From assembly GCF_000245015.1 (NCBI RefSeq), contig NZ_JH600070.1, forward strand, positions 248,001-312,000: a stretch of 64,000 bases of DNA. Reading direction: 5' to 3'. A program made the position numbers and the translations under genes. Numbering within the stretch: position 1 is the first letter of the stretch; each line of letters begins with the position of its first letter. This document shows, in pieces, positions 1-64,000 of this stretch. Under the pieces are notes generated by a model, which saw nothing but the letters and a program-made list of their open reading frames with translations, was not told the DNA's origin and did no database searches. The DNA comes from Beggiatoa alba B18LD (GTDB taxonomy: Bacteria > Pseudomonadota > Gammaproteobacteria > Beggiatoales > Beggiatoaceae).

Positions 1-13
1 AAGAAACAACGGC

Positions 14-143
14 TTGTCTGAATCAGAATTCACAAAATTTTCAGAATTAGCAGAATTAAAAAGCATGATTCATCTTAACTTTTTGGTTTAAGGGTTTTAA
101 ATTCTGTTAATTCTGTTAATTCTGAAAATCCTGATTCAGACAA
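14..143. repeat. GTCTGAATCAG palindromic repeat, copy 1
   Basis: The element is bounded by near-perfect terminal inverted repeats, TTGTCTGAATCAG at the left and CTGATTCAGACAA at the right. Each arm contains short direct repeats of a CAGAATT/AATTCTG unit about 9-10 bp apart, so the whole element can fold as one long imperfect hairpin. Further copies lie near 7688, 12404, 20926, 38149, 44342 and 49611. No ORF is present. Confidence 0.85.
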
Positions 144-228
144 TGTTGTAATCTTGTCTGGTAAATCTTGGTGAAAAACAAGAGAATAATCTCTACCAGT
201 CCGTCAACCTTTTTCGCGTGTTCCAACA

Positions 229-259
229 GACCTGCTAGGTTTTGAAAACCTAGCAGGTC
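229..259. repeat. GACCTGCTAGG hairpin repeat, copy 1
   Basis: This is a perfect short palindrome: GACCTGCTAGGTTTT pairs with AAAACCTAGCAGGTC around a one-base centre. The same hairpin recurs at 12529, 38236, 44268, 44517 and 49575, with a variant at 55932. It could act as a transcription terminator, but its dispersal next to the other repeat modules points to a mobile or REP-like sequence. Confidence 0.85.
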
Positions 260-260
260 T

Positions 261-295
261 CTGTTTTATTTTATAAAACTCGCCGAACTCAGGTT
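261..295. repeat. AACCTGAGTTCGGCGAG module, reverse copy
   Basis: This is the reverse complement of the module AACCTGAGTTCGGCGAGTTT followed by an AT-rich tail (TTATAAAATAAAACAG). It directly abuts the GACCTGCTAGG hairpin. At 49539-49789 the same module occurs in opposite orientations at the two ends of a composite element, so it probably represents an outer terminal repeat. Confidence 0.75.
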
Positions 296-299
296 AATA

Positions 300-390
300 T
301 AGTAAACGCATTATAAAACGATGCGAAGGGTTGGCAGTCCTGTGAGGACTGCCAGTCCTAAATTTAAATCACTTTGTGGTACGTTTACTA
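300..390. mobile_element. MITE with IS630-like ends, copy 1
   Basis: This 91-bp element starts TAGTAAACGCATTATAAAACG and ends CGTTTACTA, and TA dinucleotides flank both sides (298-299 and 391-392). The ends match those of the IS630-family element at 22852-23727, which begins TAGCAAACGAATTATAAAAA. It has no coding capacity and contains an internal hairpin, GGCAGTCCT/AGGACTGCC, at 333-353. A second related copy is at 44567-44639. I infer a non-autonomous derivative that IS630 transposase could mobilise. Confidence 0.75.
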
Positions 391-413
391 TAGCGTTGTC
401 GAGTCGCTATATG

Positions 414-3400
414 TTACGGCTGAATATCAACATGAATCGTGCTAGGGTCATGATGTAGAACGATAGTGCCGTCTGTTAAGCGATAGCCAAAGACAATTTT
501 TAATGTCCCTATTTCTACAAATTTACCTGTGTATAAGGTCAATTCTTGAACAGGTTCTAAAATCACTTGGGCTTTAAAAGGGGTAAGGTTTAAGGGTTTT
601 TCATCCCAGCTTAAAATTTGCCCTAAGCTATCTGCCATAAAGTAGCCAATAAAACGTTCATCTGCATACCAATAAGGTGCGTAGATGAAAATATCCGCCG
701 TTTGTCCAATGTGTTCAGGCGCGACAAAGATACGTCCGCGAATGGTAACTTTATCCGCCAGTTTTTGGCTGGTTTTAGCAGTAAAAGCGGTGTTATTGAC
801 AGAAATCCCGCCCGCAAATTGATGAATCAGGTTGAGTAATTTACCTGTTGCATCATAGGCACTGATATTTTCTAGCAAGGGTAGGGTGATATTGTTATCA
901 ATCACAACATCGTCTTCTAACGTGACATTGTCGCCCAGTATCACGCCACTTAAATGGCTACCCGCTTTAATGCGTACATTGCTAAGAATCACAGGGGCAT
1001 TGGGATTGCCATAAATTCGCCCTTGTAAAATCCCGCCTGTTAATGTGGCGTTGTTCATAAAACGCACGTCTGCAATGATGCCGCCTACTTGGCTACTATT
1101 GATAATTGTTCCTGCTAATATCCCACCTTGTAACAGTCCGCCTTTAAAGTCTATATCAGTGAGTGTGCCTTGATTGCGGATATAACCCGTTAACACCCCG
1201 CCCGTTATTTGTCCTGTGGGTTTTATCCATAGATTTCCTAACCAGCCGTGGTTAGTGATGGCAATTGTAACGATTAAATTGCTGATATTGCCTTGTGCTA
1301 AGACGGTTAAGGGGTCCGTTGTTTCGCGGTTTTGTGCGTTACATAGGGTATTTACATCGCCAATAATCGGACATTCTGGGCTGTTACTGCCACTGTTATT
1401 GCTGGGCGTAATGGGTAAAAACACAGGTTCACAATGTAGATTGCTATTGAGGGTCACGCTATGAGCACATGTGTTATCACCTGCCCAATTCATGAATTGG
1501 TAGCCTGTTTGTGCAACAGGATTGAGTTGTAACATGCTCCCCATTTCTGCGGTCACTTGGCATGTGTCAGGACATTGTACGTTGTTGGATAATATGACTG
1601 TTCCAAACGGCGATGGTGTTAGTGTGAGGGTGTAAGTTGCAGGCGGTAAACGTTCAAATTGTGCAGTACATGTCGTGTTTGCTGTGAGGGTGAAAGGATT
1701 TGCACAATTGGCAGGTGTCCAACCAATAAATTGAGAGCCTGCTTCTGTTGTAACACTTAAATTAATCAGTGTCCCGCTGGGGTAAGTGCCTGCACTGTTG
1801 CCGTTAATTGTCCCTATGCCTGTGCCTGTCGTTGCTAAACTCAGGCTGTAATTTGTGCCTGTTGGCGGTGGGGTGATAGGGTTAAGCTCAAATTGTGCGG
1901 TACAAGTAGTATTTGCCGTTAAAGTAAAGGCTGTGGCACAACTGGCAGGTGTCCAACCAATAAAGTGGGAATCAGTATTGGCAAGTGCGCTAAGAGTAAT
2001 CAGTGTTCCATTGGGGTAAGTGCCTGCACTGTTGCCGCTAATTGTCCCCGTGCCTGTACCTGTTGTTGCTAAACTCAGGCTGTATTGTGGCGGTGGGGTG
2101 ATTAATTCAAAGGTCGCGGTACAAGTCATGTTTCCACTGAGCAAGAATGGATTGGCGCAAGTGTTGGGTGTCCAGCCTGTAAAGACTGAATCCGCGTTTG
2201 CAGTTGCATTTAAACTGATGGCTGTCCCACTGGCGTAACTGCCTGAACTATTACCACTTAAAACCCCTGCGCCTGTCCCATCGGTTTGAACCGTTAAATT
2301 GTAATAGGTGATAGGCGTTGTCGGTTTTGGGGTAAAGGTGGCGGTGCAAGTGGTATTTGCGGTTAAGACATTACCTGTGGTAAAGCTTGGCGTGCATGAC
2401 CAACCTGTAAGGTAATAACCACTATTAGGCGTAGCCGTTAAGGTAACAGTGGTTGTTGCTAAATAACTTAAGCAATTTGTGCCACAACTTTCACCTGTAG
2501 GCGTACCGCTACTATTGACACTTCCTGAACCTGCGACTGCAAGATTTAATTGATAACGAGGTACGAGATTTAAGCCAATTAAAACAGGGTCATGGTCTGA
2601 AGCGCGATAAGCATCTGCATTGTAGTAACTGCTGATTTGTCCCGCTGTTTTATAATTGGTGTTGTAATCTAATATACTGGGTTCATCGCTATTGATATGC
2701 CAATCATCCGCGCCTGTGATTTGGGCAACAAGTGAAGAGCTAGCAAGCGCGTGGTCTAAATAGCCAATTTGTCCATCATAGACATAGGAATATTTGCTAC
2801 TGCCTAATAAATCGGTATAGCCCGCATTTTTAATCACCGTAATGGGGTCTTCCATGCGGTAAGCGTTCATATCGCCAATCACTAAGATGTCTGAATCGTC
2901 CGTTAAAGTGTTTAAGAATGTTACGAGGGCTTGCGCTTGAGCGACACGGGTCGCATTTGACATGCCTTGTCCGTCATATTGGTCTGTATCGCCTGTTAAG
3001 CTACCTGCTGAACTTTTGGATTTTAAGTGATTAACCACAACGGTAAATTTTTCCCCTGTTGCGGTATGTGTAAATGTTGCGGCTAAAGGATGACGGTCAA
3101 AAATGGCATCAGAACTGGTTTTAACCGACCCCGCGACTAAATCAAGTGCATTATCGTCATAAATAAAGCCGATTTTAATCGCATCTGTACCTAAGGCATT
3201 GCTGACACCGATAGCGGCATCTGCGTCAATCATCACATAATTTCTACCCGTTAAACCTGCGCTATTAATCAGGTCTAAAAGGTCTTGTTGCGCACTGCTT
3301 GAGCCATAGCCATCATTTTCTAATTCCATCAAGCCAATGACATCGGCATCTAAACCCACAAAAACTTGTTTATGCTTGTTTTTTTGTCGTGTGAATTCGG

Positions 3401-6400
3401 TTGAATTTTCCGCGCCTCGACAATTGCTGGTTGATGTTGCACCGCCAATACCTAGGGAGCAGTTCGTAAAAGTATTAAAGTAGTTCAAGAGGTTAAAGCT
3501 GGCTACTTTGATGTTTGCACTGCCAACACTGGGCGGATTGCTGGGGCGAGTGGCTAAGTTAAAGTCGTAACTTTGTCCTGTTATTGGACGAATTCGCCAT
3601 GTATTAGGACTGCTTGTCGAATTTCCGCCCCAACTCCAGTGTAAAATCCCTGTTAAATTGTCAATAGTTGAACCTGAACGCAGGGTATTAGACGCGCTTA
3701 AATTACCTTGTGGGTAAATAACGGGGTCAGGGTTTTGCGCGTCCGTCTCATCATCTAATACAATGCTGGCTCGGTCTAGGCTATCTATATGCGTTGCATA
3801 ACCTGTCGTACTTGGCGCATTGAGATGTGTGTATTGGCTGGGGCGACTCCCTGAAATTAAAACGATTTCATTAAAACGTCCTAATTGATAATTTTCTGCA
3901 ACGCTTAATGTTCCCGCAATTTTAACGCGCATTCCCTCAAAGGGTTCTAAATAAGCATCTTTGCTAGCGAAAGTATTGGCAATCGGTAAGGTGATTGTTG
4001 TAATAGCGGGTAACACATTACCAGTGCTGACAATAACACTACTGCCTGCTGTCGTTGCCGATAATTGGCTCATATTAAAATATTCAGAGGCTTTGCCTGT
4101 CACCTGCACTTTATCGCCAACACTGACCACATCAGGACAAGTATTGCAATATACAAATATCCCTTCTGAGGTATTCGGGTCTGCATCGTTATCACTATCT
4201 TCTTCTTGAATAAAGAAGCCTTTTAACGTCGTGCTTTGATAATCAGCGGTAACAATCCCCTCCACAATAAAGGTGCTTGATGTATCGACGACACTGCTAC
4301 CTGTTCCTTGAATTGTATGAATTTTGGCGATTGTGGCAGGTTCGCTTAAGGTAACGATTTCACTACGGAACTTTTTCTGATTCGCGTTGCTTAACTCTTT
4401 TGCTATCGTTGCATCGTTGTAGTAAACCGTATCCCCGTTATCGAGCAAAAGTTGAATAGTTTGTCCTGCCCATGTCGTCATCGCGCCTGTGGGTAAGGCA
4501 ACGATAGATTCAAAACTGCCATCGTTACCACCGCCCGTGATTGCACCACTACTTAAATTGGTTGTCATCGCAATGGGTGCATCTCCTGCATTGCCTGACC
4601 AACGATATAGTTTGAAATTGCCTGATGCGTCAGACGCGCCTGCAATAATTAAGCAACCATCGCTATTACATTCCAAGCTACGAATACCACGCCCACCTAA
4701 GTCTAATTCGATAGGTGTGCCTAAACTGGGAGAGCCTGTAAAGTCGCTACTAGCCCAAGTGGTAAAATTATTGATTGGTGCAATTAAGGCTTTTACCCGT
4801 CCTGACGTTGGCACTTGTGGCGCACGAAAACCTATCAATGCCGTTGTTCCATCAGGTGCAAGGCTAAAGCCTTCGATATTAAAGCCATCAATCAATTCAG
4901 GAATTTTGCCTGTTGCTGCACTGGTGGTAAAACCATAACTATTGGTATCGCCCCAACTGATTAAATCCGCACGTAAGTCTTCATAATGGCTGGTATAAGC
5001 TAATGTGCTACTGCTTGCACTGCCAGATAACGCCGTGCGAATTAAACGATAACGGTTCGGGCGAACACTTCCCCCACTGCTATGACTGTGCGAGGCTAAC
5101 CAATAAATATCATTCCCATTACGAGTCGAAGCTTCGATATCTACTTCACGAGGAACACCACCTGATAAATCAGTCAAATTTAAACTACTGGTAAAATCAA
5201 AGCTATTTAGCGGTAATCCTGAGTTTTGACGGTCATATAAACGGATAGTTTGGTCTTCATCATCCGCCACTAACATATAATTGCTATCAAGGGCGATTGC
5301 GGTAGAAGCATCAGCTTTGCCACTGTGATAACGGCTTGTACTCATACCTGCACTAGAAGCCGCATATTGAATGATAAAGGTAGTTTGATAAGTTCCATCA
5401 TCCGCTGTTAAGGTAATATCTGCATATCCAACGGCTGCCGCTTGAATTTTGAGACTAACCGCCGTTGTACCGCTCCCTGTTAACGTCATATTCGCATTAG
5501 GAACAACGCTAGTATTACTACTGACAGCGGACACGGTGACATTAGCAATCGGCGTGTCAAGGTCAGCAATGGTAAAATTCAGCCCTAAAGTACGCATTGG
5601 ATCAGTGCTGTCCGTCGTGCCGACAGTGCCTGTAGCAGTAAAGGGGCTTGTAAGGCTACTTGCATTCGCATCAAGATAATTGCTGGTCGTCGCTGTATCT
5701 AGGGTAATTGTCGGAGCATTAGCGGGCGTTGCTGGACAAGGGTCATAACTGACTGTTGCACGGGTGCTTGTGCTTGGACTCCCTTTATCTCCACCTGAAG
5801 AAGCATAAGAATTTTCACCATCGCTAATGACGGATAGCGTCCAAAGGCTTTGATCATTCGCGCCAACCCCTGCATTTGTTACATAAGCACTGGTTGTATT
5901 CGCATCAAACAGCGTATTGATATACGTTAAGCGGTCAACTAAAACATTACTACTATCATACAGATTGATTTCATCGCTTCCCCCTAAATTTTGGGTTAAA
6001 CCCCCTATGATTTTCACCCCTGCGCATAAATTCCACGCACTTCTAAATGTCGCTTCTGCACTTTCCGTTAAAATAACCGACTCACCTGCGGCAACTGTTC
6101 CAAAAGCCGATAAACTAAAACTCCCCGCTACCTGTGAACTATCATCAAAACTCCATCCCGTCATATCAATAGCCGCAGTGCCAACATTCGTAAATTCGAT
6201 AAATTCCCCATTTCCCCCCCCGCGCATATATTCAGTAATCCGCATAATGCCTGTAGAATCATTATCGGTAATCGTCACTGCTTGAGAAACAGGACTGCCT
6301 AAACTAATGCCTGCGGAAGGATTGCTAAGAGTTAGCGTTGCCGTTTCTGTCCCTTCAACATCAGTATCGTCAACAATGGTAAAAGTTACCGTGCCTGTGG

Positions 6401-7265
6401 TTTGTCCACTTAAAATGGTCATTGTTGCAGAACTTAAGGTGTAATCGCTTGCGGTAACTCCTGTTCCTGTGACAGATATATCAAGGGTTTGGTCGCCTGA
6501 TACAGCACTTGAAGCGGTTGCAGTCAATGTAATCACAGTTGCGGTTGTTTCGTCGCCTGTGGATGCGGAAAGACTAAGCGTAACGGTTGGCAATGAACTA
6601 CCAATACTAAAACTATAATCACTATTATTTAAGGTAATAGAACTCGTAGAAGCATTGTAATTACTGGTATTTCCAATAGCGGTCAACAAGGCATTTTTAT
6701 CACCAGAATAAACTGCGCCTGTTGGTTTATATTGATAAGCACGGTCTGACCCAAAATCTATCCATGTTTGATTATCAATTAATCCAGACGGACGTAACCC
6801 TGTATTTCCACCTTGAGAAATCCCAAAAATAAACGTACTTGTCCCCGTGTTATAAACATTGGTTGAAGTTTGATAAATATAAATTTCTTCACCATTCCCT
6901 AATCCAGGTGTTCCGCCTGAAGAAGCATAACTATATGTTGCATTCGAAACATCCTGCCCGCTCCCAAATCCCAACACAATCACAGTGCCTTTTGCAATTG
7001 CACTAATAGCCGTAAAGGTATATTCCGCTTCGTTATAATCCGCAAAAGTAGTTCCATCAGCAGTTGTAACTTCATTATCTACAATAAAAAATATTTCGCC
7101 CGCTGGGACATCTGTTAAAAATAAGATAGCAAGGTTATCAGGGGAAGTATTTGTATTAAAACCAATAATTGCAATATCACCAGCGGTTAAAGTCGCCTGA
7201 CTACTTAAAGGAATAAATCCCCATAAAAAGAATAAAAAACGCCAAATCGTTAATTTCTGCAACAT
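414..7265 (-). CDS. Giant secreted multidomain nuclease (ExeM/NucH-like)
   Basis: This 2283-residue protein begins with a signal peptide (hydrophobic FLFFLWGFIPLSS, then Ala). Domains in order, approximate residues: an N-terminal secreted domain to 225; a Calx-beta repeat 225-335 ending in ITDND; a lamin-tail domain 337-500 starting RITEYM; an Ig/cadherin-like stretch 555-640; a DUF3616-like region 640-960; an OB-like segment 970-1150; an endonuclease/exonuclease/phosphatase domain 1250-1565 with ASFNLLNYF, ELEND, VVNHLKSK, GDMNAY and SDHDPV; five InlB-type B repeats to about 1890; a glycine-rich beta-helix-like section 1960-2120; and an unassigned C-terminal domain. The family degrades extracellular DNA, so I expect DNA scavenging or matrix turnover. 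The catalytic residues look intact. The usual GlyGly-CTERM anchor is absent, so the secretion route beyond Sec is unclear. AAGG lies just upstream of the ATG. Confidence 0.85.
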   Translation of the reverse strand: MLQKLTIWRFLFFLWGFIPLSSQATLTAGDIAIIGFNTNTSPDNLAILFLTDVPAGEIFFIVDNEVTTADGTTFADYNEAEYTFTAISAIAKGTVIVLGFGSGQDVSNATYSYASSGGTPGLGNGEEIYIYQTSTNVYNTGTSTFIFGISQGGNTGLRPSGLIDNQTWIDFGSDRAYQYKPTGAVYSGDKNALLTAIGNTSNYNASTSSITLNNSDYSFSIGSSLPTVTLSLSASTGDETTATVITLTATASSAVSGDQTLDISVTGTGVTASDYTLSSATMTILSGQTTGTVTFTIVDDTDVEGTETATLTLSNPSAGISLGSPVSQAVTITDNDSTGIMRITEYMRGGGNGEFIEFTNVGTAAIDMTGWSFDDSSQVAGSFSLSAFGTVAAGESVILTESAEATFRSAWNLCAGVKIIGGLTQNLGGSDEINLYDSSNVLVDRLTYINTLFDANTTSAYVTNAGVGANDQSLWTLSVISDGENSYASSGGDKGSPSTSTRATVSYDPCPATPANAPTITLDTATTSNYLDANASSLTSPFTATGTVGTTDSTDPMRTLGLNFTIADLDTPIANVTVSAVSSNTSVVPNANMTLTGSGTTAVSLKIQAAAVGYADITLTADDGTYQTTFIIQYAASSAGMSTSRYHSGKADASTAIALDSNYMLVADDEDQTIRLYDRQNSGLPLNSFDFTSSLNLTDLSGGVPREVDIEASTRNGNDIYWLASHSHSSGGSVRPNRYRLIRTALSGSASSSTLAYTSHYEDLRADLISWGDTNSYGFTTSAATGKIPELIDGFNIEGFSLAPDGTTALIGFRAPQVPTSGRVKALIAPINNFTTWASSDFTGSPSLGTPIELDLGGRGIRSLECNSDGCLIIAGASDASGNFKLYRWSGNAGDAPIAMTTNLSSGAITGGGNDGSFESIVALPTGAMTTWAGQTIQLLLDNGDTVYYNDATIAKELSNANQKKFRSEIVTLSEPATIAKIHTIQGTGSSVVDTSSTFIVEGIVTADYQSTTLKGFFIQEEDSDNDADPNTSEGIFVYCNTCPDVVSVGDKVQVTGKASEYFNMSQLSATTAGSSVIVSTGNVLPAITTITLPIANTFASKDAYLEPFEGMRVKIAGTLSVAENYQLGRFNEIVLISGSRPSQYTHLNAPSTTGYATHIDSLDRASIVLDDETDAQNPDPVIYPQGNLSASNTLRSGSTIDNLTGILHWSWGGNSTSSPNTWRIRPITGQSYDFNLATRPSNPPSVGSANIKVASFNLLNYFNTFTNCSLGIGGATSTSNCRGAENSTEFTRQKNKHKQVFVGLDADVIGLMELENDGYGSSSAQQDLLDLINSAGLTGRNYVMIDADAAIGVSNALGTDAIKIGFIYDDNALDLVAGSVKTSSDAIFDRHPLAATFTHTATGEKFTVVVNHLKSKSSAGSLTGDTDQYDGQGMSNATRVAQAQALVTFLNTLTDDSDILVIGDMNAYRMEDPITVIKNAGYTDLLGSSKYSYVYDGQIGYLDHALASSSLVAQITGADDWHINSDEPSILDYNTNYKTAGQISSYYNADAYRASDHDPVLIGLNLVPRYQLNLAVAGSGSVNSSGTPTGESCGTNCLSYLATTTVTLTATPNSGYYLTGWSCTPSFTTGNVLTANTTCTATFTPKPTTPITYYNLTVQTDGTGAGVLSGNSSGSYASGTAISLNATANADSVFTGWTPNTCANPFLLSGNMTCTATFELITPPPQYSLSLATTGTGTGTISGNSAGTYPNGTLITLSALANTDSHFIGWTPASCATAFTLTANTTCTAQFELNPITPPPTGTNYSLSLATTGTGIGTINGNSAGTYPSGTLINLSVTTEAGSQFIGWTPANCANPFTLTANTTCTAQFERLPPATYTLTLTPSPFGTVILSNNVQCPDTCQVTAEMGSMLQLNPVAQTGYQFMNWAGDNTCAHSVTLNSNLHCEPVFLPITPSNNSGSNSPECPIIGDVNTLCNAQNRETTDPLTVLAQGNISNLIVTIAITNHGWLGNLWIKPTGQITGGVLTGYIRNQGTLTDIDFKGGLLQGGILAGTIINSSQVGGIIADVRFMNNATLTGGILQGRIYGNPNAPVILSNVRIKAGSHLSGVILGDNVTLEDDVVIDNNITLPLLENISAYDATGKLLNLIHQFAGGISVNNTAFTAKTSQKLADKVTIRGRIFVAPEHIGQTADIFIYAPYWYADERFIGYFMADSLGQILSWDEKPLNLTPFKAQVILEPVQELTLYTGKFVEIGTLKIVFGYRLTDGTIVLHHDPSTIHVDIQP

Positions 7266-7580
7266 ACAATTACCTTGTCTTCATTGAGGTCTTTAGGAAA
7301 GGTGCAATAAATTCCACTACCTTGCTTAAAACATTTTTTTAAAAACTCATTCCCTTTAATAAGATAGGGAAAATATTTTAAAAAACGAAAAATGTTTTAT
7401 AACGGGATGAATAAATAAATTATTCTTAGATTAAGGTGTTAAGAACGTTGATAGGCATCAAAAACAAAAAAATGTTTTTATACCAATAGTTAGCGAAAAT
7501 ATTTCGCTTTTTGACGGGCGTATTTTAGGGTAGAAATATGACAGAAAAAGACAATATGACAATGCATTAAACTAAAAAAT

Positions 7581-7647
7581 CCTGAATTCGGCGAGTTTTA
7601 TAAAATAAAACAGGTCTTTATTTTAAAAAACTCACCCAACTCAGGTT
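7581..7647. repeat. Solo palindrome of two facing CCTGAGTTCGGCGAG modules
   Basis: A forward module (CCTGAATTCGGCGAGTTTT) is followed after a short AT-rich core by its degenerate reverse complement (AAAACTCACCCAACTCAGG). This gives a 67-bp palindrome with nothing between the terminal repeats. In other loci the same ends enclose the GACCTGCTAGG hairpin and the GTCTGAATCAG element, so this looks like the minimal version. Confidence 0.7.
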
Positions 7648-7687
7648 TCTTATTTTTCATCAGGATTCACCAGACGGGATTAAAACA

Positions 7688-7813
7688 TTGTCTGAATCAG
7701 GACTTTCAGGATTAACATTAACAGGATTAGCAGGATTTAAAATCCTTAAACCAAAAATTTAAGGTGAATCACGCTTTTTAATTCTGAAAATTCTGTGAAT
7801 CCTGATTCAGACA
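7688..7813. repeat. GTCTGAATCAG palindromic repeat, copy 2
   Basis: Terminal inverted repeats TTGTCTGAATCAGGA and TCCTGATTCAGACA enclose internal CAGGATT/AATTCTG short repeats. The right end lies only four bases from the der stop codon, so the hairpin would lie in the der 3' untranslated region. Confidence 0.85.
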
Positions 7814-7817
7814 GATG

Positions 7818-9212
7818 CTATTTACTCCGTCGCACAAAGCGCATTAAACGTTGACGTTTTTTCATTTGATGAGGTGTTAACACGTTTTTCCGTCCTTGGT
7901 AAGGGTTTTCACCTTGTTTAAATTCAACACGAATTGGCGTACCTTGTAAATCAAACGTATCACGGAAAAAGCGGATTAAATAACGTTGGTAGGCATCAGG
8001 AACACTGTCGACTTGTGAGCCGTGAATCACGAATAAGGGCGGATGTTGTCCCCCTTGGTGGATGTAGCGCATTTTTATCCGTCTGCCGTGTGATAAGGGC
8101 GGTGGGTTGCGGGTGATTGCGTCTTTTAATACATCGTTTAATAACGGGGTGCTGATGTGTTTATGCGCGGCTGTCCATGCGATATTGACGGATTTATATA
8201 AATGCCCAACCCCTGTACCGTGTAATGCAGAAATAAAATGGATTTCTGCAAAATCAATAAAGTGCAGTTTGCGAGTTAAGGTATAGCGTACTTGTTCGCG
8301 TTCCGTTTGGGTTAAGCCATCCCATTTATTCACCGCGATGATTAAGGCGCGTCCACTGTCTAAAACGTTGCCGAGCAGGCTGGCATCTTGGTCGGTCATG
8401 CCTTCGCGTGCATCAATAATCATGATAACAACGTGTGCCGCTTCTACTGCTTGTAAGGCTTTTAATACGCTATATTTCTCGACGACATCAGCAATTCTGG
8501 CACGACGACGCACGCCTGCGGTATCGATTAAGGTATATTTTTGTCCATCTCGTTCAAAAGGAATAAAAATACTATCGCGGGTTGTGCCTGGTTGGTCATA
8601 AGCAATCACCCGTTCATAGCCTAAAATTCGATTAACAAGGGTCGATTTGCCCACATTAGGGCGACCAACTATCGCAATTTTAATCCCTGCTTCGGCTTCG
8701 TCCATTTCGCTTTCTTCTGGCACGCTAAAATCGGACAATACCGTTTCCATCATGGCTTCTATACCACGCTGATGGCTGGCGGAAATGGTGTGTACGGGGG
8801 AAAAACCGAGACGGTGAAAATCGATATTAACGAGTTCTGATTGCATCCCTTCAGTTTTATTAATAACTAAGTGTACAGGGATGTTAAAGCTCCGTAAGCG
8901 TTGCGCAATCATTTCATCAATTGCCGTTAGCCCATCGCGTCCATCAACGACAAATAAGACTTTATTCGCCTCTTGAATCGCTTGAAGCGCTTGTTGGGTA
9001 ATGCGGGTGGCAATGCCATCACTTGCATCTGTCAAGCCACCTGTATCGATGACTAAATACGGCATCCCGCCGACTTTACCGCGTCCGACTTTGCGGTCAC
9101 GGGTCAAGCCCGCTTGTTCAGCCACAAGTGCATCACGGCTTTTAGTTAATACATTGAACAGCGTGGATTTACCGACATTCGGACGACCCACAATGGCAAT
9201 CGTTGGCAGCAT
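7818..9212 (-). CDS. der: Ribosome-associated GTPase Der (EngA)
   Basis: Der is an essential GTPase of 50S ribosomal subunit assembly. The 464-residue protein has the family-defining tandem G domains: GRPNVGKS occurs at residues 9-16 and again near 183-190, each followed by a DTGG or DTAG switch and an NKxE or NKWD specificity motif. A basic KH-like C-terminal domain ends in a run of Lys and Arg. Length is typical. The gene stands alone here, without the bamB/hisS neighbours common in gammaproteobacteria, and a palindromic repeat abuts its 3' end. The call is firm. Confidence 0.97.
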
Positions 9213-9469
9213 GAAAATTCTCTAAACAGGCGTATAAGTAGTCAGGCGGTGCAATAGATGCGTGTGATAGTTTTTAGATAACTGTTTGATTCATTCAATA
9301 TCGCTTGTTGTTAAAAAGCGTATATTCATCATTTAGATAGAAATCTTGAACCGATTATAATAGCGTAGTTTACAGGCTTATACCATTTATTTTAAGACTT
9401 TCGCTCGAAGTATCATCTTCAGCAATTTATGCTACCGTGTAGTTATTCATGTTGATTGAGGAAACGACC

Positions 9470-10573
9470 ATGCCTCCAAGTATGTTAAGTATTACTGATT
9501 TCGTCTTGCGTGAACAAAAAGTTGCTTATTTACATATCAATGCAGATTTAAAAATTATTGAATATAGGGGAGATAGCACGCTGTTATTACAAGTTGTGCA
9601 ATTAGATGGAACGTTGCATTGTATGGTGACAGAACTTATTCCAGAATTATATGGTTGCGAGGATTTATTGCTGGCAATGTTGCAAGGCGATGAGCCTAAA
9701 TTTTGTTTAGAAAATTTAAATCGAGTCAATGAGGCAACTCAGGAAGTCACTTATTTGAATTTAACGATTTTTCCATATGATGTGCAAACATTAGTGATTA
9801 CATTATTAGATATTACGGCGTGGTCTCAGGTTCAACAGACATTAACTCAACAGCGCAATGAGTTGCATTTATTAAAACAATCTTTAGATGATACCAATAA
9901 CCGCTTGCAATATATTTTAAAGCGTTATGTGCCAGCCGAAGTCGGTAAAGCATTAATGGAAAAACGAATTATGCCAGAGCTGGGCGGGACAGTGCGCTGT
10001 ATTTCCGTGTTATTTGCAGATTTACGTAATTATACGACGATTAGTGAACGATTAACGCCAACAGAAACAATTGAAATTTTAAGTATTTGTTTAGACATGG
10101 TGACACAAGCCATTATGTCCATGGGGGGCGTGGTTGTGAATTATATGGGAGATGGGGTCATGGCAATTTTTAACGCGCCTGATGAGCAACCAGACCATGC
10201 ACAGCGAGTCGTTAAAGCGGGTGTAATGATTCAAAAAATGGCAAAAGAAATGCGTGCTAAATTGCCACCAGACACGCCATTATTAACGTTTGGTGTTGGT
10301 ATTAATACAGGCGATGCACTGGTTGGTAATATCGGGGCGCAGTGGCATCATCAATATAGTGCGGTTGGCGATACGATTAATGTGGCTTCACGTATCTGTA
10401 GTTATGCCCGTCCAAATGAGGTATTAATCGCCTGTTATACGCATGATTTTGTTTCAAAAAATATTATTGCAAATGCACTACCCCCTTTAAAATTCAAAGG
10501 TAAAAGTCAGGAAATGGTTGTTTATCAAGTGGAGGAATGGATAGGGGAATTACAAACAACAGTGACTGAATAG
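9470..10573 (+). CDS. Class III adenylate/guanylate cyclase, soluble
   Basis: This is a nucleotide cyclase that makes cAMP or cGMP. I chose the ATG at 9470 over one seven codons upstream because GAGGAAA sits at a proper spacing before it. That gives 367 residues: an N-terminal PAS-like sensory region (about 10-130), a short coiled coil, then the cyclase domain from about 175. The metal-binding aspartates are D184 in FADLR and D228 in GDGVMA. The transition-state Asn and Arg are present in INVASR. The usual adenine-selecting Lys is Asn224 in NYMGD and the partner position is Ser297, so base specificity is uncertain. No membrane segment is seen. It lies 22 bases before the BatD-like gene on the same strand. 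Confidence 0.9.
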   Translation: MPPSMLSITDFVLREQKVAYLHINADLKIIEYRGDSTLLLQVVQLDGTLHCMVTELIPELYGCEDLLLAMLQGDEPKFCLENLNRVNEATQEVTYLNLTIFPYDVQTLVITLLDITAWSQVQQTLTQQRNELHLLKQSLDDTNNRLQYILKRYVPAEVGKALMEKRIMPELGGTVRCISVLFADLRNYTTISERLTPTETIEILSICLDMVTQAIMSMGGVVVNYMGDGVMAIFNAPDEQPDHAQRVVKAGVMIQKMAKEMRAKLPPDTPLLTFGVGINTGDALVGNIGAQWHHQYSAVGDTINVASRICSYARPNEVLIACYTHDFVSKNIIANALPPLKFKGKSQEMVVYQVEEWIGELQTTVTE

Positions 10574-10595
10574 ATAAATTAGGAAATGACGTAAT

Positions 10596-12326
10596 ATGAA
10601 GCATTTAATTTATAACTATTTGTTTATCAGTCTGCTGAGTTGGACGGGAGCAAGTTATGCGGCAGCACAATTAAATGCGGTGGTTGAACCTCATTCAAAT
10701 CGCCTTACTTTGGGGCAAACATTTCGCGTTCGTATAACACTGATTAATGCCAGTGAAACCGATATTCGTAGCAATAACACCCCTAATTTAGAAGGCTTGC
10801 ATACAGCATTTAGTATTAAAAATCAGCAGCGTATTCTCCCCCCCGCGATTAATGTCAATGGCGAAATGCGCCGACAAATTATCTGGCAATATACTTTAGA
10901 ACCGCATCGTGCGGGAACAGTCACCTTGCCTGCTTTTTCACTCAATACCAGCGTTGGCGTTTTATACAGTCAAACGCTTGAACTCACTATTTTAGATGAC
11001 CGTCAGCCCATAAAGACGGCTTTTATCTTAGAAACACAGATTTCTAATCCAAACCCTTATTTATACGAACCTATTTACTATACCTTGCGCCTTTATTATC
11101 AAGGAGAACTCCGTGATTTACAGCCAATTCCGCCAACGGATGGCATTATCATGGAACATTTAGGTAATCCTATGGGGAAAGTGATAAAAAATCAGCGTGG
11201 CGTATTGAATAATCAAGAAGTTATTATCGGCGAAGTGGTGTATTTACTCACGCCACTACGCACGGGCACATTAAACTTGCCTGCTAGTAAAATGAAAGGG
11301 TTACAGCCCGAAGAACAACAAACACTCATCAGCCAACAAACTAATTTTTCAACGATTAACTATCAACCAATAGAAATTACCAGCCGTCCTGTTGTGCTCA
11401 ATGTACAAGCACCGCCAGAACCATTGCAAAACAATTGGTTACCTGCAAAAAGCTTGAGTTTGACAAGGACATGGCAACAAGATTTAACCCAAGCCATCCC
11501 TGTTGGTGTGCCGTTAGTGTGTACGCTTTTACTCACTGTTGAGGGGGTTGGCGGGCAACCATTGCCTCAATTAGTGGATTTATTAACACAAACCACTGAT
11601 TTTAGGATTCATCATCCTAGTCCAGCAACACAACGTAAAGTGTCAACGGAAGACGGAAAAACCCCTATTAATACCATTCGACAAGAAATCAGCATAACCC
11701 CGCTAAAAACAGGTGTTCTAACCTTGCCACCGTTAAAAATTCAATGGTGGGATACGGTGAATAAACGCTTGCAACTAACAGAACTACCGAATGAAAGTAT
11801 CACGGTTATTCCCTTACAAACGGCTGAGGCAATACAAACGACGATAGACACGGCAGAAGTAGAGAAACGCTACTTTTTAAAAAATTATCAAGTTATTACA
11901 ATTATCTTACCTATCATATTATTCAGTGTTTTGTTATGGTTTTCACCTTCACTTGCCCGTGCTATTCATCGTTATAAAAAGAAACGTAGCTTGCATTATC
12001 AATGGCAACACATTGAAACAATGGCACAGTTACAACAGGTTATTCAGAATAATATTCAAGAAACTTGGGGAATTGCTACGCCCGTACATTTTGCCCAACT
12101 TCAGCAATATTTAGCACAACATTATGAAAATTCAGAATTATTACTAGGCACTTATTATTTTATAGAAAGGGAATTGTATAAGCCACACGATAGCCTAGAA
12201 ACAGAAGCCGATAAAAAAGACATTATAATGCTTTGTGAACAATGGCAAAAAGGGCTTAAAGGATTAAAAGATAAACCTAAAATGCTTCATCATTCACAAC
12301 TACACGCACTCAATCCCCCTGTTTAA
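10596..12326 (+). CDS. BatD-like oxygen-tolerance family membrane protein
   Basis: The 576-residue protein has a signal peptide (ending near ASYAAAQ), a long extracytoplasmic beta-rich part to about residue 425, one transmembrane helix near 430-450 (IITIILPIILF-like) and a cytoplasmic tail of about 120 residues. This architecture is that of BatD proteins, whose other Bat partners (VWA-domain proteins, MoxR ATPase) are usually encoded alongside. None is present in this window, so it may have a separate partner elsewhere. The 22-bp gap to the cyclase gene suggests cotranscription. Molecular function is not established. Confidence 0.75.
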   Translation: MKHLIYNYLFISLLSWTGASYAAAQLNAVVEPHSNRLTLGQTFRVRITLINASETDIRSNNTPNLEGLHTAFSIKNQQRILPPAINVNGEMRRQIIWQYTLEPHRAGTVTLPAFSLNTSVGVLYSQTLELTILDDRQPIKTAFILETQISNPNPYLYEPIYYTLRLYYQGELRDLQPIPPTDGIIMEHLGNPMGKVIKNQRGVLNNQEVIIGEVVYLLTPLRTGTLNLPASKMKGLQPEEQQTLISQQTNFSTINYQPIEITSRPVVLNVQAPPEPLQNNWLPAKSLSLTRTWQQDLTQAIPVGVPLVCTLLLTVEGVGGQPLPQLVDLLTQTTDFRIHHPSPATQRKVSTEDGKTPINTIRQEISITPLKTGVLTLPPLKIQWWDTVNKRLQLTELPNESITVIPLQTAEAIQTTIDTAEVEKRYFLKNYQVITIILPIILFSVLLWFSPSLARAIHRYKKKRSLHYQWQHIETMAQLQQVIQNNIQETWGIATPVHFAQLQQYLAQHYENSELLLGTYYFIERELYKPHDSLETEADKKDIIMLCEQWQKGLKGLKDKPKMLHHSQLHALNPPV

Positions 12327-12364
12327 CCGCGTTCAGTTTTGGCACGCATCGTAAAAGACTTATT

Positions 12365-12396
12365 AACCTGAGTTTGGCGAGTTTTTTAAAAAAAGA
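12365..12396. repeat. AACCTGAGTTCGGCGAG module, forward copy
   Basis: AACCTGAGTTTGGCGAG is followed by an AT-rich run. It immediately precedes the GTCTGAATCAG element and then the CTAG hairpin, giving the module order outer repeat, long palindrome, short hairpin. No opposing outer repeat is seen. Confidence 0.7.
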
Positions 12397-12403
12397 CAAC
12401 AGT

Positions 12404-12523
12404 TTGTCTGAATCAGAATTTTCAGAATTTTCAGAATTAAAAAGACAAGAAAATTAAAAGAATAAAAAATTATGTTTTTAATTCTGCTAATTCTGAAAAT
12501 TCTGTGAATTCTGATTCAGACAA
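12404..12523. repeat. GTCTGAATCAG palindromic repeat, copy 3
   Basis: Terminal repeats TTGTCTGAATCAGAATT and AATTCTGATTCAGACAA are perfect inverted copies over 17 bp. The arms carry repeated CAGAATT and AATTCTG units around an AT-rich centre. It lies between convergent genes. Confidence 0.88.
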
Positions 12524-12528
12524 AAAAA

Positions 12529-12559
12529 GACCTGCTAGGTTTTCAAAACCTAGCAGGTC
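12529..12559. repeat. GACCTGCTAGG hairpin repeat, copy 2
   Basis: This perfect hairpin is followed by a T-rich stretch on the plus strand and preceded by an A-run (T-run on the minus strand). It sits just beyond the ybaK stop codon, so it could act as a bidirectional intrinsic terminator between convergent genes. Confidence 0.8.
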
Positions 12560-12569
12560 TCTATTTTAT

Positions 12570-13058
12570 TTAAGCATCGACCGCTACATTAACCAAGGTT
12601 GGTTTTAACACCCTCACAACGTCTTGCGGATTGAGGCTGACTAAATAGCCCCGTTTTCCGCCATTTAAGTAAATTTTTGGCAGTTGCAAAATACTTTCTT
12701 CCATGTAAACAGGCATAGGTTTACGTGTGCCAAAGGGGGAAGTACCGCCAACTAAATAACCAGAATGTTTATTAGCGGTATCAGGGCTACAGGGTTTTAT
12801 CTGTTTAACCGCTAATAAACGGGCAAGTTGTTTTGTTGAGACTTCTTTATCACCATGCATCAGGATAATCAGTGGTTTTTTATGCTCGTCTTCCATGATA
12901 AGGGTTTTTATCACACTGTGTTCAGGTACGCCCAAGGCTTGTGCAGAAACAGTTGTCCCCCCTTTTTCCACATAATCATAAAGATGGTGTTCAATCTCAA
13001 CATGAGCATCACGTAAGGCGCGAATGGCAGGCGTAACGGGATATTTATCAGCAGACAT
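12570..13058 (-). CDS. ybaK: Cys-tRNA(Pro)/Cys-tRNA(Cys) deacylase, YbaK/EbsC family
   Basis: The 162-residue protein matches the YbaK family, a trans-editing deacylase that hydrolyses Cys mischarged onto tRNA(Pro). Diagnostic segments are VIKTLIME, the KHSGYLVGGTSPFGTRK region with its conserved GGxSPxG loop, and the late INGGKRGYLV-like stretch (here LNGGKRGYLV). Length is typical. It follows the ABC exporter gene by seven bases on the same strand, so the two are probably cotranscribed although the functions are not obviously linked. Confidence 0.93.
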   Translation of the reverse strand: MSADKYPVTPAIRALRDAHVEIEHHLYDYVEKGGTTVSAQALGVPEHSVIKTLIMEDEHKKPLIILMHGDKEVSTKQLARLLAVKQIKPCSPDTANKHSGYLVGGTSPFGTRKPMPVYMEESILQLPKIYLNGGKRGYLVSLNPQDVVRVLKPTLVNVAVDA

Positions 13059-13065
13059 GGTAAAT

Positions 13066-14898
13066 CTATGCCTCTACAGGAGTTTGTTTATCTTCTGCAA
13101 ACTGCAATTTTAACAAGTTGTTGTAAATGCCTGTACTCAGGTTTGCTAATTCATCGTGCGCACCTGATTCAGCAATTTTTCCCTCATCAATGACATAAAT
13201 ACGGTCAACTTTGCGAATCGTGGCTAAACGGTGCGCAATGACTATTGTTGTCCGTCCTTCCATGAGTTTTTCTAAGGCTTGCTGTACAAGACGTTCTGAT
13301 TCGGCATCAAGCGAGCTTGTCGCCTCGTCGAGAATCAAAATTGTTGGGTCTTTTAATATCGCACGGGCAATGGCAATGCGTTGACGTTGCCCACCTGAGA
13401 GTTTAACGCCACGTTCCCCCACTAAAGTATCAAAACCTTCGGGGAAATTTTGAATAAATTCTAGTGCGTTGGCTTGGCGAGCGGCTTCTTGAATTTCCTG
13501 TTCAGAGGCGGTGGGCTTACCATATAGAATATTTTCACGAATCGTCCCCCCAAAGAGGATAACTTCTTGTGGCACAATGCCAATATTGTGGCGATAGTGA
13601 TTTAAATCATAACTATCTATCGCTTGACCATCGAGCAGAATTTCACCTGTATCAACGGGATAAAAACGGAGTAGGAGTTGAATCAAGGTTGATTTTCCCG
13701 CACCACTATGACCAACAAGGGCAATTTTTTCCCCTGAATGGATTTTAAAACTGATGTGATTTAAGACTGGGACATCTTTACGGGTTGGATAGGCAAAATT
13801 AACGGCTTGGTATTCAATTTCGCCTTTAAACTTAGTCAACGCGCTGCTTGAATCCGTCCTTAATTGTAATTCGCTAGGCTCGTCGAGTAATTCGGCAATA
13901 CGTTCTGTTGCACCAACGGCTTTTTGTAAGGTGCTGTAAATATCGCCTAAACCACCGATAGACCCCCCAATAAACATGGTGTAAATAATGAACGAACTGA
14001 GGTCGCCGATGGAAATCGTGCCCGCCTTTACAAGACTTGCACCAAACCATAACACCAATACGATACTGCCAAATAAGGCAAAAATAATGAAGGAAATGAA
14101 TGCACCGCGATATTTTGCATTAGAAAGCGCGATTTGTACGACTTGGTTCAGCGATTGACTGTAACGATTAACTTCAAAGGCTTCATTGGTAAAGGCTTTC
14201 ACCATGCTAATTGATTGCAGTGTTTCTTCTACCACTATATTGGCTTTTGCGAGTTCATCTTGTGTCTTACGAGATAATTTGCGGATAAATTTGCCAAAAA
14301 TTAACGCGGCGAGCACAAGGACAGGAAAAACTAACAGCATAAAAATAGTTAGCTTTGGGGTAATCACAAATAAAATGACTATGCCAATGAGTAAAATCAG
14401 GGTTTGGCGAATTAATTCAGAAAGGGTAACAGAAAAAGTATCTTGTAAGAGGCTCACATCTGCGGTGAGTCGGCTGATTAATTCACCTGCGCGTTGATTG
14501 TCATAAAATGACATGGGCAGGGTCATGAATTTTTCGTATAAACTTTTACGAATGTCTGCAATGGTTGATTCTGTCACTTGAGACATGAAGTAAATACGGA
14601 AAAAAGAAAATACACTTTGCACTGCAAGCACGGCAATTAATAAGAGTGCAAGCTCGTTAATATCGTTGATAAAGCTAAACGTTTTACCCGTTGCCGTGTC
14701 AATTAAACGTCCAGCGAGAAACGGAAATGCTAATAAAACGGTGCTGGAGAAAAATAGGCTCACCATCGCGGCAATAAAGTAGTTGCGATAAGGTCGTGTA
14801 AACTGGTAAAGCCCAAGTAAATGTTTTATCCCTGATTTATCTAACGGACGTTTGGGTAAATCAGCGTGTGGATATTGCTGTCGTTTTAAAAGTGCCAT
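13066..14898 (-). CDS. ABC exporter, fused transmembrane and ATPase (MsbA-like ABCB)
   Basis: The 610-residue half-transporter has six predicted membrane helices in residues 30-320 and an ATPase domain in the last 250. Walker A is GHSGAGKST, the signature is LSGGQRQR, Walker B is ILILDEATSSLD and the switch is IAHR. Such proteins form homodimers that export lipids or hydrophobic drugs. The sequence looks closer to general ABCB exporters than to MsbA itself, so I assign no substrate or symbol. It is the upstream gene of a likely two-gene unit with ybaK. Confidence 0.92.
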   Translation of the reverse strand: MALLKRQQYPHADLPKRPLDKSGIKHLLGLYQFTRPYRNYFIAAMVSLFFSSTVLLAFPFLAGRLIDTATGKTFSFINDINELALLLIAVLAVQSVFSFFRIYFMSQVTESTIADIRKSLYEKFMTLPMSFYDNQRAGELISRLTADVSLLQDTFSVTLSELIRQTLILLIGIVILFVITPKLTIFMLLVFPVLVLAALIFGKFIRKLSRKTQDELAKANIVVEETLQSISMVKAFTNEAFEVNRYSQSLNQVVQIALSNAKYRGAFISFIIFALFGSIVLVLWFGASLVKAGTISIGDLSSFIIYTMFIGGSIGGLGDIYSTLQKAVGATERIAELLDEPSELQLRTDSSSALTKFKGEIEYQAVNFAYPTRKDVPVLNHISFKIHSGEKIALVGHSGAGKSTLIQLLLRFYPVDTGEILLDGQAIDSYDLNHYRHNIGIVPQEVILFGGTIRENILYGKPTASEQEIQEAARQANALEFIQNFPEGFDTLVGERGVKLSGGQRQRIAIARAILKDPTILILDEATSSLDAESERLVQQALEKLMEGRTTIVIAHRLATIRKVDRIYVIDEGKIAESGAHDELANLSTGIYNNLLKLQFAEDKQTPVEA

Positions 14899-15188
14899 GC
14901 CTGAATCTCGATTTACTGATAAAAGTGCGAAAGGGCAATAGTATAAAGCATTCTGAGCGGGGGAGTATGAACAGTTCTGAAGCGTAAAACAGAATAAAAA
15001 CAGTGATTGAATAGCTTGATTTAACTGTTAATCCTGATGTGCTCTCTATCATCTAGCAAGATACCCAAGATTGTATGAACCATCTTTCATTGCAAGATGC
15101 AGTGCTGTGGAATAACCCATATTTAAACGCTATTGGCTTCCATCCCCTTTTTTTATACCTATCATAAACATATTGAGGATTTTAGATT

Positions 15189-15791
15189 ATGTCTGTAGAA
15201 ACAATCATTTTAATCATCGTTGGGCTAATTTTCCTAATATTGGGGTTATATGTTATTGCCATTTATAACCAATTAGTCACATTACGGAATCGCTTTAAAA
15301 ATGCGTTTTCACAAATTGATGTGCAGTTAAAACGGCGTTATGACTTAATTCCTAACTTGGTTGAAACAGCAAAAGCGTACATGAAACACGAACGCGAAAC
15401 CTTAGAAGCGGTGATTAAAGCACGGAATCAAGCCGTCAATGCGGCAAAACTTGCGACAGAACACCCCGAACAAGCGGGCGCAATTCAAGGGTTAATCGGT
15501 GCAGAATCTTTATTAACAGGGTCTTTAGGACATTTATTTGCGCTTTCTGAAAATTATCCAGATTTAAAAGCAGATTTAACCATGGCACAACTGACGGAGG
15601 AATTAAGCAGTACTGAAAACCGTATTGCCTTTGCTCGTCAGGCTTATAACGATGCAGTGATGATGTACAACATTTATCGTGAACAATTTCCCAATTTTTT
15701 AATCGCAGGCGTTACGCAGTTTCAAGAAGCCTTATCCTTTATCATTGAAAGCCCTGAAGAACGAAAAGTGGTTAAAGTGTCGTTTAATTAA
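15189..15791 (+). CDS. LemA family protein
   Basis: This 200-residue protein has one N-terminal membrane helix (residues 4-25) and then the helical LemA domain. The family hallmark is present: YNQLVTLRNRFKNAFSQIDVQ is followed by LKRRYDLIPNLVETAKAYM. The ending FPNFLIAG is also typical. LemA proteins are membrane-anchored with an exposed coiled-coil domain and unclear function; many lie next to a peptidase or TPM-domain gene, which is absent here. GAGG precedes the ATG by about ten bases. Confidence 0.93.
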   Translation: MSVETIILIIVGLIFLILGLYVIAIYNQLVTLRNRFKNAFSQIDVQLKRRYDLIPNLVETAKAYMKHERETLEAVIKARNQAVNAAKLATEHPEQAGAIQGLIGAESLLTGSLGHLFALSENYPDLKADLTMAQLTEELSSTENRIAFARQAYNDAVMMYNIYREQFPNFLIAGVTQFQEALSFIIESPEERKVVKVSFN

Positions 15792-15831
15792 TCCGTTGCT
15801 TGTATGATAACCTGCTGAAATATCTAACTGT

Positions 15832-16608
15832 ATGAGTACACACTTACTGATTGATACACATAGCCATTTTGACGCGGATGAATTTACACAAGACCGCGCG
15901 GAAGCGTTTGCACGTGCACAAGCTGTCGGTGTGAGTATGCAAATTGTTCCCGCTGTTTCCTTTCGTGGATGGGAAACACTACGAACAGTTTGCAACACTT
16001 ATCAAGGTTTATACCCTGCATATGGATTGCATCCCATGTATTTAGCGGAACATCAAGCGAGCCATTTAACCGCCTTGACTGAATGGCTACATCATGAATC
16101 TGCCATTGCTGTTGGTGAATGCGGTTTAGACTACTACGTTAAAGGGTTAGACCCTGCACAACAAAATTATTTTTTTACCGCACAACTACAAATTGCCGTC
16201 GACCAACAATTACCTGTTATCATTCACGCCCGCCGTGCGGTAGAAACAGTGATTCAACAAATACGCCGTTTTCCACGCTGTCGGGGCGTTGTTCATAGTT
16301 TCGCAGGCAGTGAACAACAAGCCCGCCAACTCCTTGATTTAGGATTTTATCTCAGCTTTGGAGGGCCGATTACCTATCCAACAGCGCATAAACTCCGTAA
16401 ATTAGTCCAAGTGCTTCCCCTAGAAGGCATCTTATTAGAAACGGATGCACCTGACCAACCACTGGCAAGCCATCGGGGGGAACGCAACGAACCTGCTTAT
16501 TTACTCGAAGTGCTGACTTGTATAGCAGAATTACGCCAGCAATCCCCCGCCGAGATTGCCCGCATCACAACCCGTAACACCTTTGAATTATTTGGTTTAA
16601 CACAATGA
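15832..16608 (+). CDS. TatD-family metal-dependent hydrolase
   Basis: The 258-residue protein is a TatD-type amidohydrolase (putative metal-dependent DNase). Metal ligands are visible in IDTHSHFD at residues 7-14, GECGLDYY, a HARRA histidine, a VVHSFAGS histidine and the late TDAPDQP aspartate. The ending RNTFELFGL is characteristic. It resembles the YjjV branch but I cannot separate the paralogues with confidence. Its stop overlaps the tcdA start by four bases, showing translational coupling. Confidence 0.93.
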   Translation: MSTHLLIDTHSHFDADEFTQDRAEAFARAQAVGVSMQIVPAVSFRGWETLRTVCNTYQGLYPAYGLHPMYLAEHQASHLTALTEWLHHESAIAVGECGLDYYVKGLDPAQQNYFFTAQLQIAVDQQLPVIIHARRAVETVIQQIRRFPRCRGVVHSFAGSEQQARQLLDLGFYLSFGGPITYPTAHKLRKLVQVLPLEGILLETDAPDQPLASHRGERNEPAYLLEVLTCIAELRQQSPAEIARITTRNTFELFGLTQ

Positions 16609-17357
16609 CAGACTCAATTTATACCCGTACTGAAATTTTATTAGGTGAACCTACACTCAATGACCTCATCGACCACCATATTTTAATTGCAGGCTTAGGC
16701 GGGGTCGGCAGTTTTGTTGCGGAATCTTTAGGACGTTTAGGCATAAAACGCTTAAGTATTCTTGATCATGATGTCGTCGCCCCTTCAAATTTAAATCGAC
16801 AACTGGTCGCGCTTCACTCAACACTTGGACAGCCTAAAGTTGAAGTAATGGCAGCTCGTTTATTAGACATTAATCCAAATATACAACTGATTAAACACGG
16901 CGACTTTTTACATAAAGAACAAGCACACGAATTTATTCAAACAGGCAACTATGATTTCGTCGTCGACTGCATCGATTCTATTGCCTCAAAAGCGGCACTG
17001 GTTGCAGCTTGCCTACGCTTAAACGTACCGATTGCTTCCAGTATGGGGGCAGGCAATCGCCTTGATGTCAGTAAAGTAAAAGTTGCAAAACTCAATCAAA
17101 CAGAAGGCTGTGGATTAGCCCGCGAATTACGCGCTTTACTGCGTAAAGAAGGTGTACGCACAAACTATCCTGTGATTTACTCCCAAGAAATCCCCCGCCA
17201 ACCACTTCCTCATCAACCCGTTAGCGGCGTTGAGGGCAGACCCCGTGCAGTCAATGGCACTATTTCCTACATGCCTGCACTCTTTGGCATGATGTTATCA
17301 GGCGTTGTTGTACAAGCCTTATTAAAGCAAATTGAAGAAAAACAAGAGACAGCGTAG
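16605..17357 (+). CDS. tcdA: tRNA threonylcarbamoyladenosine dehydratase (TcdA/CsdL)
   Basis: The 250-residue ThiF/E1-like enzyme converts t6A37 of ANN-decoding tRNAs to the cyclic ct6A form with ATP. It shows the adenylate-binding IAGLGGVGSFV loop near residues 28-39, the catalytic-domain DCIDSIASKAAL and the SMGAGNRLD segment that distinguishes TcdA from other E1-like proteins. Length is slightly short of the usual 265. The ATG overlaps the TatD-family stop codon. Confidence 0.92.
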   Translation: MTDSIYTRTEILLGEPTLNDLIDHHILIAGLGGVGSFVAESLGRLGIKRLSILDHDVVAPSNLNRQLVALHSTLGQPKVEVMAARLLDINPNIQLIKHGDFLHKEQAHEFIQTGNYDFVVDCIDSIASKAALVAACLRLNVPIASSMGAGNRLDVSKVKVAKLNQTEGCGLARELRALLRKEGVRTNYPVIYSQEIPRQPLPHQPVSGVEGRPRAVNGTISYMPALFGMMLSGVVVQALLKQIEEKQETA

Positions 17358-17367
17358 TATTAAACAA

Positions 17368-17402
17368 CTTTAACGGGTATTGAATGAAATACCCGTTTAA
17401 AG
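17368..17402 (+). terminator. Stem-loop after tcdA
   Basis: CTTTAACGGGTATT pairs almost perfectly with AATACCCGTTTAAAG around a short loop, ten bases after the tcdA stop. The downstream run is A-rich before TTTT, so it is a weaker intrinsic terminator than the classic form. Confidence 0.65.
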
Positions 17403-17522
17403 CTAAAAAAATTTTATGTGGATTCAACGGTTTTCAACATGAATGACCACATACAGACCATTCTCGTGTTATTTATTTTCATCGACTAACACCCGCGCTC
17501 CCCCAGCACATCCATCACCCCT

Positions 17523-20500
17523 ATGTCACGCGATAAGCAACCCAGATATGTGCCATTAAAATATATGTTAATGGGCTCTTTTCTCCTGTTAATTGTCCCC
17601 ATTTTAATATCCCTTTCTGTGTTTGATTATCTAAATGCAAAAAAAGATTTAGAAAAAGCCTATTTATTGCTACAAACGCAAACTGAAAGCAATATTGTTA
17701 ATGCCATTAACCTTGTCGATGCAGGACACAAAGTTTTAGAAAGTTTTTTAGAAAAAGAAATTGAACGTTTATTTCCTCAATTCTTAGCTGCTTACGAAGC
17801 GGCTGAACGTAATCCATTAAACATGAACCTGTCCGACTTAAAAAAACAATTGGGCGGAAAAATGGATTTATACATTATTAATCATCAAGGAGAAGTGAAA
17901 TATACGACTTATACTAAAGACTTAGGTCTAGATTTTAGAAAATTTCCTGATTTTTTCGAATTTTTAGATAATATTCGTCGTCATGGTGAAATTAAACATG
18001 GGCGTATCGCCGTAGAAGCCCGTACTGGTGCATTGCGTAAATTCTCCTACATGCCAACACCAGACCACCGCTATATTTTAGAAATGGGCATACAATCCAA
18101 TGAGTTTGAATCCCTAATGGGCGGGCTAGATTTACTTAAAATTGCCGAACGCTTAAAAAAACTGAATCCTTCCTTAAATGAAGTCAATATTTACAGTCAA
18201 CATGGGCATTTAATCAGTGACCCTTCCTATAAAATTGATAATGATAAAGTCACACTAATTCGTAGAATTTATATAGAAAAGAATACCTATCAAATTGATA
18301 AGCGCGATAAAGGGCAAATCATCCGTTATTTATTCGTTAACTTAAAAAACGAAAAAGGAGATAGCGTTTCAGACCCCAGTAAAGTAATTGAATTAATTTA
18401 TAATACTAAAATGATTGATGAAGGATTAAACCGTATTGCTGTGTTTCACCTATGGTTAGACTTTATTGCGGTTATTCTCTGCTTTTTATTCACGTTTATC
18501 ATTTCTGCATGGCTAACTCGCCCTATTCAAGACCTTGTGCATAGCGTTGATGTAATTGCCCAAGGTGATTTAGAACATCCTATTAATGTTAAAACTAATA
18601 ATGAATTAAATCTTTTAAAACAGAGCATTACTATCATGGTTGATAGTATGTCAACTTATATTAAACAGATTAAGTGGCAAAATGCCGAATTATTAAAATT
18701 AGATAAATTAAAAGATGATTTTCTCTCTAATACCTCGCATGAATTACGTACCCCGATTAATGGCATTATTGGAATCGCTGAATCTATGATTGATGGGGCA
18801 ACGGGTGATTTGCCACTAGAAGTTAAAAATAATCTCAGCATGATTGTTTTTAGTGGTCGCCGTTTAGCCAATTTAGTGAATGATATTTTAGATTTTTCTA
18901 AATTAAAGCATCAACATTTAGAATTACAGTTAAAACCAATAGAAATAAAAGTGGTAGTTGATGTTGTAGTGGCAATTTCACGCCCTTTAATTGGGCAGAA
19001 AAAAATTGAGTTAGTCAATCATATTAAGACTGATTTACCTGTATTAGCAGATGAAAATCGCCTACAGCAAATTTTATATAATTTAATTGGTAATGCGATT
19101 AAATTTACAGAAAGTGGCGTGATTGAGATAAATTGTCGTCCTGACGGTAAATTTTTAAAAATCATGATTTCTGATACAGGTATCGGCATTTCTAAGGAAA
19201 AATTGCAGAAAGTTTTTACCCCCTTTGAGCAAGCAGATGGGTCTATTTCTCGTGAATTTGGTGGAACTGGCTTAGGTCTTTCTATTACTAAACAACTGGT
19301 TGAATTGCATGGCGGGACAATTAAATTAGAATCTACGTTAAATATAGGTACTCGTGTCAGTTTTACTTTACCCCTGTCTCAAGAACCTGTAGAACAAAGT
19401 AGTCAAGGGTATTTAACACCGTTGATACAGCGTGAAAATTATAGAAATGCATTGCCTGCCTTATCGGCAAAACCATCTGTATTAACAGACAATCAAACTA
19501 CGACAGTATCGGCATCGACGAATACTTTTGTAGAAATACAGCAGGATGAAAAAACTGATCGTAAGAAAAGTTTGTCGATTTTAATCGTGGATGATGACCC
19601 CATTAATCTACAAGTTTTAGAGAATCAATTAAAATTAGAAAATTATGGGGTAACACGGGCAGCGAATGGAATGGCTGCATTAGATGCAATTAATAGCGGC
19701 ACATATTTCAATTTAATTCTGTTAGATATTATGATGCCTAGAATGTCGGGTTTTGAAGTGTGTCGAATTATTCGAGAAAAGTGGGGAGCTAATGAATTAC
19801 CGATTATTATGCTAACCGCTAAAAATCAGGTTTCTGACCTCGTAGATGGGTTACAAGCAGGCGCGAATGATTATTTAAGTAAGCCATTTTCTAAAAATGA
19901 GTTATTAACGCGCATAAAAATTCATATTCAATTATCCCGTGTCAGTATCGCTTATAGTAATTTTGTTCCTTTAGAATTTCTTAAGCTTTTGGAAAAAGAC
20001 AGTATTATTGATGTACGTTTAGGCGACCACGTGCAGAAATATATGGCAGTTTTATTTGCCGATATTCGTTCGTTTACAACCTTATCTGAAAGTATGACCC
20101 CGAAAGAAAATTTTGATTTTATTAATAATTATTTACGTCGTGTTAGTCCTGTTATTCGTGTACATCATGGTTTTATTGATAAATATATTGGTGATGCATT
20201 AATGGCTTTGTTTCCTGAAAAAGCGGACGATGCGGTGCAAGCAGCAATTGATATTCATCGTGAACTTGCTTTATTCAATGCAGCACGGGAAGCGCAACAG
20301 TTAGTCCCAATTAAAGTGGGTATTGGTCTGCATATTGGCACGTTAATGTTAGGGACGATAGGCGAAGAAAAACGGATGGAAGGCACGGTTATTTCTGATG
20401 CAGTTAATTTAGCCTCGCGGTTGGAGGGGTTAACGAAATTATATGGAACTTCTTTGTTAATCAGTGGTGAGCTGTTAGCGGAGTTAGAAGACCCAAGTCG

Positions 20501-20810
20501 TTATTATTTTCGGTTCTTAGGCAAGGTAAAAGTCAAGGGTAAAAATGCTCCCGTTTATATTTTTGAAATTTTGGACGCAGAACCCGAACAGATACGGCAA
20601 AGGAAGATTGCAACAGAGGCAATATTTAATCAGGCAATGGAGTTTTATTATGCAAAACAATTCCGTGTTGCTGCTAAGTTATTTCAGCAGGTATTGATTG
20701 AAATGACTGAGGATAGAGCCGCAGATTTTTATTTAAATCGTTGTCTTTATTATGCAGAGACGGGCGCACCGTTAGATTGGCAGGGGGTTGAGGCATTAAC
20801 AGAGAAATAG
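17523..20810 (+). CDS. Hybrid histidine kinase with receiver and nucleotide cyclase domains
   Basis: This 1095-residue membrane protein joins phosphorelay and cyclic-nucleotide signalling. It has a first membrane helix at 14-36, a periplasmic sensor of about 270 residues, a second helix near 310-331, HAMP, then a histidine kinase with phospho-acceptor H406 in SHELRTP, an N-box near 511-527 and G-boxes DTGIGIS and GGTGLGLS. A receiver follows with phospho-acceptor D735 and KPF near 786. The class III cyclase domain has metal ligands D847 (FADIR) and D891 (KYIGDALMA), adenine-selecting K887 and a Thr at the partner position, which favours cAMP. The tail (1030-1095) is TPR-like. Phosphorylation of the receiver probably tunes the cyclase. 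A 99-bp stretch around its 3' end recurs at 22488. Confidence 0.93.
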   Translation: MSRDKQPRYVPLKYMLMGSFLLLIVPILISLSVFDYLNAKKDLEKAYLLLQTQTESNIVNAINLVDAGHKVLESFLEKEIERLFPQFLAAYEAAERNPLNMNLSDLKKQLGGKMDLYIINHQGEVKYTTYTKDLGLDFRKFPDFFEFLDNIRRHGEIKHGRIAVEARTGALRKFSYMPTPDHRYILEMGIQSNEFESLMGGLDLLKIAERLKKLNPSLNEVNIYSQHGHLISDPSYKIDNDKVTLIRRIYIEKNTYQIDKRDKGQIIRYLFVNLKNEKGDSVSDPSKVIELIYNTKMIDEGLNRIAVFHLWLDFIAVILCFLFTFIISAWLTRPIQDLVHSVDVIAQGDLEHPINVKTNNELNLLKQSITIMVDSMSTYIKQIKWQNAELLKLDKLKDDFLSNTSHELRTPINGIIGIAESMIDGATGDLPLEVKNNLSMIVFSGRRLANLVNDILDFSKLKHQHLELQLKPIEIKVVVDVVVAISRPLIGQKKIELVNHIKTDLPVLADENRLQQILYNLIGNAIKFTESGVIEINCRPDGKFLKIMISDTGIGISKEKLQKVFTPFEQADGSISREFGGTGLGLSITKQLVELHGGTIKLESTLNIGTRVSFTLPLSQEPVEQSSQGYLTPLIQRENYRNALPALSAKPSVLTDNQTTTVSASTNTFVEIQQDEKTDRKKSLSILIVDDDPINLQVLENQLKLENYGVTRAANGMAALDAINSGTYFNLILLDIMMPRMSGFEVCRIIREKWGANELPIIMLTAKNQVSDLVDGLQAGANDYLSKPFSKNELLTRIKIHIQLSRVSIAYSNFVPLEFLKLLEKDSIIDVRLGDHVQKYMAVLFADIRSFTTLSESMTPKENFDFINNYLRRVSPVIRVHHGFIDKYIGDALMALFPEKADDAVQAAIDIHRELALFNAAREAQQLVPIKVGIGLHIGTLMLGTIGEEKRMEGTVISDAVNLASRLEGLTKLYGTSLLISGELLAELEDPSRYYFRFLGKVKVKGKNAPVYIFEILDAEPEQIRQRKIATEAIFNQAMEFYYAKQFRVAAKLFQQVLIEMTEDRAADFYLNRCLYYAETGAPLDWQGVEALTEK

Positions 20811-20849
20811 AAAAATAATTGATTTGATAGACAGAGGTGACTAGCGACA
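20751..20849 (+). repeat. 99-bp direct repeat, copy A (3' end of the kinase-cyclase gene)
   Basis: The last 19 codons, the stop and 39 bases downstream match 22488-22586 at about 91 of 99 positions with no gaps. Four of the five changed codons are synonymous. The two copies bracket the zinc-ribbon nuclease gene and a GTCTGAATCAG repeat. Just past the gene a small hairpin, GAGGTG/CACCTC at 20834-20863, may act as terminator. Confidence 0.88.
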
Positions 20850-20925
20850 TTTATTAACACCTCAAGTATTGCGAAAAAGAGTTTAAATAACCTGCGTTCG
20901 GCAAGTTTCTTTTAAAAAGACAATA

Positions 20926-21010
20926 TTGTCTGAATCAGGATTTAAAAGCATCATTTGCCTTAATTTTTGGTTTGAGGATTTTAAATCCTGTGAATCTTAA
21001 TTTAAACAGT
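20926..21010. repeat. GTCTGAATCAG palindromic repeat, degenerate copy 4
   Basis: The left end TTGTCTGAATCAGGATT is intact. The right end is eroded (TGAATCTTAATTTAAACAG). An outer module copy, CCTGCGTTCGGCAAGTTT, precedes it at 20890-20918. The rest of 21011-21255 shows nothing beyond AT-rich DNA that must include the promoter of the next gene. Confidence 0.7.
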
Positions 21011-21255
21011 TTTTAAATCTTATCAAGTAAATCAAAATTAAAACAAGAGGAAAAAAATAATGTATTCAATTAAAATAGCTGAAACTACTTTACACCTGAA
21101 ACTATAGCAACTTTCTGTTTTAGTTTTTTGAATCTCGCAAAACTGCGGGTTAAGTGCTTTTGTGCTTGATAAGTGGAACTTGCAAGGCATTCATTAGCAA
21201 GCACTGATTGATAAAACTTACTCTATATAAATTATTTCTCTTGGATATTTATCGT

Positions 21256-22434
21256 ATGGCTATTTTAAGATGCCCACACTGTCAATTTTTAAAAGAAGTC
21301 GCAAATACGTATCTTGGTAAGACTGCACCTTGTCCAAAGTGTAAAAAAGAAGCTAAAGTTGTTGATACAATTAAATTAGTAGAAACTGCAGTAAATCGTT
21401 TTTTAGAAGTGAGTCAAAAATATAAAGAGTTAAAGCAAAATAGTGATAATACTGAATTAAAACTAAAGAACCTTGTTGATAAATTAATTACACTGACGAA
21501 TGAAAAAAATGCTTTAAAAGCACAACTTGAAGAATTAAGTGAAAATAACTCCTCAATCACCCCCGCTAAAACAGATGCCCCCACTTTAAGCACTTCCTTA
21601 TTTAAAGAGTTTAATCAAAACAACACTACCACTAGCAAAGCAACAGAAACAATCATTGTTCCTGATGGTTATGTTTTTGAAAATCAATCTTATGCCGCTG
21701 AACTAAATAACTTTCAACCTGTGGTAAATTGGTTTAAAACTCGCAATATTCAAATTGAACCAAATGTACAAGCATCTGATATTCAAGGTTATTTTGATGA
21801 AGTTGCGGTGATGATTGGGGATAATTTAACCATTTTAGATAAATTGTTAGATGGCATTCGTTATCGACAGCGTAAAGGCTATGACCGATTCAAAATTGAA
21901 CTTAAAGAATATAATCAAGAAGATGAGAAGCTTATTAAGAAATTTTGTCAAACGGCTTATGAATTTGCGTTTTTCTCTCGCTATCAGTTTAACCGAGAAT
22001 TAAATAGTATTTCTCTAGTGTTAAATAATTCGCCACAAATCCAAAACTTCTTTAATGGGGATTGGTTAGAGTGGTATGTTTTTATGAAAGTTGCTTCGTT
22101 TTTGCTTGCTAATAAATATCCTTTTGCCTGTTTGCGTAGCTCTAAAATTGTTTCTGCAACTACCAATCAGCAGCATGAAATTGATATTTTTTTCTTAATT
22201 AATGGCAATCAGCCATTATGGATTGAGTGCAAATCGGGCGAGTTTCGTGATTCAATTAATAAATACCAAGAATTGCGTAAGAAATTGAACATTAATCCTG
22301 ATTATTCGTTGTTATTAGTTTCTGGTTTGGAAAATGAAAAAGTGGATAATTTTAGCCGCATGTTCAAAATTCGGATTATGAATGAGAAAAAATTATTGCC
22401 ATATTTAGCGGGATTATTTCAAGCAAAAAAATAA
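21256..22434 (+). CDS. Zinc-ribbon, coiled-coil, PD-(D/E)XK nuclease-like protein
   Basis: I start this gene at the ATG at 21256, because upstream only a TTG is available and the zinc ribbon begins at once. The 392-residue protein has a four-cysteine ribbon (C6, C9, C26, C29), a Lys/Glu-rich coiled coil at about 40-105, a linker, a central domain and a C-terminal nuclease-like core. The core has E272, D310 in HEIDIFF, and E324-x-K326 in IECKSG, the full PD-(D/E)XK pattern as in DUF1887/Card1-type nucleases. I do not recognise the whole architecture. It is AT-rich, has no operon partner and lies between two 99-bp direct repeats, so horizontal gain is likely. A defence role is possible but unproven. 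Confidence 0.75.
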   Translation: MAILRCPHCQFLKEVANTYLGKTAPCPKCKKEAKVVDTIKLVETAVNRFLEVSQKYKELKQNSDNTELKLKNLVDKLITLTNEKNALKAQLEELSENNSSITPAKTDAPTLSTSLFKEFNQNNTTTSKATETIIVPDGYVFENQSYAAELNNFQPVVNWFKTRNIQIEPNVQASDIQGYFDEVAVMIGDNLTILDKLLDGIRYRQRKGYDRFKIELKEYNQEDEKLIKKFCQTAYEFAFFSRYQFNRELNSISLVLNNSPQIQNFFNGDWLEWYVFMKVASFLLANKYPFACLRSSKIVSATTNQQHEIDIFFLINGNQPLWIECKSGEFRDSINKYQELRKKLNINPDYSLLLVSGLENEKVDNFSRMFKIRIMNEKKLLPYLAGLFQAKK

Positions 22435-22487
22435 ATTGATAATTAGTTATTTTAGAAATCTGTTAGGTTTTAATTTAATTGCCTAGT

Positions 22488-22586
22488 TATGCTGAAACGG
22501 GAATGCCGTTAGATTGGCAGGGGGTTGAGGCATTAACGGAGAAATAGAAAAGTAATTGATTTGATAGACAGAGGTGACTAGCGACA
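22488..22586 (+). repeat. 99-bp direct repeat, copy B (remnant of a cyclase-kinase 3' end)
   Basis: This stretch still encodes the terminal YAETGMPLDWQGVEALTEK of the kinase-cyclase gene plus its stop, with mostly synonymous differences from copy A. Only this tail remains; the upstream sequence is unrelated. It is therefore a gene fragment, left either by deletion of a paralogue or by an integration event that duplicated the gene end. Confidence 0.88.
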
Positions 22587-22602
22587 ATTATCAGCCTCTG
22601 TC
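22567..22602. terminator. Stem-loop between copy B and the DUF3096 gene
   Basis: GACAGAGGTGA pairs with TCAGCCTCTGTC with one bulge around a 13-base loop. It lies between a plus-strand gene remnant and the end of a minus-strand gene, so it could end transcription from both sides. It lacks a strong T-run. Confidence 0.55.
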
Positions 22603-22612
22603 AGGCATTGAT

Positions 22613-22747
22613 TTATCTTAAACCAATTAAGCCAATCACGCCCACGATAATTAGATAAAGCGCGACGACATAATTTAAAAGTTTGGGTTGTAGAAGAATT
22701 AAAATGCCTGCAACCAGTGAAATTACTGCATTGATATGAATGCCCAT
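22613..22747 (-). CDS. DUF3096-like small membrane protein, 44 residues
   Basis: This short ORF encodes MGIHINAVISLVAGILILL and then QPKLLNYVVALYLIIVGVIG, a two-helix hairpin with a QPK turn. That is the pattern of the DUF3096 family, whose function is unknown. A strong ribosome binding site, AGGAAGG, sits about eight bases before the ATG, which supports real translation. The gene stands alone, read toward the stem-loop at 22567. Confidence 0.8.
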   Translation of the reverse strand: MGIHINAVISLVAGILILLQPKLLNYVVALYLIIVGVIGLIGLR

Positions 22748-22873
22748 CACGTTATTCCTTCCTAGGTCATTGTTTCTTTTTCTGAAGGTCTTTTAATGAT
22801 TCATTATAAAGAGCTTCAGTGCCTACCATTACTCATCTTGAGTATGTGTTATAGCAAACGAATTATAAAAAGA

Positions 22874-23344
22874 TTAAATAGAATTCAATAAAAAGAGCGC
22901 ATCAATAGAACAATATTGTTGTTTGCGGAGAGTCTTAGCCTGAGCCCATTTATGCTCGATAGGATTTAAATCAGGCGAATAAGGAGGTAAATATTCCAAG
23001 AGATGCCCAGCATCTAAAATAGCCTGCTGAATATCACTACGTTTATGAAAAGTGGCGTTATCCATGACAATGACAGAGTTCTGAGGGAGTTTAGGGAGTA
23101 ACTCTTGGGTTATCCAAGCAAAAAAGACATCAGAATTAACCGCCCCAGAAACTAAAGAGACCGTTAGTAAACAAAAATTGAGCAAAGCCCCGATGACATT
23201 AGTGCGTCCCTTTGCGTGCCAGTCTTGCGTACCAGAGCAACGTTTGCCGATAGGGGCATAACCAAAACGACGTGGCATATCATGAGCAAAACCACTTTCA
23301 TCGATAAAAACAATTTGCCTATCAGATTGTTTATAACGATTCAT
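22874..23344 (-). CDS. IS630 transposase, C-terminal DDE part
   Basis: This frame holds the catalytic domain: FIDESGFAHDMPRR contains the first Asp, IVMDNATFHK the second and PYSPDLNPIEHKW the Glu, so the DDE triad is complete. The frame stays open upstream of its first ATG as far as the A9 run at 23397-23405. Sense translation there gives KKNLKHPKANPEAR, the normal IS630 linker, so the two frames form one protein when the frame changes at that run. The ATG used in this range is probably not the natural start. Confidence 0.88.
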   Translation of the reverse strand: MNRYKQSDRQIVFIDESGFAHDMPRRFGYAPIGKRCSGTQDWHAKGRTNVIGALLNFCLLTVSLVSGAVNSDVFFAWITQELLPKLPQNSVIVMDNATFHKRSDIQQAILDAGHLLEYLPPYSPDLNPIEHKWAQAKTLRKQQYCSIDALFLLNSI

Positions 23345-23696
23345 TTTGTCTTGGAAGACTTGCCGTGCTTCGGGGTTGGCTTTGGGATGTTTGAGGTTTT
23401 TTTTTACGGCTAATTCCTAGACGTTTTAACGCTTGGCGAATCCCCCCTTCAGTTATTCCAAAACGGGCTGCACGTTCGTAATGGTAAGCATCGGGATATA
23501 ACACAACATCTTGTTTTAGAGCTTCCATATCTATTTTGCTTGGTTTGTTACGTGTCCGTTTGGCTTCTAAGACTTTACTCCATCTCACTACACTTGCGAT
23601 GGCTATTTGAAAGCGTTTTGCTACCGCTGCTAGGGTGAGATTTTCTTCTTGTTTCACTTTTAATACTTTACAACGGAAATCTGTTGAATAGGTCAT
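23331..23696 (-). CDS. IS630 transposase, N-terminal HTH part
   Basis: The 121-residue frame begins MTYSTDFRCKVLKV and contains the helix-turn-helix that binds the terminal repeats (LAAVAKRFQIAIASVVRWSK) plus the ERAARFGITEGGIRQALKRLGISRKK segment. It runs out of frame at a run of nine adenines (minus strand) after the SR of GISR. Eight adenines would fuse it to the DDE frame, so ribosomal frameshifting or transcriptional slippage probably makes the full transposase. Its tail after KKKP is frame-shifted sequence. Confidence 0.85.
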   Translation of the reverse strand: MTYSTDFRCKVLKVKQEENLTLAAVAKRFQIAIASVVRWSKVLEAKRTRNKPSKIDMEALKQDVVLYPDAYHYERAARFGITEGGIRQALKRLGISRKKKPQTSQSQPRSTASLPRQNESL

Positions 23697-23762
23697 TTTC
23701 TATACTCTTTTTGTGATTCGCTTGCTATATAGAACCGATTTGAAATGTTTAAAAAAAAGCGA

Positions 23763-24291
23763 TTCGTTTTATCATGAGTCTGATAAAACACAGTTTCAGT
23801 TTAGCATTAGCATTCTCAAGAGTCCGTTCAAAGTTCTTAACTAAGGACTTACATCGCTCAACCCAAGCATTAGAACGTTCTACTACCCATCTTGCTTTAA
23901 CAGGTACAAAGCCTGTCTTACCTTGTGCTAACTTTCTTGCTTATTGGGCTTGGGAGATAACTCAAACTGGATTTTACTCAGAATATCAGGATAAATTTTT
24001 CTAACGCTTCCTGAATACGCACAGGATGATAGCCATTATCCAAGAGAATTGTCGTTTTAGGCATCTCTAAAGGTTTGTTCCTGAAGTAATCGATATTCTC
24101 CTTGAACAGCTCAATCAATCCTAGGTCATCATTGATATTGGCTTTTGTACAGCGTGTAAACAAGGGCAAGCCTAAACTATCAACGGCTAAGTGTCTTTTA
24201 ATTCCATTGGTAGCTTTGTAAAAGCAGAAGCCTTTACTTTGACGACTCGCCAGACAAGTATTTTTCACCGCTTGGGAATCTACTATGATTA
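23763..24291 (-). pseudogene. IS5-family transposase, C-terminal part with frameshifts
   Basis: Read across frames, this is the catalytic portion: IIVDSQAVKNT, GIKRHLAVDSLGLP, ILLDNGYHP (second Asp), then KIYPDILSKIQFELSPKP and finally KARWVVERSNAWVERCK with the catalytic Glu, ending MIKRIAFF. Besides the A8 slip at 24309-24316, the frame changes near 23990 (after ALEK) and again near 23945 (before RKLAQGK). Those two extra breaks mark the copy as inactive. Confidence 0.8.
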
Positions 24292-24618
24292 GGCTTGTAT
24301 ATTGAGCGTTTTTTTTGATTGCGTGCGGGCATTTTCATGTAAGCCTATCATCAGTTTATCGATAACTCCCGAAGCCCGCCATTGTTTATAATGCCAATAA
24401 ACCGTTGAATAGGGAGGGAAGTCTTTAGGAAGGTCGCCCCAATGGCAGCCATTTTTGAGCTGATAAAGCATTGCATCAAATAGCAGGCGATAGCCCCATT
24501 TATGCGGACAGGTAAGCTTTTTTTTGGGCAATAACGCATTTAAGAGGGGTTCAACCACTGCCCATTCTGCATCTGTTAGGCTACTTGTGTAAGGACTCTT
24601 TTTGTTTTGTTTTTTCAT
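24289..24618 (-). CDS. IS5-family transposase, N-terminal part (DUF4096-like)
   Basis: The 109-residue frame encodes the N-terminal transposase domain, with SLTDAEWAVVEPLL, the GCHWGDLPKDFPPYSTVYWHYKQW motif and VIDKLM. It runs out of frame at eight adenines (A AAA AAA C on the minus strand), a typical minus-one slippery site in this IS group. A minus-one shift restores KKNAQYTSLIIVDSQAVK of the next part. The N-terminal piece itself is intact. Confidence 0.82.
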   Translation of the reverse strand: MKKQNKKSPYTSSLTDAEWAVVEPLLNALLPKKKLTCPHKWGYRLLFDAMLYQLKNGCHWGDLPKDFPPYSTVYWHYKQWRASGVIDKLMIGLHENARTQSKKTLNIQA

Positions 24619-24653
24619 CTTTTACATTTTATCTTAGACTTCAAATAGGTTCT

Positions 24654-25366
24654 ATAACGATTACATCATTTGGAAAAAATAGCAATATTGGGAAAAAATT
24701 TGAAATTTATGCAGTTATTAGTAATCTGTGCAAAAGTTGCAGAAGAATTGAAGGAAACAGGGGTTTATTGGCTTATTATGGCAAGTTTTTTCTGAGTATT
24801 TTTGTCGGTTACTAATTATTTTTTAACATAGATTATAGGGCTAGCATTTTTTTTAGCGATATAGAAAAAGTTTTCTATTTAAGCTGGCTTAAAAAGTATA
24901 AAATAGAAAACGCGGCGTAAATAAGCTGATAAGTGTTAGGCTTACGGAGTTACTGAGATTTAGTATTGATGGGGAGTAATATTTTTAGCAGTGTGATTTA
25001 TTGGTATGATTACCTATAGATGCCGTAAAATAATGCGACACACAAATGCGCGTTGTCATACCGCTGTTGCCATAAGCGATGGTTTGGAGAAAACGGATAT
25101 TTAGGTAATCTCAAAGGCTAGGGATAGACTTTGAGGGTGGTGTTTTATCATGCCTTTAATGGATGCAACTGTAAGGTGGGTTATTTTAAATGAATGACCT
25201 ACTTTCCCATGAAAAGATTAACATTTTTATTTTTAGTTAAAAACCACTGATAACACGAATCATCATTTTTTAATGGCATCCACTTTTTTGTAAATTGAGG
25301 GTTGTTTCCAGATAAAAAAGGGTTGGTGTTATTAATTATTTTTTATTTTGCTACAAGGAGACATTT
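24654..25366. other. Gene-free region upstream of ccoN
   Basis: This 713-base AT-rich stretch has no convincing gene. A 28-codon ORF near 24710 is too short and lacks support. It holds a candidate structured segment at 25008-25135 and must contain the promoter of the cbb3 operon. I looked for an FNR/ANR site (TTGAT-N4-ATCAA) and found none with the right spacing. Confidence 0.6.
25008..25135 (+). ncRNA. Candidate structured RNA or leader upstream of ccoN
   Basis: The segment 25008-25026 (GATTACCTATAGATGCCGT) can pair with 25093-25110 (ACGGATATTTAGGTAATC), which closes a 66-base internal region. A second perfect stem follows at once, CTCAAAG (25110-25116) with CTTTGAG (25129-25135). No RNA family was recognised and the strand is assumed from the downstream operon. 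It may instead be a remnant of a short inverted-repeat element. Confidence 0.35.
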
Positions 25367-26839
25367 ATGGCGGAAGCTACTTATTCTGCTGATGTAGCGG
25401 TGGGTCAAGAAGAGACTTACAACTACAAAGTCGTCAAGCAGTTCGCTATTATGACGGTGGTCTGGGGTATTGTCGGTTTTGCGGTTGGGGTGTTGATTGC
25501 CGCTCAATTGGCATGGCCTTGGTTAAATTTCGATATTCCTTATCTGACTTTTAGTCGTTTACGTCCTTTACATACCAACGCGGTTATTTTCGCCTTTGGT
25601 GGTTGCGCACTATTTGCAACTTCTTATTACGTTGTACAACGTACCTGTCATGCTCGCTTATTTTCTGATTCTTTAGCCAGTTTTACGTTTTGGGGTTGGC
25701 AAGCTGTGATTGTGTTAGCCGCAATCACCTTACCGTTAGGGATTACCCAAAGTAAAGAGTATGCGGAATTAGAATGGCCAATTGATATTTTAATTGCCGT
25801 GGTATGGGTGGCTTACGCAGTTGTGTTTTTTGGCACAATTGTTAAACGTAAAGTGCCTCATATTTATGTGGCTAATTGGTTTTATGCGGCTTTTATTATC
25901 ACGGTTGCCATGTTACACATTATTAACAGTGCGGCTGTGCCTGTGAATTTCTTTGGCTGGAAATCTTACTCTGCTTATGCAGGGGTACAAGATGCAATGG
26001 TGCAGTGGTGGTATGGTCATAATGCGGTCGGTTTCTTCTTAACCGCTGGCTTTTTAGGGATGATGTATTATTTTGTGCCTAAACAAGCAGGTCGTCCTGT
26101 TTATTCCTATCGTTTATCTATTGTTCACTTTTGGGCATTGATTTTCGTCTATATTTGGGCAGGTCCTCATCACTTACACTACACCGCCTTACCAGATTGG
26201 GCACAATCCTTAGGGATGGTAATGTCCTTAATTCTTTTAGCACCATCTTGGGGTGGGATGATTAATGGTATCATGACCTTATCAGGTGCGTGGCATAAAT
26301 TACGGACTGACCCTGTTTTACGTTTCTTAATCGTTTCTCTGTCCTTCTATGGTATGTCCACTTTTGAAGGTCCTATGATGGCAATTAAGACTGTCAACGC
26401 TTTATCGCACTACACCGATTGGACAATTGGACATGTTCACTCTGGGGCATTAGGTTGGGTGGCTTTGGTGAGTATGGGTAGCTTGTACTACATGATTCCC
26501 CGCTTATTTGGTCGTCCTTTATACAGCTTAAAATTAGTGGAAGTGCATTTCTGGACTTCTACGATTGGTATTGTGTTATACATTTCTGCTATGTGGGTTG
26601 CAGGTATTATGCAGGGCTTAATGTGGCGTGCAACCAATGCCGATGGCACATTAACCTATAGCTTTGTTGAGTCTGTTGCTGCCATGCATCCTTTCTATGT
26701 GACCCGTTTCGCGGGTGGCGTATTCTTCTTGTTAGGCGCGTTAGTAATGGCTTTCAACGTTTACAAAACTGTTACCAGCCGTAGCACTGAAAACGCGGAA
26801 GTGAATGATCGCATTCCTGCCCCTGTGTTAGCTCACTAA
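25367..26839 (+). CDS. ccoN: cbb3-type cytochrome c oxidase subunit I
   Basis: CcoN is the catalytic heme-copper subunit of the high-affinity terminal oxidase, which reduces O2 to water while pumping protons. The 490-residue protein has about 12 membrane helices. Conserved histidines are visible in [10 protein letters not shown] (heme ligand), [10 protein letters not shown] (CuB region), GPHHLHY (CuB pair) and [17 protein letters not shown] (heme ligands). Length is typical. AAGGAG precedes the ATG. It heads the ccoNOQP cluster, with 14 bases to ccoO. Such oxidases suit microoxic life in oxygen-sulfide gradients. Confidence 0.98.
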
Positions 26840-26853
26840 GGAGAACGCTAGAA

Positions 26854-27471
26854 ATGTCAACAGCACATGGAAAAGTTGAGAAAAACATTGGCTTTATGAT
26901 TATCCTAATCATCCTCTTCGTCAGCGTTGGGGGATTAGTGCAAATCGTACCGTTGTTTTATATGCAATCCACGACTCAACCTGTTGAAGGGTTAAAACCT
27001 TATGACGCTTTATCTTTAGCAGGTCGTGACGTTTATATTCGTGAAGGATGTTATGTGTGTCATTCTCAAATGATTCGCCCCTTCCGTGCAGAAACAGAGC
27101 GTTATGGTCACTACTCTGTTGCAGGTGAGTTCATTTATGACCGTCCTTTCCAATGGGGTTCTAAGCGTACAGGTCCAGACTTACACCGCGTTGGGGGTCG
27201 TTATAGTGATGAGTGGCATCGTTTACATCTACTCAATCCACGTTTAGTCGTGCCTGAGTCCATCATGCCGGGTTATCCTTGGTTAGCCGAGAATAAAGTG
27301 GATGGTGCAACCGTACAAGAACGGATGCAAATGTTAAAAGACACTTACGGTCATCCTTATAAAGATGAAGAAATTGCAGGCGCAATGAAAGCCGTTGAAG
27401 GTAAAACTGAGATGGATGCGATGATTGCTTACTTGCAAGGCTTAGGTAAGACCATCCAAACACGGAGATAA
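26854..27471 (+). CDS. ccoO: cbb3-type oxidase subunit II, mono-heme cytochrome c
   Basis: The 205-residue subunit has one N-terminal membrane helix (residues 11-33) and a periplasmic cytochrome c domain. The heme-binding motif CYVCH is preceded by REG and followed by SQMIRPF, and the distal Met is likely in [10 protein letters not shown]. CcoO passes electrons from CcoP to CcoN. AAGGAGAA lies before the ATG. Four bases separate it from ccoQ. Confidence 0.97.
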
Positions 27472-27475
27472 ACCA

Positions 27476-27667
27476 ATGGATCACAACTACATTTTAGGCG
27501 TAGTGCAATCTATTTGGACTGTGGTAGTCATGATAGGCTTTTTAAGCATTGTGGCATGGGCGTATAGCCGTCGGCGTAAAGAAGAATTCGACGATATAGC
27601 TCGTCAACTGATTGAGGATGATGATTCCGTAGTAACAACGGGCGTGAAGGAGAAACAGCATGTTTGA
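27476..27667 (+). CDS. ccoQ: cbb3-type oxidase small subunit CcoQ
   Basis: This 63-residue protein has one membrane helix (VVQSIWTVVVMIGFLSIVAWAY region) followed by a charged cytosolic tail beginning SRRRKEEFDD. The pattern is typical of CcoQ, which stabilises the oxidase complex. It overlaps ccoP by eight bases, consistent with translational coupling. Confidence 0.93.
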   Translation: MDHNYILGVVQSIWTVVVMIGFLSIVAWAYSRRRKEEFDDIARQLIEDDDSVVTTGVKEKQHV

Positions 27668-28589
27668 TAGCAGTATGTTTGTGAGTGATTTTTGGGAGTG
27701 GTTTATCATTGCGCCCACGTTAGGGGGCATTTTCTTGCTGTTTGTCCTCATTATTTGGATGTCGCTCGGGATTAAACGCCCAAAACAAGGTGAAGATGTT
27801 AAAACCATGGGGCACGTATGGGACGGGGATTTAGAAGAGTTAAATAATCCTCTGCCTATGTGGTGGTTAAACATGTTTTACATCACCTTATTTTTTGGAC
27901 TTATTTATTTAGTTCTGTTCCCTGGTCTAGGCTCTTTTAAAGGCGTTCTTGGCTGGACAGAAGTAAAACAGTATGAGCAAGAAGTTGATGCAGCTAATAC
28001 ACGGTTTGGTGCTTTATATGAGCAATATAAATCTCAACCCATTCCGCAATTAATTGCCAACCCCGACGCGCTAAAAATTGGACAACGCTTATTTCTGACC
28101 TACTGCACTGCCTGTCATGGTTCTGATGCAGGTGGCGGTCCTGGTTTCCCCAATTTACGCGATAATGACTGGTTATGGGGGGGAACTCCTGAAGCGATAC
28201 AAGCCAGTATTGCCAATGGTCGTCAAGCCATGATGCCCGATGCAAAAGCCAACGGTTTAAATGAGCAAGACATTAAAAATGTTATGCAATATGTTCGCAG
28301 TTTTAGTGGCTTACCTCATAATGCAGAAGTTGCCGCAGAAGGGAAAAAGAAATTTGACACCATTTGTATGGCTTGTCATGGCATGGATGGGAAAGGAATG
28401 CCCGCGATGGGCGCACCTAACTTAACCGACAACGTATGGCTATATGGTCGTGACGAACAAACCATTGAAGAAACCATTCGCAATGGTCGTCGTGGAATGA
28501 TGCCCGCTCACTTAAACTTCTTAGGTGAAGCAAAAGTCCACTTATTAGCGACTTATATCTATAGTCTGAGCAATACACCCAGCAAATAA
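27660..28589 (+). CDS. ccoP: cbb3-type oxidase subunit III, di-heme cytochrome c
   Basis: The 309-residue protein has two N-terminal membrane helices (about 13-36 and 60-86) and two cytochrome c domains, with heme motifs CTACH and CMACH each followed by G. CcoP receives electrons from soluble cytochromes. The two-helix N-terminus is the longer CcoP form. It ends the operon, and a strong terminator follows. The assembly genes ccoGHIS are not in this window. Confidence 0.97.
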   Translation: MFDSSMFVSDFWEWFIIAPTLGGIFLLFVLIIWMSLGIKRPKQGEDVKTMGHVWDGDLEELNNPLPMWWLNMFYITLFFGLIYLVLFPGLGSFKGVLGWTEVKQYEQEVDAANTRFGALYEQYKSQPIPQLIANPDALKIGQRLFLTYCTACHGSDAGGGPGFPNLRDNDWLWGGTPEAIQASIANGRQAMMPDAKANGLNEQDIKNVMQYVRSFSGLPHNAEVAAEGKKKFDTICMACHGMDGKGMPAMGAPNLTDNVWLYGRDEQTIEETIRNGRRGMMPAHLNFLGEAKVHLLATYIYSLSNTPSK

Positions 28590-28617
28590 AGCACGGGATT
28601 ATTGTTAAAAATTAAGA

Positions 28618-28651
28618 GGGTATGAATCTATAAAGGTTCATACCCTTTTTT
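28618..28651 (+). terminator. Intrinsic terminator of ccoNOQP
   Basis: GGGTATGAA pairs with TTCATACCC around a ten-base loop and is followed by TTTTTT. It lies 28 bases after the ccoP stop and just before the convergent ridA stop. Confidence 0.9.
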
Positions 28652-28653
28652 AC

Positions 28654-29037
28654 TTATGCCAATACCATAATGGCATCCATTTCTACGCCAACCCCTTTGG
28701 GCAAGGTTGCAACGCCAACCACTGCACGTGCTGGATAAGGTAGCTGAAAATACTCTGCCATAATTTCATTCACTAAGGGAAAATGCGTTAAATCTGTTAA
28801 AAACACAGTGAGCTTAACAATATCTTTTAAATCTCCACCCGCTGCTTGCGCGACCGCTTGTAGATTTTTAAAGACTTGATGCACATGAGCTCGCATATCC
28901 CCTTGACACAGTTGCATGGTTTCTGGAACTAATGGAATTTGTCCTGATAAAAACACAGTATTCCCTGCCTTAATGGCTTGAGAATAAGTACCAATCGCTT
29001 GAGGTGCATTAGGTGTATTAATAACATCGTATTTCAT
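28654..29037 (-). CDS. ridA: RidA family enamine/imine deaminase
   Basis: The 127-residue protein belongs to the YjgF/YER057c/UK114 family that hydrolyses reactive enamine/imine intermediates such as 2-aminoacrylate. Signature segments are [17 protein letters not shown] at the start, FLSGQIPL, and the late [24 protein letters not shown] with the active-site Arg. Length is exactly typical. It is a single gene, convergent with ccoP and sharing an intergenic region with the divergent solute-binding protein gene. Confidence 0.95.
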
Positions 29038-29107
29038 GACAATTTACCTTTAGTTATGAATTATCATTTAAAAGAATTAAAAACCTGATTATTGAGGAGA
29101 ATTTTTT

Positions 29108-30847
29108 ATGTTTAATCCACTAAAAACAATCTTAATGTTGCTCTTTAGCACCATGCCATTTTACAGTGTGATGGCAACGCCCCCTTTATCGACGGATAAA
29201 GTAACAACTGAAAAATCTACTGTTGTAACAACAGGTTCACGGTATGAACCATTAACATTACGTGCCGACGATAGCAGTAAACGCACCGCGCCAGCGTTAA
29301 CGAAAGGCTCGCATTTAAAAGTTTATCTGCCCAGTTTGCCCTATCTCTACATTTCTCACGCGATTAATGGCGCACTCTTCCGCCCCGCAAATAACACGAA
29401 AGGATGGGATTTTGATTTAGCAACAACCTATCGTCAACTCAGTGAAACAGTCTATGAATTTACATTACGACAAGGCGTTGTTTTCCAAGATGGAACACCT
29501 TTTAATGCAGATGCCGTTTTACTCAACATGCACTATTTCAAACAAAAACCCTTTACTTATAGCAAAATACATCAAGTCTTTGACCATGCTGAAAAAGTTG
29601 ATGATTATACAGTGCGGTTTTATTTAACGGAAAAATATGGTGTTTTTTTAAATGACGTTGTTTGGATTCAATTTTATACCAAAACCTATTTAGAAAAATT
29701 TGGCTGGAATGGCAAACCTACCTGTCCTAACTTAGCAGAAGCAGGCTTATACGGCTTAGGACCTTACATTTTGACGGAAGGCTATATCGAAGGTGATAGA
29801 AAAACACCCAAAGCAGAACTAGTCGCAAATCCCCTATATTGGGACAAACGCTATCCCAAAATAGAACGAGTTACCATTTACACCGAATTAGACAGCCAAG
29901 TTGCAAAAGATGGGGTGTTATATAAAGAAAATGCCTTAGATATCACGCCTATTGCGTTTTCACAAAAAGTTGAAACCATCCTGTCACCTTACGGCAAATT
30001 AGTCGTTTCACCCTCCACTGATAACTATACAATTCATATCAATACAATAACGGGTAATGAACGCTTAAAAGATACTGCTGTACGTTTAGCCTTAAACCAA
30101 GCCTTACACCAACACAACCTATTATATTTTACCTATGATGGAGAAGGCGAATTATCGCCCGTTGCCGTTTCCCCCCAATTTCCAGGTGTGCGTGAAGCAA
30201 TGCAACACATTCAACCCTTCTCTGTCCGTCAAGACCCTTACACACCAGAAAAACAAGAACAATTGAAAAAAATTCTCAACGGTTTAACCCTTAAGGTCTT
30301 AACACAAGAACGCTTTATGTTCTTATGGCGCGGTATTGAATATCAATTAAACAAAGTGGGTGTAAATTTAGAATTCAGCATCACCAATACCGAAACAACC
30401 ATTTTTCAACAATTATTAAGCACACGTGCAGGCAAAAATACCCAAACATGGGATTTATTAAGCTGGGGAAATGATGATTGGTTCTTTTACCATCCATGGA
30501 CAGTCTTTTTTACCTTTCGCACCAGCGACGTTTGGAGCACGATGTATAAAGACCCTGAAATGGAAAACTTAATTGATGACATGTTTAAACAAACCATTGG
30601 CGAAGCAGGCTATAACGAAAATGTGTTAAAAATTATGCAACGAGCATATGACAATGCCTATTTACTCTTTATACCAACGCCGAACAAAGTATTCGCGGTC
30701 AATAAAGAAGTGATATTTACCCCCTATAAAATGGCATCTTTGCCCCTGTGGGAAATTGAACTCTCAACTATGCATCCCTCGATTCGTCAGGGTGCATATC
30801 CTGAAGAGCTAAAAAAACCCGTAGAAATTGTGCGCAAAAATTTCTGA
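29108..30847 (+). CDS. ABC-type substrate-binding protein, family 5 (peptide/nickel class)
   Basis: This 579-residue secreted protein has a signal peptide (LKTILMLLFSTMPFYSVMA, cut near residue 23). The SBP family 5 fold shows in the YEFTLRQGVVFQDGTPFNADAVL motif region, in LYWDKRYPKIERV and in a domain beginning VRLALNQALHQ. The family binds oligopeptides, nickel or opines outside the membrane. No permease or ATPase gene is nearby. The next plus-strand gene is a GAF/HD-GYP protein, so a sensory rather than transport role is possible. GAGGAG precedes the ATG. Confidence 0.85.
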   Translation: MFNPLKTILMLLFSTMPFYSVMATPPLSTDKVTTEKSTVVTTGSRYEPLTLRADDSSKRTAPALTKGSHLKVYLPSLPYLYISHAINGALFRPANNTKGWDFDLATTYRQLSETVYEFTLRQGVVFQDGTPFNADAVLLNMHYFKQKPFTYSKIHQVFDHAEKVDDYTVRFYLTEKYGVFLNDVVWIQFYTKTYLEKFGWNGKPTCPNLAEAGLYGLGPYILTEGYIEGDRKTPKAELVANPLYWDKRYPKIERVTIYTELDSQVAKDGVLYKENALDITPIAFSQKVETILSPYGKLVVSPSTDNYTIHINTITGNERLKDTAVRLALNQALHQHNLLYFTYDGEGELSPVAVSPQFPGVREAMQHIQPFSVRQDPYTPEKQEQLKKILNGLTLKVLTQERFMFLWRGIEYQLNKVGVNLEFSITNTETTIFQQLLSTRAGKNTQTWDLLSWGNDDWFFYHPWTVFFTFRTSDVWSTMYKDPEMENLIDDMFKQTIGEAGYNENVLKIMQRAYDNAYLLFIPTPNKVFAVNKEVIFTPYKMASLPLWEIELSTMHPSIRQGAYPEELKKPVEIVRKNF

Positions 30848-30876
30848 TAAAAACCGCTATTCAAAAAATAGGATTC

Positions 30877-30924
30877 ACCATTTTCTAACGATTTCTGCCT
30901 ATAGCAAAACCGTTGGGAAATGGT
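30877..30924. other. Imperfect inverted repeat after the solute-binding protein gene
   Basis: ACCATTTTCTAACGATTT is followed by the near-complement of itself, AAACCGTTGGGAAATGGT, with a few mismatches. It may end or stabilise the upstream transcript. No T-run follows, so I do not call it a terminator. Confidence 0.45.
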
Positions 30925-31117
30925 TAAATGTTAGAATGCTTCCTCAAAACACGAAGCAAGGTAGGACTTATCACACACATCCGCATGTTAGAAACAGTAA
31001 ACAAATTTGCTAATTAACAGAGCGTCACTAATAATTGTTACATGTTAATGTTGGGTGCTCTAAGTTGTTATAAGCCGATTAGAAAAATAAACAATCATTT
31101 AAAGTAAAGGTATTACC

Positions 31118-32764
31118 ATGATGCCATCGTCACCTTCTGACAATATTCTAGATCCCTTAGCGCGTTTAAAGGCTCTCAACGAAATTGGGATTGCTTTATC
31201 CGCAGAAAAAAATGGGACTCGGTTATTAGAAAAGATTTTAAAAGAAGCGAAACGCATCACATTTGCCGACGGTGGTACACTATATACCCGTAATGAAAAT
31301 AATGGCTTAGACTTCAAAATTATGTTAAATGACAGTCTAAATATTCAAAAGGGGGGAACTAGTGGCGACCCTATTACCTTTCCGCCTTTACCAATGTATA
31401 ACGAACAAGGCGAGCCAAATTTACACACAGTCGCGGTTTGTGCTGCGCTACAAGGGCAAACTATTAACATTCCCGATGCATACAGCAACCCCGATTTTGA
31501 TTTTTCTGGTACACGTGCATTTGATAAAAAAACGGGCTACCACTCTAAATCCTTCCTCACTGTACCGATGAAAAACAATGAAGATGAAATCATCGGCGTG
31601 TTACAACTCATTAATACAATTAACCCACTAACAAAAGAAATTCAAGAATTTAGCCCATTTGATCAAGAATTAGTTGAATCGCTCGCCTCACAAGCCGCTG
31701 TCGCAATGGTGAACCAACAATTATTAGAAGAACAACGCAAACTTTTTGAATCGTTTATTCAACTCATTGCTTCTGCTATTGACAATAAATCCCCTTATAC
31801 TGGTGGACATTGTCGGCGAGTGCCTGAACTAACCATGATGTTGGCGGATGCTGCTGCAAATAGCAGTACAGGCGTATTAAAAGATTTTCAAATGACAGAA
31901 GAAGATCGCTATGAATTATACGTTGCTGGCTGGCTACATGATTGCGGTAAAGTCACAACCCCAGAATATGTCGTTGATAAAGCCACAAAATTACAAACTA
32001 TTTTTGACCGTATCCACCTCATCGATACCCGCTTTGAAGTGCTCAAGCGAGATAAAGAAATCAATGCATTGCGCCAATATATTACAACACACTTACCACA
32101 AGCCGATTTAAGTGAATTAGAACAACAAATAAACGGTGAAACGCAAATTCTCTATGCAGAAAGAGATTTTCTCAGAAATTGCAATATTGGCGGCGAATTT
32201 ATGGATACCGCACATAAAGAACAAGTACAACATATTGCAACTCGCCGTTGGATAAATCCTGCGGGCGAAAATGTTCCCCTACTGACAGAAGATGAAATTT
32301 ACAACTTAATGATCAGTCGCGGCACACTCACCACGGAAGAAAGACAAGTTATTAATAATCATATTGTTGCAACAATTAACATGTTAGAGCAACTGCCCTA
32401 CCCCAAACACTTGCGCCGAATCCCCGAATTTGCAGGTGGACATCATGAACGTATGGACGGCAAAGGCTACCCAAAAGGATTAAAACGCGAACAAATGTCC
32501 GTACAAGCCCGAATTATGGGGATAGCCGATATTTTCGAAGCACTCACTGCGGGGGATAGACCCTATAAAAAAGCCATGCCCCTATCCAAAGCCTTACACA
32601 TTTTAGGCAGCATGAAATTAGATAATCATATAGACCCTGATTTATTTGATGTTTTTATGCATCATCAAATTTATCTCCGCTATGCTGAACAATTTTTACC
32701 CCCAGAACAAATTGACCACATTGATTTAAACAAAGTACCAGGATATGTTCCCCTTTCTGAGTAA
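31118..32764 (+). CDS. GAF and HD-GYP domain protein, probable c-di-GMP phosphodiesterase
   Basis: The 548-residue soluble protein has a GAF sensor domain at about 20-200 and an HD-GYP domain in the rest. The HD pair is H274-D275 in LHDCGK and the GYP motif is at G450-Y451-P452 in DGKGYPKG, preceded by HHERM, so the metal-dependent phosphodiesterase site looks complete. An insertion of about 100 residues separates the HD and GYP halves, longer than in minimal members. It would hydrolyse c-di-GMP under GAF control. It lies downstream of an orphan substrate-binding protein and 15 bases before a small membrane protein. Confidence 0.92.
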   Translation: MMPSSPSDNILDPLARLKALNEIGIALSAEKNGTRLLEKILKEAKRITFADGGTLYTRNENNGLDFKIMLNDSLNIQKGGTSGDPITFPPLPMYNEQGEPNLHTVAVCAALQGQTINIPDAYSNPDFDFSGTRAFDKKTGYHSKSFLTVPMKNNEDEIIGVLQLINTINPLTKEIQEFSPFDQELVESLASQAAVAMVNQQLLEEQRKLFESFIQLIASAIDNKSPYTGGHCRRVPELTMMLADAAANSSTGVLKDFQMTEEDRYELYVAGWLHDCGKVTTPEYVVDKATKLQTIFDRIHLIDTRFEVLKRDKEINALRQYITTHLPQADLSELEQQINGETQILYAERDFLRNCNIGGEFMDTAHKEQVQHIATRRWINPAGENVPLLTEDEIYNLMISRGTLTTEERQVINNHIVATINMLEQLPYPKHLRRIPEFAGGHHERMDGKGYPKGLKREQMSVQARIMGIADIFEALTAGDRPYKKAMPLSKALHILGSMKLDNHIDPDLFDVFMHHQIYLRYAEQFLPPEQIDHIDLNKVPGYVPLSE

Positions 32765-32779
32765 CGCAGCACATTGCTT

Positions 32780-33223
32780 ATGAGCACTATATTGCATTGG
32801 ATTTTTCCAAAAAAACACCGTTACTTTAATGGATTACGTTGGATTAGAATCACATTACGAACGTTACATATTATCGGCGTGGTTGGACTTGGTGGTGGGA
32901 TTTTATTTGACATTCCCCCACAACATTGGCACTCCTACCTATACCTTGTTACTTTTACAGGCTTCGGTTTGATAGGACTAGAACTGTGGACAAATGCTGT
33001 TTGGTTAGTGCAACTTGGCGGTATAGTGATTTTAAGCAAACTATTCCTAATTTTTCTCTTACTACACATACCCCATTACGAAAAATTTTTTCTTCTTAGC
33101 ATTCTGATTATGTCTGGTATTATTTCCCATGCCCCTGCTTTTATACGTCACTTTTCCCTATGGCATAAAAAACCGATTGATTACCTGCCATTAGCGGATG
33201 AACAAAATCAATCCCCGCCCTAA
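32780..33223 (+). CDS. Small integral membrane protein, unknown
   Basis: I use the ATG at 32780; a TTG two codons upstream is possible. The 147-residue protein has a basic N-terminus (FPKKHRYF), an RITLRTLHIIGVVGLGGG segment and three or four hydrophobic helices, ending in a polar tail. I cannot assign a family with confidence. It follows the HD-GYP gene by 15 bases on the same strand, so the two are probably cotranscribed and it may be part of the same signalling unit. Confidence 0.7.
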   Translation: MSTILHWIFPKKHRYFNGLRWIRITLRTLHIIGVVGLGGGILFDIPPQHWHSYLYLVTFTGFGLIGLELWTNAVWLVQLGGIVILSKLFLIFLLLHIPHYEKFFLLSILIMSGIISHAPAFIRHFSLWHKKPIDYLPLADEQNQSPP

Positions 33224-33241
33224 AACGTATCAAGCATAAAA

Positions 33242-33281
33242 AAACACAACATCAGCTAAATCCAATACTTATGTTGTGTTT
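33242..33281. terminator. Bidirectional terminator between convergent genes
   Basis: AAACACAACAT pairs perfectly with ATGTTGTGTTT. The minus strand has a T-run after the stem, which suits fdxA. On the plus strand the tail is A-rich. Confidence 0.8.
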
Positions 33282-33309
33282 GAAAATAAAACGGATTAAT
33301 TGATTAAAC

Positions 33310-33633
33310 TTAACGTTCTAAAAACTTCAATTTATCTTTTACCCCATCCCATTGTGCTGCGTCAGACATAGCGTCGATTTTTTCTGTGATAAGTGGCCAT
33401 TGTTTAGATAATTCAGCGTTAAGCTCGATAAAGGGCGTAAATTCTGGCGGTAAATCATCCTCCGAAAAAATAGCTTGGGCTGGGCATTCAGGCTCACACA
33501 GCGTACAGTCGATACATTCTTCGGGATCTATGACTAAAAAATTAGGTCCTTCATGAAAACAGTCAACAGGACAGACCTCAACACAGTCGGTGTATTTACA
33601 ACGAATACAGTTATCAGTCACCACAAAAGTCAT
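33310..33633 (-). CDS. fdxA: Seven-iron ferredoxin (3Fe-4S/4Fe-4S), Azotobacter FdI type
   Basis: The 107-residue protein has the cysteine pattern [18 protein letters not shown] followed by the second cluster [15 protein letters not shown], which is that of seven-iron ferredoxins. The C-terminal tail of about 45 residues is also typical. It is a small soluble electron carrier with low potential. A terminator follows on its strand. No operon partner is present. Confidence 0.95.
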
Positions 33634-33985
33634 GTTAAAATCACCATTTTAAATTGAAAATGCGAACGTATTTTAGACAGGAATTTGCCATAAGGCAAAG
33701 TAAAGCACTTTATGAAGTCAGCATCATCATTATCAAAATGAATGTTGATTCCTAAAAATGGAAAACAGGGACAAATCCTGTAAAAACTCTTAAAATAAGC
33801 CCACAAGTGGACAGATCGTTTTAAGATTACCTCTAACGCGGATAAAAATAGTTGGTTATTTTAATTGGTTTTTACAAAATAAGCAGGCTATGCTTATCAA
33901 TACCGCTTAAGAAAAACGAATATAAACAAGGGTTGGCGTACTTTTTGCCTTAAAGAAAGACGGGTTTTTGCAAAATTAATCTATC
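33634..33985. other. Gene-free region between divergent fdxA and an envelope gene
   Basis: These 352 bases are AT-rich and must contain promoters for both divergent genes. A small hairpin, TTTGCC/GGCAAA, lies near 33688. No ORF, repeat family or known operator was seen. Confidence 0.55.
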
Positions 33986-34552
33986 ATGCTAAAAACAATC
34001 ATTAAATTAACCTTTATTCCTGTTTTACTACTGGCTAACATGGCGTTGATTACAGGAATTGTGAATTATTTAAATCCTCATCAACAGGCTAATCGAGAAA
34101 AATCGCTAATTAGTGCTGTACAAGCCGAAATCACGCCCGTGTTAAATCGCCCTGTTGGATTGCAAACAGAGACTCATCCCTTATTACCCCAACGACAACT
34201 GCAAACAAATCATCCAACGGCTTTTCAAGCAACTGCATTAGCCGAACAAAAAACTTATAACCAGCATATTCTCTTGCATTTTCAACGAGACCAAGCGCAA
34301 TTAACCCTAGCGGAAACGTCGCAACTAAAAGACGTTTTAAAACAACTTGCAATCCGTTCCTCACAAAAAATTCAAATAGTATATGGTACTGATTATGCCG
34401 ATGGCAGCCCTGTCGTTTTATCAACGCAAACGCCAAAATTACGTGCGCACTATGTTGCCCGTTTTATCCATCCTTATACCGAAAAAGTCATGATGGTTTA
34501 TCGTCCTTCCTTACCTGAAGGCACTGTCATCATCGAGTTTTTACCCTCTTAA
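33986..34552 (+). CDS. Membrane-anchored periplasmic protein, possible OmpA-like C-terminus
   Basis: The 188-residue protein has one N-terminal hydrophobic helix (LTFIPVLLLANMALITGIV) and a Gln-rich periplasmic region. The last 95 residues (LLHFQRDQAQLTLAETSQLKD, then KIQIVYGTDYADG and KLRAHYVARFI) resemble an OmpA-type peptidoglycan-binding fold in layout: a beta strand, a helix, and a late TPKLRAxxVARF helix. The usual NxxLSxxRA motif is not present, so this is tentative. A good terminator follows, so it is a single gene. Confidence 0.6.
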   Translation: MLKTIIKLTFIPVLLLANMALITGIVNYLNPHQQANREKSLISAVQAEITPVLNRPVGLQTETHPLLPQRQLQTNHPTAFQATALAEQKTYNQHILLHFQRDQAQLTLAETSQLKDVLKQLAIRSSQKIQIVYGTDYADGSPVVLSTQTPKLRAHYVARFIHPYTEKVMMVYRPSLPEGTVIIEFLPS

Positions 34553-34573
34553 TATTAAAAAAATACCCAAATA

Positions 34574-34607
34574 AAGCAGGCTTATCAATAAGCCTGCTTC
34601 ATTTTTT
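34574..34607 (+). terminator. Intrinsic terminator after the envelope gene
   Basis: AAGCAGGCTTAT pairs with ATAAGCCTGCTT around a two-base loop and is followed by CATTTTTTT. It lies 22 bases after the stop. Confidence 0.9.
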
Positions 34608-34729
34608 TAATGACCTACCCGTTAAAATAACCGTAGGCTGACTGATTAATTAACTAACCTTAGCCATGTATTTCTTTATTTATCCATCTATAACAGATGG
34701 TTCTCTTATCTTCAGGATATTTTAAAATA

Positions 34730-35578
34730 ATGACGATTGCTTATCTGAATGGTGAATTTCTGCCCTTAGCAGATGCAAAAATACCCGTGCTTGATCGCGG
34801 CTTCATTTTTGGAGATGGTATTTATGAAGTGATTCCTGTTTATCATGGCAAACTTTTTCAAGCTCAAGAACATTTACAACGTTTAGAAAATAGCTTAGAA
34901 AAAATCAATTTAGTTAATCCCTATGCACGGGCGACATGGCTAGAACTGATAAATACCTTGATTGCCCATAATCAAGGAGGCAGCCAAATCATCTATGTTC
35001 AAGTCACACGCGGAGTTGCAAAGCGTCAACATCATTTCCCTGAAAATACAACACCCACCGTATTAATGACCAGCAGCCCCTTTACAGAACCCAACAAAGT
35101 AACAGAAGGCTATCACGTCATTACTCGCCCTGATATTCGTTGGCTAAACTGCGACATCAAATCCATTGCGTTATTAGGCAATGTCCTGCTTCGTCAAGAA
35201 GCGATTGCAAATCAGGCAAAAGAAACCATTTTAATTCGCGACGGTTACTTAACGGAAGGCGCAGCAACCAATGTTTTTGTTGTATTACAAGGAATTGTAT
35301 TTACACCGCCTAAAAATAACTTAATATTACCTGGTATCACACGTGATGTTTTAGTCAAGGTGTTGCACGATGCAAATATCCCATGTCAAGAAACGGCTGT
35401 TTCTGAAGCACAATTAAGAACTGCTGATGAAATTTGGCTAACAAGTACCAGTTTAGAAGTAGCCCCCATCACCCGACTAGATAATCAAATTGTTGGCACT
35501 GGCAAAGTTGGTGCAGTTTGGTCAACGGCATGGGATTTACTTCAACGCTATAAACAACAGATTTTACAAGCGAATTAA
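34730..35578 (+). CDS. dat: D-amino acid aminotransferase (PLP fold type IV)
   Basis: I start at the ATG at 34730, where the family N-terminus (AYLNGEFLPLADAKIPVLDRGF) begins; a longer ORF upstream adds 11 poor residues. The 282-residue protein is a class IV PLP enzyme. The catalytic Lys is in CDIKSIALLGNVL and the phosphate-binding signature is EGAATNVFVV. DIKS followed by LLGNVL favours D-alanine aminotransferase over branched-chain enzymes. It makes D-Glu or D-Ala for peptidoglycan or breaks down D-amino acids. A YbeD-like gene follows after 13 bases. Confidence 0.85.
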   Translation: MTIAYLNGEFLPLADAKIPVLDRGFIFGDGIYEVIPVYHGKLFQAQEHLQRLENSLEKINLVNPYARATWLELINTLIAHNQGGSQIIYVQVTRGVAKRQHHFPENTTPTVLMTSSPFTEPNKVTEGYHVITRPDIRWLNCDIKSIALLGNVLLRQEAIANQAKETILIRDGYLTEGAATNVFVVLQGIVFTPPKNNLILPGITRDVLVKVLHDANIPCQETAVSEAQLRTADEIWLTSTSLEVAPITRLDNQIVGTGKVGAVWSTAWDLLQRYKQQILQAN

Positions 35579-35591
35579 AAAGGGAGACATC

Positions 35592-35867
35592 ATGACCCCA
35601 GACGAAAATGATGAACTATTTAATTTTCCCTGTGAGTTTCCCATTAAAGTGATGGGATTTGCTGAACTTGGCTTTGATGCGCTGGTAATAGAAATCGTAC
35701 AACGCCATTGTCAACATGAGCTACACAAAGAAGCAATTAGCTTACGTACCAGTAGCGGTGGAAAATACATGGCAGTTACCGTTACATTTACGGCACACAG
35801 TCGAGAACAACTTGATGCCTTATATCAAGAACTGACAGGACATCAAAAAATCACCATGGTCTTATAA
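35592..35867 (+). CDS. YbeD/DUF493 family protein
   Basis: The true start is the ATG at 35592, preceded by AGGGAGA, rather than an in-frame upstream codon that overlaps dat. The 91-residue protein has the family core FPCEFPIKVMGFAE and RTSSGGKYMAVTVTF, an ACT-like alpha-beta fold. Function is unknown; many relatives lie next to lipB, which is absent here. It follows dat and is probably cotranscribed with it. Confidence 0.92.
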   Translation: MTPDENDELFNFPCEFPIKVMGFAELGFDALVIEIVQRHCQHELHKEAISLRTSSGGKYMAVTVTFTAHSREQLDALYQELTGHQKITMVL

Positions 35868-35974
35868 ACCATTAAACACGAGAAGAGAAATGAGGAATAG
35901 CGAAATATTCCGCCATTCCTCTCCTACACCTGTTATGATACTGACCCTCTTTTTTTAAGCGTTCTTCTCACATC

Positions 35975-36595
35975 GTGCTCAGTCATACATTACAACAAGG
36001 TTTACGTGCTTTAGCTTTAGAATTATCACCACAAGTACAAGCACAATTAATTCGCTACGTAGAACTCTTACAGAAATGGAATCAAGCCTATAACTTAACG
36101 GCTATACGCGATCCGCAAGACATGGTCGTGAAACATTTATTAGATAGCCTAGCCGTTTTGCCCTATATTCAAGGAACACATTTTTTAGACGTTGGAACAG
36201 GTGCAGGCTTACCAGGACTCGTGATTGCCCTCTGTATGCCCAACTACACAGGGGTTTTACTAGATAGCAATGTCAAAAAAACCCGATTTGTACAACAAGT
36301 TATTGGAGAACTGCAACTATCCAATGTGAGCGTTGTACATCAACGCATCGAAGACTATCAACCTATAAAACTTTTCGATACAGTGATATCAAGGGCTTAC
36401 TCAAGTTTAGCCCTGTTCTATCATCAAACCATGCCTTTATGCAAACCAACAGGACAAATCATTGCAATGAAAGGCGCATTACCAACCAATGAAATTGCAG
36501 AATTAACGGATATTTCAATGACGATTAAAACAATTCCGTTATCTGTTCCCTTATTAAATGCAGAACGTCATTTAGTGGTGTTGTCTCATGGCTGA
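35975..36595 (+). CDS. rsmG: 16S rRNA m7G527 methyltransferase RsmG
   Basis: The start is a GTG at 35975, the only one compatible with the family N-terminus. The 206-residue SAM-dependent enzyme shows the RsmG hallmarks YNLTAIRDPQDMVVKHLLDSL, then FLDVGTGAGLPGLVIA (SAM site) and ISRAYSSL. It methylates G527 of 16S rRNA. It usually accompanies gidA and parAB; here instead it overlaps a HAD phosphatase gene by eight bases. Confidence 0.95.
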   Translation: MLSHTLQQGLRALALELSPQVQAQLIRYVELLQKWNQAYNLTAIRDPQDMVVKHLLDSLAVLPYIQGTHFLDVGTGAGLPGLVIALCMPNYTGVLLDSNVKKTRFVQQVIGELQLSNVSVVHQRIEDYQPIKLFDTVISRAYSSLALFYHQTMPLCKPTGQIIAMKGALPTNEIAELTDISMTIKTIPLSVPLLNAERHLVVLSHG

Positions 36596-37370
36596 CTTAA
36601 GTGGAATAAAAGGTTTTTTATTTGATTTAGATGGGGTTTTATACGTGGATAACACCCCGATTGATGGCGCAATTGAAACCGTTGCTTTATTAAAAAAACG
36701 CAAAATTGCCTGTCGTTTCCTCACAAATACCTCAACTAAATCAACAGCAACGCTCTACCAAAAACTTAAACAAATGGGCTTTGCCATTGAACAAGAGGAA
36801 ATCATCAGCGCACCTTATGCAACCGTTTTATACCTACGGCAACAACCGCAAGCTCGTTGCTACCTCCTGCTTGCAGAAGATGCAAAACGCGATTTCCGCG
36901 AATTTCCTCAAACGGAAGATAAACCTAACTTTGTGGTCATTGGCGACATTGGCGATGTTTGGCGTTACTCACTGCTCAACCAAGTCTTTCAATACATGAT
37001 GGCAGGCGCGGAACTCATCGCGTTACATAAAAATAAATTCTGGCAAACTGCAAACGGCTTACAACTCGATATAGGCTCATTTATCACAGGCTTAGAATAC
37101 GCAACGGGTAAAACAGCCACTGTTATCGGCAAACCATCGAGTACTTTTTTTGAATTAGCGATGCGCGATTTACGCTTATCTCGTGAACAAGTTGCCGTCA
37201 TTGGCGACGACGTAGAAGCCGATGTTGCTGGCGGACAAGCCTGTGGCATGATGGGCATTCTTGTTCAAACAGGAAAATTCAGAACTGAACAAGTTGTTAA
37301 ATCAGGCGTTAAACCAGACATGATTATCAGCTCTATCAAAGCATTGGGGAATCAACTAGAAAACTTGTAA
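36588..37370 (+). CDS. HAD-superfamily IIA phosphatase (NagD/LHPP-like)
   Basis: The 260-residue protein has the HAD motifs FDLDGVLY at residues 12-19, LTNTS (motif II), a conserved IGKPS (motif III Lys) and IGDDVEADV (motif IV acidic pair). The C2a cap between motifs II and III and the total length fit subfamily IIA, which includes nucleotide phosphatase NagD and LHPP-type enzymes. Substrate is unknown. It overlaps the end of rsmG by eight bases, and a terminator follows. Confidence 0.92.
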   Translation: MADLSGIKGFLFDLDGVLYVDNTPIDGAIETVALLKKRKIACRFLTNTSTKSTATLYQKLKQMGFAIEQEEIISAPYATVLYLRQQPQARCYLLLAEDAKRDFREFPQTEDKPNFVVIGDIGDVWRYSLLNQVFQYMMAGAELIALHKNKFWQTANGLQLDIGSFITGLEYATGKTATVIGKPSSTFFELAMRDLRLSREQVAVIGDDVEADVAGGQACGMMGILVQTGKFRTEQVVKSGVKPDMIISSIKALGNQLENL

Positions 37371-37436
37371 CATGTCATCATGCTGCAATACAAACCCCTG
37401 AAAATAACCAATAACACGCTATGTGTGCTTTGATAT

Positions 37437-37477
37437 GCGGAACAAACTATCCCTCGGTATGTTCCGCTTTTTTTTAT
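37437..37477 (+). terminator. Intrinsic terminator after the HAD gene
   Basis: GCGGAACA pairs with TGTTCCGC around a 15-base loop, followed by eight or more T. It ends the rsmG-HAD transcript and lies just before the convergent cNMP-fold gene. Confidence 0.9.
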
Positions 37478-37495
37478 TCTTCTACCAATTTACAG

Positions 37496-37969
37496 CTAAA
37501 AATCCAACAAATTCATCAAATCTTTTTCATCATTCTGCTTTCTGAGCCTACTAATGAGAGCAAGTAACAAATTTTTATAAATTACTTTACCAACCCGATC
37601 ATCACTGATAACTTTCTCAAAGTTTTCTCGACTAATACACAACAACGCCGCATCCTCGATTGCCCGCACAGAAGCAGAGGCTAAACACTGGTCAATAAAA
37701 GCATATTCACCCAGTAACGCACAACGGCTTAACGTTCCTAAATGCACATCATGTTCCCTTGGAATTTCAACATCTTTCGGCAAAAATACATCCCAAGTTC
37801 CCTGACTGATAATATATAGCTCCTCCACTTTTTGCCCTTCTTGTAAGACGAGCGTGCCTTTACGATACAACTGCTGTTTAAAAAAACGCGCAATGTAAAA
37901 AATCTGTTTTGCGTCTAATTGATGAAATAACGGGCAGAGTGATAAAACAGTAAAAATTTCTTTAGACAT
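37496..37969 (-). CDS. Cyclic-nucleotide-binding-fold protein, single domain
   Basis: The 157-residue protein consists of one cNMP-binding-type beta-barrel plus a C-terminal helix. Family features include FKQQLYRKGTLVLQEGQ, ELYIISQG and the phosphate cassette LLGEYAFID. The cassette continues CLASASVRA where most cNMP binders have PRxA(S/T)V, so the phosphate-anchoring Arg appears to be Ala. Ligand binding is therefore doubtful. There is no output domain, so it would act by protein contact. It is a single minus-strand gene; two class III cyclases are encoded in this window. Confidence 0.85.
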   Translation of the reverse strand: MSKEIFTVLSLCPLFHQLDAKQIFYIARFFKQQLYRKGTLVLQEGQKVEELYIISQGTWDVFLPKDVEIPREHDVHLGTLSRCALLGEYAFIDQCLASASVRAIEDAALLCISRENFEKVISDDRVGKVIYKNLLLALISRLRKQNDEKDLMNLLDF

Positions 37970-38148
37970 GACTAAGTTAACCTATTAAATATAAAAACAT
38001 TAGTATGGGATGGATAACTTAAGGGATAGCACAAAAAGTCCAATATTTAAAAACAGAGAACAATTTACGCGATTAATCATGAAAAGAAAATGTTTTATTT
38101 AAATTATTTAAAATCATAAAGTTAAGCGGATTTTTTAAAAAGATAAAA

Positions 38149-38230
38149 TCGTGTTTAAATCAGGATTTACAGGATTATCAAAAATTTCAAGATGAAATCA
38201 TCGAAATATTTTTAATCCTGATTCAGACAA
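38149..38230. repeat. GTCTGAATCAG palindromic repeat, degenerate copy 5
   Basis: The right end ATCCTGATTCAGACAA is intact; the left end is eroded to CGTGTTTAAATCAGGATT. Internal CAGGATT units remain. It is shorter than the full copies. Confidence 0.7.
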
Positions 38231-38235
38231 AAATA

Positions 38236-38266
38236 GACCTGCTAGGTTTTAAAAACCTAGCAGGTC
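38236..38266. repeat. GACCTGCTAGG hairpin repeat, copy 3
   Basis: Perfect palindrome GACCTGCTAGGTTTT/AAAACCTAGCAGGTC lying six bases after a GTCTGAATCAG element. The pair order matches the locus at 12404-12559. Confidence 0.85.
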
Positions 38267-38341
38267 TATTGAAACGAGTAAACATGACTAGCAGGATTAA
38301 CTTAACCCATTAAATTTAAAAAATTTAACTGCCATGTCAGA

Positions 38342-39544
<1,203 letters not shown>

Positions 39545-39595
39545 CTAAAATAATTTTCTCATCAATCAATAAGAAAATATATTAATAATCATTGA

Positions 39596-40078
39596 TTAAT
39601 TACTTAAATAAGTTTGTAACTGTGTTTTACTCAACTTACAATTAACCCATTCAGGGTCTAACGTCGCCCCTAACTGTTTATAAAAACGAATAGCGGGTTC
39701 ATTCCAATCTAAAACCTGCCAATGTAATTTACCCACTTGTTGCAAAGCTGCCTCAGCAATCAATGCATTAAACAATAATGTTCCTATGCCTTGTCGACGA
39801 TGCGTCTCTTTAACAACCAAATCATCAATATATAAAGATTTACCTTTCCACGTCGAATAACTGTAATAATACAAAATCATTCCAACCGCTTCTTTATCAA
39901 CTGTTTCCGCAATAAAAAATTCAAAATAAGCCCGCTCACCAAAGCCATCTTTTAATAATTGCTCAGGCGTATTCATAATTTCAGCCAGCGCATTTTCATA
40001 ACGCGCTAACTCTTGCACCAGCATAAAAACTGCATTGATGTCTTCCGCAACACCTTTTCGTACTATGTAATTGGTCAT
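39596..40078 (-). CDS. GNAT family N-acetyltransferase (diamine acetyltransferase-like)
   Basis: The 160-residue GNAT enzyme uses acetyl-CoA, with the binding loop RRQGIG near residue 103. The segments YYSYSTWKGKSLYIDDLVV and VLDWNEPAIRFYKQLGA match spermidine/diamine acetyltransferase-like members and suggest an amine substrate, though this is not certain. It is a single gene upstream of tgt on the same strand, separated by about 140 bases. Confidence 0.87.
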   Translation of the reverse strand: MTNYIVRKGVAEDINAVFMLVQELARYENALAEIMNTPEQLLKDGFGERAYFEFFIAETVDKEAVGMILYYYSYSTWKGKSLYIDDLVVKETHRRQGIGTLLFNALIAEAALQQVGKLHWQVLDWNEPAIRFYKQLGATLDPEWVNCKLSKTQLQTYLSN

Positions 40079-40683
40079 TATTTATTGAAAACTTCTAATT
40101 AGTTAATGAATTCATTGTTTTTATTTTTCTTTCAATCGCTTTTTAGCACAGATAGGCATATCCCCTGCTAAGACAATATAAAGCGATTGCGTAAGACTAG
40201 AAAACCCATAAAACAATGACAAGCTGTCAATTATATAAAATTTATCAGGCTTTTTTAATTTGGTAGCACTAAACAAGACAGGTTTTTCTCGTTAATCTTA
40301 ACCCTTTTGTCTGAATTAGATTTTATGCGTTTAAAACTTGACTTGTTTGGCACTACCTTTAATTTTTAATAATTCATGGTTTTTAATGTTTTTCTCAAAT
40401 AATGACACTTGTTATCATGAATTAGCCTTGTTTTTACAAATTGATATTATTGAAAATTTTTCAAAAAAATTTGAGTATCAATATGTTGTACACATAATAA
40501 AAATTTTCTTTACCAGAAAAACCCTAGAATATATAAGTACAAAGATACTTAAAAATAGTCTAAAGTTTCATTAATGGGTCAGATTAAAACGAGAAATATA
40601 GAGAAATCATAAAACAAGAATCAATCATCCTTTATTATAAGGATGTGTTTGGGTTAAATTAAGTTAAATCAAGGGGATGAAAA
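40079..40683. other. Gene-free AT-rich region upstream of the hybrid kinase
   Basis: About 600 bases with no convincing gene. A 78-codon ORF across 40338-40574 has unusual composition and overlaps an inverted-repeat element, so I reject it. The element at 40262-40357 is annotated separately. The rest must contain the kinase promoter. Confidence 0.6.
40262..40357. repeat. AGCACTAAACAAG inverted-repeat element, copy 1
   Basis: This 96-bp element has ends GGTAGCACTAAACAAG and CTTGTTTGGCACTACC, inverted repeats with five mismatches over 16 bp. Its core (GGTTTTTCTCGTTAATCTTAA and GTCTGAATTAG) matches the reverse complement of 60540-60632. No ORF is present. It looks like a MITE-like element of a different family from the IS630-type ones. 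Confidence 0.72.
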
Positions 40684-42753
40684 TTGTCGCACTATTTCCG
40701 TCAGGGTCGTTTGTTAATTCTTATCTTATTTATATTACTGGCTTTTTTGACGATTGCGGGTTCTTTAATTGCAACACATCAAAAATCACTGTTAATGGCG
40801 AGTGAACAAAATAGAATTACATTAGAGCTTGATTTAATTAGTGGTTTTATTAAAGAATCTTTTTTGCAACGTGATTACAATGCAGTAAGCCTATTTTTAA
40901 GTGATTGGGGACAACAACGGGCTTATATTGTCAGTATTAAAGCCATTTTGAAAAATGACTTTGAATTAGTACATTATCAACGTGATACTCCAGCAGCTGC
41001 AACATTTACAATACAAAAGCAAATCCAGTTTTCTGCAACAAATGGCTTAATGATAGAAATCAGTACCGATTTAGCCGATATTCAACATATTATTCAAACT
41101 TTAAATTTTCAATTATTTGCGATTGCTTTGTTAATTGTTGCCGTTTTAGGGGTGGCGATTTGGGTAACTTTACGCAAAATTGCTTTAATTCCAATGGAAC
41201 AGGAAATTGAGAGACGCACGCAAGCATTGCGCGAGATGAATCAAGATTTACAAGTTGCGATGCAAATTGCAGAAGAGGCTCAACATAATGCGGAAGAGGC
41301 TGCCGTAGAGGCGGAAGAAGCTGCGGCGAAAGCCGAAATTGCAAATCAGGCAAAAAGTATTTTTTTAGCGAATATGAGCCACGAATTGCGCACGCCGTTA
41401 AATGGTATTTTAGGTTATACCCAAATTTTACAACGTGATACGCAATTATCAGGTCAGCAAAAAAAAGGAGTTGATGTTATTCATCGCTGTGGTAATTATT
41501 TATTGACATTAATTAACGATATTTTAGATTTATCTAAAATTGAGGCAGATAAATTAGAATTATATTGTACAGATGTTGATTTTAATGTTTTTTTAGATGA
41601 TATCGTCGCGCTTTTTCATGCACGAGCGGAGCAAAAAGGCATTATGTTTATTTTTGAGCATTTGACCGCATTACCAGTTGCTATTTATGCCGATGAAAAA
41701 CGACTACGACAGATTTTAATTAATTTATTGGGTAATGCTGTCAAGTTTACTGAACAAGGAGGGGTTAAATTTAAAGTTGCTTATCAAGCAAATACCGTAT
41801 TTATTGAAATTGAAGATACAGGAATTGGTATTCCCCATAATGAAATTAGTGATATTTTTCTGCCATTTTATCAAGTTTGTAGCATTACCAATAAAATTGA
41901 AGGAGCGGGTTTAGGTTTAACGATTACCAAACGCCTTGTTGAGCTGATGCACGGACATATTCGGGTGGAAAGTGAGTTACATAAAGGGACACATTTCTGG
42001 CTTGAATTGCCGTTGCCTGAGCGAGAAACATTAGTAAAATCAGTAGAAAATATCGCACCTGTAATTAAAGGGTATGAGGGCGAAAAAAAGGTTATTTTAA
42101 TCGTTGATGATCGTTGGGAAAATCGGGTGGTTTTAGTAAATTTGTTGCAACCATTGGGATTTTTAACCATTGAGGCAATTAATGGGCAAGATGGGTTGCA
42201 TAAAATGGCGTTACAAAGACCTGATTTAATTATTACAGACTTAGTGATGCCTGTAATGGATGGCTTTGAATTTACGCGGCGAGTACATCATGATGTTATG
42301 ACTGCATCCATTCCGATTATTGCAACCTCAGCCAGTGTTTTTGAACATCCGCAGGAAGACAGTACATTAGCAGGTTGCAATGCATTTTTAGCAAAACCGA
42401 TTCAAGTAAATGCGTTATTTGATTTATTAAAAACGCATTTAAAAGTTACATGGATTTATGCAACTTCATCACCAGCAATGGCTTTAATAGAGCAGAATAA
42501 ATATGAGGAAGAATATCATGTTATGCTTTCTATCCCGACAGATTTAATGTTATCAATAGACCATGCGCTTGAATTATGTGAATTGGCAAAAATTGGGGAT
42601 ATTAATAGAATTTTGTCTGTGATTGATACATTAGATGCGGTATCGGAACAACATGCATTTTGGCAAGAAATGCGCAATTTAGCGCATAATTTTGAAACGG
42701 ATTTGATTTATCAATTATTGCGGGATTATGTGGATAGTTTACAAGTCACTTAG
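40684..42753 (+). CDS. Hybrid histidine kinase with receiver domain
   Basis: The start is a TTG preceded by AAGGGG; no in-frame ATG lies nearby. The 689-residue protein has membrane helices at about 9-31 and 142-161 around a small periplasmic loop, then a Glu/Ala-rich coiled coil. The kinase core has H233 in SHELRTP, an N-box near 337-350 and G-boxes DTGIGIP and GAGLGLT. The receiver has VDDR near 475, acceptor D519 in ITDLVMP and KP near 570. About 100 residues follow without a recognised domain. No cognate response regulator is nearby, so it probably signals to a distant partner. Confidence 0.93.
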   Translation: MSHYFRQGRLLILILFILLAFLTIAGSLIATHQKSLLMASEQNRITLELDLISGFIKESFLQRDYNAVSLFLSDWGQQRAYIVSIKAILKNDFELVHYQRDTPAAATFTIQKQIQFSATNGLMIEISTDLADIQHIIQTLNFQLFAIALLIVAVLGVAIWVTLRKIALIPMEQEIERRTQALREMNQDLQVAMQIAEEAQHNAEEAAVEAEEAAAKAEIANQAKSIFLANMSHELRTPLNGILGYTQILQRDTQLSGQQKKGVDVIHRCGNYLLTLINDILDLSKIEADKLELYCTDVDFNVFLDDIVALFHARAEQKGIMFIFEHLTALPVAIYADEKRLRQILINLLGNAVKFTEQGGVKFKVAYQANTVFIEIEDTGIGIPHNEISDIFLPFYQVCSITNKIEGAGLGLTITKRLVELMHGHIRVESELHKGTHFWLELPLPERETLVKSVENIAPVIKGYEGEKKVILIVDDRWENRVVLVNLLQPLGFLTIEAINGQDGLHKMALQRPDLIITDLVMPVMDGFEFTRRVHHDVMTASIPIIATSASVFEHPQEDSTLAGCNAFLAKPIQVNALFDLLKTHLKVTWIYATSSPAMALIEQNKYEEEYHVMLSIPTDLMLSIDHALELCELAKIGDINRILSVIDTLDAVSEQHAFWQEMRNLAHNFETDLIYQLLRDYVDSLQVT

Positions 42754-42757
42754 GTAG

Positions 42758-42798
42758 TATAAACCCTGCTGAATATTGAGTTGTTAGCAGGGTTTATA
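42758..42798. terminator. Bidirectional terminator between kinase and DUF3422 genes
   Basis: TATAAACCCTGCT pairs with AGCAGGGTTTATA, a perfect 13-bp stem with a 15-base loop. It lies between convergent stop codons. Confidence 0.82.
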
Positions 42799-42811
42799 AT
42801 AGTGACATGAT

Positions 42812-44113
42812 TTAGTGTTTGGTATTTCCCGTGACGCTTTTACGGAGATGTTTAACCCCCGAAGCGATAAATAAGGCGACGATGGGGATAGAAACGCCCA
42901 TGACAATTTCAGGGTTTACATGGAGTAAATCCGCAGATTTCAACGCTTTTGCAATGTAACCAACGAGGCTGACTGCATAGTAGGTAATCGCCGCAACGGA
43001 TAATCCTTCAACCGTTTCTTGCAAGCGCAATTGTAAGTGTGCGCGATTATCCATAGAGGCTAATAGGGCTTGATTTTGTTCTTCGTGTTTAATTTCTACC
43101 CGAGTTCGTAGTAATTGACTGGCATTATTCACCCGTTTTGATAGTTCTGCTTGTCGTTGGGCGACAGATTCGCAGGTGCGAATAGCGGGGGCAAGCCGTC
43201 TGTCCATGAATTCTTGGAAGGTTTGCACGCCTTGAATACGCACTTCGCGCAGTTCAATAATCCGTCGGGCGACCAGTTCATAATAGGCTTCTGTCGCACT
43301 GAAACGGTAAGCAGTAGAGGAAACAATATTTTCAATCATTGCCGCAAGTTGGCTTAATTCCTCTAATAACTCTTCATCTTTTTTCCCCTGTTCTTGAGTC
43401 ATGGCGGTTGTCAGTGTCATGAGTTTTTTATCAGCATTGGCGAGTACGGGAATTAAATCACGGGCAAGTGGTAACGCCATAAATGCCATCATTCGATAGG
43501 TTTCAATTTCTAACAGGCGTAGCATCATCCGCCCACATTGACGAGAGTAAAGACTTTTGTCGACGATAAGAAAACGGCTAAATCCATCTTCATGAATGGT
43601 AAAGTCGGTAAAAGCAAGTGCTGCCCCATCGCCAATATGCGCCCCAACAATGTGATTTCCTTCAAAATAAGAGACAATATCATCAACAGTCGTGGGTAAG
43701 TGTTTTACGGCATCTGCTTTTAAAATCGCAAGATGTGCGGCAACCATTAATTGCCCTGGAATCGCTTGCACCCATTCAGGGGGTAAGCGATTAATAACAG
43801 GGTCAGCAAAGGGGTCGGTGAAATCGGCTTTTATGATAAATTGGTAACGGGTAAATTCTGTATGCCTTTCTAAATGCAGGCGAAAATTGCCAAAATTGTT
43901 ACTAAAATGTTTTATATCGGCAGGGGGGGCTTTAACACCATATTGTTCGCACAAGCGCACTAAATGTGCGTGTTCTTGCATACGTTCATGTTCGTTGACT
44001 AATAAGGCTAGATAAGAAGCGCGTTCTGGCGGGTGCAGGGCTTCAAAAGGGCGGGCATGTACTTCATTGTGAAGTAAAAAACGTTGCGGATATGCTGGGG
44101 GTAAATTTGCCAT
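42812..44113 (-). CDS. DUF3422 family membrane protein
   Basis: The 433-residue protein begins with the family signature RFLLHNEVHARPFEALHPPERAS. It is soluble and helical for most of its length, and the last 70 residues hold two membrane helices (LSVAAITYYAVSLVGYIAKA and VMGVSIPIVALFIASG regions). This is the standard DUF3422 layout. Function is unknown. It is a single gene convergent with the hybrid kinase. Confidence 0.92.
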   Translation of the reverse strand: MANLPPAYPQRFLLHNEVHARPFEALHPPERASYLALLVNEHERMQEHAHLVRLCEQYGVKAPPADIKHFSNNFGNFRLHLERHTEFTRYQFIIKADFTDPFADPVINRLPPEWVQAIPGQLMVAAHLAILKADAVKHLPTTVDDIVSYFEGNHIVGAHIGDGAALAFTDFTIHEDGFSRFLIVDKSLYSRQCGRMMLRLLEIETYRMMAFMALPLARDLIPVLANADKKLMTLTTAMTQEQGKKDEELLEELSQLAAMIENIVSSTAYRFSATEAYYELVARRIIELREVRIQGVQTFQEFMDRRLAPAIRTCESVAQRQAELSKRVNNASQLLRTRVEIKHEEQNQALLASMDNRAHLQLRLQETVEGLSVAAITYYAVSLVGYIAKALKSADLLHVNPEIVMGVSIPIVALFIASGVKHLRKSVTGNTKH

Positions 44114-44231
44114 GTCATGAATCTCGACGAATATAAACGATTCGTTTTTTTAATGGTTTCAATAAATATATTATATATTCAAATAGTTATGCTTTGATGA
44201 TTATATCAAGTTTGGAGAGCAAACGTAGGAT

Positions 44232-44548
44232 AACCTGAGTTCGGCGAGTTTTATAAAATAAAACAGAGACCTGCTAGGTTTTTAAAATCTAGCAGGTCTG
44301 TCAGAACACGCGAAAAGGGTTGACCAGACAAGATTAAAATATTGTCTGAATCAGGATTTTCAGAATTAGCAGAATTAACAGAATTTAAAACCCTCAAACC
44401 AAAAAGTCAGGTGAATGACGCTTTTTAATCCTGCTAATCCTGAAAATCCTGTGAATCCTGATTCAGACAAGCTGTTGTCTTTTTTAAAAAACTCGCAGAA
44501 CTCAGGTTAAAATAAAAACCTGCTAGGTTTTTAAAACCTAGCAGGTTT
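44232..44548. repeat. Composite repeat cluster: outer module, hairpin, palindrome, outer module, hairpin
   Basis: In order: forward outer module CCTGAGTTCGGCGAGTTTT (44232), GACCTGCTAGG hairpin (44268-44298), GTCTGAATCAG palindrome (44342-44470), reverse outer module AACTCGCAGAACTCAGGTT (about 44489-44509) and a second CTAG hairpin (44517-44547). The two outer modules form a long inverted repeat. It fills most of the gap 44114-44661. Confidence 0.85.
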
Positions 44549-44566
44549 CTGTTTTACCAAAACATA

Positions 44567-44639
44567 TAGCAAACGTATTATAAAACGACATGAAGGACTG
44601 GCAGTCCTAGATTTAAATCACTTTATGGTACGGTTACTA
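44567..44639. mobile_element. MITE with IS630-like ends, copy 2
   Basis: This 73-bp element starts TAGCAAACGTATTATAAAACG and ends GGTTACTA, with TA on both sides. It shares the internal GACTGGCAGTCCTAGATTTAAATCACTTT block with copy 1 at 300-390. It lies directly after the composite repeat cluster and before the aminotransferase stop. Confidence 0.75.
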
Positions 44640-44661
44640 TATCGCTTAATTCAGGCTGAAA

Positions 44662-45864
44662 CTATGCTGCACAAGCAGTTCGTTCTAACAGTAATTGTTT
44701 AATGGCAGAGCCTAAACGTTTAATTCCTTCTTCAATCATTTGTGCGTCAGCATTGGAGAAATTTAAACGTAAGGTATTGTTACCACTGCCGTCCACATAA
44801 AAGGCTTTACCGGGAACAAAAGCAACGTTGGCTTTGGCAGCGTAATCAAATAAATCCATTGCACTCAAACTGGGGGGCAATGTCACCCATAAAAACATTC
44901 CGCCTTCTGGACGGGTATAGGTCACTTCTGGCGGGAAATTTTGCTCAATTGCAGTCACCATTAAATCACGCTGTTGCCCATAATGATGTTTAATTGTCGC
45001 AATATGTTCGTCTAAATCGTTATCCGTTACGTATTGATAAACAAGACGTTGTGAGAGCGTATTAGATTGTAAATCTGTGGCTTGTTTGGCAATGACTAAT
45101 TTATCGATAATTTCACGATTGGCGCATATCCAGCCTAAGCGTAAACCAGGGGCAACAATTTTTGAGAAAGAGCCTAATAAAATGGCTTGGTCGCCTAAAT
45201 AGCTTTTTAATGGGGCTAAATCTTCTCCGATAAAACGTAATTCGCCATAAGGGTCATCTTCAACAACAAGGGTTTGTTGTGCTTGAAAAACAGTCGCAAG
45301 AGCGCGACGCTTGGCTTCTGAGTAGGTAATGCCAGAGGGATTTTGGAAGTTAGGAACGGTATAAAATAATTTTGTGGGTTGTTGCGCAAGTAATATGGCT
45401 AGTTGTTCTGTATCAATGCCATCGGCTTGCAAGGTTGCGGTATGAAATTGTGGTTCATACAGGGAAAAGGCTTGAATTGCTCCCAGATAGCTGGGTTTTT
45501 CTAACGCGACAAAATCCCCTTTGTTTAAGAAGATTTTACCAATTAAATCTAATCCTTGTTGTGAGCCATTGGTTATTAAAATTTCATCGGGGTGAACTTT
45601 TAAGCCATGACGTTTGGCATAACGTTGGGCAATATATTCCCTTAAGGGGGTATAACCTTCCGTTGTACTGTATTGCAAGGGATTAGCGACTTTATCTTGC
45701 ATGACTTTCGCAGTGGCGGCAATGATAGGCTCTACAGGGAAAAAGCGCGGGTTAGGCAATCCGCCTGCAAAGGAAATTATCTCAGGGTTCTCAGTGACTT
45801 TAAGAATTTCGCGGATGAAAGAACGGTGCGCACTCTGCATTCTGTCTGCAAATAGAGAATTCAT
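44662..45864 (-). CDS. PLP-dependent aminotransferase (2-aminoadipate transaminase-like)
   Basis: The 400-residue fold-type I enzyme resembles the LysN/2-aminoadipate aminotransferase group. Visible features are ISFAGGLPNPRFFP at the start, YSTTEGYTPLR, the cofactor-contacting VPNFQNPSG and DDPYGELRF, the Schiff-base Lys235 in GSFSKIVAPGLRLGW, and the C-terminal carboxylate-binding Arg in NTLRLNFSN. It lacks the winged-helix domain of MocR regulators. The substrate range of this group is broad, so I give no symbol. It is a single minus-strand gene. Confidence 0.9.
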   Translation of the reverse strand: MNSLFADRMQSAHRSFIREILKVTENPEIISFAGGLPNPRFFPVEPIIAATAKVMQDKVANPLQYSTTEGYTPLREYIAQRYAKRHGLKVHPDEILITNGSQQGLDLIGKIFLNKGDFVALEKPSYLGAIQAFSLYEPQFHTATLQADGIDTEQLAILLAQQPTKLFYTVPNFQNPSGITYSEAKRRALATVFQAQQTLVVEDDPYGELRFIGEDLAPLKSYLGDQAILLGSFSKIVAPGLRLGWICANREIIDKLVIAKQATDLQSNTLSQRLVYQYVTDNDLDEHIATIKHHYGQQRDLMVTAIEQNFPPEVTYTRPEGGMFLWVTLPPSLSAMDLFDYAAKANVAFVPGKAFYVDGSGNNTLRLNFSNADAQMIEEGIKRLGSAIKQLLLERTACAA

Positions 45865-46090
45865 AATATTCAGGTGTCCTACAAAAAAATAGAGAAACTA
45901 ATCTCAACTATAAAACAGTGGGAATTTAGCGTTAATAACTTAAGTTGTAATCGGTGACAATTTTTAGAATGGATATGACGCACACTGTTTAACCGTTGCA
46001 GATTGGGTAAATCTGCTAAAAAAATATTTTAAAAGCAATCTTATAGATTAAGAGTGCTTTGAGTTAAACAGATAAATGACCACCTCTTGT

Positions 46091-47260
46091 TTAATCCCGT
46101 CGCAGTCGGTCAGAAACCGCAACGGGTGTCGGATAATTCAGAACAATAAAATAAGATGATGCGATAAAAGTAAGAATTGTCGTGGCTTGAATTAAATACG
46201 ACGCAGAATCGCCGATAATTTTCGTATTTAACGCAACAACCGCAATTAATAATGAAAATTCACTTACTTGTCCCAAACGAACCCCCATTTCTAAAGATAA
46301 GCGGGGCTGCTCTTTCATTGATACCAGTAACCATTTAAAAATATAGGGTTTAGCGACTAACATGATGCTGGCTAATATCAGCGCAGGTAGTAATACGTTG
46401 TAAAGCACATCCAGTTTTAAGGTTGCCCCTAACGTGAAGAAAAATAGGACTAGAAAAAAATCGCGTAAGGGTTTCAAACTTTCTGCAATAAAGCGCGAAA
46501 TAGGATGGCTTGCCATGACAACACCGCCAATAAATGCGCCGATTTCATGCGACATTTTTAACTCATTTGCCAGCTCTGCCATGCCTAAACACCAGCCTAT
46601 GGTGACTAAAAATATATATTCTTGAATTTTGTCAAACTTCATTAATAACGGGGTTAAGACATACCGTTGAAATAACTGCGCAAATATAATTAGTAATGGC
46701 AAACTGAGCGTTAATAAAGCGACATCCAACAAGGGCGAACTGCCTTCTTTACCCAAGCCTTTTAAAACTAATAAAGTAACAATAGCAATTAAATCTTGTA
46801 ATAACAAAATACTGACAATAATTTCTCCTGCATGTTTATGATGCAAAACCGTCGTTGGTAACAACTTTAAGCCTAAAATAGTGCTAGAAAAAGTCATACT
46901 AACCCCTATCAATAAGCACTCTAACGCATTAAAACCAAATATCCAGCCAACAACAGCACTGATAAACGCAAAAGCAACAGAACTGCCGACAGTGACAACC
47001 GTCGTTTTATGCAACATTTTTAATAAATCTTGCGGTTCTAAATGTAACCCCAATAAAAACAATAAAAAAATAATCCCGATATCGGCAATTCCCCCAATTA
47101 ACAAGGGACTAGAAACCACCGCAAAGACTGAAGGACCCAGTAAAATCCCTAATAAAATGTAACTGACTAATAAGGCTTGTCGAGCGTATAAAGCCAATGT
47201 CGCCACAACGGCACAGCCCGCAAAGACAACAAACATGTAAAATACCATTAACTCGCCCAT
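46091..47260 (-). CDS. CPA2-family cation:proton antiporter (Kef/NapA type)
   Basis: The 389-residue membrane protein has about 11-12 helices throughout. The family patterns GILLGPSVFAV, FLLFLLGLHLEP and SILLLQDLIAIVTLL (containing the conserved Asp of the ion site) are present. It ends right after the transporter domain and has no TrkA-N regulatory domain. It probably exchanges K+ or Na+ for protons. It is a single gene, divergent from lysS. AGGA lies upstream of the ATG. Confidence 0.88.
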   Translation of the reverse strand: MGELMVFYMFVVFAGCAVVATLALYARQALLVSYILLGILLGPSVFAVVSSPLLIGGIADIGIIFLLFLLGLHLEPQDLLKMLHKTTVVTVGSSVAFAFISAVVGWIFGFNALECLLIGVSMTFSSTILGLKLLPTTVLHHKHAGEIIVSILLLQDLIAIVTLLVLKGLGKEGSSPLLDVALLTLSLPLLIIFAQLFQRYVLTPLLMKFDKIQEYIFLVTIGWCLGMAELANELKMSHEIGAFIGGVVMASHPISRFIAESLKPLRDFFLVLFFFTLGATLKLDVLYNVLLPALILASIMLVAKPYIFKWLLVSMKEQPRLSLEMGVRLGQVSEFSLLIAVVALNTKIIGDSASYLIQATTILTFIASSYFIVLNYPTPVAVSDRLRRD

Positions 47261-47524
47261 TTCGATAACATCCTGTGTTTTTAAGCATTAAATCATCATC
47301 ATTTTTTCCTACTGCATTATAAAATGAAAAAGTGCTTATATTTTTGGTAAACTTTCAATTTATTTAACTAACAAGTCTGCGACAACCTAGGGTCGGTTAC
47401 ACGCGCTAAAACGCGATATTTATAACAACACAGGCTTGCTTTTACTTTTAGTAGAAAAACTGATTTTTTTGCAAGCATAAAGCCGAATCACCCTATTTCT
47501 GAGTTAAAAAATAAAGGTAATTAA

Positions 47525-49048
47525 ATGACTGAACAAACTGAGCAACTTACGCCTGCTACTGAACCCCAAGACGAGAACGAACAAATTGCTTTGCGTCGTG
47601 AGAAATTAGCGGCTATTCGTCAAGCAGGCATTGCCTTTCCGAATGATTTTCGTCGCAATAGCACCGCGCAACAGTTGCATGATGAATATGCTGAACAAAA
47701 CAGCGAGACATTAGAAATTCGCAATGTGCGTGTCAAAATTGCAGGTCGCATCATGACACGTCGGATTATGGGCAAAGCGGCATTTGTCCACATTCAAGAC
47801 ATGAGCGGACGGATGCAATTGTATTTGAAAAAAGAAGAATTGCCTGAAGGGACTTATGAAGAATTTAAACATTGGGATATTGGTGACATTATCGGTGTGC
47901 ACGGTGTTATGTTTAAAACTAAAACAGGCGAATTATCAGTTAAAGTCAGCTCAATACGCCTGTTGAGTAAAGCCCTACGCCCCTTACCTGAAAAGTTTCA
48001 TGGCTTAACTGATCAAGAAACCTGCTATCGTCAGCGGTATCTTGATTTAATAATGAATGAAAAAACGCGCACAACCTTTAAAACACGCTCAAAAGTCATT
48101 GCGTATATTCGTAATTTTTTAATTGAAAAAGACTTTTTAGAAGTTGAAACCCCAATGATGCACGTCATTCCCGGTGGTGCGGCGGCGCGTCCTTTTGTCA
48201 CTCATCACAATGCGTTAGATATGCCTTTATATCTACGAATTGCCCCAGAACTTTATTTAAAACGGCTAGTTGTTGGGGGATTTGAGCGAGTTTTTGAATT
48301 AAACCGTAATTTCCGCAATGAAGGGGTTTCTACCCGTCATAATCCTGAATTTACCATGCTTGAATTTTATCAAGCCTATGCGGATTACACGCACTTAATG
48401 GATTTAACAGAAGAATTCTTCCGTGGTTTAGCCGAAAGCCTGTTAGGTTCTACCCTCGTGCCTTATCAAAATGAGGTTTATGATTTTGGGAAGCCTTTCG
48501 AGCGTATTTCCGTTAAAAATGCAATTTTGAAATATAATCCTGACATTCGCCAATCGGATTTAGAAGATTTAAACACCATTCGCGCCTTAGCAAAACGCTT
48601 GGATATTCATCCTCATGCCAATGATGGTGTGGGTAAAATTCAGATTGAAATCTTTGATAAAACCGTCGAGCATTTATTAAAAGACCCGACTTTTGTCACG
48701 GAATATCCAACTGAAATTTCTCCCTTAGCACGGATGAATGACAAAGACCCAAGCATTACCGACCGCTTTGAGTTATTCATCGGTGGACGTGAAATTGCGA
48801 ATGGCTTTTCCGAATTAAATGACCCCGAAGACCAAGCAGAACGTTTCCGCCAACAGGTAGAAGCCAAACAAGCAGGCGATGAAGAAGCGATGCATTACGA
48901 TGCGGATTATATTCAAGCCTTAGAATATGGCTTGCCCCCAACCGCAGGCGAAGGGATTGGCATTGACCGTTTAGTCATGCTCTTAACGAATCAACCCTCG
49001 ATACGTGACGTTTTATTATTCCCGCATTTACGTTTAAAACACGAGTAA
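47525..49048 (+). CDS. lysS: Lysyl-tRNA synthetase, class II
   Basis: The 507-residue enzyme charges tRNA(Lys). It has the OB-fold anticodon domain ([18 protein letters not shown]) and the class II core, with motif 1 region [18 protein letters not shown], motif 2 [18 protein letters not shown] and motif 3 [13 protein letters not shown], all complete. Length is typical. prfB, its usual upstream neighbour, is not here. An OsmC-family gene follows after seven bases and is probably cotranscribed. Confidence 0.98.
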
Positions 49049-49055
49049 TACAATC

Positions 49056-49487
49056 ATGCAAGTACGGATTAAATGGGTAGAAAATGCCTGCTTTGTTGCG
49101 GAATCTGGTAGCGGTCACGCCATTGTTTTAGACGGCTCGCCAGAAATTGGCGGGCGTAATTTGGGCGCACGTCCGATGGAATTATTGCTGATGAGTTTAG
49201 GCAGTTGCTCGGCAATGGACGTAATCAGCATTTTAGAAAAATCTCGCCAAGATGTGACTGATTGTGTGATTGAAGTCTCAGGCGAACGAGCGGAAACAAT
49301 TCCGAAGGTTTACACCAAGATACATGTGCATTACATCGTGACAGGTCGTCAACTGAAAGACCCACAAGTTAAACGGGCGGTAGATTTATCCGCTGAAAAA
49401 TATTGTTCTGTTTCTGCTATGTTAAAACTGGCGACAGAATTAACTTATGATTATGAAGTGAAAGAAGAAACACCCGCGACAACTTAA
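49056..49487 (+). CDS. OsmC/Ohr family protein
   Basis: The 143-residue protein has the OsmC fold signature: GARPMELLLMSLGSCSAMDVI with the first catalytic Cys, and a second Cys in EKYCSVSAML. That two-Cys layout is that of thiol peroxidase-like OsmC/YhfA members, which reduce organic hydroperoxides. It resembles the YhfA-type branch more than Ohr. It lies seven bases after lysS. Confidence 0.92.
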   Translation: MQVRIKWVENACFVAESGSGHAIVLDGSPEIGGRNLGARPMELLLMSLGSCSAMDVISILEKSRQDVTDCVIEVSGERAETIPKVYTKIHVHYIVTGRQLKDPQVKRAVDLSAEKYCSVSAMLKLATELTYDYEVKEETPATT

Positions 49488-49512
49488 TGAAAAAGCGGGA
49501 TTTGTAAGGCGT

Positions 49513-49538
49513 TTGTCTGAATCAGGATTAGCAGGATT
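49513..49538. repeat. Truncated GTCTGAATCAG repeat
   Basis: TTGTCTGAATCAGGATTAG and the adjacent CAGGATTAA form only the left end of the element. The sequence is interrupted directly by the outer module of the composite at 49539. Confidence 0.65.
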
Positions 49539-49789
49539 AACCTGAGTTCGGCGAGTTTTATAAAATAAAACAGAGACCTGCTAGGTTTTTAAAACCTAGC
49601 AGGTCTTTTTTTGTCTGAATCAGAATTCACAGAATTTTCAGAATTAGCAGAATTAAAAACAATTAAAAACATAATTTTTTATTCTTTTAATTTTCTTGTC
49701 TTTTTAATTCTGAAAATTCTGTTAATTCTGAAAATTCTGATTCAGACAAGCTGTTGTCTTTTCAAAAGAAACTCGCCGAACTCAGGTTA
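49539..49789. repeat. Complete composite repeat with inverted outer ends
   Basis: This 251-bp element reads: forward AACCTGAGTTCGGCGAGTTT at 49539, GACCTGCTAGG hairpin at 49575-49605, GTCTGAATCAG palindrome at 49611-49749, and reverse AAACTCGCCGAACTCAGGTT ending at 49789. The outer 20 bp are perfect inverted repeats. It is the clearest intact composite in the window. The rest of 49790-49883 upstream of bfr shows a ribosome binding site and no other recognised feature. Confidence 0.85.
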
Positions 49790-49883
49790 CTTAAATCGAC
49801 TACAACTGGCAAAGAGTATGCAATAATACCGCTGTTGAAATGTAATATTTCAACCTCTCAAAAGGCACGATAAAAAGGAGTAC

Positions 49884-50375
49884 ATGATGCAAGGTGATAA
49901 TGGCGTTATCAAACATTTAAACCACTTACTGGCGGGAGAACTGACCGCTATCGACCAGTACCTGATTCATTCACGGATGTATCATAACTGGGGTTATCAT
50001 CGTTTATACGAAAAAAGTCATCATGAAATGCAGGAGGAGATGGAGCACGCGGATTGGTTAATTAAACGGATTCTGTTCTTAGAAGGCACGCCTGATTTAT
50101 CCGTGCGTCATGGCTTGAAAATAGGTAAAACTGTCCCTGAAATGCTCGGCAGTGATTTAGACCTAGAATATAGTGTCGTCAAAGAGCTGAAAACGGTGAT
50201 TGCTTACTGCGAATCGGTTAAAGATTACGTTACCCGCGAAATGTTAGAGCAAATGCTCGACGACACGGAAGAAGACCATGCTTATTGGTTAGAAAAACAA
50301 TTAAGCCTGATTAAGCACATTGGCTTACAAAATTACTTGCAAGCCTGTATGGGCGAGGAAGCCTCAGCTTCTTAA
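49884..50375 (+). CDS. bfr: Bacterioferritin
   Basis: The 163-residue iron-storage protein assembles into a 24-mer shell. It has the ferroxidase ligands (the ELTAIDQY Glu, the HEMQEEMEHAD Glu and His, and the later EEDHAYWLE Glu/His) and the heme-binding Met in EEMEHAD. The ATG at 49887 has better spacing from AAGGAG than that at 49884, so the N-terminus may be one residue shorter. It is a single gene; bacterioferritin-associated ferredoxin is not nearby. Confidence 0.96.
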   Translation: MMQGDNGVIKHLNHLLAGELTAIDQYLIHSRMYHNWGYHRLYEKSHHEMQEEMEHADWLIKRILFLEGTPDLSVRHGLKIGKTVPEMLGSDLDLEYSVVKELKTVIAYCESVKDYVTREMLEQMLDDTEEDHAYWLEKQLSLIKHIGLQNYLQACMGEEASAS

Positions 50376-50401
50376 CTTGAGAATATTCAGAACGGGGCGA
50401 G

Positions 50402-52556
<2,155 letters not shown>

Positions 52557-52600
52557 CTAACGTTAAAAGGGTGAAAGATGAAAAATAATAAAAAAAGCAA

Positions 52601-53185
52601 TTAGTTTTGAAAATTTGAATTGTCTAAAATGGTGATAATTTTTTGTAATCCTGATAAAAATATATTAAAGCTAGTGGATTGATTAGTATTGGGTTCTATA
52701 GATAAATAAGCCCCTATCGCACGCGAACCAGAAACTTTTTGATAAAGACCGTCGGTTAATTTTGTAAGTTCTTCAGCTGCATTTGCTAATTTATCGGGAT
52801 TGCGATATTTACGGTTATCTTGTTTTTTGGAAAGGTTTTTTATATTCAGTCCTTTTTCTACGGCACTTAAATCGCCTAAGTACCAACTTTCTAGTTCATG
52901 ACAAGCAATTCTAATTAAAACATTGGGTTTATCTGCCGTTTTTAAGACTAAATGTTGTTTTATTGTATAGCAATCACCGCTGTCTTGGTCGCGTAAAATA
53001 ATAAAATAGTCAACGGGACAATGCCAATTTTTGATTTTACGGGCAATATTCTTTTCTAAGTCTTGTTTGCCCTCGAAAACAATAAATTGATAGTGAAAAT
53101 CTTTTGTGGGCAATAAACGCGGTAATAATAACTGTAACATTTCTCTGGCTGAGGGTTCTTCTAAGAAAAAGACTAATAACTTCAT
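52601..53185 (-). CDS. DUF4276 family protein, TOPRIM-like
   Basis: The 194-residue protein matches DUF4276: LEEPSAREMLQLLLPRLLP at the start, HYQFIVFEGKQDLEK, then LRDQDSGDC and IACHELESWYLGD. The acidic residues E9/E10, D66, D68 and E97/E99 are arranged as in TOPRIM-type nuclease folds. It overlaps the upstream AAA ATPase by four bases and forms a two-gene unit with it. Such ATPase/TOPRIM-like pairs resemble anti-phage systems of the OLD/PARIS/Septu type, but this family has no settled function. Confidence 0.85.
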   Translation of the reverse strand: MKLLVFFLEEPSAREMLQLLLPRLLPTKDFHYQFIVFEGKQDLEKNIARKIKNWHCPVDYFIILRDQDSGDCYTIKQHLVLKTADKPNVLIRIACHELESWYLGDLSAVEKGLNIKNLSKKQDNRKYRNPDKLANAAEELTKLTDGLYQKVSGSRAIGAYLSIEPNTNQSTSFNIFLSGLQKIITILDNSNFQN

Positions 53186-54372
53186 TGTGGGTCTATCCCA
53201 TCAAAAAATCCCTGTTTCCATAAATATCCTAATTGATCACCTTCTTCTACAAAGCAACGTAATTGTTGATTATCTTTAGCCCGCTTTATCTGTGTATAGC
53301 CATTCTGTTTAACCAGCCAAAAAACTTCTTCTAATTTCAATGCATTTAAAAAATCAGGGGAGTGTGTGGAGACAAAGACTTGACCTTCTCTCGGTGGATT
53401 TGAATAAGCTCGAAATTCTTCCGCTAACTCCCATAATAGTTTGACATACAATTGATTTTCTGGCTCTTCTACACAAAGTAAGGGGTATGGCTTTGGGTCA
53501 TATAATAACAAGAGATAAGCAAACATTTTAATAGTACCATCAGACACATATCTATCAATAAAAGGGTCTTGAAAAGCACCATCTTGGAAGCTGAGTAATA
53601 ATTTACCATCAGGGGAGCGTATGGTTTTTATATCGGAAATACCTTGAACACGTTGCTTCATAATCGTAATGATTTTTTGAAATAATGCTGGATGATTTTC
53701 TAAAATATAATCAGTAACTTGTTGTAAGTTATCTCCTGTTACAGAAAGATGTTCATGATAATCTGCATCTTTGCTACCACGGGCTAAATTAATATGAAAG
53801 TCAGAAATATGCCAATTTTCTAACAGTTGACGAAACGCATAAGCGGCTTTAAAGCGTTGAAACTGTCCTAAGCCTTTAATGGCTAATGTCGTTGGGTCTA
53901 ATGTTTCCTCTTCGCGGGTTAATGCAGTATCTGCTTGATTAAAATCTTGTTCATTGGTGATGGCATAGCCTTTTCCTTGTTGAAAATCTAAAAAATGGAA
54001 GGGTGAACCGTAAACACCTCGCTTATAGCGTAAAACTTCTCTTTCTATAATAGGTTGATTATTATTTTTAGCGATTCTTAGTAAATAAGTCACTAATCTT
54101 TCTGTATTTATAATTTTTAATCTAAATTGTATTTCTATTTCAATTATTTTATCTTCTGCGTTTCTGGATAAAACCTCATCAAATCCGCCGCGTTTTTGTA
54201 AAGCATATTTAATATTATTGATTAGACAATCTTTTAAAAAACCAAATACATCAAATAGTGTTGATTTTCCTGTGCCATTTGCGCCAACCAGTACGCAATA
54301 AGCGGGTAAGTTTTTCACTTCAAAATTTTGAAAAACTTTAAAGTTTTTTAGCCGAATAGATTCTATTCTCAT
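53182..54372 (-). CDS. AAA family ATPase (AAA_21/OLD-like)
   Basis: The 396-residue SMC/ABC-like ATPase begins MRIESIRLKNFKVF, the usual start of this class. Walker A is GANGTGKST at residues 30-38, the signature-like motif is VSDGT, Walker B is LLCVEEPEN with E302-E303, and the switch His is H337 in STHSPDF. Length is typical of stand-alone AAA_21 proteins that act with a small effector. It is directly coupled to the DUF4276 gene. It may sense a phage or DNA cue and activate the partner, which is inference. Confidence 0.88.
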   Translation of the reverse strand: MRIESIRLKNFKVFQNFEVKNLPAYCVLVGANGTGKSTLFDVFGFLKDCLINNIKYALQKRGGFDEVLSRNAEDKIIEIEIQFRLKIINTERLVTYLLRIAKNNNQPIIEREVLRYKRGVYGSPFHFLDFQQGKGYAITNEQDFNQADTALTREEETLDPTTLAIKGLGQFQRFKAAYAFRQLLENWHISDFHINLARGSKDADYHEHLSVTGDNLQQVTDYILENHPALFQKIITIMKQRVQGISDIKTIRSPDGKLLLSFQDGAFQDPFIDRYVSDGTIKMFAYLLLLYDPKPYPLLCVEEPENQLYVKLLWELAEEFRAYSNPPREGQVFVSTHSPDFLNALKLEEVFWLVKQNGYTQIKRAKDNQQLRCFVEEGDQLGYLWKQGFFDGIDPQ

Positions 54373-54397
54373 TGCTAATGCCTTGTATTATTTATAA

Positions 54398-54994
54398 TTA
54401 ACGATTTGCTAAATAAGATAAATGTGTGCCGATTTGTTCTATCGGTAGGACTTTATCCACTTTTATGGCGTTAATTGCGGCTTGGGGCATTGCTTTTGCC
54501 TCAGCCGTTTCTAAGGATTGTACGATAACACAACCACCTAATTTTTTAATCTTTTTAACGCCTTGACTGCCATCACTGTTCGCACCTGTTAGGATAACCC
54601 CAATGAGCCCCTCTCGATAAGCATAAGCCGCAGTTTCAAACAGCACGTCAACAGAAGGACGGGAGAAGTTGACGGGGGCATCGATACTGAGTGAGAGGGT
54701 TTTATCTTCTTCTACAAGCAGATGATAATTAGGCGGGGCTATGTAAATAACCCCCCCCATAATACCTTCTTTTTCGTCGGCTTGTTTAACACGTAATGAG
54801 GTACAGTTACTAAGAATATTAACAATATAGCTATCGGAGTCTGGGTGTAAATGTTGGACGATTAAAATCGGTAAAGGAAATGTACTCGGCAGGGTTTTGA
54901 GTATTGCCGAGAGGGCTTTAATACCACCTGCCGAAGAGCCAATGACAACGGCTTGATAGCGTGAGCCATTGTGTTTTTTCATGCGTTGTATCAT
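54398..54994 (-). CDS. CheB-type methylesterase domain, no receiver
   Basis: The 198-residue protein is the catalytic domain alone, with the triad in VIGSSAGGIKAL (Ser), VQHLHPDS (His) and ILTGANSDGS (Asp). The usual N-terminal receiver is missing. An ATG at 54982 is also possible as start. It demethylates or deamidates receptor glutamates in chemotaxis-type pathways. It follows CheR by five bases; no receptor or kinase gene is nearby, so it may serve a non-flagellar pathway such as gliding or a hybrid-kinase module. Confidence 0.92.
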   Translation of the reverse strand: MIQRMKKHNGSRYQAVVIGSSAGGIKALSAILKTLPSTFPLPILIVQHLHPDSDSYIVNILSNCTSLRVKQADEKEGIMGGVIYIAPPNYHLLVEEDKTLSLSIDAPVNFSRPSVDVLFETAAYAYREGLIGVILTGANSDGSQGVKKIKKLGGCVIVQSLETAEAKAMPQAAINAIKVDKVLPIEQIGTHLSYLANR

Positions 54995-54999
54995 GTCAG

Positions 55000-55830
55000 T
55001 TAGCTATTTTTTAAGTAAATTTTTTCTTCTCTGACAAGGTCATCAAAAGCATGGGCGTAGGCAGATAAACGTACTGTTTCTTTTGAGCCTAAGCATAAAA
55101 TCCCCCCAAGGCATAAACTTTCGTGAAAAAGTCGAAAAACTCGATTTTGTAAATCTCTATCAAAGTAAATCATAACATTACGACACATGATTAAATTCAT
55201 TTCGCCAAAAACGCCATCTGTCGCTAAATTATGGTCTGAAAAAAGGATGTTTTCTTTTAATGTTTTATCCATGACCACGTGGTCGTAATGGGCGGAGTAG
55301 TAATCTGAAAAGGATTCTGTCCCGCCTGCTTTTTGATAGTTAGCTGTGTATTGTTTTAAGCGACTCATGGAAAAAATGCCTTGTTTGGCTTGGCGTAAAA
55401 CGACTTCATTCATATCTGTTGCGTAGATTTGTGTGCGTTCATATAGCCCTTCTTCTTTCAGCAAAATTGCCATGGAATAGACTTCTTCACCTGTTGAACA
55501 GCCCGCGTGCCAAATTTTTAGAAAGGGAAATTTTTTTAAGCGGGGTATTACTGTTTTACGAATGGCTTGGTAAAAATCGGGGTCGCGAAACATTTCTGTC
55601 ACGTTAATCGATAAATCTAACAATAGATTACTGAAAAACTCTTCATCGTATAGGATTTTATGTTGCATTAAAGAGATGCTGGAAATTTTGTCTTTTGATA
55701 AACGATGTTCAATTCGGCGTTTTAGTGAGGCCTTAGCATAATTGCGAAAATCGTAACCATACTTGAGGTAAATGGCTTGTAGCAGGAGTTGAATTTCAAT
55801 ATTTTGTACGTCGATTTCATCCATGGTCAT
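55000..55830 (-). CDS. CheR-type methyltransferase
   Basis: The 276-residue protein is the standard CheR: a helical N-terminal domain with YGYDFRNYAKASLKRRIEHR, and a SAM-binding domain with IWHAGCSTGEEVYS, ATDMNEVVL and NLIMCRNVMIYFD. It methylates glutamate residues on receptors. It forms a two-gene unit with the downstream CheB-type gene. The start is tentative as GTC-rich sequence precedes the ATG. Confidence 0.93.
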   Translation of the reverse strand: MTMDEIDVQNIEIQLLLQAIYLKYGYDFRNYAKASLKRRIEHRLSKDKISSISLMQHKILYDEEFFSNLLLDLSINVTEMFRDPDFYQAIRKTVIPRLKKFPFLKIWHAGCSTGEEVYSMAILLKEEGLYERTQIYATDMNEVVLRQAKQGIFSMSRLKQYTANYQKAGGTESFSDYYSAHYDHVVMDKTLKENILFSDHNLATDGVFGEMNLIMCRNVMIYFDRDLQNRVFRLFHESLCLGGILCLGSKETVRLSAYAHAFDDLVREEKIYLKNS

Positions 55831-55931
55831 GCCTCACTATCTGCTAGTGTGTTGCAACTAAGCAGTAGTATAAATTTTTTTCATTATTATCAGTTATATA
55901 TAAGTATGTGATTATTTTTCATTTATAAAAA

Positions 55932-55965
55932 AAACCTTCTAGGTTTGTAAAACCTAGAAGGCTTT
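55932..55965 (-). terminator. CTAG-hairpin terminator of the RND operon
   Basis: On the minus strand AAGCCTTCTAGGTTTT pairs with AAACCTAGAAGG and is followed by TTTTTTTT. It lies 47 bases after the RND pump stop. The stem is a variant of the GACCTGCTAGG repeat. Confidence 0.85.
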
Positions 55966-56012
55966 TAAGCACGCATGAAGCAATTTTAAATCAAGATTGC
56001 GTCATTGTCTTG

Positions 56013-59000
56013 TTAGGCAAAGCGTTTACGCATAAATGCATAATATAGAATGGGAATAACAATCAGTGTAAGCATGGTAGAAACAAATAGTCCGAAAATG
56101 AGAGCAATGGCTAAACCGCTAAAAATGGGGTCATCCAGTATAAAGAATGCCCCCACCATTGCCGCTAATCCTGTCAGAATAATTGGTTGCGCACGTACCG
56201 CACTGGAGCGTATCACGGCTTCTAGGAAAGGCATCCCTTCATCAACTTGTTGATTGATAAAGTCAACTAGTAGAATCGAGTTACGGACAATAATGCCTGC
56301 CAGTGCAATCATGCCTATCATGGAGGTTGCGGTAAATTGTGCGCCAAGTAGTGCGTGCCCTGGCATTACGCCGATAACGGTCAGTGGAATCGGTGCCATG
56401 ATAATCAGTGGAACAAGGTAGGAGTGAAACTGCGCAACGACCAGTAGGTAAATCATTATCATTCCTACCGCATAAGCGATGCCCATATCGCGGAACGTTT
56501 CATAAGTTACTTGCCATTCACCATCCCATTTTATGCTATAGCGGTAGGGATTAGCAGGTTGTTGAATAAAATATTGTTCTAATTTGTGTTGGTCTTCAAC
56601 AACGAGGTCTTTTAAAGATTCGTAAATTTCAAACATGCCATATAAAGGGCTGTCTAGTTTTCCCGCCATATCACCTGTTACCATTGTTAATGGTAATAAG
56701 TCTTTGTGATAAATCGCATTTTCCCGTTGTGTAACAATGATATTGCTGAATTCAGACAGGGGTATTAAACGACCTGAGTTATTGCGTACACGAAGGTCTT
56801 TGATGCGATCAATTTCTGCTTTATCTGCGGTGCTGTATTCTAAACGGATGGGAATGGGGTATTTAACGTTTGCATTGTGTAAAAAGCTGACATCTGTACC
56901 ATGTAAAACGGTTTGAATGGCAGAAACAGCGGTATCTTGGCTGACTCCGAGTAGTGCCGCTCGACTTTGGTCAATACGAATAATCAACTTGGTTTGAGGG
57001 GCTTCAATACTGTCATCAATGTCGACGATATCGGGGGTTTTGGCGAAAACGCCATGAATATCTTTGGCGATATTTAATTGCCCTTTATAGTCTAATCCAT
57101 AAATTTCAACAACTAATGGGGATTGCACTGGCGGGCCGGGCGGGACTTCGACGATTTTGACATTGGCGTTATATTTTAGACCGATGGCTTGTAGGGGGTC
57201 ACGCACGGCTAAAGCGATTTCGTGGCTTTTGCGTTTACGGTGATGAGAGTCGACAAGATTGACTTGAATATCACCGACATTTGCACCAGAGCGCAGGTAG
57301 TATTGACGGACTAGACCGTTAAAGCTAATTGGTGCGGATGTGCCTGCATAAACTTGATAGTCACTGACTTCTTCAACCGTTGCGAGATAACGCCCTAATT
57401 CACCTAGCACTCGCGCAGTTTGTTCTACGCTAGTTCCTTCAGGCATGTCGACAACAACTTGAAATTCAGATTTGTTATCAAAGGGTAGCATTTTAAGTAC
57501 GACATGTTGTGTGATAGGTAACAGCATTGCACCTGCAATCATGGCTAAGACAACAAGTAGTAAGAGCCAGCGTAAAATCGCACTGCGTAAAAAAGGGCGC
57601 ATTAAACCATTGAAAAACCGATAAGTTACGGTTGGTTTTTCTTCGTGCGTGTGGTCATGGGTATCGTGTTCATGCGCTTGTCTATATTTTTCAAACTGTT
57701 TACGTAAGACCTTATAGGTTAGCCATGGGGTGAAAATATAAGCCACAGCAAGGGATATCATCATGCCTAAGCTGGCATTGATGGGAATCGGGCTCATGTA
57801 GGGTCCCATGAGTCCTGAAACGAATGCCATAGGTAATAACGCAGCAATCACGGTGAAGGTTGCCAAAATCGTGGGACCTCCCACTTCATCGACAGCCACA
57901 GGAATCGCTTCTAAGAGATTTTTTGCCCCTAAGTGAATATGTCGGTGAATATTTTCCACCACAACAATGGCATCGTCGACCAGAATCCCAATGGAGAAAA
58001 TCAGCGCGAAGAGTGAGACACGGTTTAAGGTAAATCCCCATGCCCATGAAGCAAATAGGGTGATTAATAAGGTAATCACAACCGCTGTGCCGACAATAAA
58101 TGCCTCACGCCATCCTAGGGCTAGGAAGACGAGTAGAACGACTGAGCTGGTTGCAAAAATTAATTTGCTGATAAGTTTCTTGGCTTTTGCGTCTGCGGTT
58201 TCCCCATAGTTACGGGTGACGGTGACATGTACCTCATCAGGCACAAAAACCCCGCGCATGGCTTCAAAGCGTTCTATCACTTGATTAGCAACCGCGACCG
58301 CATTCGTACCTGGTTGTTTGGCTATTGCGATGGTCACGGCAGGAAATTCACCGCGCTGCGTAATGCCACGCGATGCAGCGGCAGCCCCTGTACCAAACCA
58401 TACATATTTTTCGGGTTGTTCTGCACCAAAAGAAATATCAGCAACATCGTGTAAATAAATTGGCTTTCCGTCTTTTACCCCAACGACTAAATCTCCCACT
58501 TCTTCAGGTTTAGAGAGAAAATCCCCTGCTTGAACTAGAATTTCTTGGTTATTTCGTACCATACTGCCAGCATCTCGCGTGCTGTTGCTTGCTGCTAAGG
58601 CATTCGTCAAATCAGTAATGGATAGTTGATAACCTGCTAATTTTGCGGGGTCTAAAGTCACACGAACAATACGGTCAGTGCCACCAACGGTGTAAATATC
58701 TCGTGTTCCTTGTACCCGTTTTAATTCAGATTCAATGGTGTGGGCAATATCTTGTAAATCATAACTTCCCCCTTCTTCTGACCAAAGAGTTAAAGTGACA
58801 ATCGGCACATCATCAATGCCTTTTGGCTTTAGTAAAGGAGAGCCAACGCCTAAATTTTGCGGAAGCCAATCGGTATTGGAATAAATGGTGTTGTAAAGAC
58901 GCACAATGGCATCGGTACGCGGTTCACCTACTTTAAACTGTACGGTAAGAATCGCCATACCAGGACGGGAAACTGAATATACATGCTCGATGCCCTCAAT

Positions 59001-59261
59001 TTCGCTAAATTTCTGCTCGGCAGGCGTTGCAACAATTTGTTCAACATCACGGGCAGACGCACCAGCAAAAGGGATAAACACGTTGGCGAAGGTCACATTA
59101 ATTTGTGGTTCTTCCTCGCGCGGTGTCACGGCTATCGCAAATAAACCCAGTAATAACCCAACTAGGGCTAATAGCGGGGTAATTTGGGTTGTTAAAAATT
59201 GTTGGGTAATACGCCCAGAAATGCCCATGCTCGCGGGCTTATCCGTATTTGTATGACTCAT
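56013..59261 (-). CDS. RND efflux pump, inner-membrane transporter
   Basis: The 1082-residue protein is an RND family transporter with twelve membrane helices and two large periplasmic loops. The proton-relay Asp pair is visible in SIGILVDDAIVVVENIHRH (TM4). A His-rich stretch (HEHDTHDHTHEEK) in the central cytoplasmic loop could bind metal. It resembles the less-characterised HAE-like group that pairs with a single adaptor. Substrate is not predictable. The adaptor is encoded 15 bases upstream. No outer-membrane channel gene is present, so TolC from elsewhere is presumably used. Confidence 0.93.
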   Translation of the reverse strand: MSHTNTDKPASMGISGRITQQFLTTQITPLLALVGLLLGLFAIAVTPREEEPQINVTFANVFIPFAGASARDVEQIVATPAEQKFSEIEGIEHVYSVSRPGMAILTVQFKVGEPRTDAIVRLYNTIYSNTDWLPQNLGVGSPLLKPKGIDDVPIVTLTLWSEEGGSYDLQDIAHTIESELKRVQGTRDIYTVGGTDRIVRVTLDPAKLAGYQLSITDLTNALAASNSTRDAGSMVRNNQEILVQAGDFLSKPEEVGDLVVGVKDGKPIYLHDVADISFGAEQPEKYVWFGTGAAAASRGITQRGEFPAVTIAIAKQPGTNAVAVANQVIERFEAMRGVFVPDEVHVTVTRNYGETADAKAKKLISKLIFATSSVVLLVFLALGWREAFIVGTAVVITLLITLFASWAWGFTLNRVSLFALIFSIGILVDDAIVVVENIHRHIHLGAKNLLEAIPVAVDEVGGPTILATFTVIAALLPMAFVSGLMGPYMSPIPINASLGMMISLAVAYIFTPWLTYKVLRKQFEKYRQAHEHDTHDHTHEEKPTVTYRFFNGLMRPFLRSAILRWLLLLVVLAMIAGAMLLPITQHVVLKMLPFDNKSEFQVVVDMPEGTSVEQTARVLGELGRYLATVEEVSDYQVYAGTSAPISFNGLVRQYYLRSGANVGDIQVNLVDSHHRKRKSHEIALAVRDPLQAIGLKYNANVKIVEVPPGPPVQSPLVVEIYGLDYKGQLNIAKDIHGVFAKTPDIVDIDDSIEAPQTKLIIRIDQSRAALLGVSQDTAVSAIQTVLHGTDVSFLHNANVKYPIPIRLEYSTADKAEIDRIKDLRVRNNSGRLIPLSEFSNIIVTQRENAIYHKDLLPLTMVTGDMAGKLDSPLYGMFEIYESLKDLVVEDQHKLEQYFIQQPANPYRYSIKWDGEWQVTYETFRDMGIAYAVGMIMIYLLVVAQFHSYLVPLIIMAPIPLTVIGVMPGHALLGAQFTATSMIGMIALAGIIVRNSILLVDFINQQVDEGMPFLEAVIRSSAVRAQPIILTGLAAMVGAFFILDDPIFSGLAIALIFGLFVSTMLTLIVIPILYYAFMRKRFA

Positions 59262-59276
59262 GTTAGTAATACCTGC

Positions 59277-60368
59277 TTACGGGTGGGCTGTGGCGGGTTG
59301 TGCGGTAGCAGCACGTTGCGTTTTTAATTTAATCGCAGCGTCAACGCTATTGGTAGCGATTTGCTCATTAACATCTAAGCCTGCGAGCACTTCAATCATA
59401 TTTAAAGATTCTTTTCCTAATCGCACTTGACGCATAGAAACATTGCCTTTTTCATCCACCACATAAACGGCGCGAATCTCTCCACGATAAGCAACTGCAC
59501 TGGTTGGCACCATCAAGCGTTGTTCAGTGCCCACAGTAAATGCAACTTTCACCAACATACCAGGATACATACCATCAATCGCTTCTGCTAATGGTAAACG
59601 CACGCGGAAGGTATGAGATTGTGCATCGGCATAAGGCACAACGGTAATTTTGTTCACAGCAATACGCGGTTTATCGGGCAAACTATGCACAATTACACTG
59701 GCAGACTGGCTTTGGCGTACCGCTGCTGCCTGATTTTGCGAAATCGTTGCAATCACCCGTAATGTATCTAAAGAAAATCCCGTCATAATCGCCTGACCGA
59801 CATTTGCAACTTCGCCAACTTGAATATGTCGTTCTTTAACAATGCCACTATAAGGTGCACGAATGGTTGTATATTCTTCTTGTTGCGTTGTCCGTTTAAT
59901 ACTGGCTTGAGCAGTTGAAACACGAGCGCGTGCTGCGTCTAATTCTGCGGCAGCTTTTTCCATTTCAGATTCAGAAATTGCTTGTTTTTCAAAAATCTTT
60001 TTAGTTCGGTTATAAGTATCTTGCGCAACGCGCAAATTTGCTTGAGCCTCACGCAATCCTGCTTCTCCTTGCGCAACACTGGCTTTCTGCTCGATAGACT
60101 TTAAGCGCACAATCACTGTATCTTTTTTTACAAAATCATCTACATCAAAAAAAACTTCTTGTACTTGCCCTGATGTTTGTGCGGCAATAGTTGCCTCATT
60201 CACCGCTTCAATGATTCCATCAACAATGATTTCCTTATTTACCTGTTGATAAACAACGGGAATAGTTTGCAAATGGAGCGTTTTTTCTTCTGCATGGCTA
60301 GACGGGCTTATACTAAACCCGACACCTATTATTAATAAAATTCTAGGTATTATCTTGAAACGAAACAT
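59277..60368 (-). CDS. RND efflux periplasmic adaptor (HlyD/AcrA family)
   Basis: The 363-residue membrane-fusion protein has a signal peptide (residues 1-26, cut after SSHA). It shows the lipoyl-like halves (VDGIIEAVNEATIAAQTSGQV and TIRAPYSGIVKERHIQVGEV) around a long coiled-coil hairpin at about 90-150, then the beta-barrel and membrane-proximal domains. It links the RND pump to an outer-membrane channel and heads the operon. Length is typical. Confidence 0.94.
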   Translation of the reverse strand: MFRFKIIPRILLIIGVGFSISPSSHAEEKTLHLQTIPVVYQQVNKEIIVDGIIEAVNEATIAAQTSGQVQEVFFDVDDFVKKDTVIVRLKSIEQKASVAQGEAGLREAQANLRVAQDTYNRTKKIFEKQAISESEMEKAAAELDAARARVSTAQASIKRTTQQEEYTTIRAPYSGIVKERHIQVGEVANVGQAIMTGFSLDTLRVIATISQNQAAAVRQSQSASVIVHSLPDKPRIAVNKITVVPYADAQSHTFRVRLPLAEAIDGMYPGMLVKVAFTVGTEQRLMVPTSAVAYRGEIRAVYVVDEKGNVSMRQVRLGKESLNMIEVLAGLDVNEQIATNSVDAAIKLKTQRAATAQPATAHP

Positions 60369-60539
60369 AATCAGTCACCTTGTATTGTATTCCACATCAG
60401 CCTAAGTATCTTCAGCGGAAAATCATAACATAAGTATTTTAATGGTTTCTAATATTAAGCGTTTTTATCTATCCATGAATAAAACTTATGTATATGCTCT
60501 ACCCTGTGCTCTAACAGCAACTCCCATCTTGAAAATGTG

Positions 60540-60632
60540 CTAGTGCTAAATAAGTTAGGATTTAAACGCATAAAACCTGATTCAGACAACCCCATTAAGA
60601 TTAACGAGAAAAACCAGACTTGTTTAGCACTC
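60540..60632. repeat. AGCACTAAACAAG inverted-repeat element, copy 2
   Basis: This is the reverse-oriented relative of 40262-40357, with ends TAGTGCTAAATAAG and CTTGTTTAGCACTC. The core matches across GATTTAAACGCATAAAACCTG, TTCAGACAA and TTAAGATTAACGAGAAAAACC. The shared GTCTGAATCAG core links it loosely to the long palindrome family. Confidence 0.72.
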
Positions 60633-60962
60633 CCAAAAATGTAACCCCCCCTTTTTAAGCAATTCTCAAACCATTTCAATCTGATTAATTTTATTAAAAA
60701 TCATTCAGATACTTAAAAGCAAGAGACATAAAAATATTTCATGAGAAAGAATGCTTACAAAAATTTAGATAGGCTAAATTTTCAATTTCAGAGTAATATA
60801 CATACTAACTTTATTAGCGGCTTTACTCCTTTCTAAATCATTTTTTTACAATTAAAACAAATGCTTTAACCTACTCACTAGGAAAGCCGTCCAACAGAAT
60901 CCCCGTAGAAAAAAGAAAAATCGACAACAAATTAAGCGTAATGCAAGCCCATTACCGACAAC

Positions 60963-60986
60963 AAGGTGTCTATGACACCTTTTTTT
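60963..60986 (+). terminator. Strong intrinsic terminator upstream of nrdA
   Basis: AAGGTGTC pairs perfectly with GACACCTT around a three-base loop, followed by a T-run. No plus-strand gene precedes it within 600 bases, so it must end an unrecognised transcript or act as an attenuator of nrdA. Confidence 0.75.
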
Positions 60987-61052
60987 ATCTAGGCTGATTT
61001 AAAAAATCTCTAGTAAAATTTAATATAAACAAAATGTTAATGCAAGATAACT

Positions 61053-64000
61053 ATGACTATCGACAATCCCATTGAATCCCAAACCGCAAAAAAAATCCCT
61101 GATCATCTCATAGATAGCATCCTCACTGAATGGGATAACGCGGAATTAAGCCAATACCAAGTGATTCGCCGACAAGGACAGTTGACCAGCTTTGACGCGA
61201 ATAAAATAGCCATCGCTATCACTAAGGCTTTTTTAGAAGTAGAAGGACATTCTGCTACTAGTTCTAATCGTATAAAAACACTGGTACAACAACTGACTAA
61301 GCAAGTCTTAAAAGGGATTGAACGCCGTTTAGAAGAAACAGGCAAAGTCCACATTGAAGAAATCCAAGACCAAGTCGAACTTGCTTTAATGCGTGAAGGT
61401 GAACATAAAGTTGCCCGCGAATACGTCCTTTATCGTGAACGCCATGCTACCTTACGTGCTGAACGGAAAAAAACTGCTGTGTTACATGTAAAAGATACTA
61501 ATAATCAACTGACCCCCTTAGATGAAGACCGCTTGCGCCGTATTGTCACCGAAGCCTGCGACGGTTTGGAATATGTTAATGCGGAAAAAATTGTCGAAGA
61601 AAGTTTAAAAAATCTATACGACGGCATTTCTGAAAAAGATGTCAGTCACGTTCTTGTCATGAGTGCACGCGCTTTAGTCGAAAAAGAGCCAAACTATACC
61701 TATGTTGCCTCTCGCCTCCTGCTCGATAACCTCCGCACTGAAGCCTTAAGTCTGCTGAAGTTTGAACCGCATACCGTCACGGCAACGGAAATGCGCAACT
61801 ACTATGCAGATTATTTCAAACACTATATTCATAAAGGCATTGCATTAGAACTTCTAAACCCTAGCCTAGCCGATTTTAACCTAGACCGTTTAGGCATGGC
61901 ACTGATTGCCGATAACGATTTACAGTTCACCTATTTAGGCTTACAAACCTTATACGACCGCTATTTTTTACACAGCCAAGATACCCGCTTTGAACTGCCC
62001 CAAGCGTTTTTTATGCGCGTTGCAATGGGTTTAGCCATTAATGAAATTCAACGCGAAGAACGGGCGATAGAGTTTTATAAACTCCTCTCCAGCTTTGACT
62101 TTATGAGCAGTACCCCGACGTTATTTAACTCAGGTACGCTCCGCTCACAACTCTCAAGCTGTTTCGTTAGCACTGTACCCGATGATTTAGATGGCATTTT
62201 TGGCGCGATTAAAGACAACGCCATGATGCAAAAATGGGCGGGCGGTATCGGTAACGACTGGACACCTGTACGTGGCATGGGGGCGAGAATCAAAGGCACT
62301 AACGGCAAATCGCAAGGCGTTGTTCCTTTTCTAAAAGTTGCGAATGATACACTGGTCAGCGTTAATCAAGGTGGGAAGCGCAAGGGGAGCGGGTGTGCTT
62401 ATCTTGAAACATGGCACATAGATATTGAAGAATTCCTTGAATTGCGGAAAAACACAGGCGATGAACGCCGTCGCACTCACGACATGAATACCGCAAACTG
62501 GATTCCTGACTTATTCATGCAACGGGTGATGGAAAACGGGCATTGGTCTTTATTCTCTCCCGACGAAACCCCTGATTTGCACGAATTGCATAGCGAAGCC
62601 TTTAAAACCGCTTATGAAGCCTATGAAGCCCTTGCTGAACAAGGCAAACTGAAGATTTTTAAACGAGTTTCTGCGGTTGAACTCTGGCGTAAAATGCTGA
62701 CCATGCTATTTGAAACGGGTCATCCGTGGATATGCTTTAAAGACCCCTGCAATATTCGCTCACCGCAACAACATGTCGGTGTTGTGCATTCTTCTAACTT
62801 GTGTTGTATTGCGGCTGACCAACGTGTTGTTACTGACCGTGGATTATTGACAGTAGGCGAGTTATATCAATTGGGTGGAGAAAATAAAGTTGTTGGCTTA
62901 GATGGTATTTATGCAGCATCAAAAATGTTACTTCCACGTCCTAATGCGCCAATAGTACGCATCAATACCAGTGAAGGTTATACCCATAAAGTTACGCCTG
63001 ATCACAAGGTATGGGTGAAAGATATAGGTTGGGTAGAAGCTCAACATTTAAAAGCTGGTGATAAATTGCTAATTCAACAGCTAGAAGGCTTATGGGGAAC
63101 AGAACATAAGCCAGAACTGAGTTACCTTATGGGATTGATTGCGGGAGATGGTACTTTTGATAAAAACAAAGGTAAGGTTTACATTGATGTATGGTCAAAT
63201 GATTTCGATTATTTACCCTCTATTGAAAACAGTGTTCATCATTTGCTTGATGGTAATACTGTTTTACGAACAACTTCAACAAATACCCCTGCTTTTGCGA
63301 TCAACGAGAAGCTAAAACGTGCTCGTCTTAGCTCTGCACCACTCTATCGTTTGCTAGAACAACATGGTTTTACACCACAAAATAAATTACAAGTACCTGA
63401 AATAGTATGGCGTGGTGATCGTGAAACTGTTATGGCTTATCTAAAAGGTCTTTATCAAGCCGATGGTAATATTTTAAGCAGTCATGAAGTGACAACGCTT
63501 GCATTAGCATCTACAGACCTAGCATTTATTCAATCATTACAGATTCTCTGGGCAAACTTTGGTGTAAAAAGCTCGATTAATCAAATGCGTGGTCATGAAC
63601 TACACCCTATGCCTGATGGTAAAGGTGGACATAAGGAATATTGGAGTAAACCATTATACCGTTTACTTATCACCTCTATTAAAGGCTGTCAAATTGCTGA
63701 AAGTATCACGCAATTAGCAAGTAATAAATCATCACTTGCGGCTAAACAGTATTTAGATAATTTACAAAAAAAGGGATACAGTCAAAAACTGTATGCGACT
63801 TTTACTGAATTAACGAAATTGCCCAATGAAGATGCTTACTGTTTAACGGTTGACTCGGACACTCATGCATGGACAGTCAATGGCATGATTACCAAGAACA
63901 CAGAAATAACTTTAAATACATCACGTTATGAAATCGCTGTTTGCAATTTAGGCAGTGTCAACCTTGCACGACATATCAATAACAACCGTTTAGATGTCGA
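61053..64000 (+). CDS. nrdA: Ribonucleoside-diphosphate reductase alpha subunit, class I, intein-containing, partial
   Basis: The gene starts at the ATG at 61053 and runs off the window with 982 codons visible. NrdA reduces ribonucleotides to deoxyribonucleotides with the NrdB radical. The N-terminus carries an ATP-cone-like region (VIRRQGQLTSFDANKI), followed by RNR alpha segments LSSCFVSTV (redox Cys), GGIGNDWTPVRG and SSNLC. At NLC the reading frame enters an intein at 62805, and the extein resumes at TEITLNTS at 63900, followed by VCNLGSVNL with the second redox Cys. The joined NLCTEI is the normal active-site sequence, so splicing is required for activity. Confidence 0.95.
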   Translation, partial: MTIDNPIESQTAKKIPDHLIDSILTEWDNAELSQYQVIRRQGQLTSFDANKIAIAITKAFLEVEGHSATSSNRIKTLVQQLTKQVLKGIERRLEETGKVHIEEIQDQVELALMREGEHKVAREYVLYRERHATLRAERKKTAVLHVKDTNNQLTPLDEDRLRRIVTEACDGLEYVNAEKIVEESLKNLYDGISEKDVSHVLVMSARALVEKEPNYTYVASRLLLDNLRTEALSLLKFEPHTVTATEMRNYYADYFKHYIHKGIALELLNPSLADFNLDRLGMALIADNDLQFTYLGLQTLYDRYFLHSQDTRFELPQAFFMRVAMGLAINEIQREERAIEFYKLLSSFDFMSSTPTLFNSGTLRSQLSSCFVSTVPDDLDGIFGAIKDNAMMQKWAGGIGNDWTPVRGMGARIKGTNGKSQGVVPFLKVANDTLVSVNQGGKRKGSGCAYLETWHIDIEEFLELRKNTGDERRRTHDMNTANWIPDLFMQRVMENGHWSLFSPDETPDLHELHSEAFKTAYEAYEALAEQGKLKIFKRVSAVELWRKMLTMLFETGHPWICFKDPCNIRSPQQHVGVVHSSNLCCIAADQRVVTDRGLLTVGELYQLGGENKVVGLDGIYAASKMLLPRPNAPIVRINTSEGYTHKVTPDHKVWVKDIGWVEAQHLKAGDKLLIQQLEGLWGTEHKPELSYLMGLIAGDGTFDKNKGKVYIDVWSNDFDYLPSIENSVHHLLDGNTVLRTTSTNTPAFAINEKLKRARLSSAPLYRLLEQHGFTPQNKLQVPEIVWRGDRETVMAYLKGLYQADGNILSSHEVTTLALASTDLAFIQSLQILWANFGVKSSINQMRGHELHPMPDGKGGHKEYWSKPLYRLLITSIKGCQIAESITQLASNKSSLAAKQYLDNLQKKGYSQKLYATFTELTKLPNEDAYCLTVDSDTHAWTVNGMITKNTEITLNTSRYEIAVCNLGSVNLARHINNNRLDV
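62805..63899 (+). other. Intein with LAGLIDADG endonuclease in NrdA
   Basis: The 365-residue in-frame insertion begins with Cys and the splicing block A (CIAADQRVVTDRGLLTVGEL), followed by block B (NTSEGYTHKVTPDHKVWV, with the TxxH motif). The centre has two homing-endonuclease motifs, YLMGLIAGDGTFD and YLKGLYQADGNI. The C-terminal blocks are DAYCLTVDSDTHAWTVNGMITKN, and the next residue is Thr. Terminal Asn and Thr+1 are present, but the penultimate residue is Lys instead of the usual His. Removing it restores NLC-TEI. Confidence 0.93.

Follow-up and report, generated by a model that had tools for sequence, protein, structure and literature searches.

How did the 3' end of a signaling gene come to stand on both sides of a nuclease gene in Beggiatoa alba B18LD? 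In the window analyzed here (64,000 nucleotides of contig NZ_JH600070.1, with zero N), the last codons of a kinase–cyclase gene are found twice in direct orientation, and 1.63 kb of DNA lies between the two copies. The original prediction, made from the letters alone, read this arrangement either as an integration or as the deletion of a tandem paralogue. The features of the locus are the following:

17523–20810, forward strand: hybrid histidine kinase/response regulator/nucleotide cyclase gene (open reading frame list; Pfam HAMP, HisKA, HATPase_c, Response_reg, and Guanylate_cyc)
20750–20854, forward strand: repeat copy A, consisting of the last 19 codons of the kinase gene, its stop codon, and 44 nt downstream
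20885–20996, no strand assigned: dispersed repeat of inverted symmetry, lying within the insert
21256–22434, forward strand: stand-alone nuclease gene, 392 amino acids from the ATG at 21256, in a frame open from the TTG at 21208 (open reading frame list, Pfam, PADLOC, PDB, and alignment)
22487–22591, forward strand: repeat copy B, a truncated kinase 3' end with downstream DNA, its frame open for 22 amino acids only
22567–22602, forward strand: hairpin (-14.9 kcal/mol) across the right edge of copy B
22613–22747, reverse strand: small DUF3096 gene (44 amino acids), convergent with the kinase gene and linked to ccoN here and in the congener

The two copies had been placed at 20751–20849 and 22488–22586, as 99-bp repeats. 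These positions are correct, with 8 mismatches in the 99-bp part, and ungapped extension brought the copies to 105 bp, with 9 mismatches, no gaps, 91.4% identity, and a spacing of 1737. Chance is ruled out as the source of this similarity by self-BLAST (E 8e-35), and the identical blocks inside the repeat measure 32, 13, and 34 nt. The edges of both copies are sharp, since gapped extension past them, in search of more degraded kinase sequence, did no better than shuffled sequences (55 of 300 shuffles were as good at the right edge, and 41 of 300 at the left).

The base rate of such pairs was estimated in the window and in 200 kb each of its own genome (G000) and of the congener (G001), for direct pairs of 60–400 bp, 0.3–8 kb apart, and at least 80% identical. 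Twenty pairs fell within these limits (three in the window, eight in G000, and nine in G001), and only two of them, A/B and one G001 pair, had a copy over the 3' end of an open reading frame of at least 150 amino acids. The four G000 pairs inspected, out of the eight, were all many-copy repeats, each matching 31 to 62 times in the window and the 200 kb of G000 together. Further direct repeats are present in the window at 1654–1850 and 1888–2084 (81% identical), and at 44227–44299 and 49533–49606 (97% identical). As a possible precedent, we considered a PhoD-like gene (recognized by eye) that appears to have a 5'-truncated copy in tandem, at G000 449458–453629 (L182 9458–13629); its copies are 99.95% identical over 2036 bp with 100 N between them, and it was discarded as a probable contig-end overlap at a scaffold gap.

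A relative with one gene end and without the insert had been named as the outcome that would support integration, and this is what the only congener compared shows (1 of 1): G001 has a single full kinase gene with a single end, and neither the insert nor an adjoining second kinase. This genome is colinear with the window from 12577 up to the kinase stop codon, and then diverges. An ancestral spacer lacking the repeats, which had been given as the finding contrary to the prediction, was not observed, as the G001 match ends at that stop codon. The empty site is not directly visible in G001 because both flanks are rearranged there: some 50 kb separates the kinase gene from the DUF3096–cco block, the two being inverted, and genes past both ends match elsewhere in G000. 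When the G001 neighbors of both ends were searched in G000, the matches were at other places, so the partner junction is unreadable. A search for a relic of the kinase end in 75 kb of G001, including the DUF3096–cco block, returned just the kinase end itself and two weak matches of 24–25 bp.

The closest kinase loci are those of Thiomargarita (two), Thioploca, Candidatus Parabeggiatoa, a gammaproteobacterium, and a record labelled Dichelobacter nodosus, which places the genome within the Beggiatoaceae or close to them. Gene ends were read in 18 of the 80 kinase loci listed. In six further kinase loci (L009–L014, among the 80 matches listed), neither a nuclease nor a DUF3096 match was present in the DNA inspected (0 of 6 for each). 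The kinase–nuclease arrangement was not found in G001, in these six loci, or beside the nuclease in three genomes of other genera (G015, G019, and G024, the copy of the last being at a contig end).

The insert consists of the dispersed repeat and the nuclease gene, which is its only open reading frame of at least 80 amino acids. It is AT-richer (GC 0.28–0.33) than the kinase end (0.34–0.42). No integrase, transposase, or site-specific recombinase gene was detected among its open reading frames of at least 80 amino acids, and the nuclease matches no integrase family in Pfam. Terminal inverted repeats bracketing the insert were also not found, as none of the 14 inverted pairs of at least 20 nt listed between 18000 and 26000 has arms at both edges. 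Two Rfam matches under the gathering scores were judged to be chance. The promoter scan gave seven promoter-like sites (10.4 expected) and the terminator scan one terminator-like site (1.2 expected), located within the nuclease gene.

The dispersed repeat has at least 45 matches in its own genome, this one counted, and three in the congener, at a threshold of E 1e-6, where no more than 35 first-look candidates were scored in any one genome. Under these limits it had no match in 23 other genomes, and was found in two of the 25 genomes only, G000 and G001. Because of this distribution, the segment either went through a genome of this genus or acquired the repeat after its arrival. Another repeat family is represented by an intergenic stretch of G000 (L182 9117–9606), which matches G000 at 43 further places and G001 at one. 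This single match in G001 overlaps one of the spacer repeat, and the two families may be related. In the whole of G000, one match to a Y1 transposase was observed (PF01797, 33.5 bits).

The nuclease has CxxC pairs at its N-terminus, zinc-ribbon-like by eye, and a Card1/Can2-like PD-(D/E)XK domain at its C-terminus. In the PDB, this domain matches Can2 and DUF1887 proteins with E values from 1.8e-5 to 0.003, and two extra rows, with E values of 0.13 and 0.87, are probably chance. The match to PF09002 (Card1_endonuc) is weak, with 21.8 bits, below the Pfam cut-off of 26.4. Residues E308, D310, E324, and K326, which we take to be the catalytic residues of a PD-(D/E)XK nuclease, do not vary among the rows that cover them (19 of 19) in a 20-row alignment. 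Judged by its sequence, the protein appears to carry the PD-(D/E)XK motif of the Card1/Can2 nucleases. The PADLOC CARF-nuclease and Csx1 profiles match it from residue 129 at the earliest, while Pfam and the DUF1887/Can2 PDB chains do so from residue 259 onward only.

Matches to this nuclease are present in 30 of the 42 family genomes, its own counted, and in G000 the insert's is the single match at E 1e-10. A tree was built with one row each from 20 of the 30 genomes with a match, G019 being represented by its first piece only. The nuclease of the window groups 100/100 with those of G015, G019, and G024, each from another genus, and apart from that of the congener, which groups 100/100 with the nuclease of G046; the forks joining such groups are weak. 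The stretches around the G001 nuclease correspond to three separate places in G000. Transfer or differential loss would explain this distribution, and transfer appears to be the simpler. In G019, the homologue is split around a 343-amino-acid open reading frame, transposase-like by eye (L100 9020–11253), and its two pieces overlap at query residues 219–243.

We favor, with a probability of about 0.5, the view that recombination at the kinase 3' end added the 1.63-kb segment between the kinase–cyclase gene and the convergent DUF3096 gene. Of this account, the repeats with their edges, the absence of the insert from the congener, and the affinity of the nuclease to those of other genera are observed. 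The segment would be composed of a dispersed repeat of this genus and a horizontally acquired stand-alone PD-(D/E)XK nuclease gene, and the incoming DNA most likely bore a related kinase end. Homology may have guided the joining on one side, with an illegitimate junction on the other; alternatively, a circle may have entered by a single crossover. The kinase gene would have been kept whole, with copy A as its end, and copy B, beside the old downstream DNA, would be the native end, now displaced. Mobility genes are absent from the insert itself; it could be excised by recombination between A and B, which would leave the kinase gene whole, and the 32- and 34-nt stretches of identity might be enough for RecA to do so. 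Of the two alternatives in the original prediction, integration is thus the one favored, given the single end, the lack of insert, and the lack of a second kinase in G001, together with a nuclease that is not of the congener's type, and deletion is less favored. An alternative 3' end carried by the incoming element, as had been proposed, is possible, although the differences between A and B do not prove two functional alleles.

The downstream side of the locus gives an indication of which copy is the older. After copy B, the order is the DUF3096 gene, two insertion sequences, and ccoN. The hairpin at 22567–22602 is built from bases lying inside and outside copy B at its right edge, which argues that B and its right flank are an old continuous stretch. 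When the 20 nt outside the repeat were shuffled, an equally stable hairpin was obtained in 22 of 1000 cases for B and in 174 of 1000 for A, in one modest test devised after the hairpin was seen. The terminator scan, which required a short loop and a T run, listed nothing at A or B, and the hairpin fits no standard terminator pattern; it is possibly the terminator that formerly separated the kinase gene from the convergent DUF3096 gene. These data suggest that copy B, with its downstream DNA, would be the native gene end. The two insertion sequences, at 22850–23730 and 23728–24656, lie side by side, and the frames of each are in two pieces. One is of the IS630 type by Pfam; the other is presumably IS5-like, and this element has five further near full-length copies at 99–100% identity in G000.

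The main rival to addition by recombination, although a somewhat unlikely one, is an old local duplication, in which the kinase end and its flank were duplicated in place, through a staggered break that was filled in or a tandem duplication that received captured DNA, after which B drifted as non-coding DNA and A stayed under selection. Five codons differ between A and B, four of them synonymously, as had been stated, the fifth being Ala in A and Met in B. This predominance of synonymous changes had been taken to fit the end of a once-functional homologous gene, and here the original prediction is weak. A random single change is synonymous with a probability of about 0.2, and a transition with about 0.34; with G001 as outgroup, three of the seven coding differences are derived in A, three in B, and one is unassignable. 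Derived changes are thus present in both copies, and their number is too small to tell two functional alleles from an old duplication in place. Two of the synonymous changes occurred on the side of the live gene, where such changes are to be expected, so B need never have been under selection. A and B are also equally distant from G001 (14/60 each), as a duplication after the split of the two species would give. Differences are present at 2 of 44 non-coding and 7 of 61 coding positions, with no sign of constraint on B, and one lineage suffices for the whole history. On the other hand, the captured DNA would have had to land exactly on the duplication junction or to share a single break-repair event with it, and 105 bp would probably be long for a break-repair duplication.

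Some other measures of divergence were set aside. A mosaic test, which asked whether the differences cluster toward the left end of the repeat, gave p 0.024 by base, but 0.71 with four adjacent changes taken as one event, and a Fisher value of 0.002 for the same clustering used a boundary picked after looking. Dating by dS was too noisy (0.54 for A and B on 19 codons; 1.47 for the kinase of G000 and G001), and the divergence along the kinase gene relative to G001 gave no usable boundary.

Less probable is the remnant of a deleted tandem kinase paralogue, the nuclease gene having once stood between two kinase genes. Copy B does have the form of a 5'-truncated gene end in the right orientation, and in L012 a second stretch matching the cyclase part of the kinase (48% identity) lies 4 kb downstream, indicating that a second cyclase-like gene is possible at that distance. 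But no second kinase adjoins that of G001, a second match is absent in the other five of the six loci, and the closest relative of the kinase tail in G000 besides copy B is 46% identical and 1.1 Mb away. This route also needs more steps. Integration at the kinase 3' end by a site-specific recombinase, acting in trans or since lost, would make A and B the two attachment-site copies; this agrees with the geometry, in which an intact gene 3' end has direct repeats at both edges of the insert. We regard it as improbable, given an insert with no recombinase gene and a nuclease that, besides matching no integrase family, had no match in plasmids or phages by tblastn and none confirmed in the viral collection, in one scan that reaches close relatives only. 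It is highly doubtful that a passive defense-gene cassette uses the kinase 3' end as its docking site. In such a scheme, a stand-alone Card1-like nuclease would move among sulfur bacteria together with a gene end borrowed from a host, and this end would supply the homology for entry and exit through RecA, with no mobility gene.

If addition by recombination is correct, the locus shows how a single defense-like gene can join a resident gene without mobility genes. Taken alone, it is the kind of scar that ordinary plasticity leaves in a genome rich in repeats and rearrangements; if strains with the empty site and with the donor site existed, the route of capture would be shown. Its nuclease resembles Card1/Can2 (DUF1887) in the C-terminal domain, and differs from them in the N-terminal CxxC pairs and in having Pfam and PDB matches confined to the C-terminal domain, with no CARF sensor domain detected in these matches. 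Genomic islands integrate at gene 3' ends via tyrosine recombinases, in such a way that the direct repeats contain the gene end and the gene stays whole. The present locus is like them in its direct repeats, which include the gene 3' end, and in the kinase gene kept whole, but its insert has a single gene and no recombinase, and its copies differ at 9 of 105 positions.

A closer resemblance may be sought in strain-variable segments, of which, in the part of the study considered here, 10–18% are flanked by direct repeats, with 66–94% of the repeats under 30 bp, the reported recombination threshold in Escherichia coli; homology-assisted illegitimate recombination is proposed there for part of the loci studied (PMC2884548). 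With such segments, as described in that part, the present locus shares a gene-sized segment absent in a relative (the kinase end of G001 has no insert, in 1 of 1 congener, with the downstream DNA rearranged), repeats at both edges, and no mobility gene; it differs in a repeat of 105 bp that is 9% diverged, and in a comparison made between species and not between strains. Within the genus, the portion consulted of a report on two B. leptomitoformis strains gives 16 long inserts by which they differ, 14 of them transposons (PMC7356093). Set beside these systems, the locus looks like a gene-capture scar of a known sort and not a new system.
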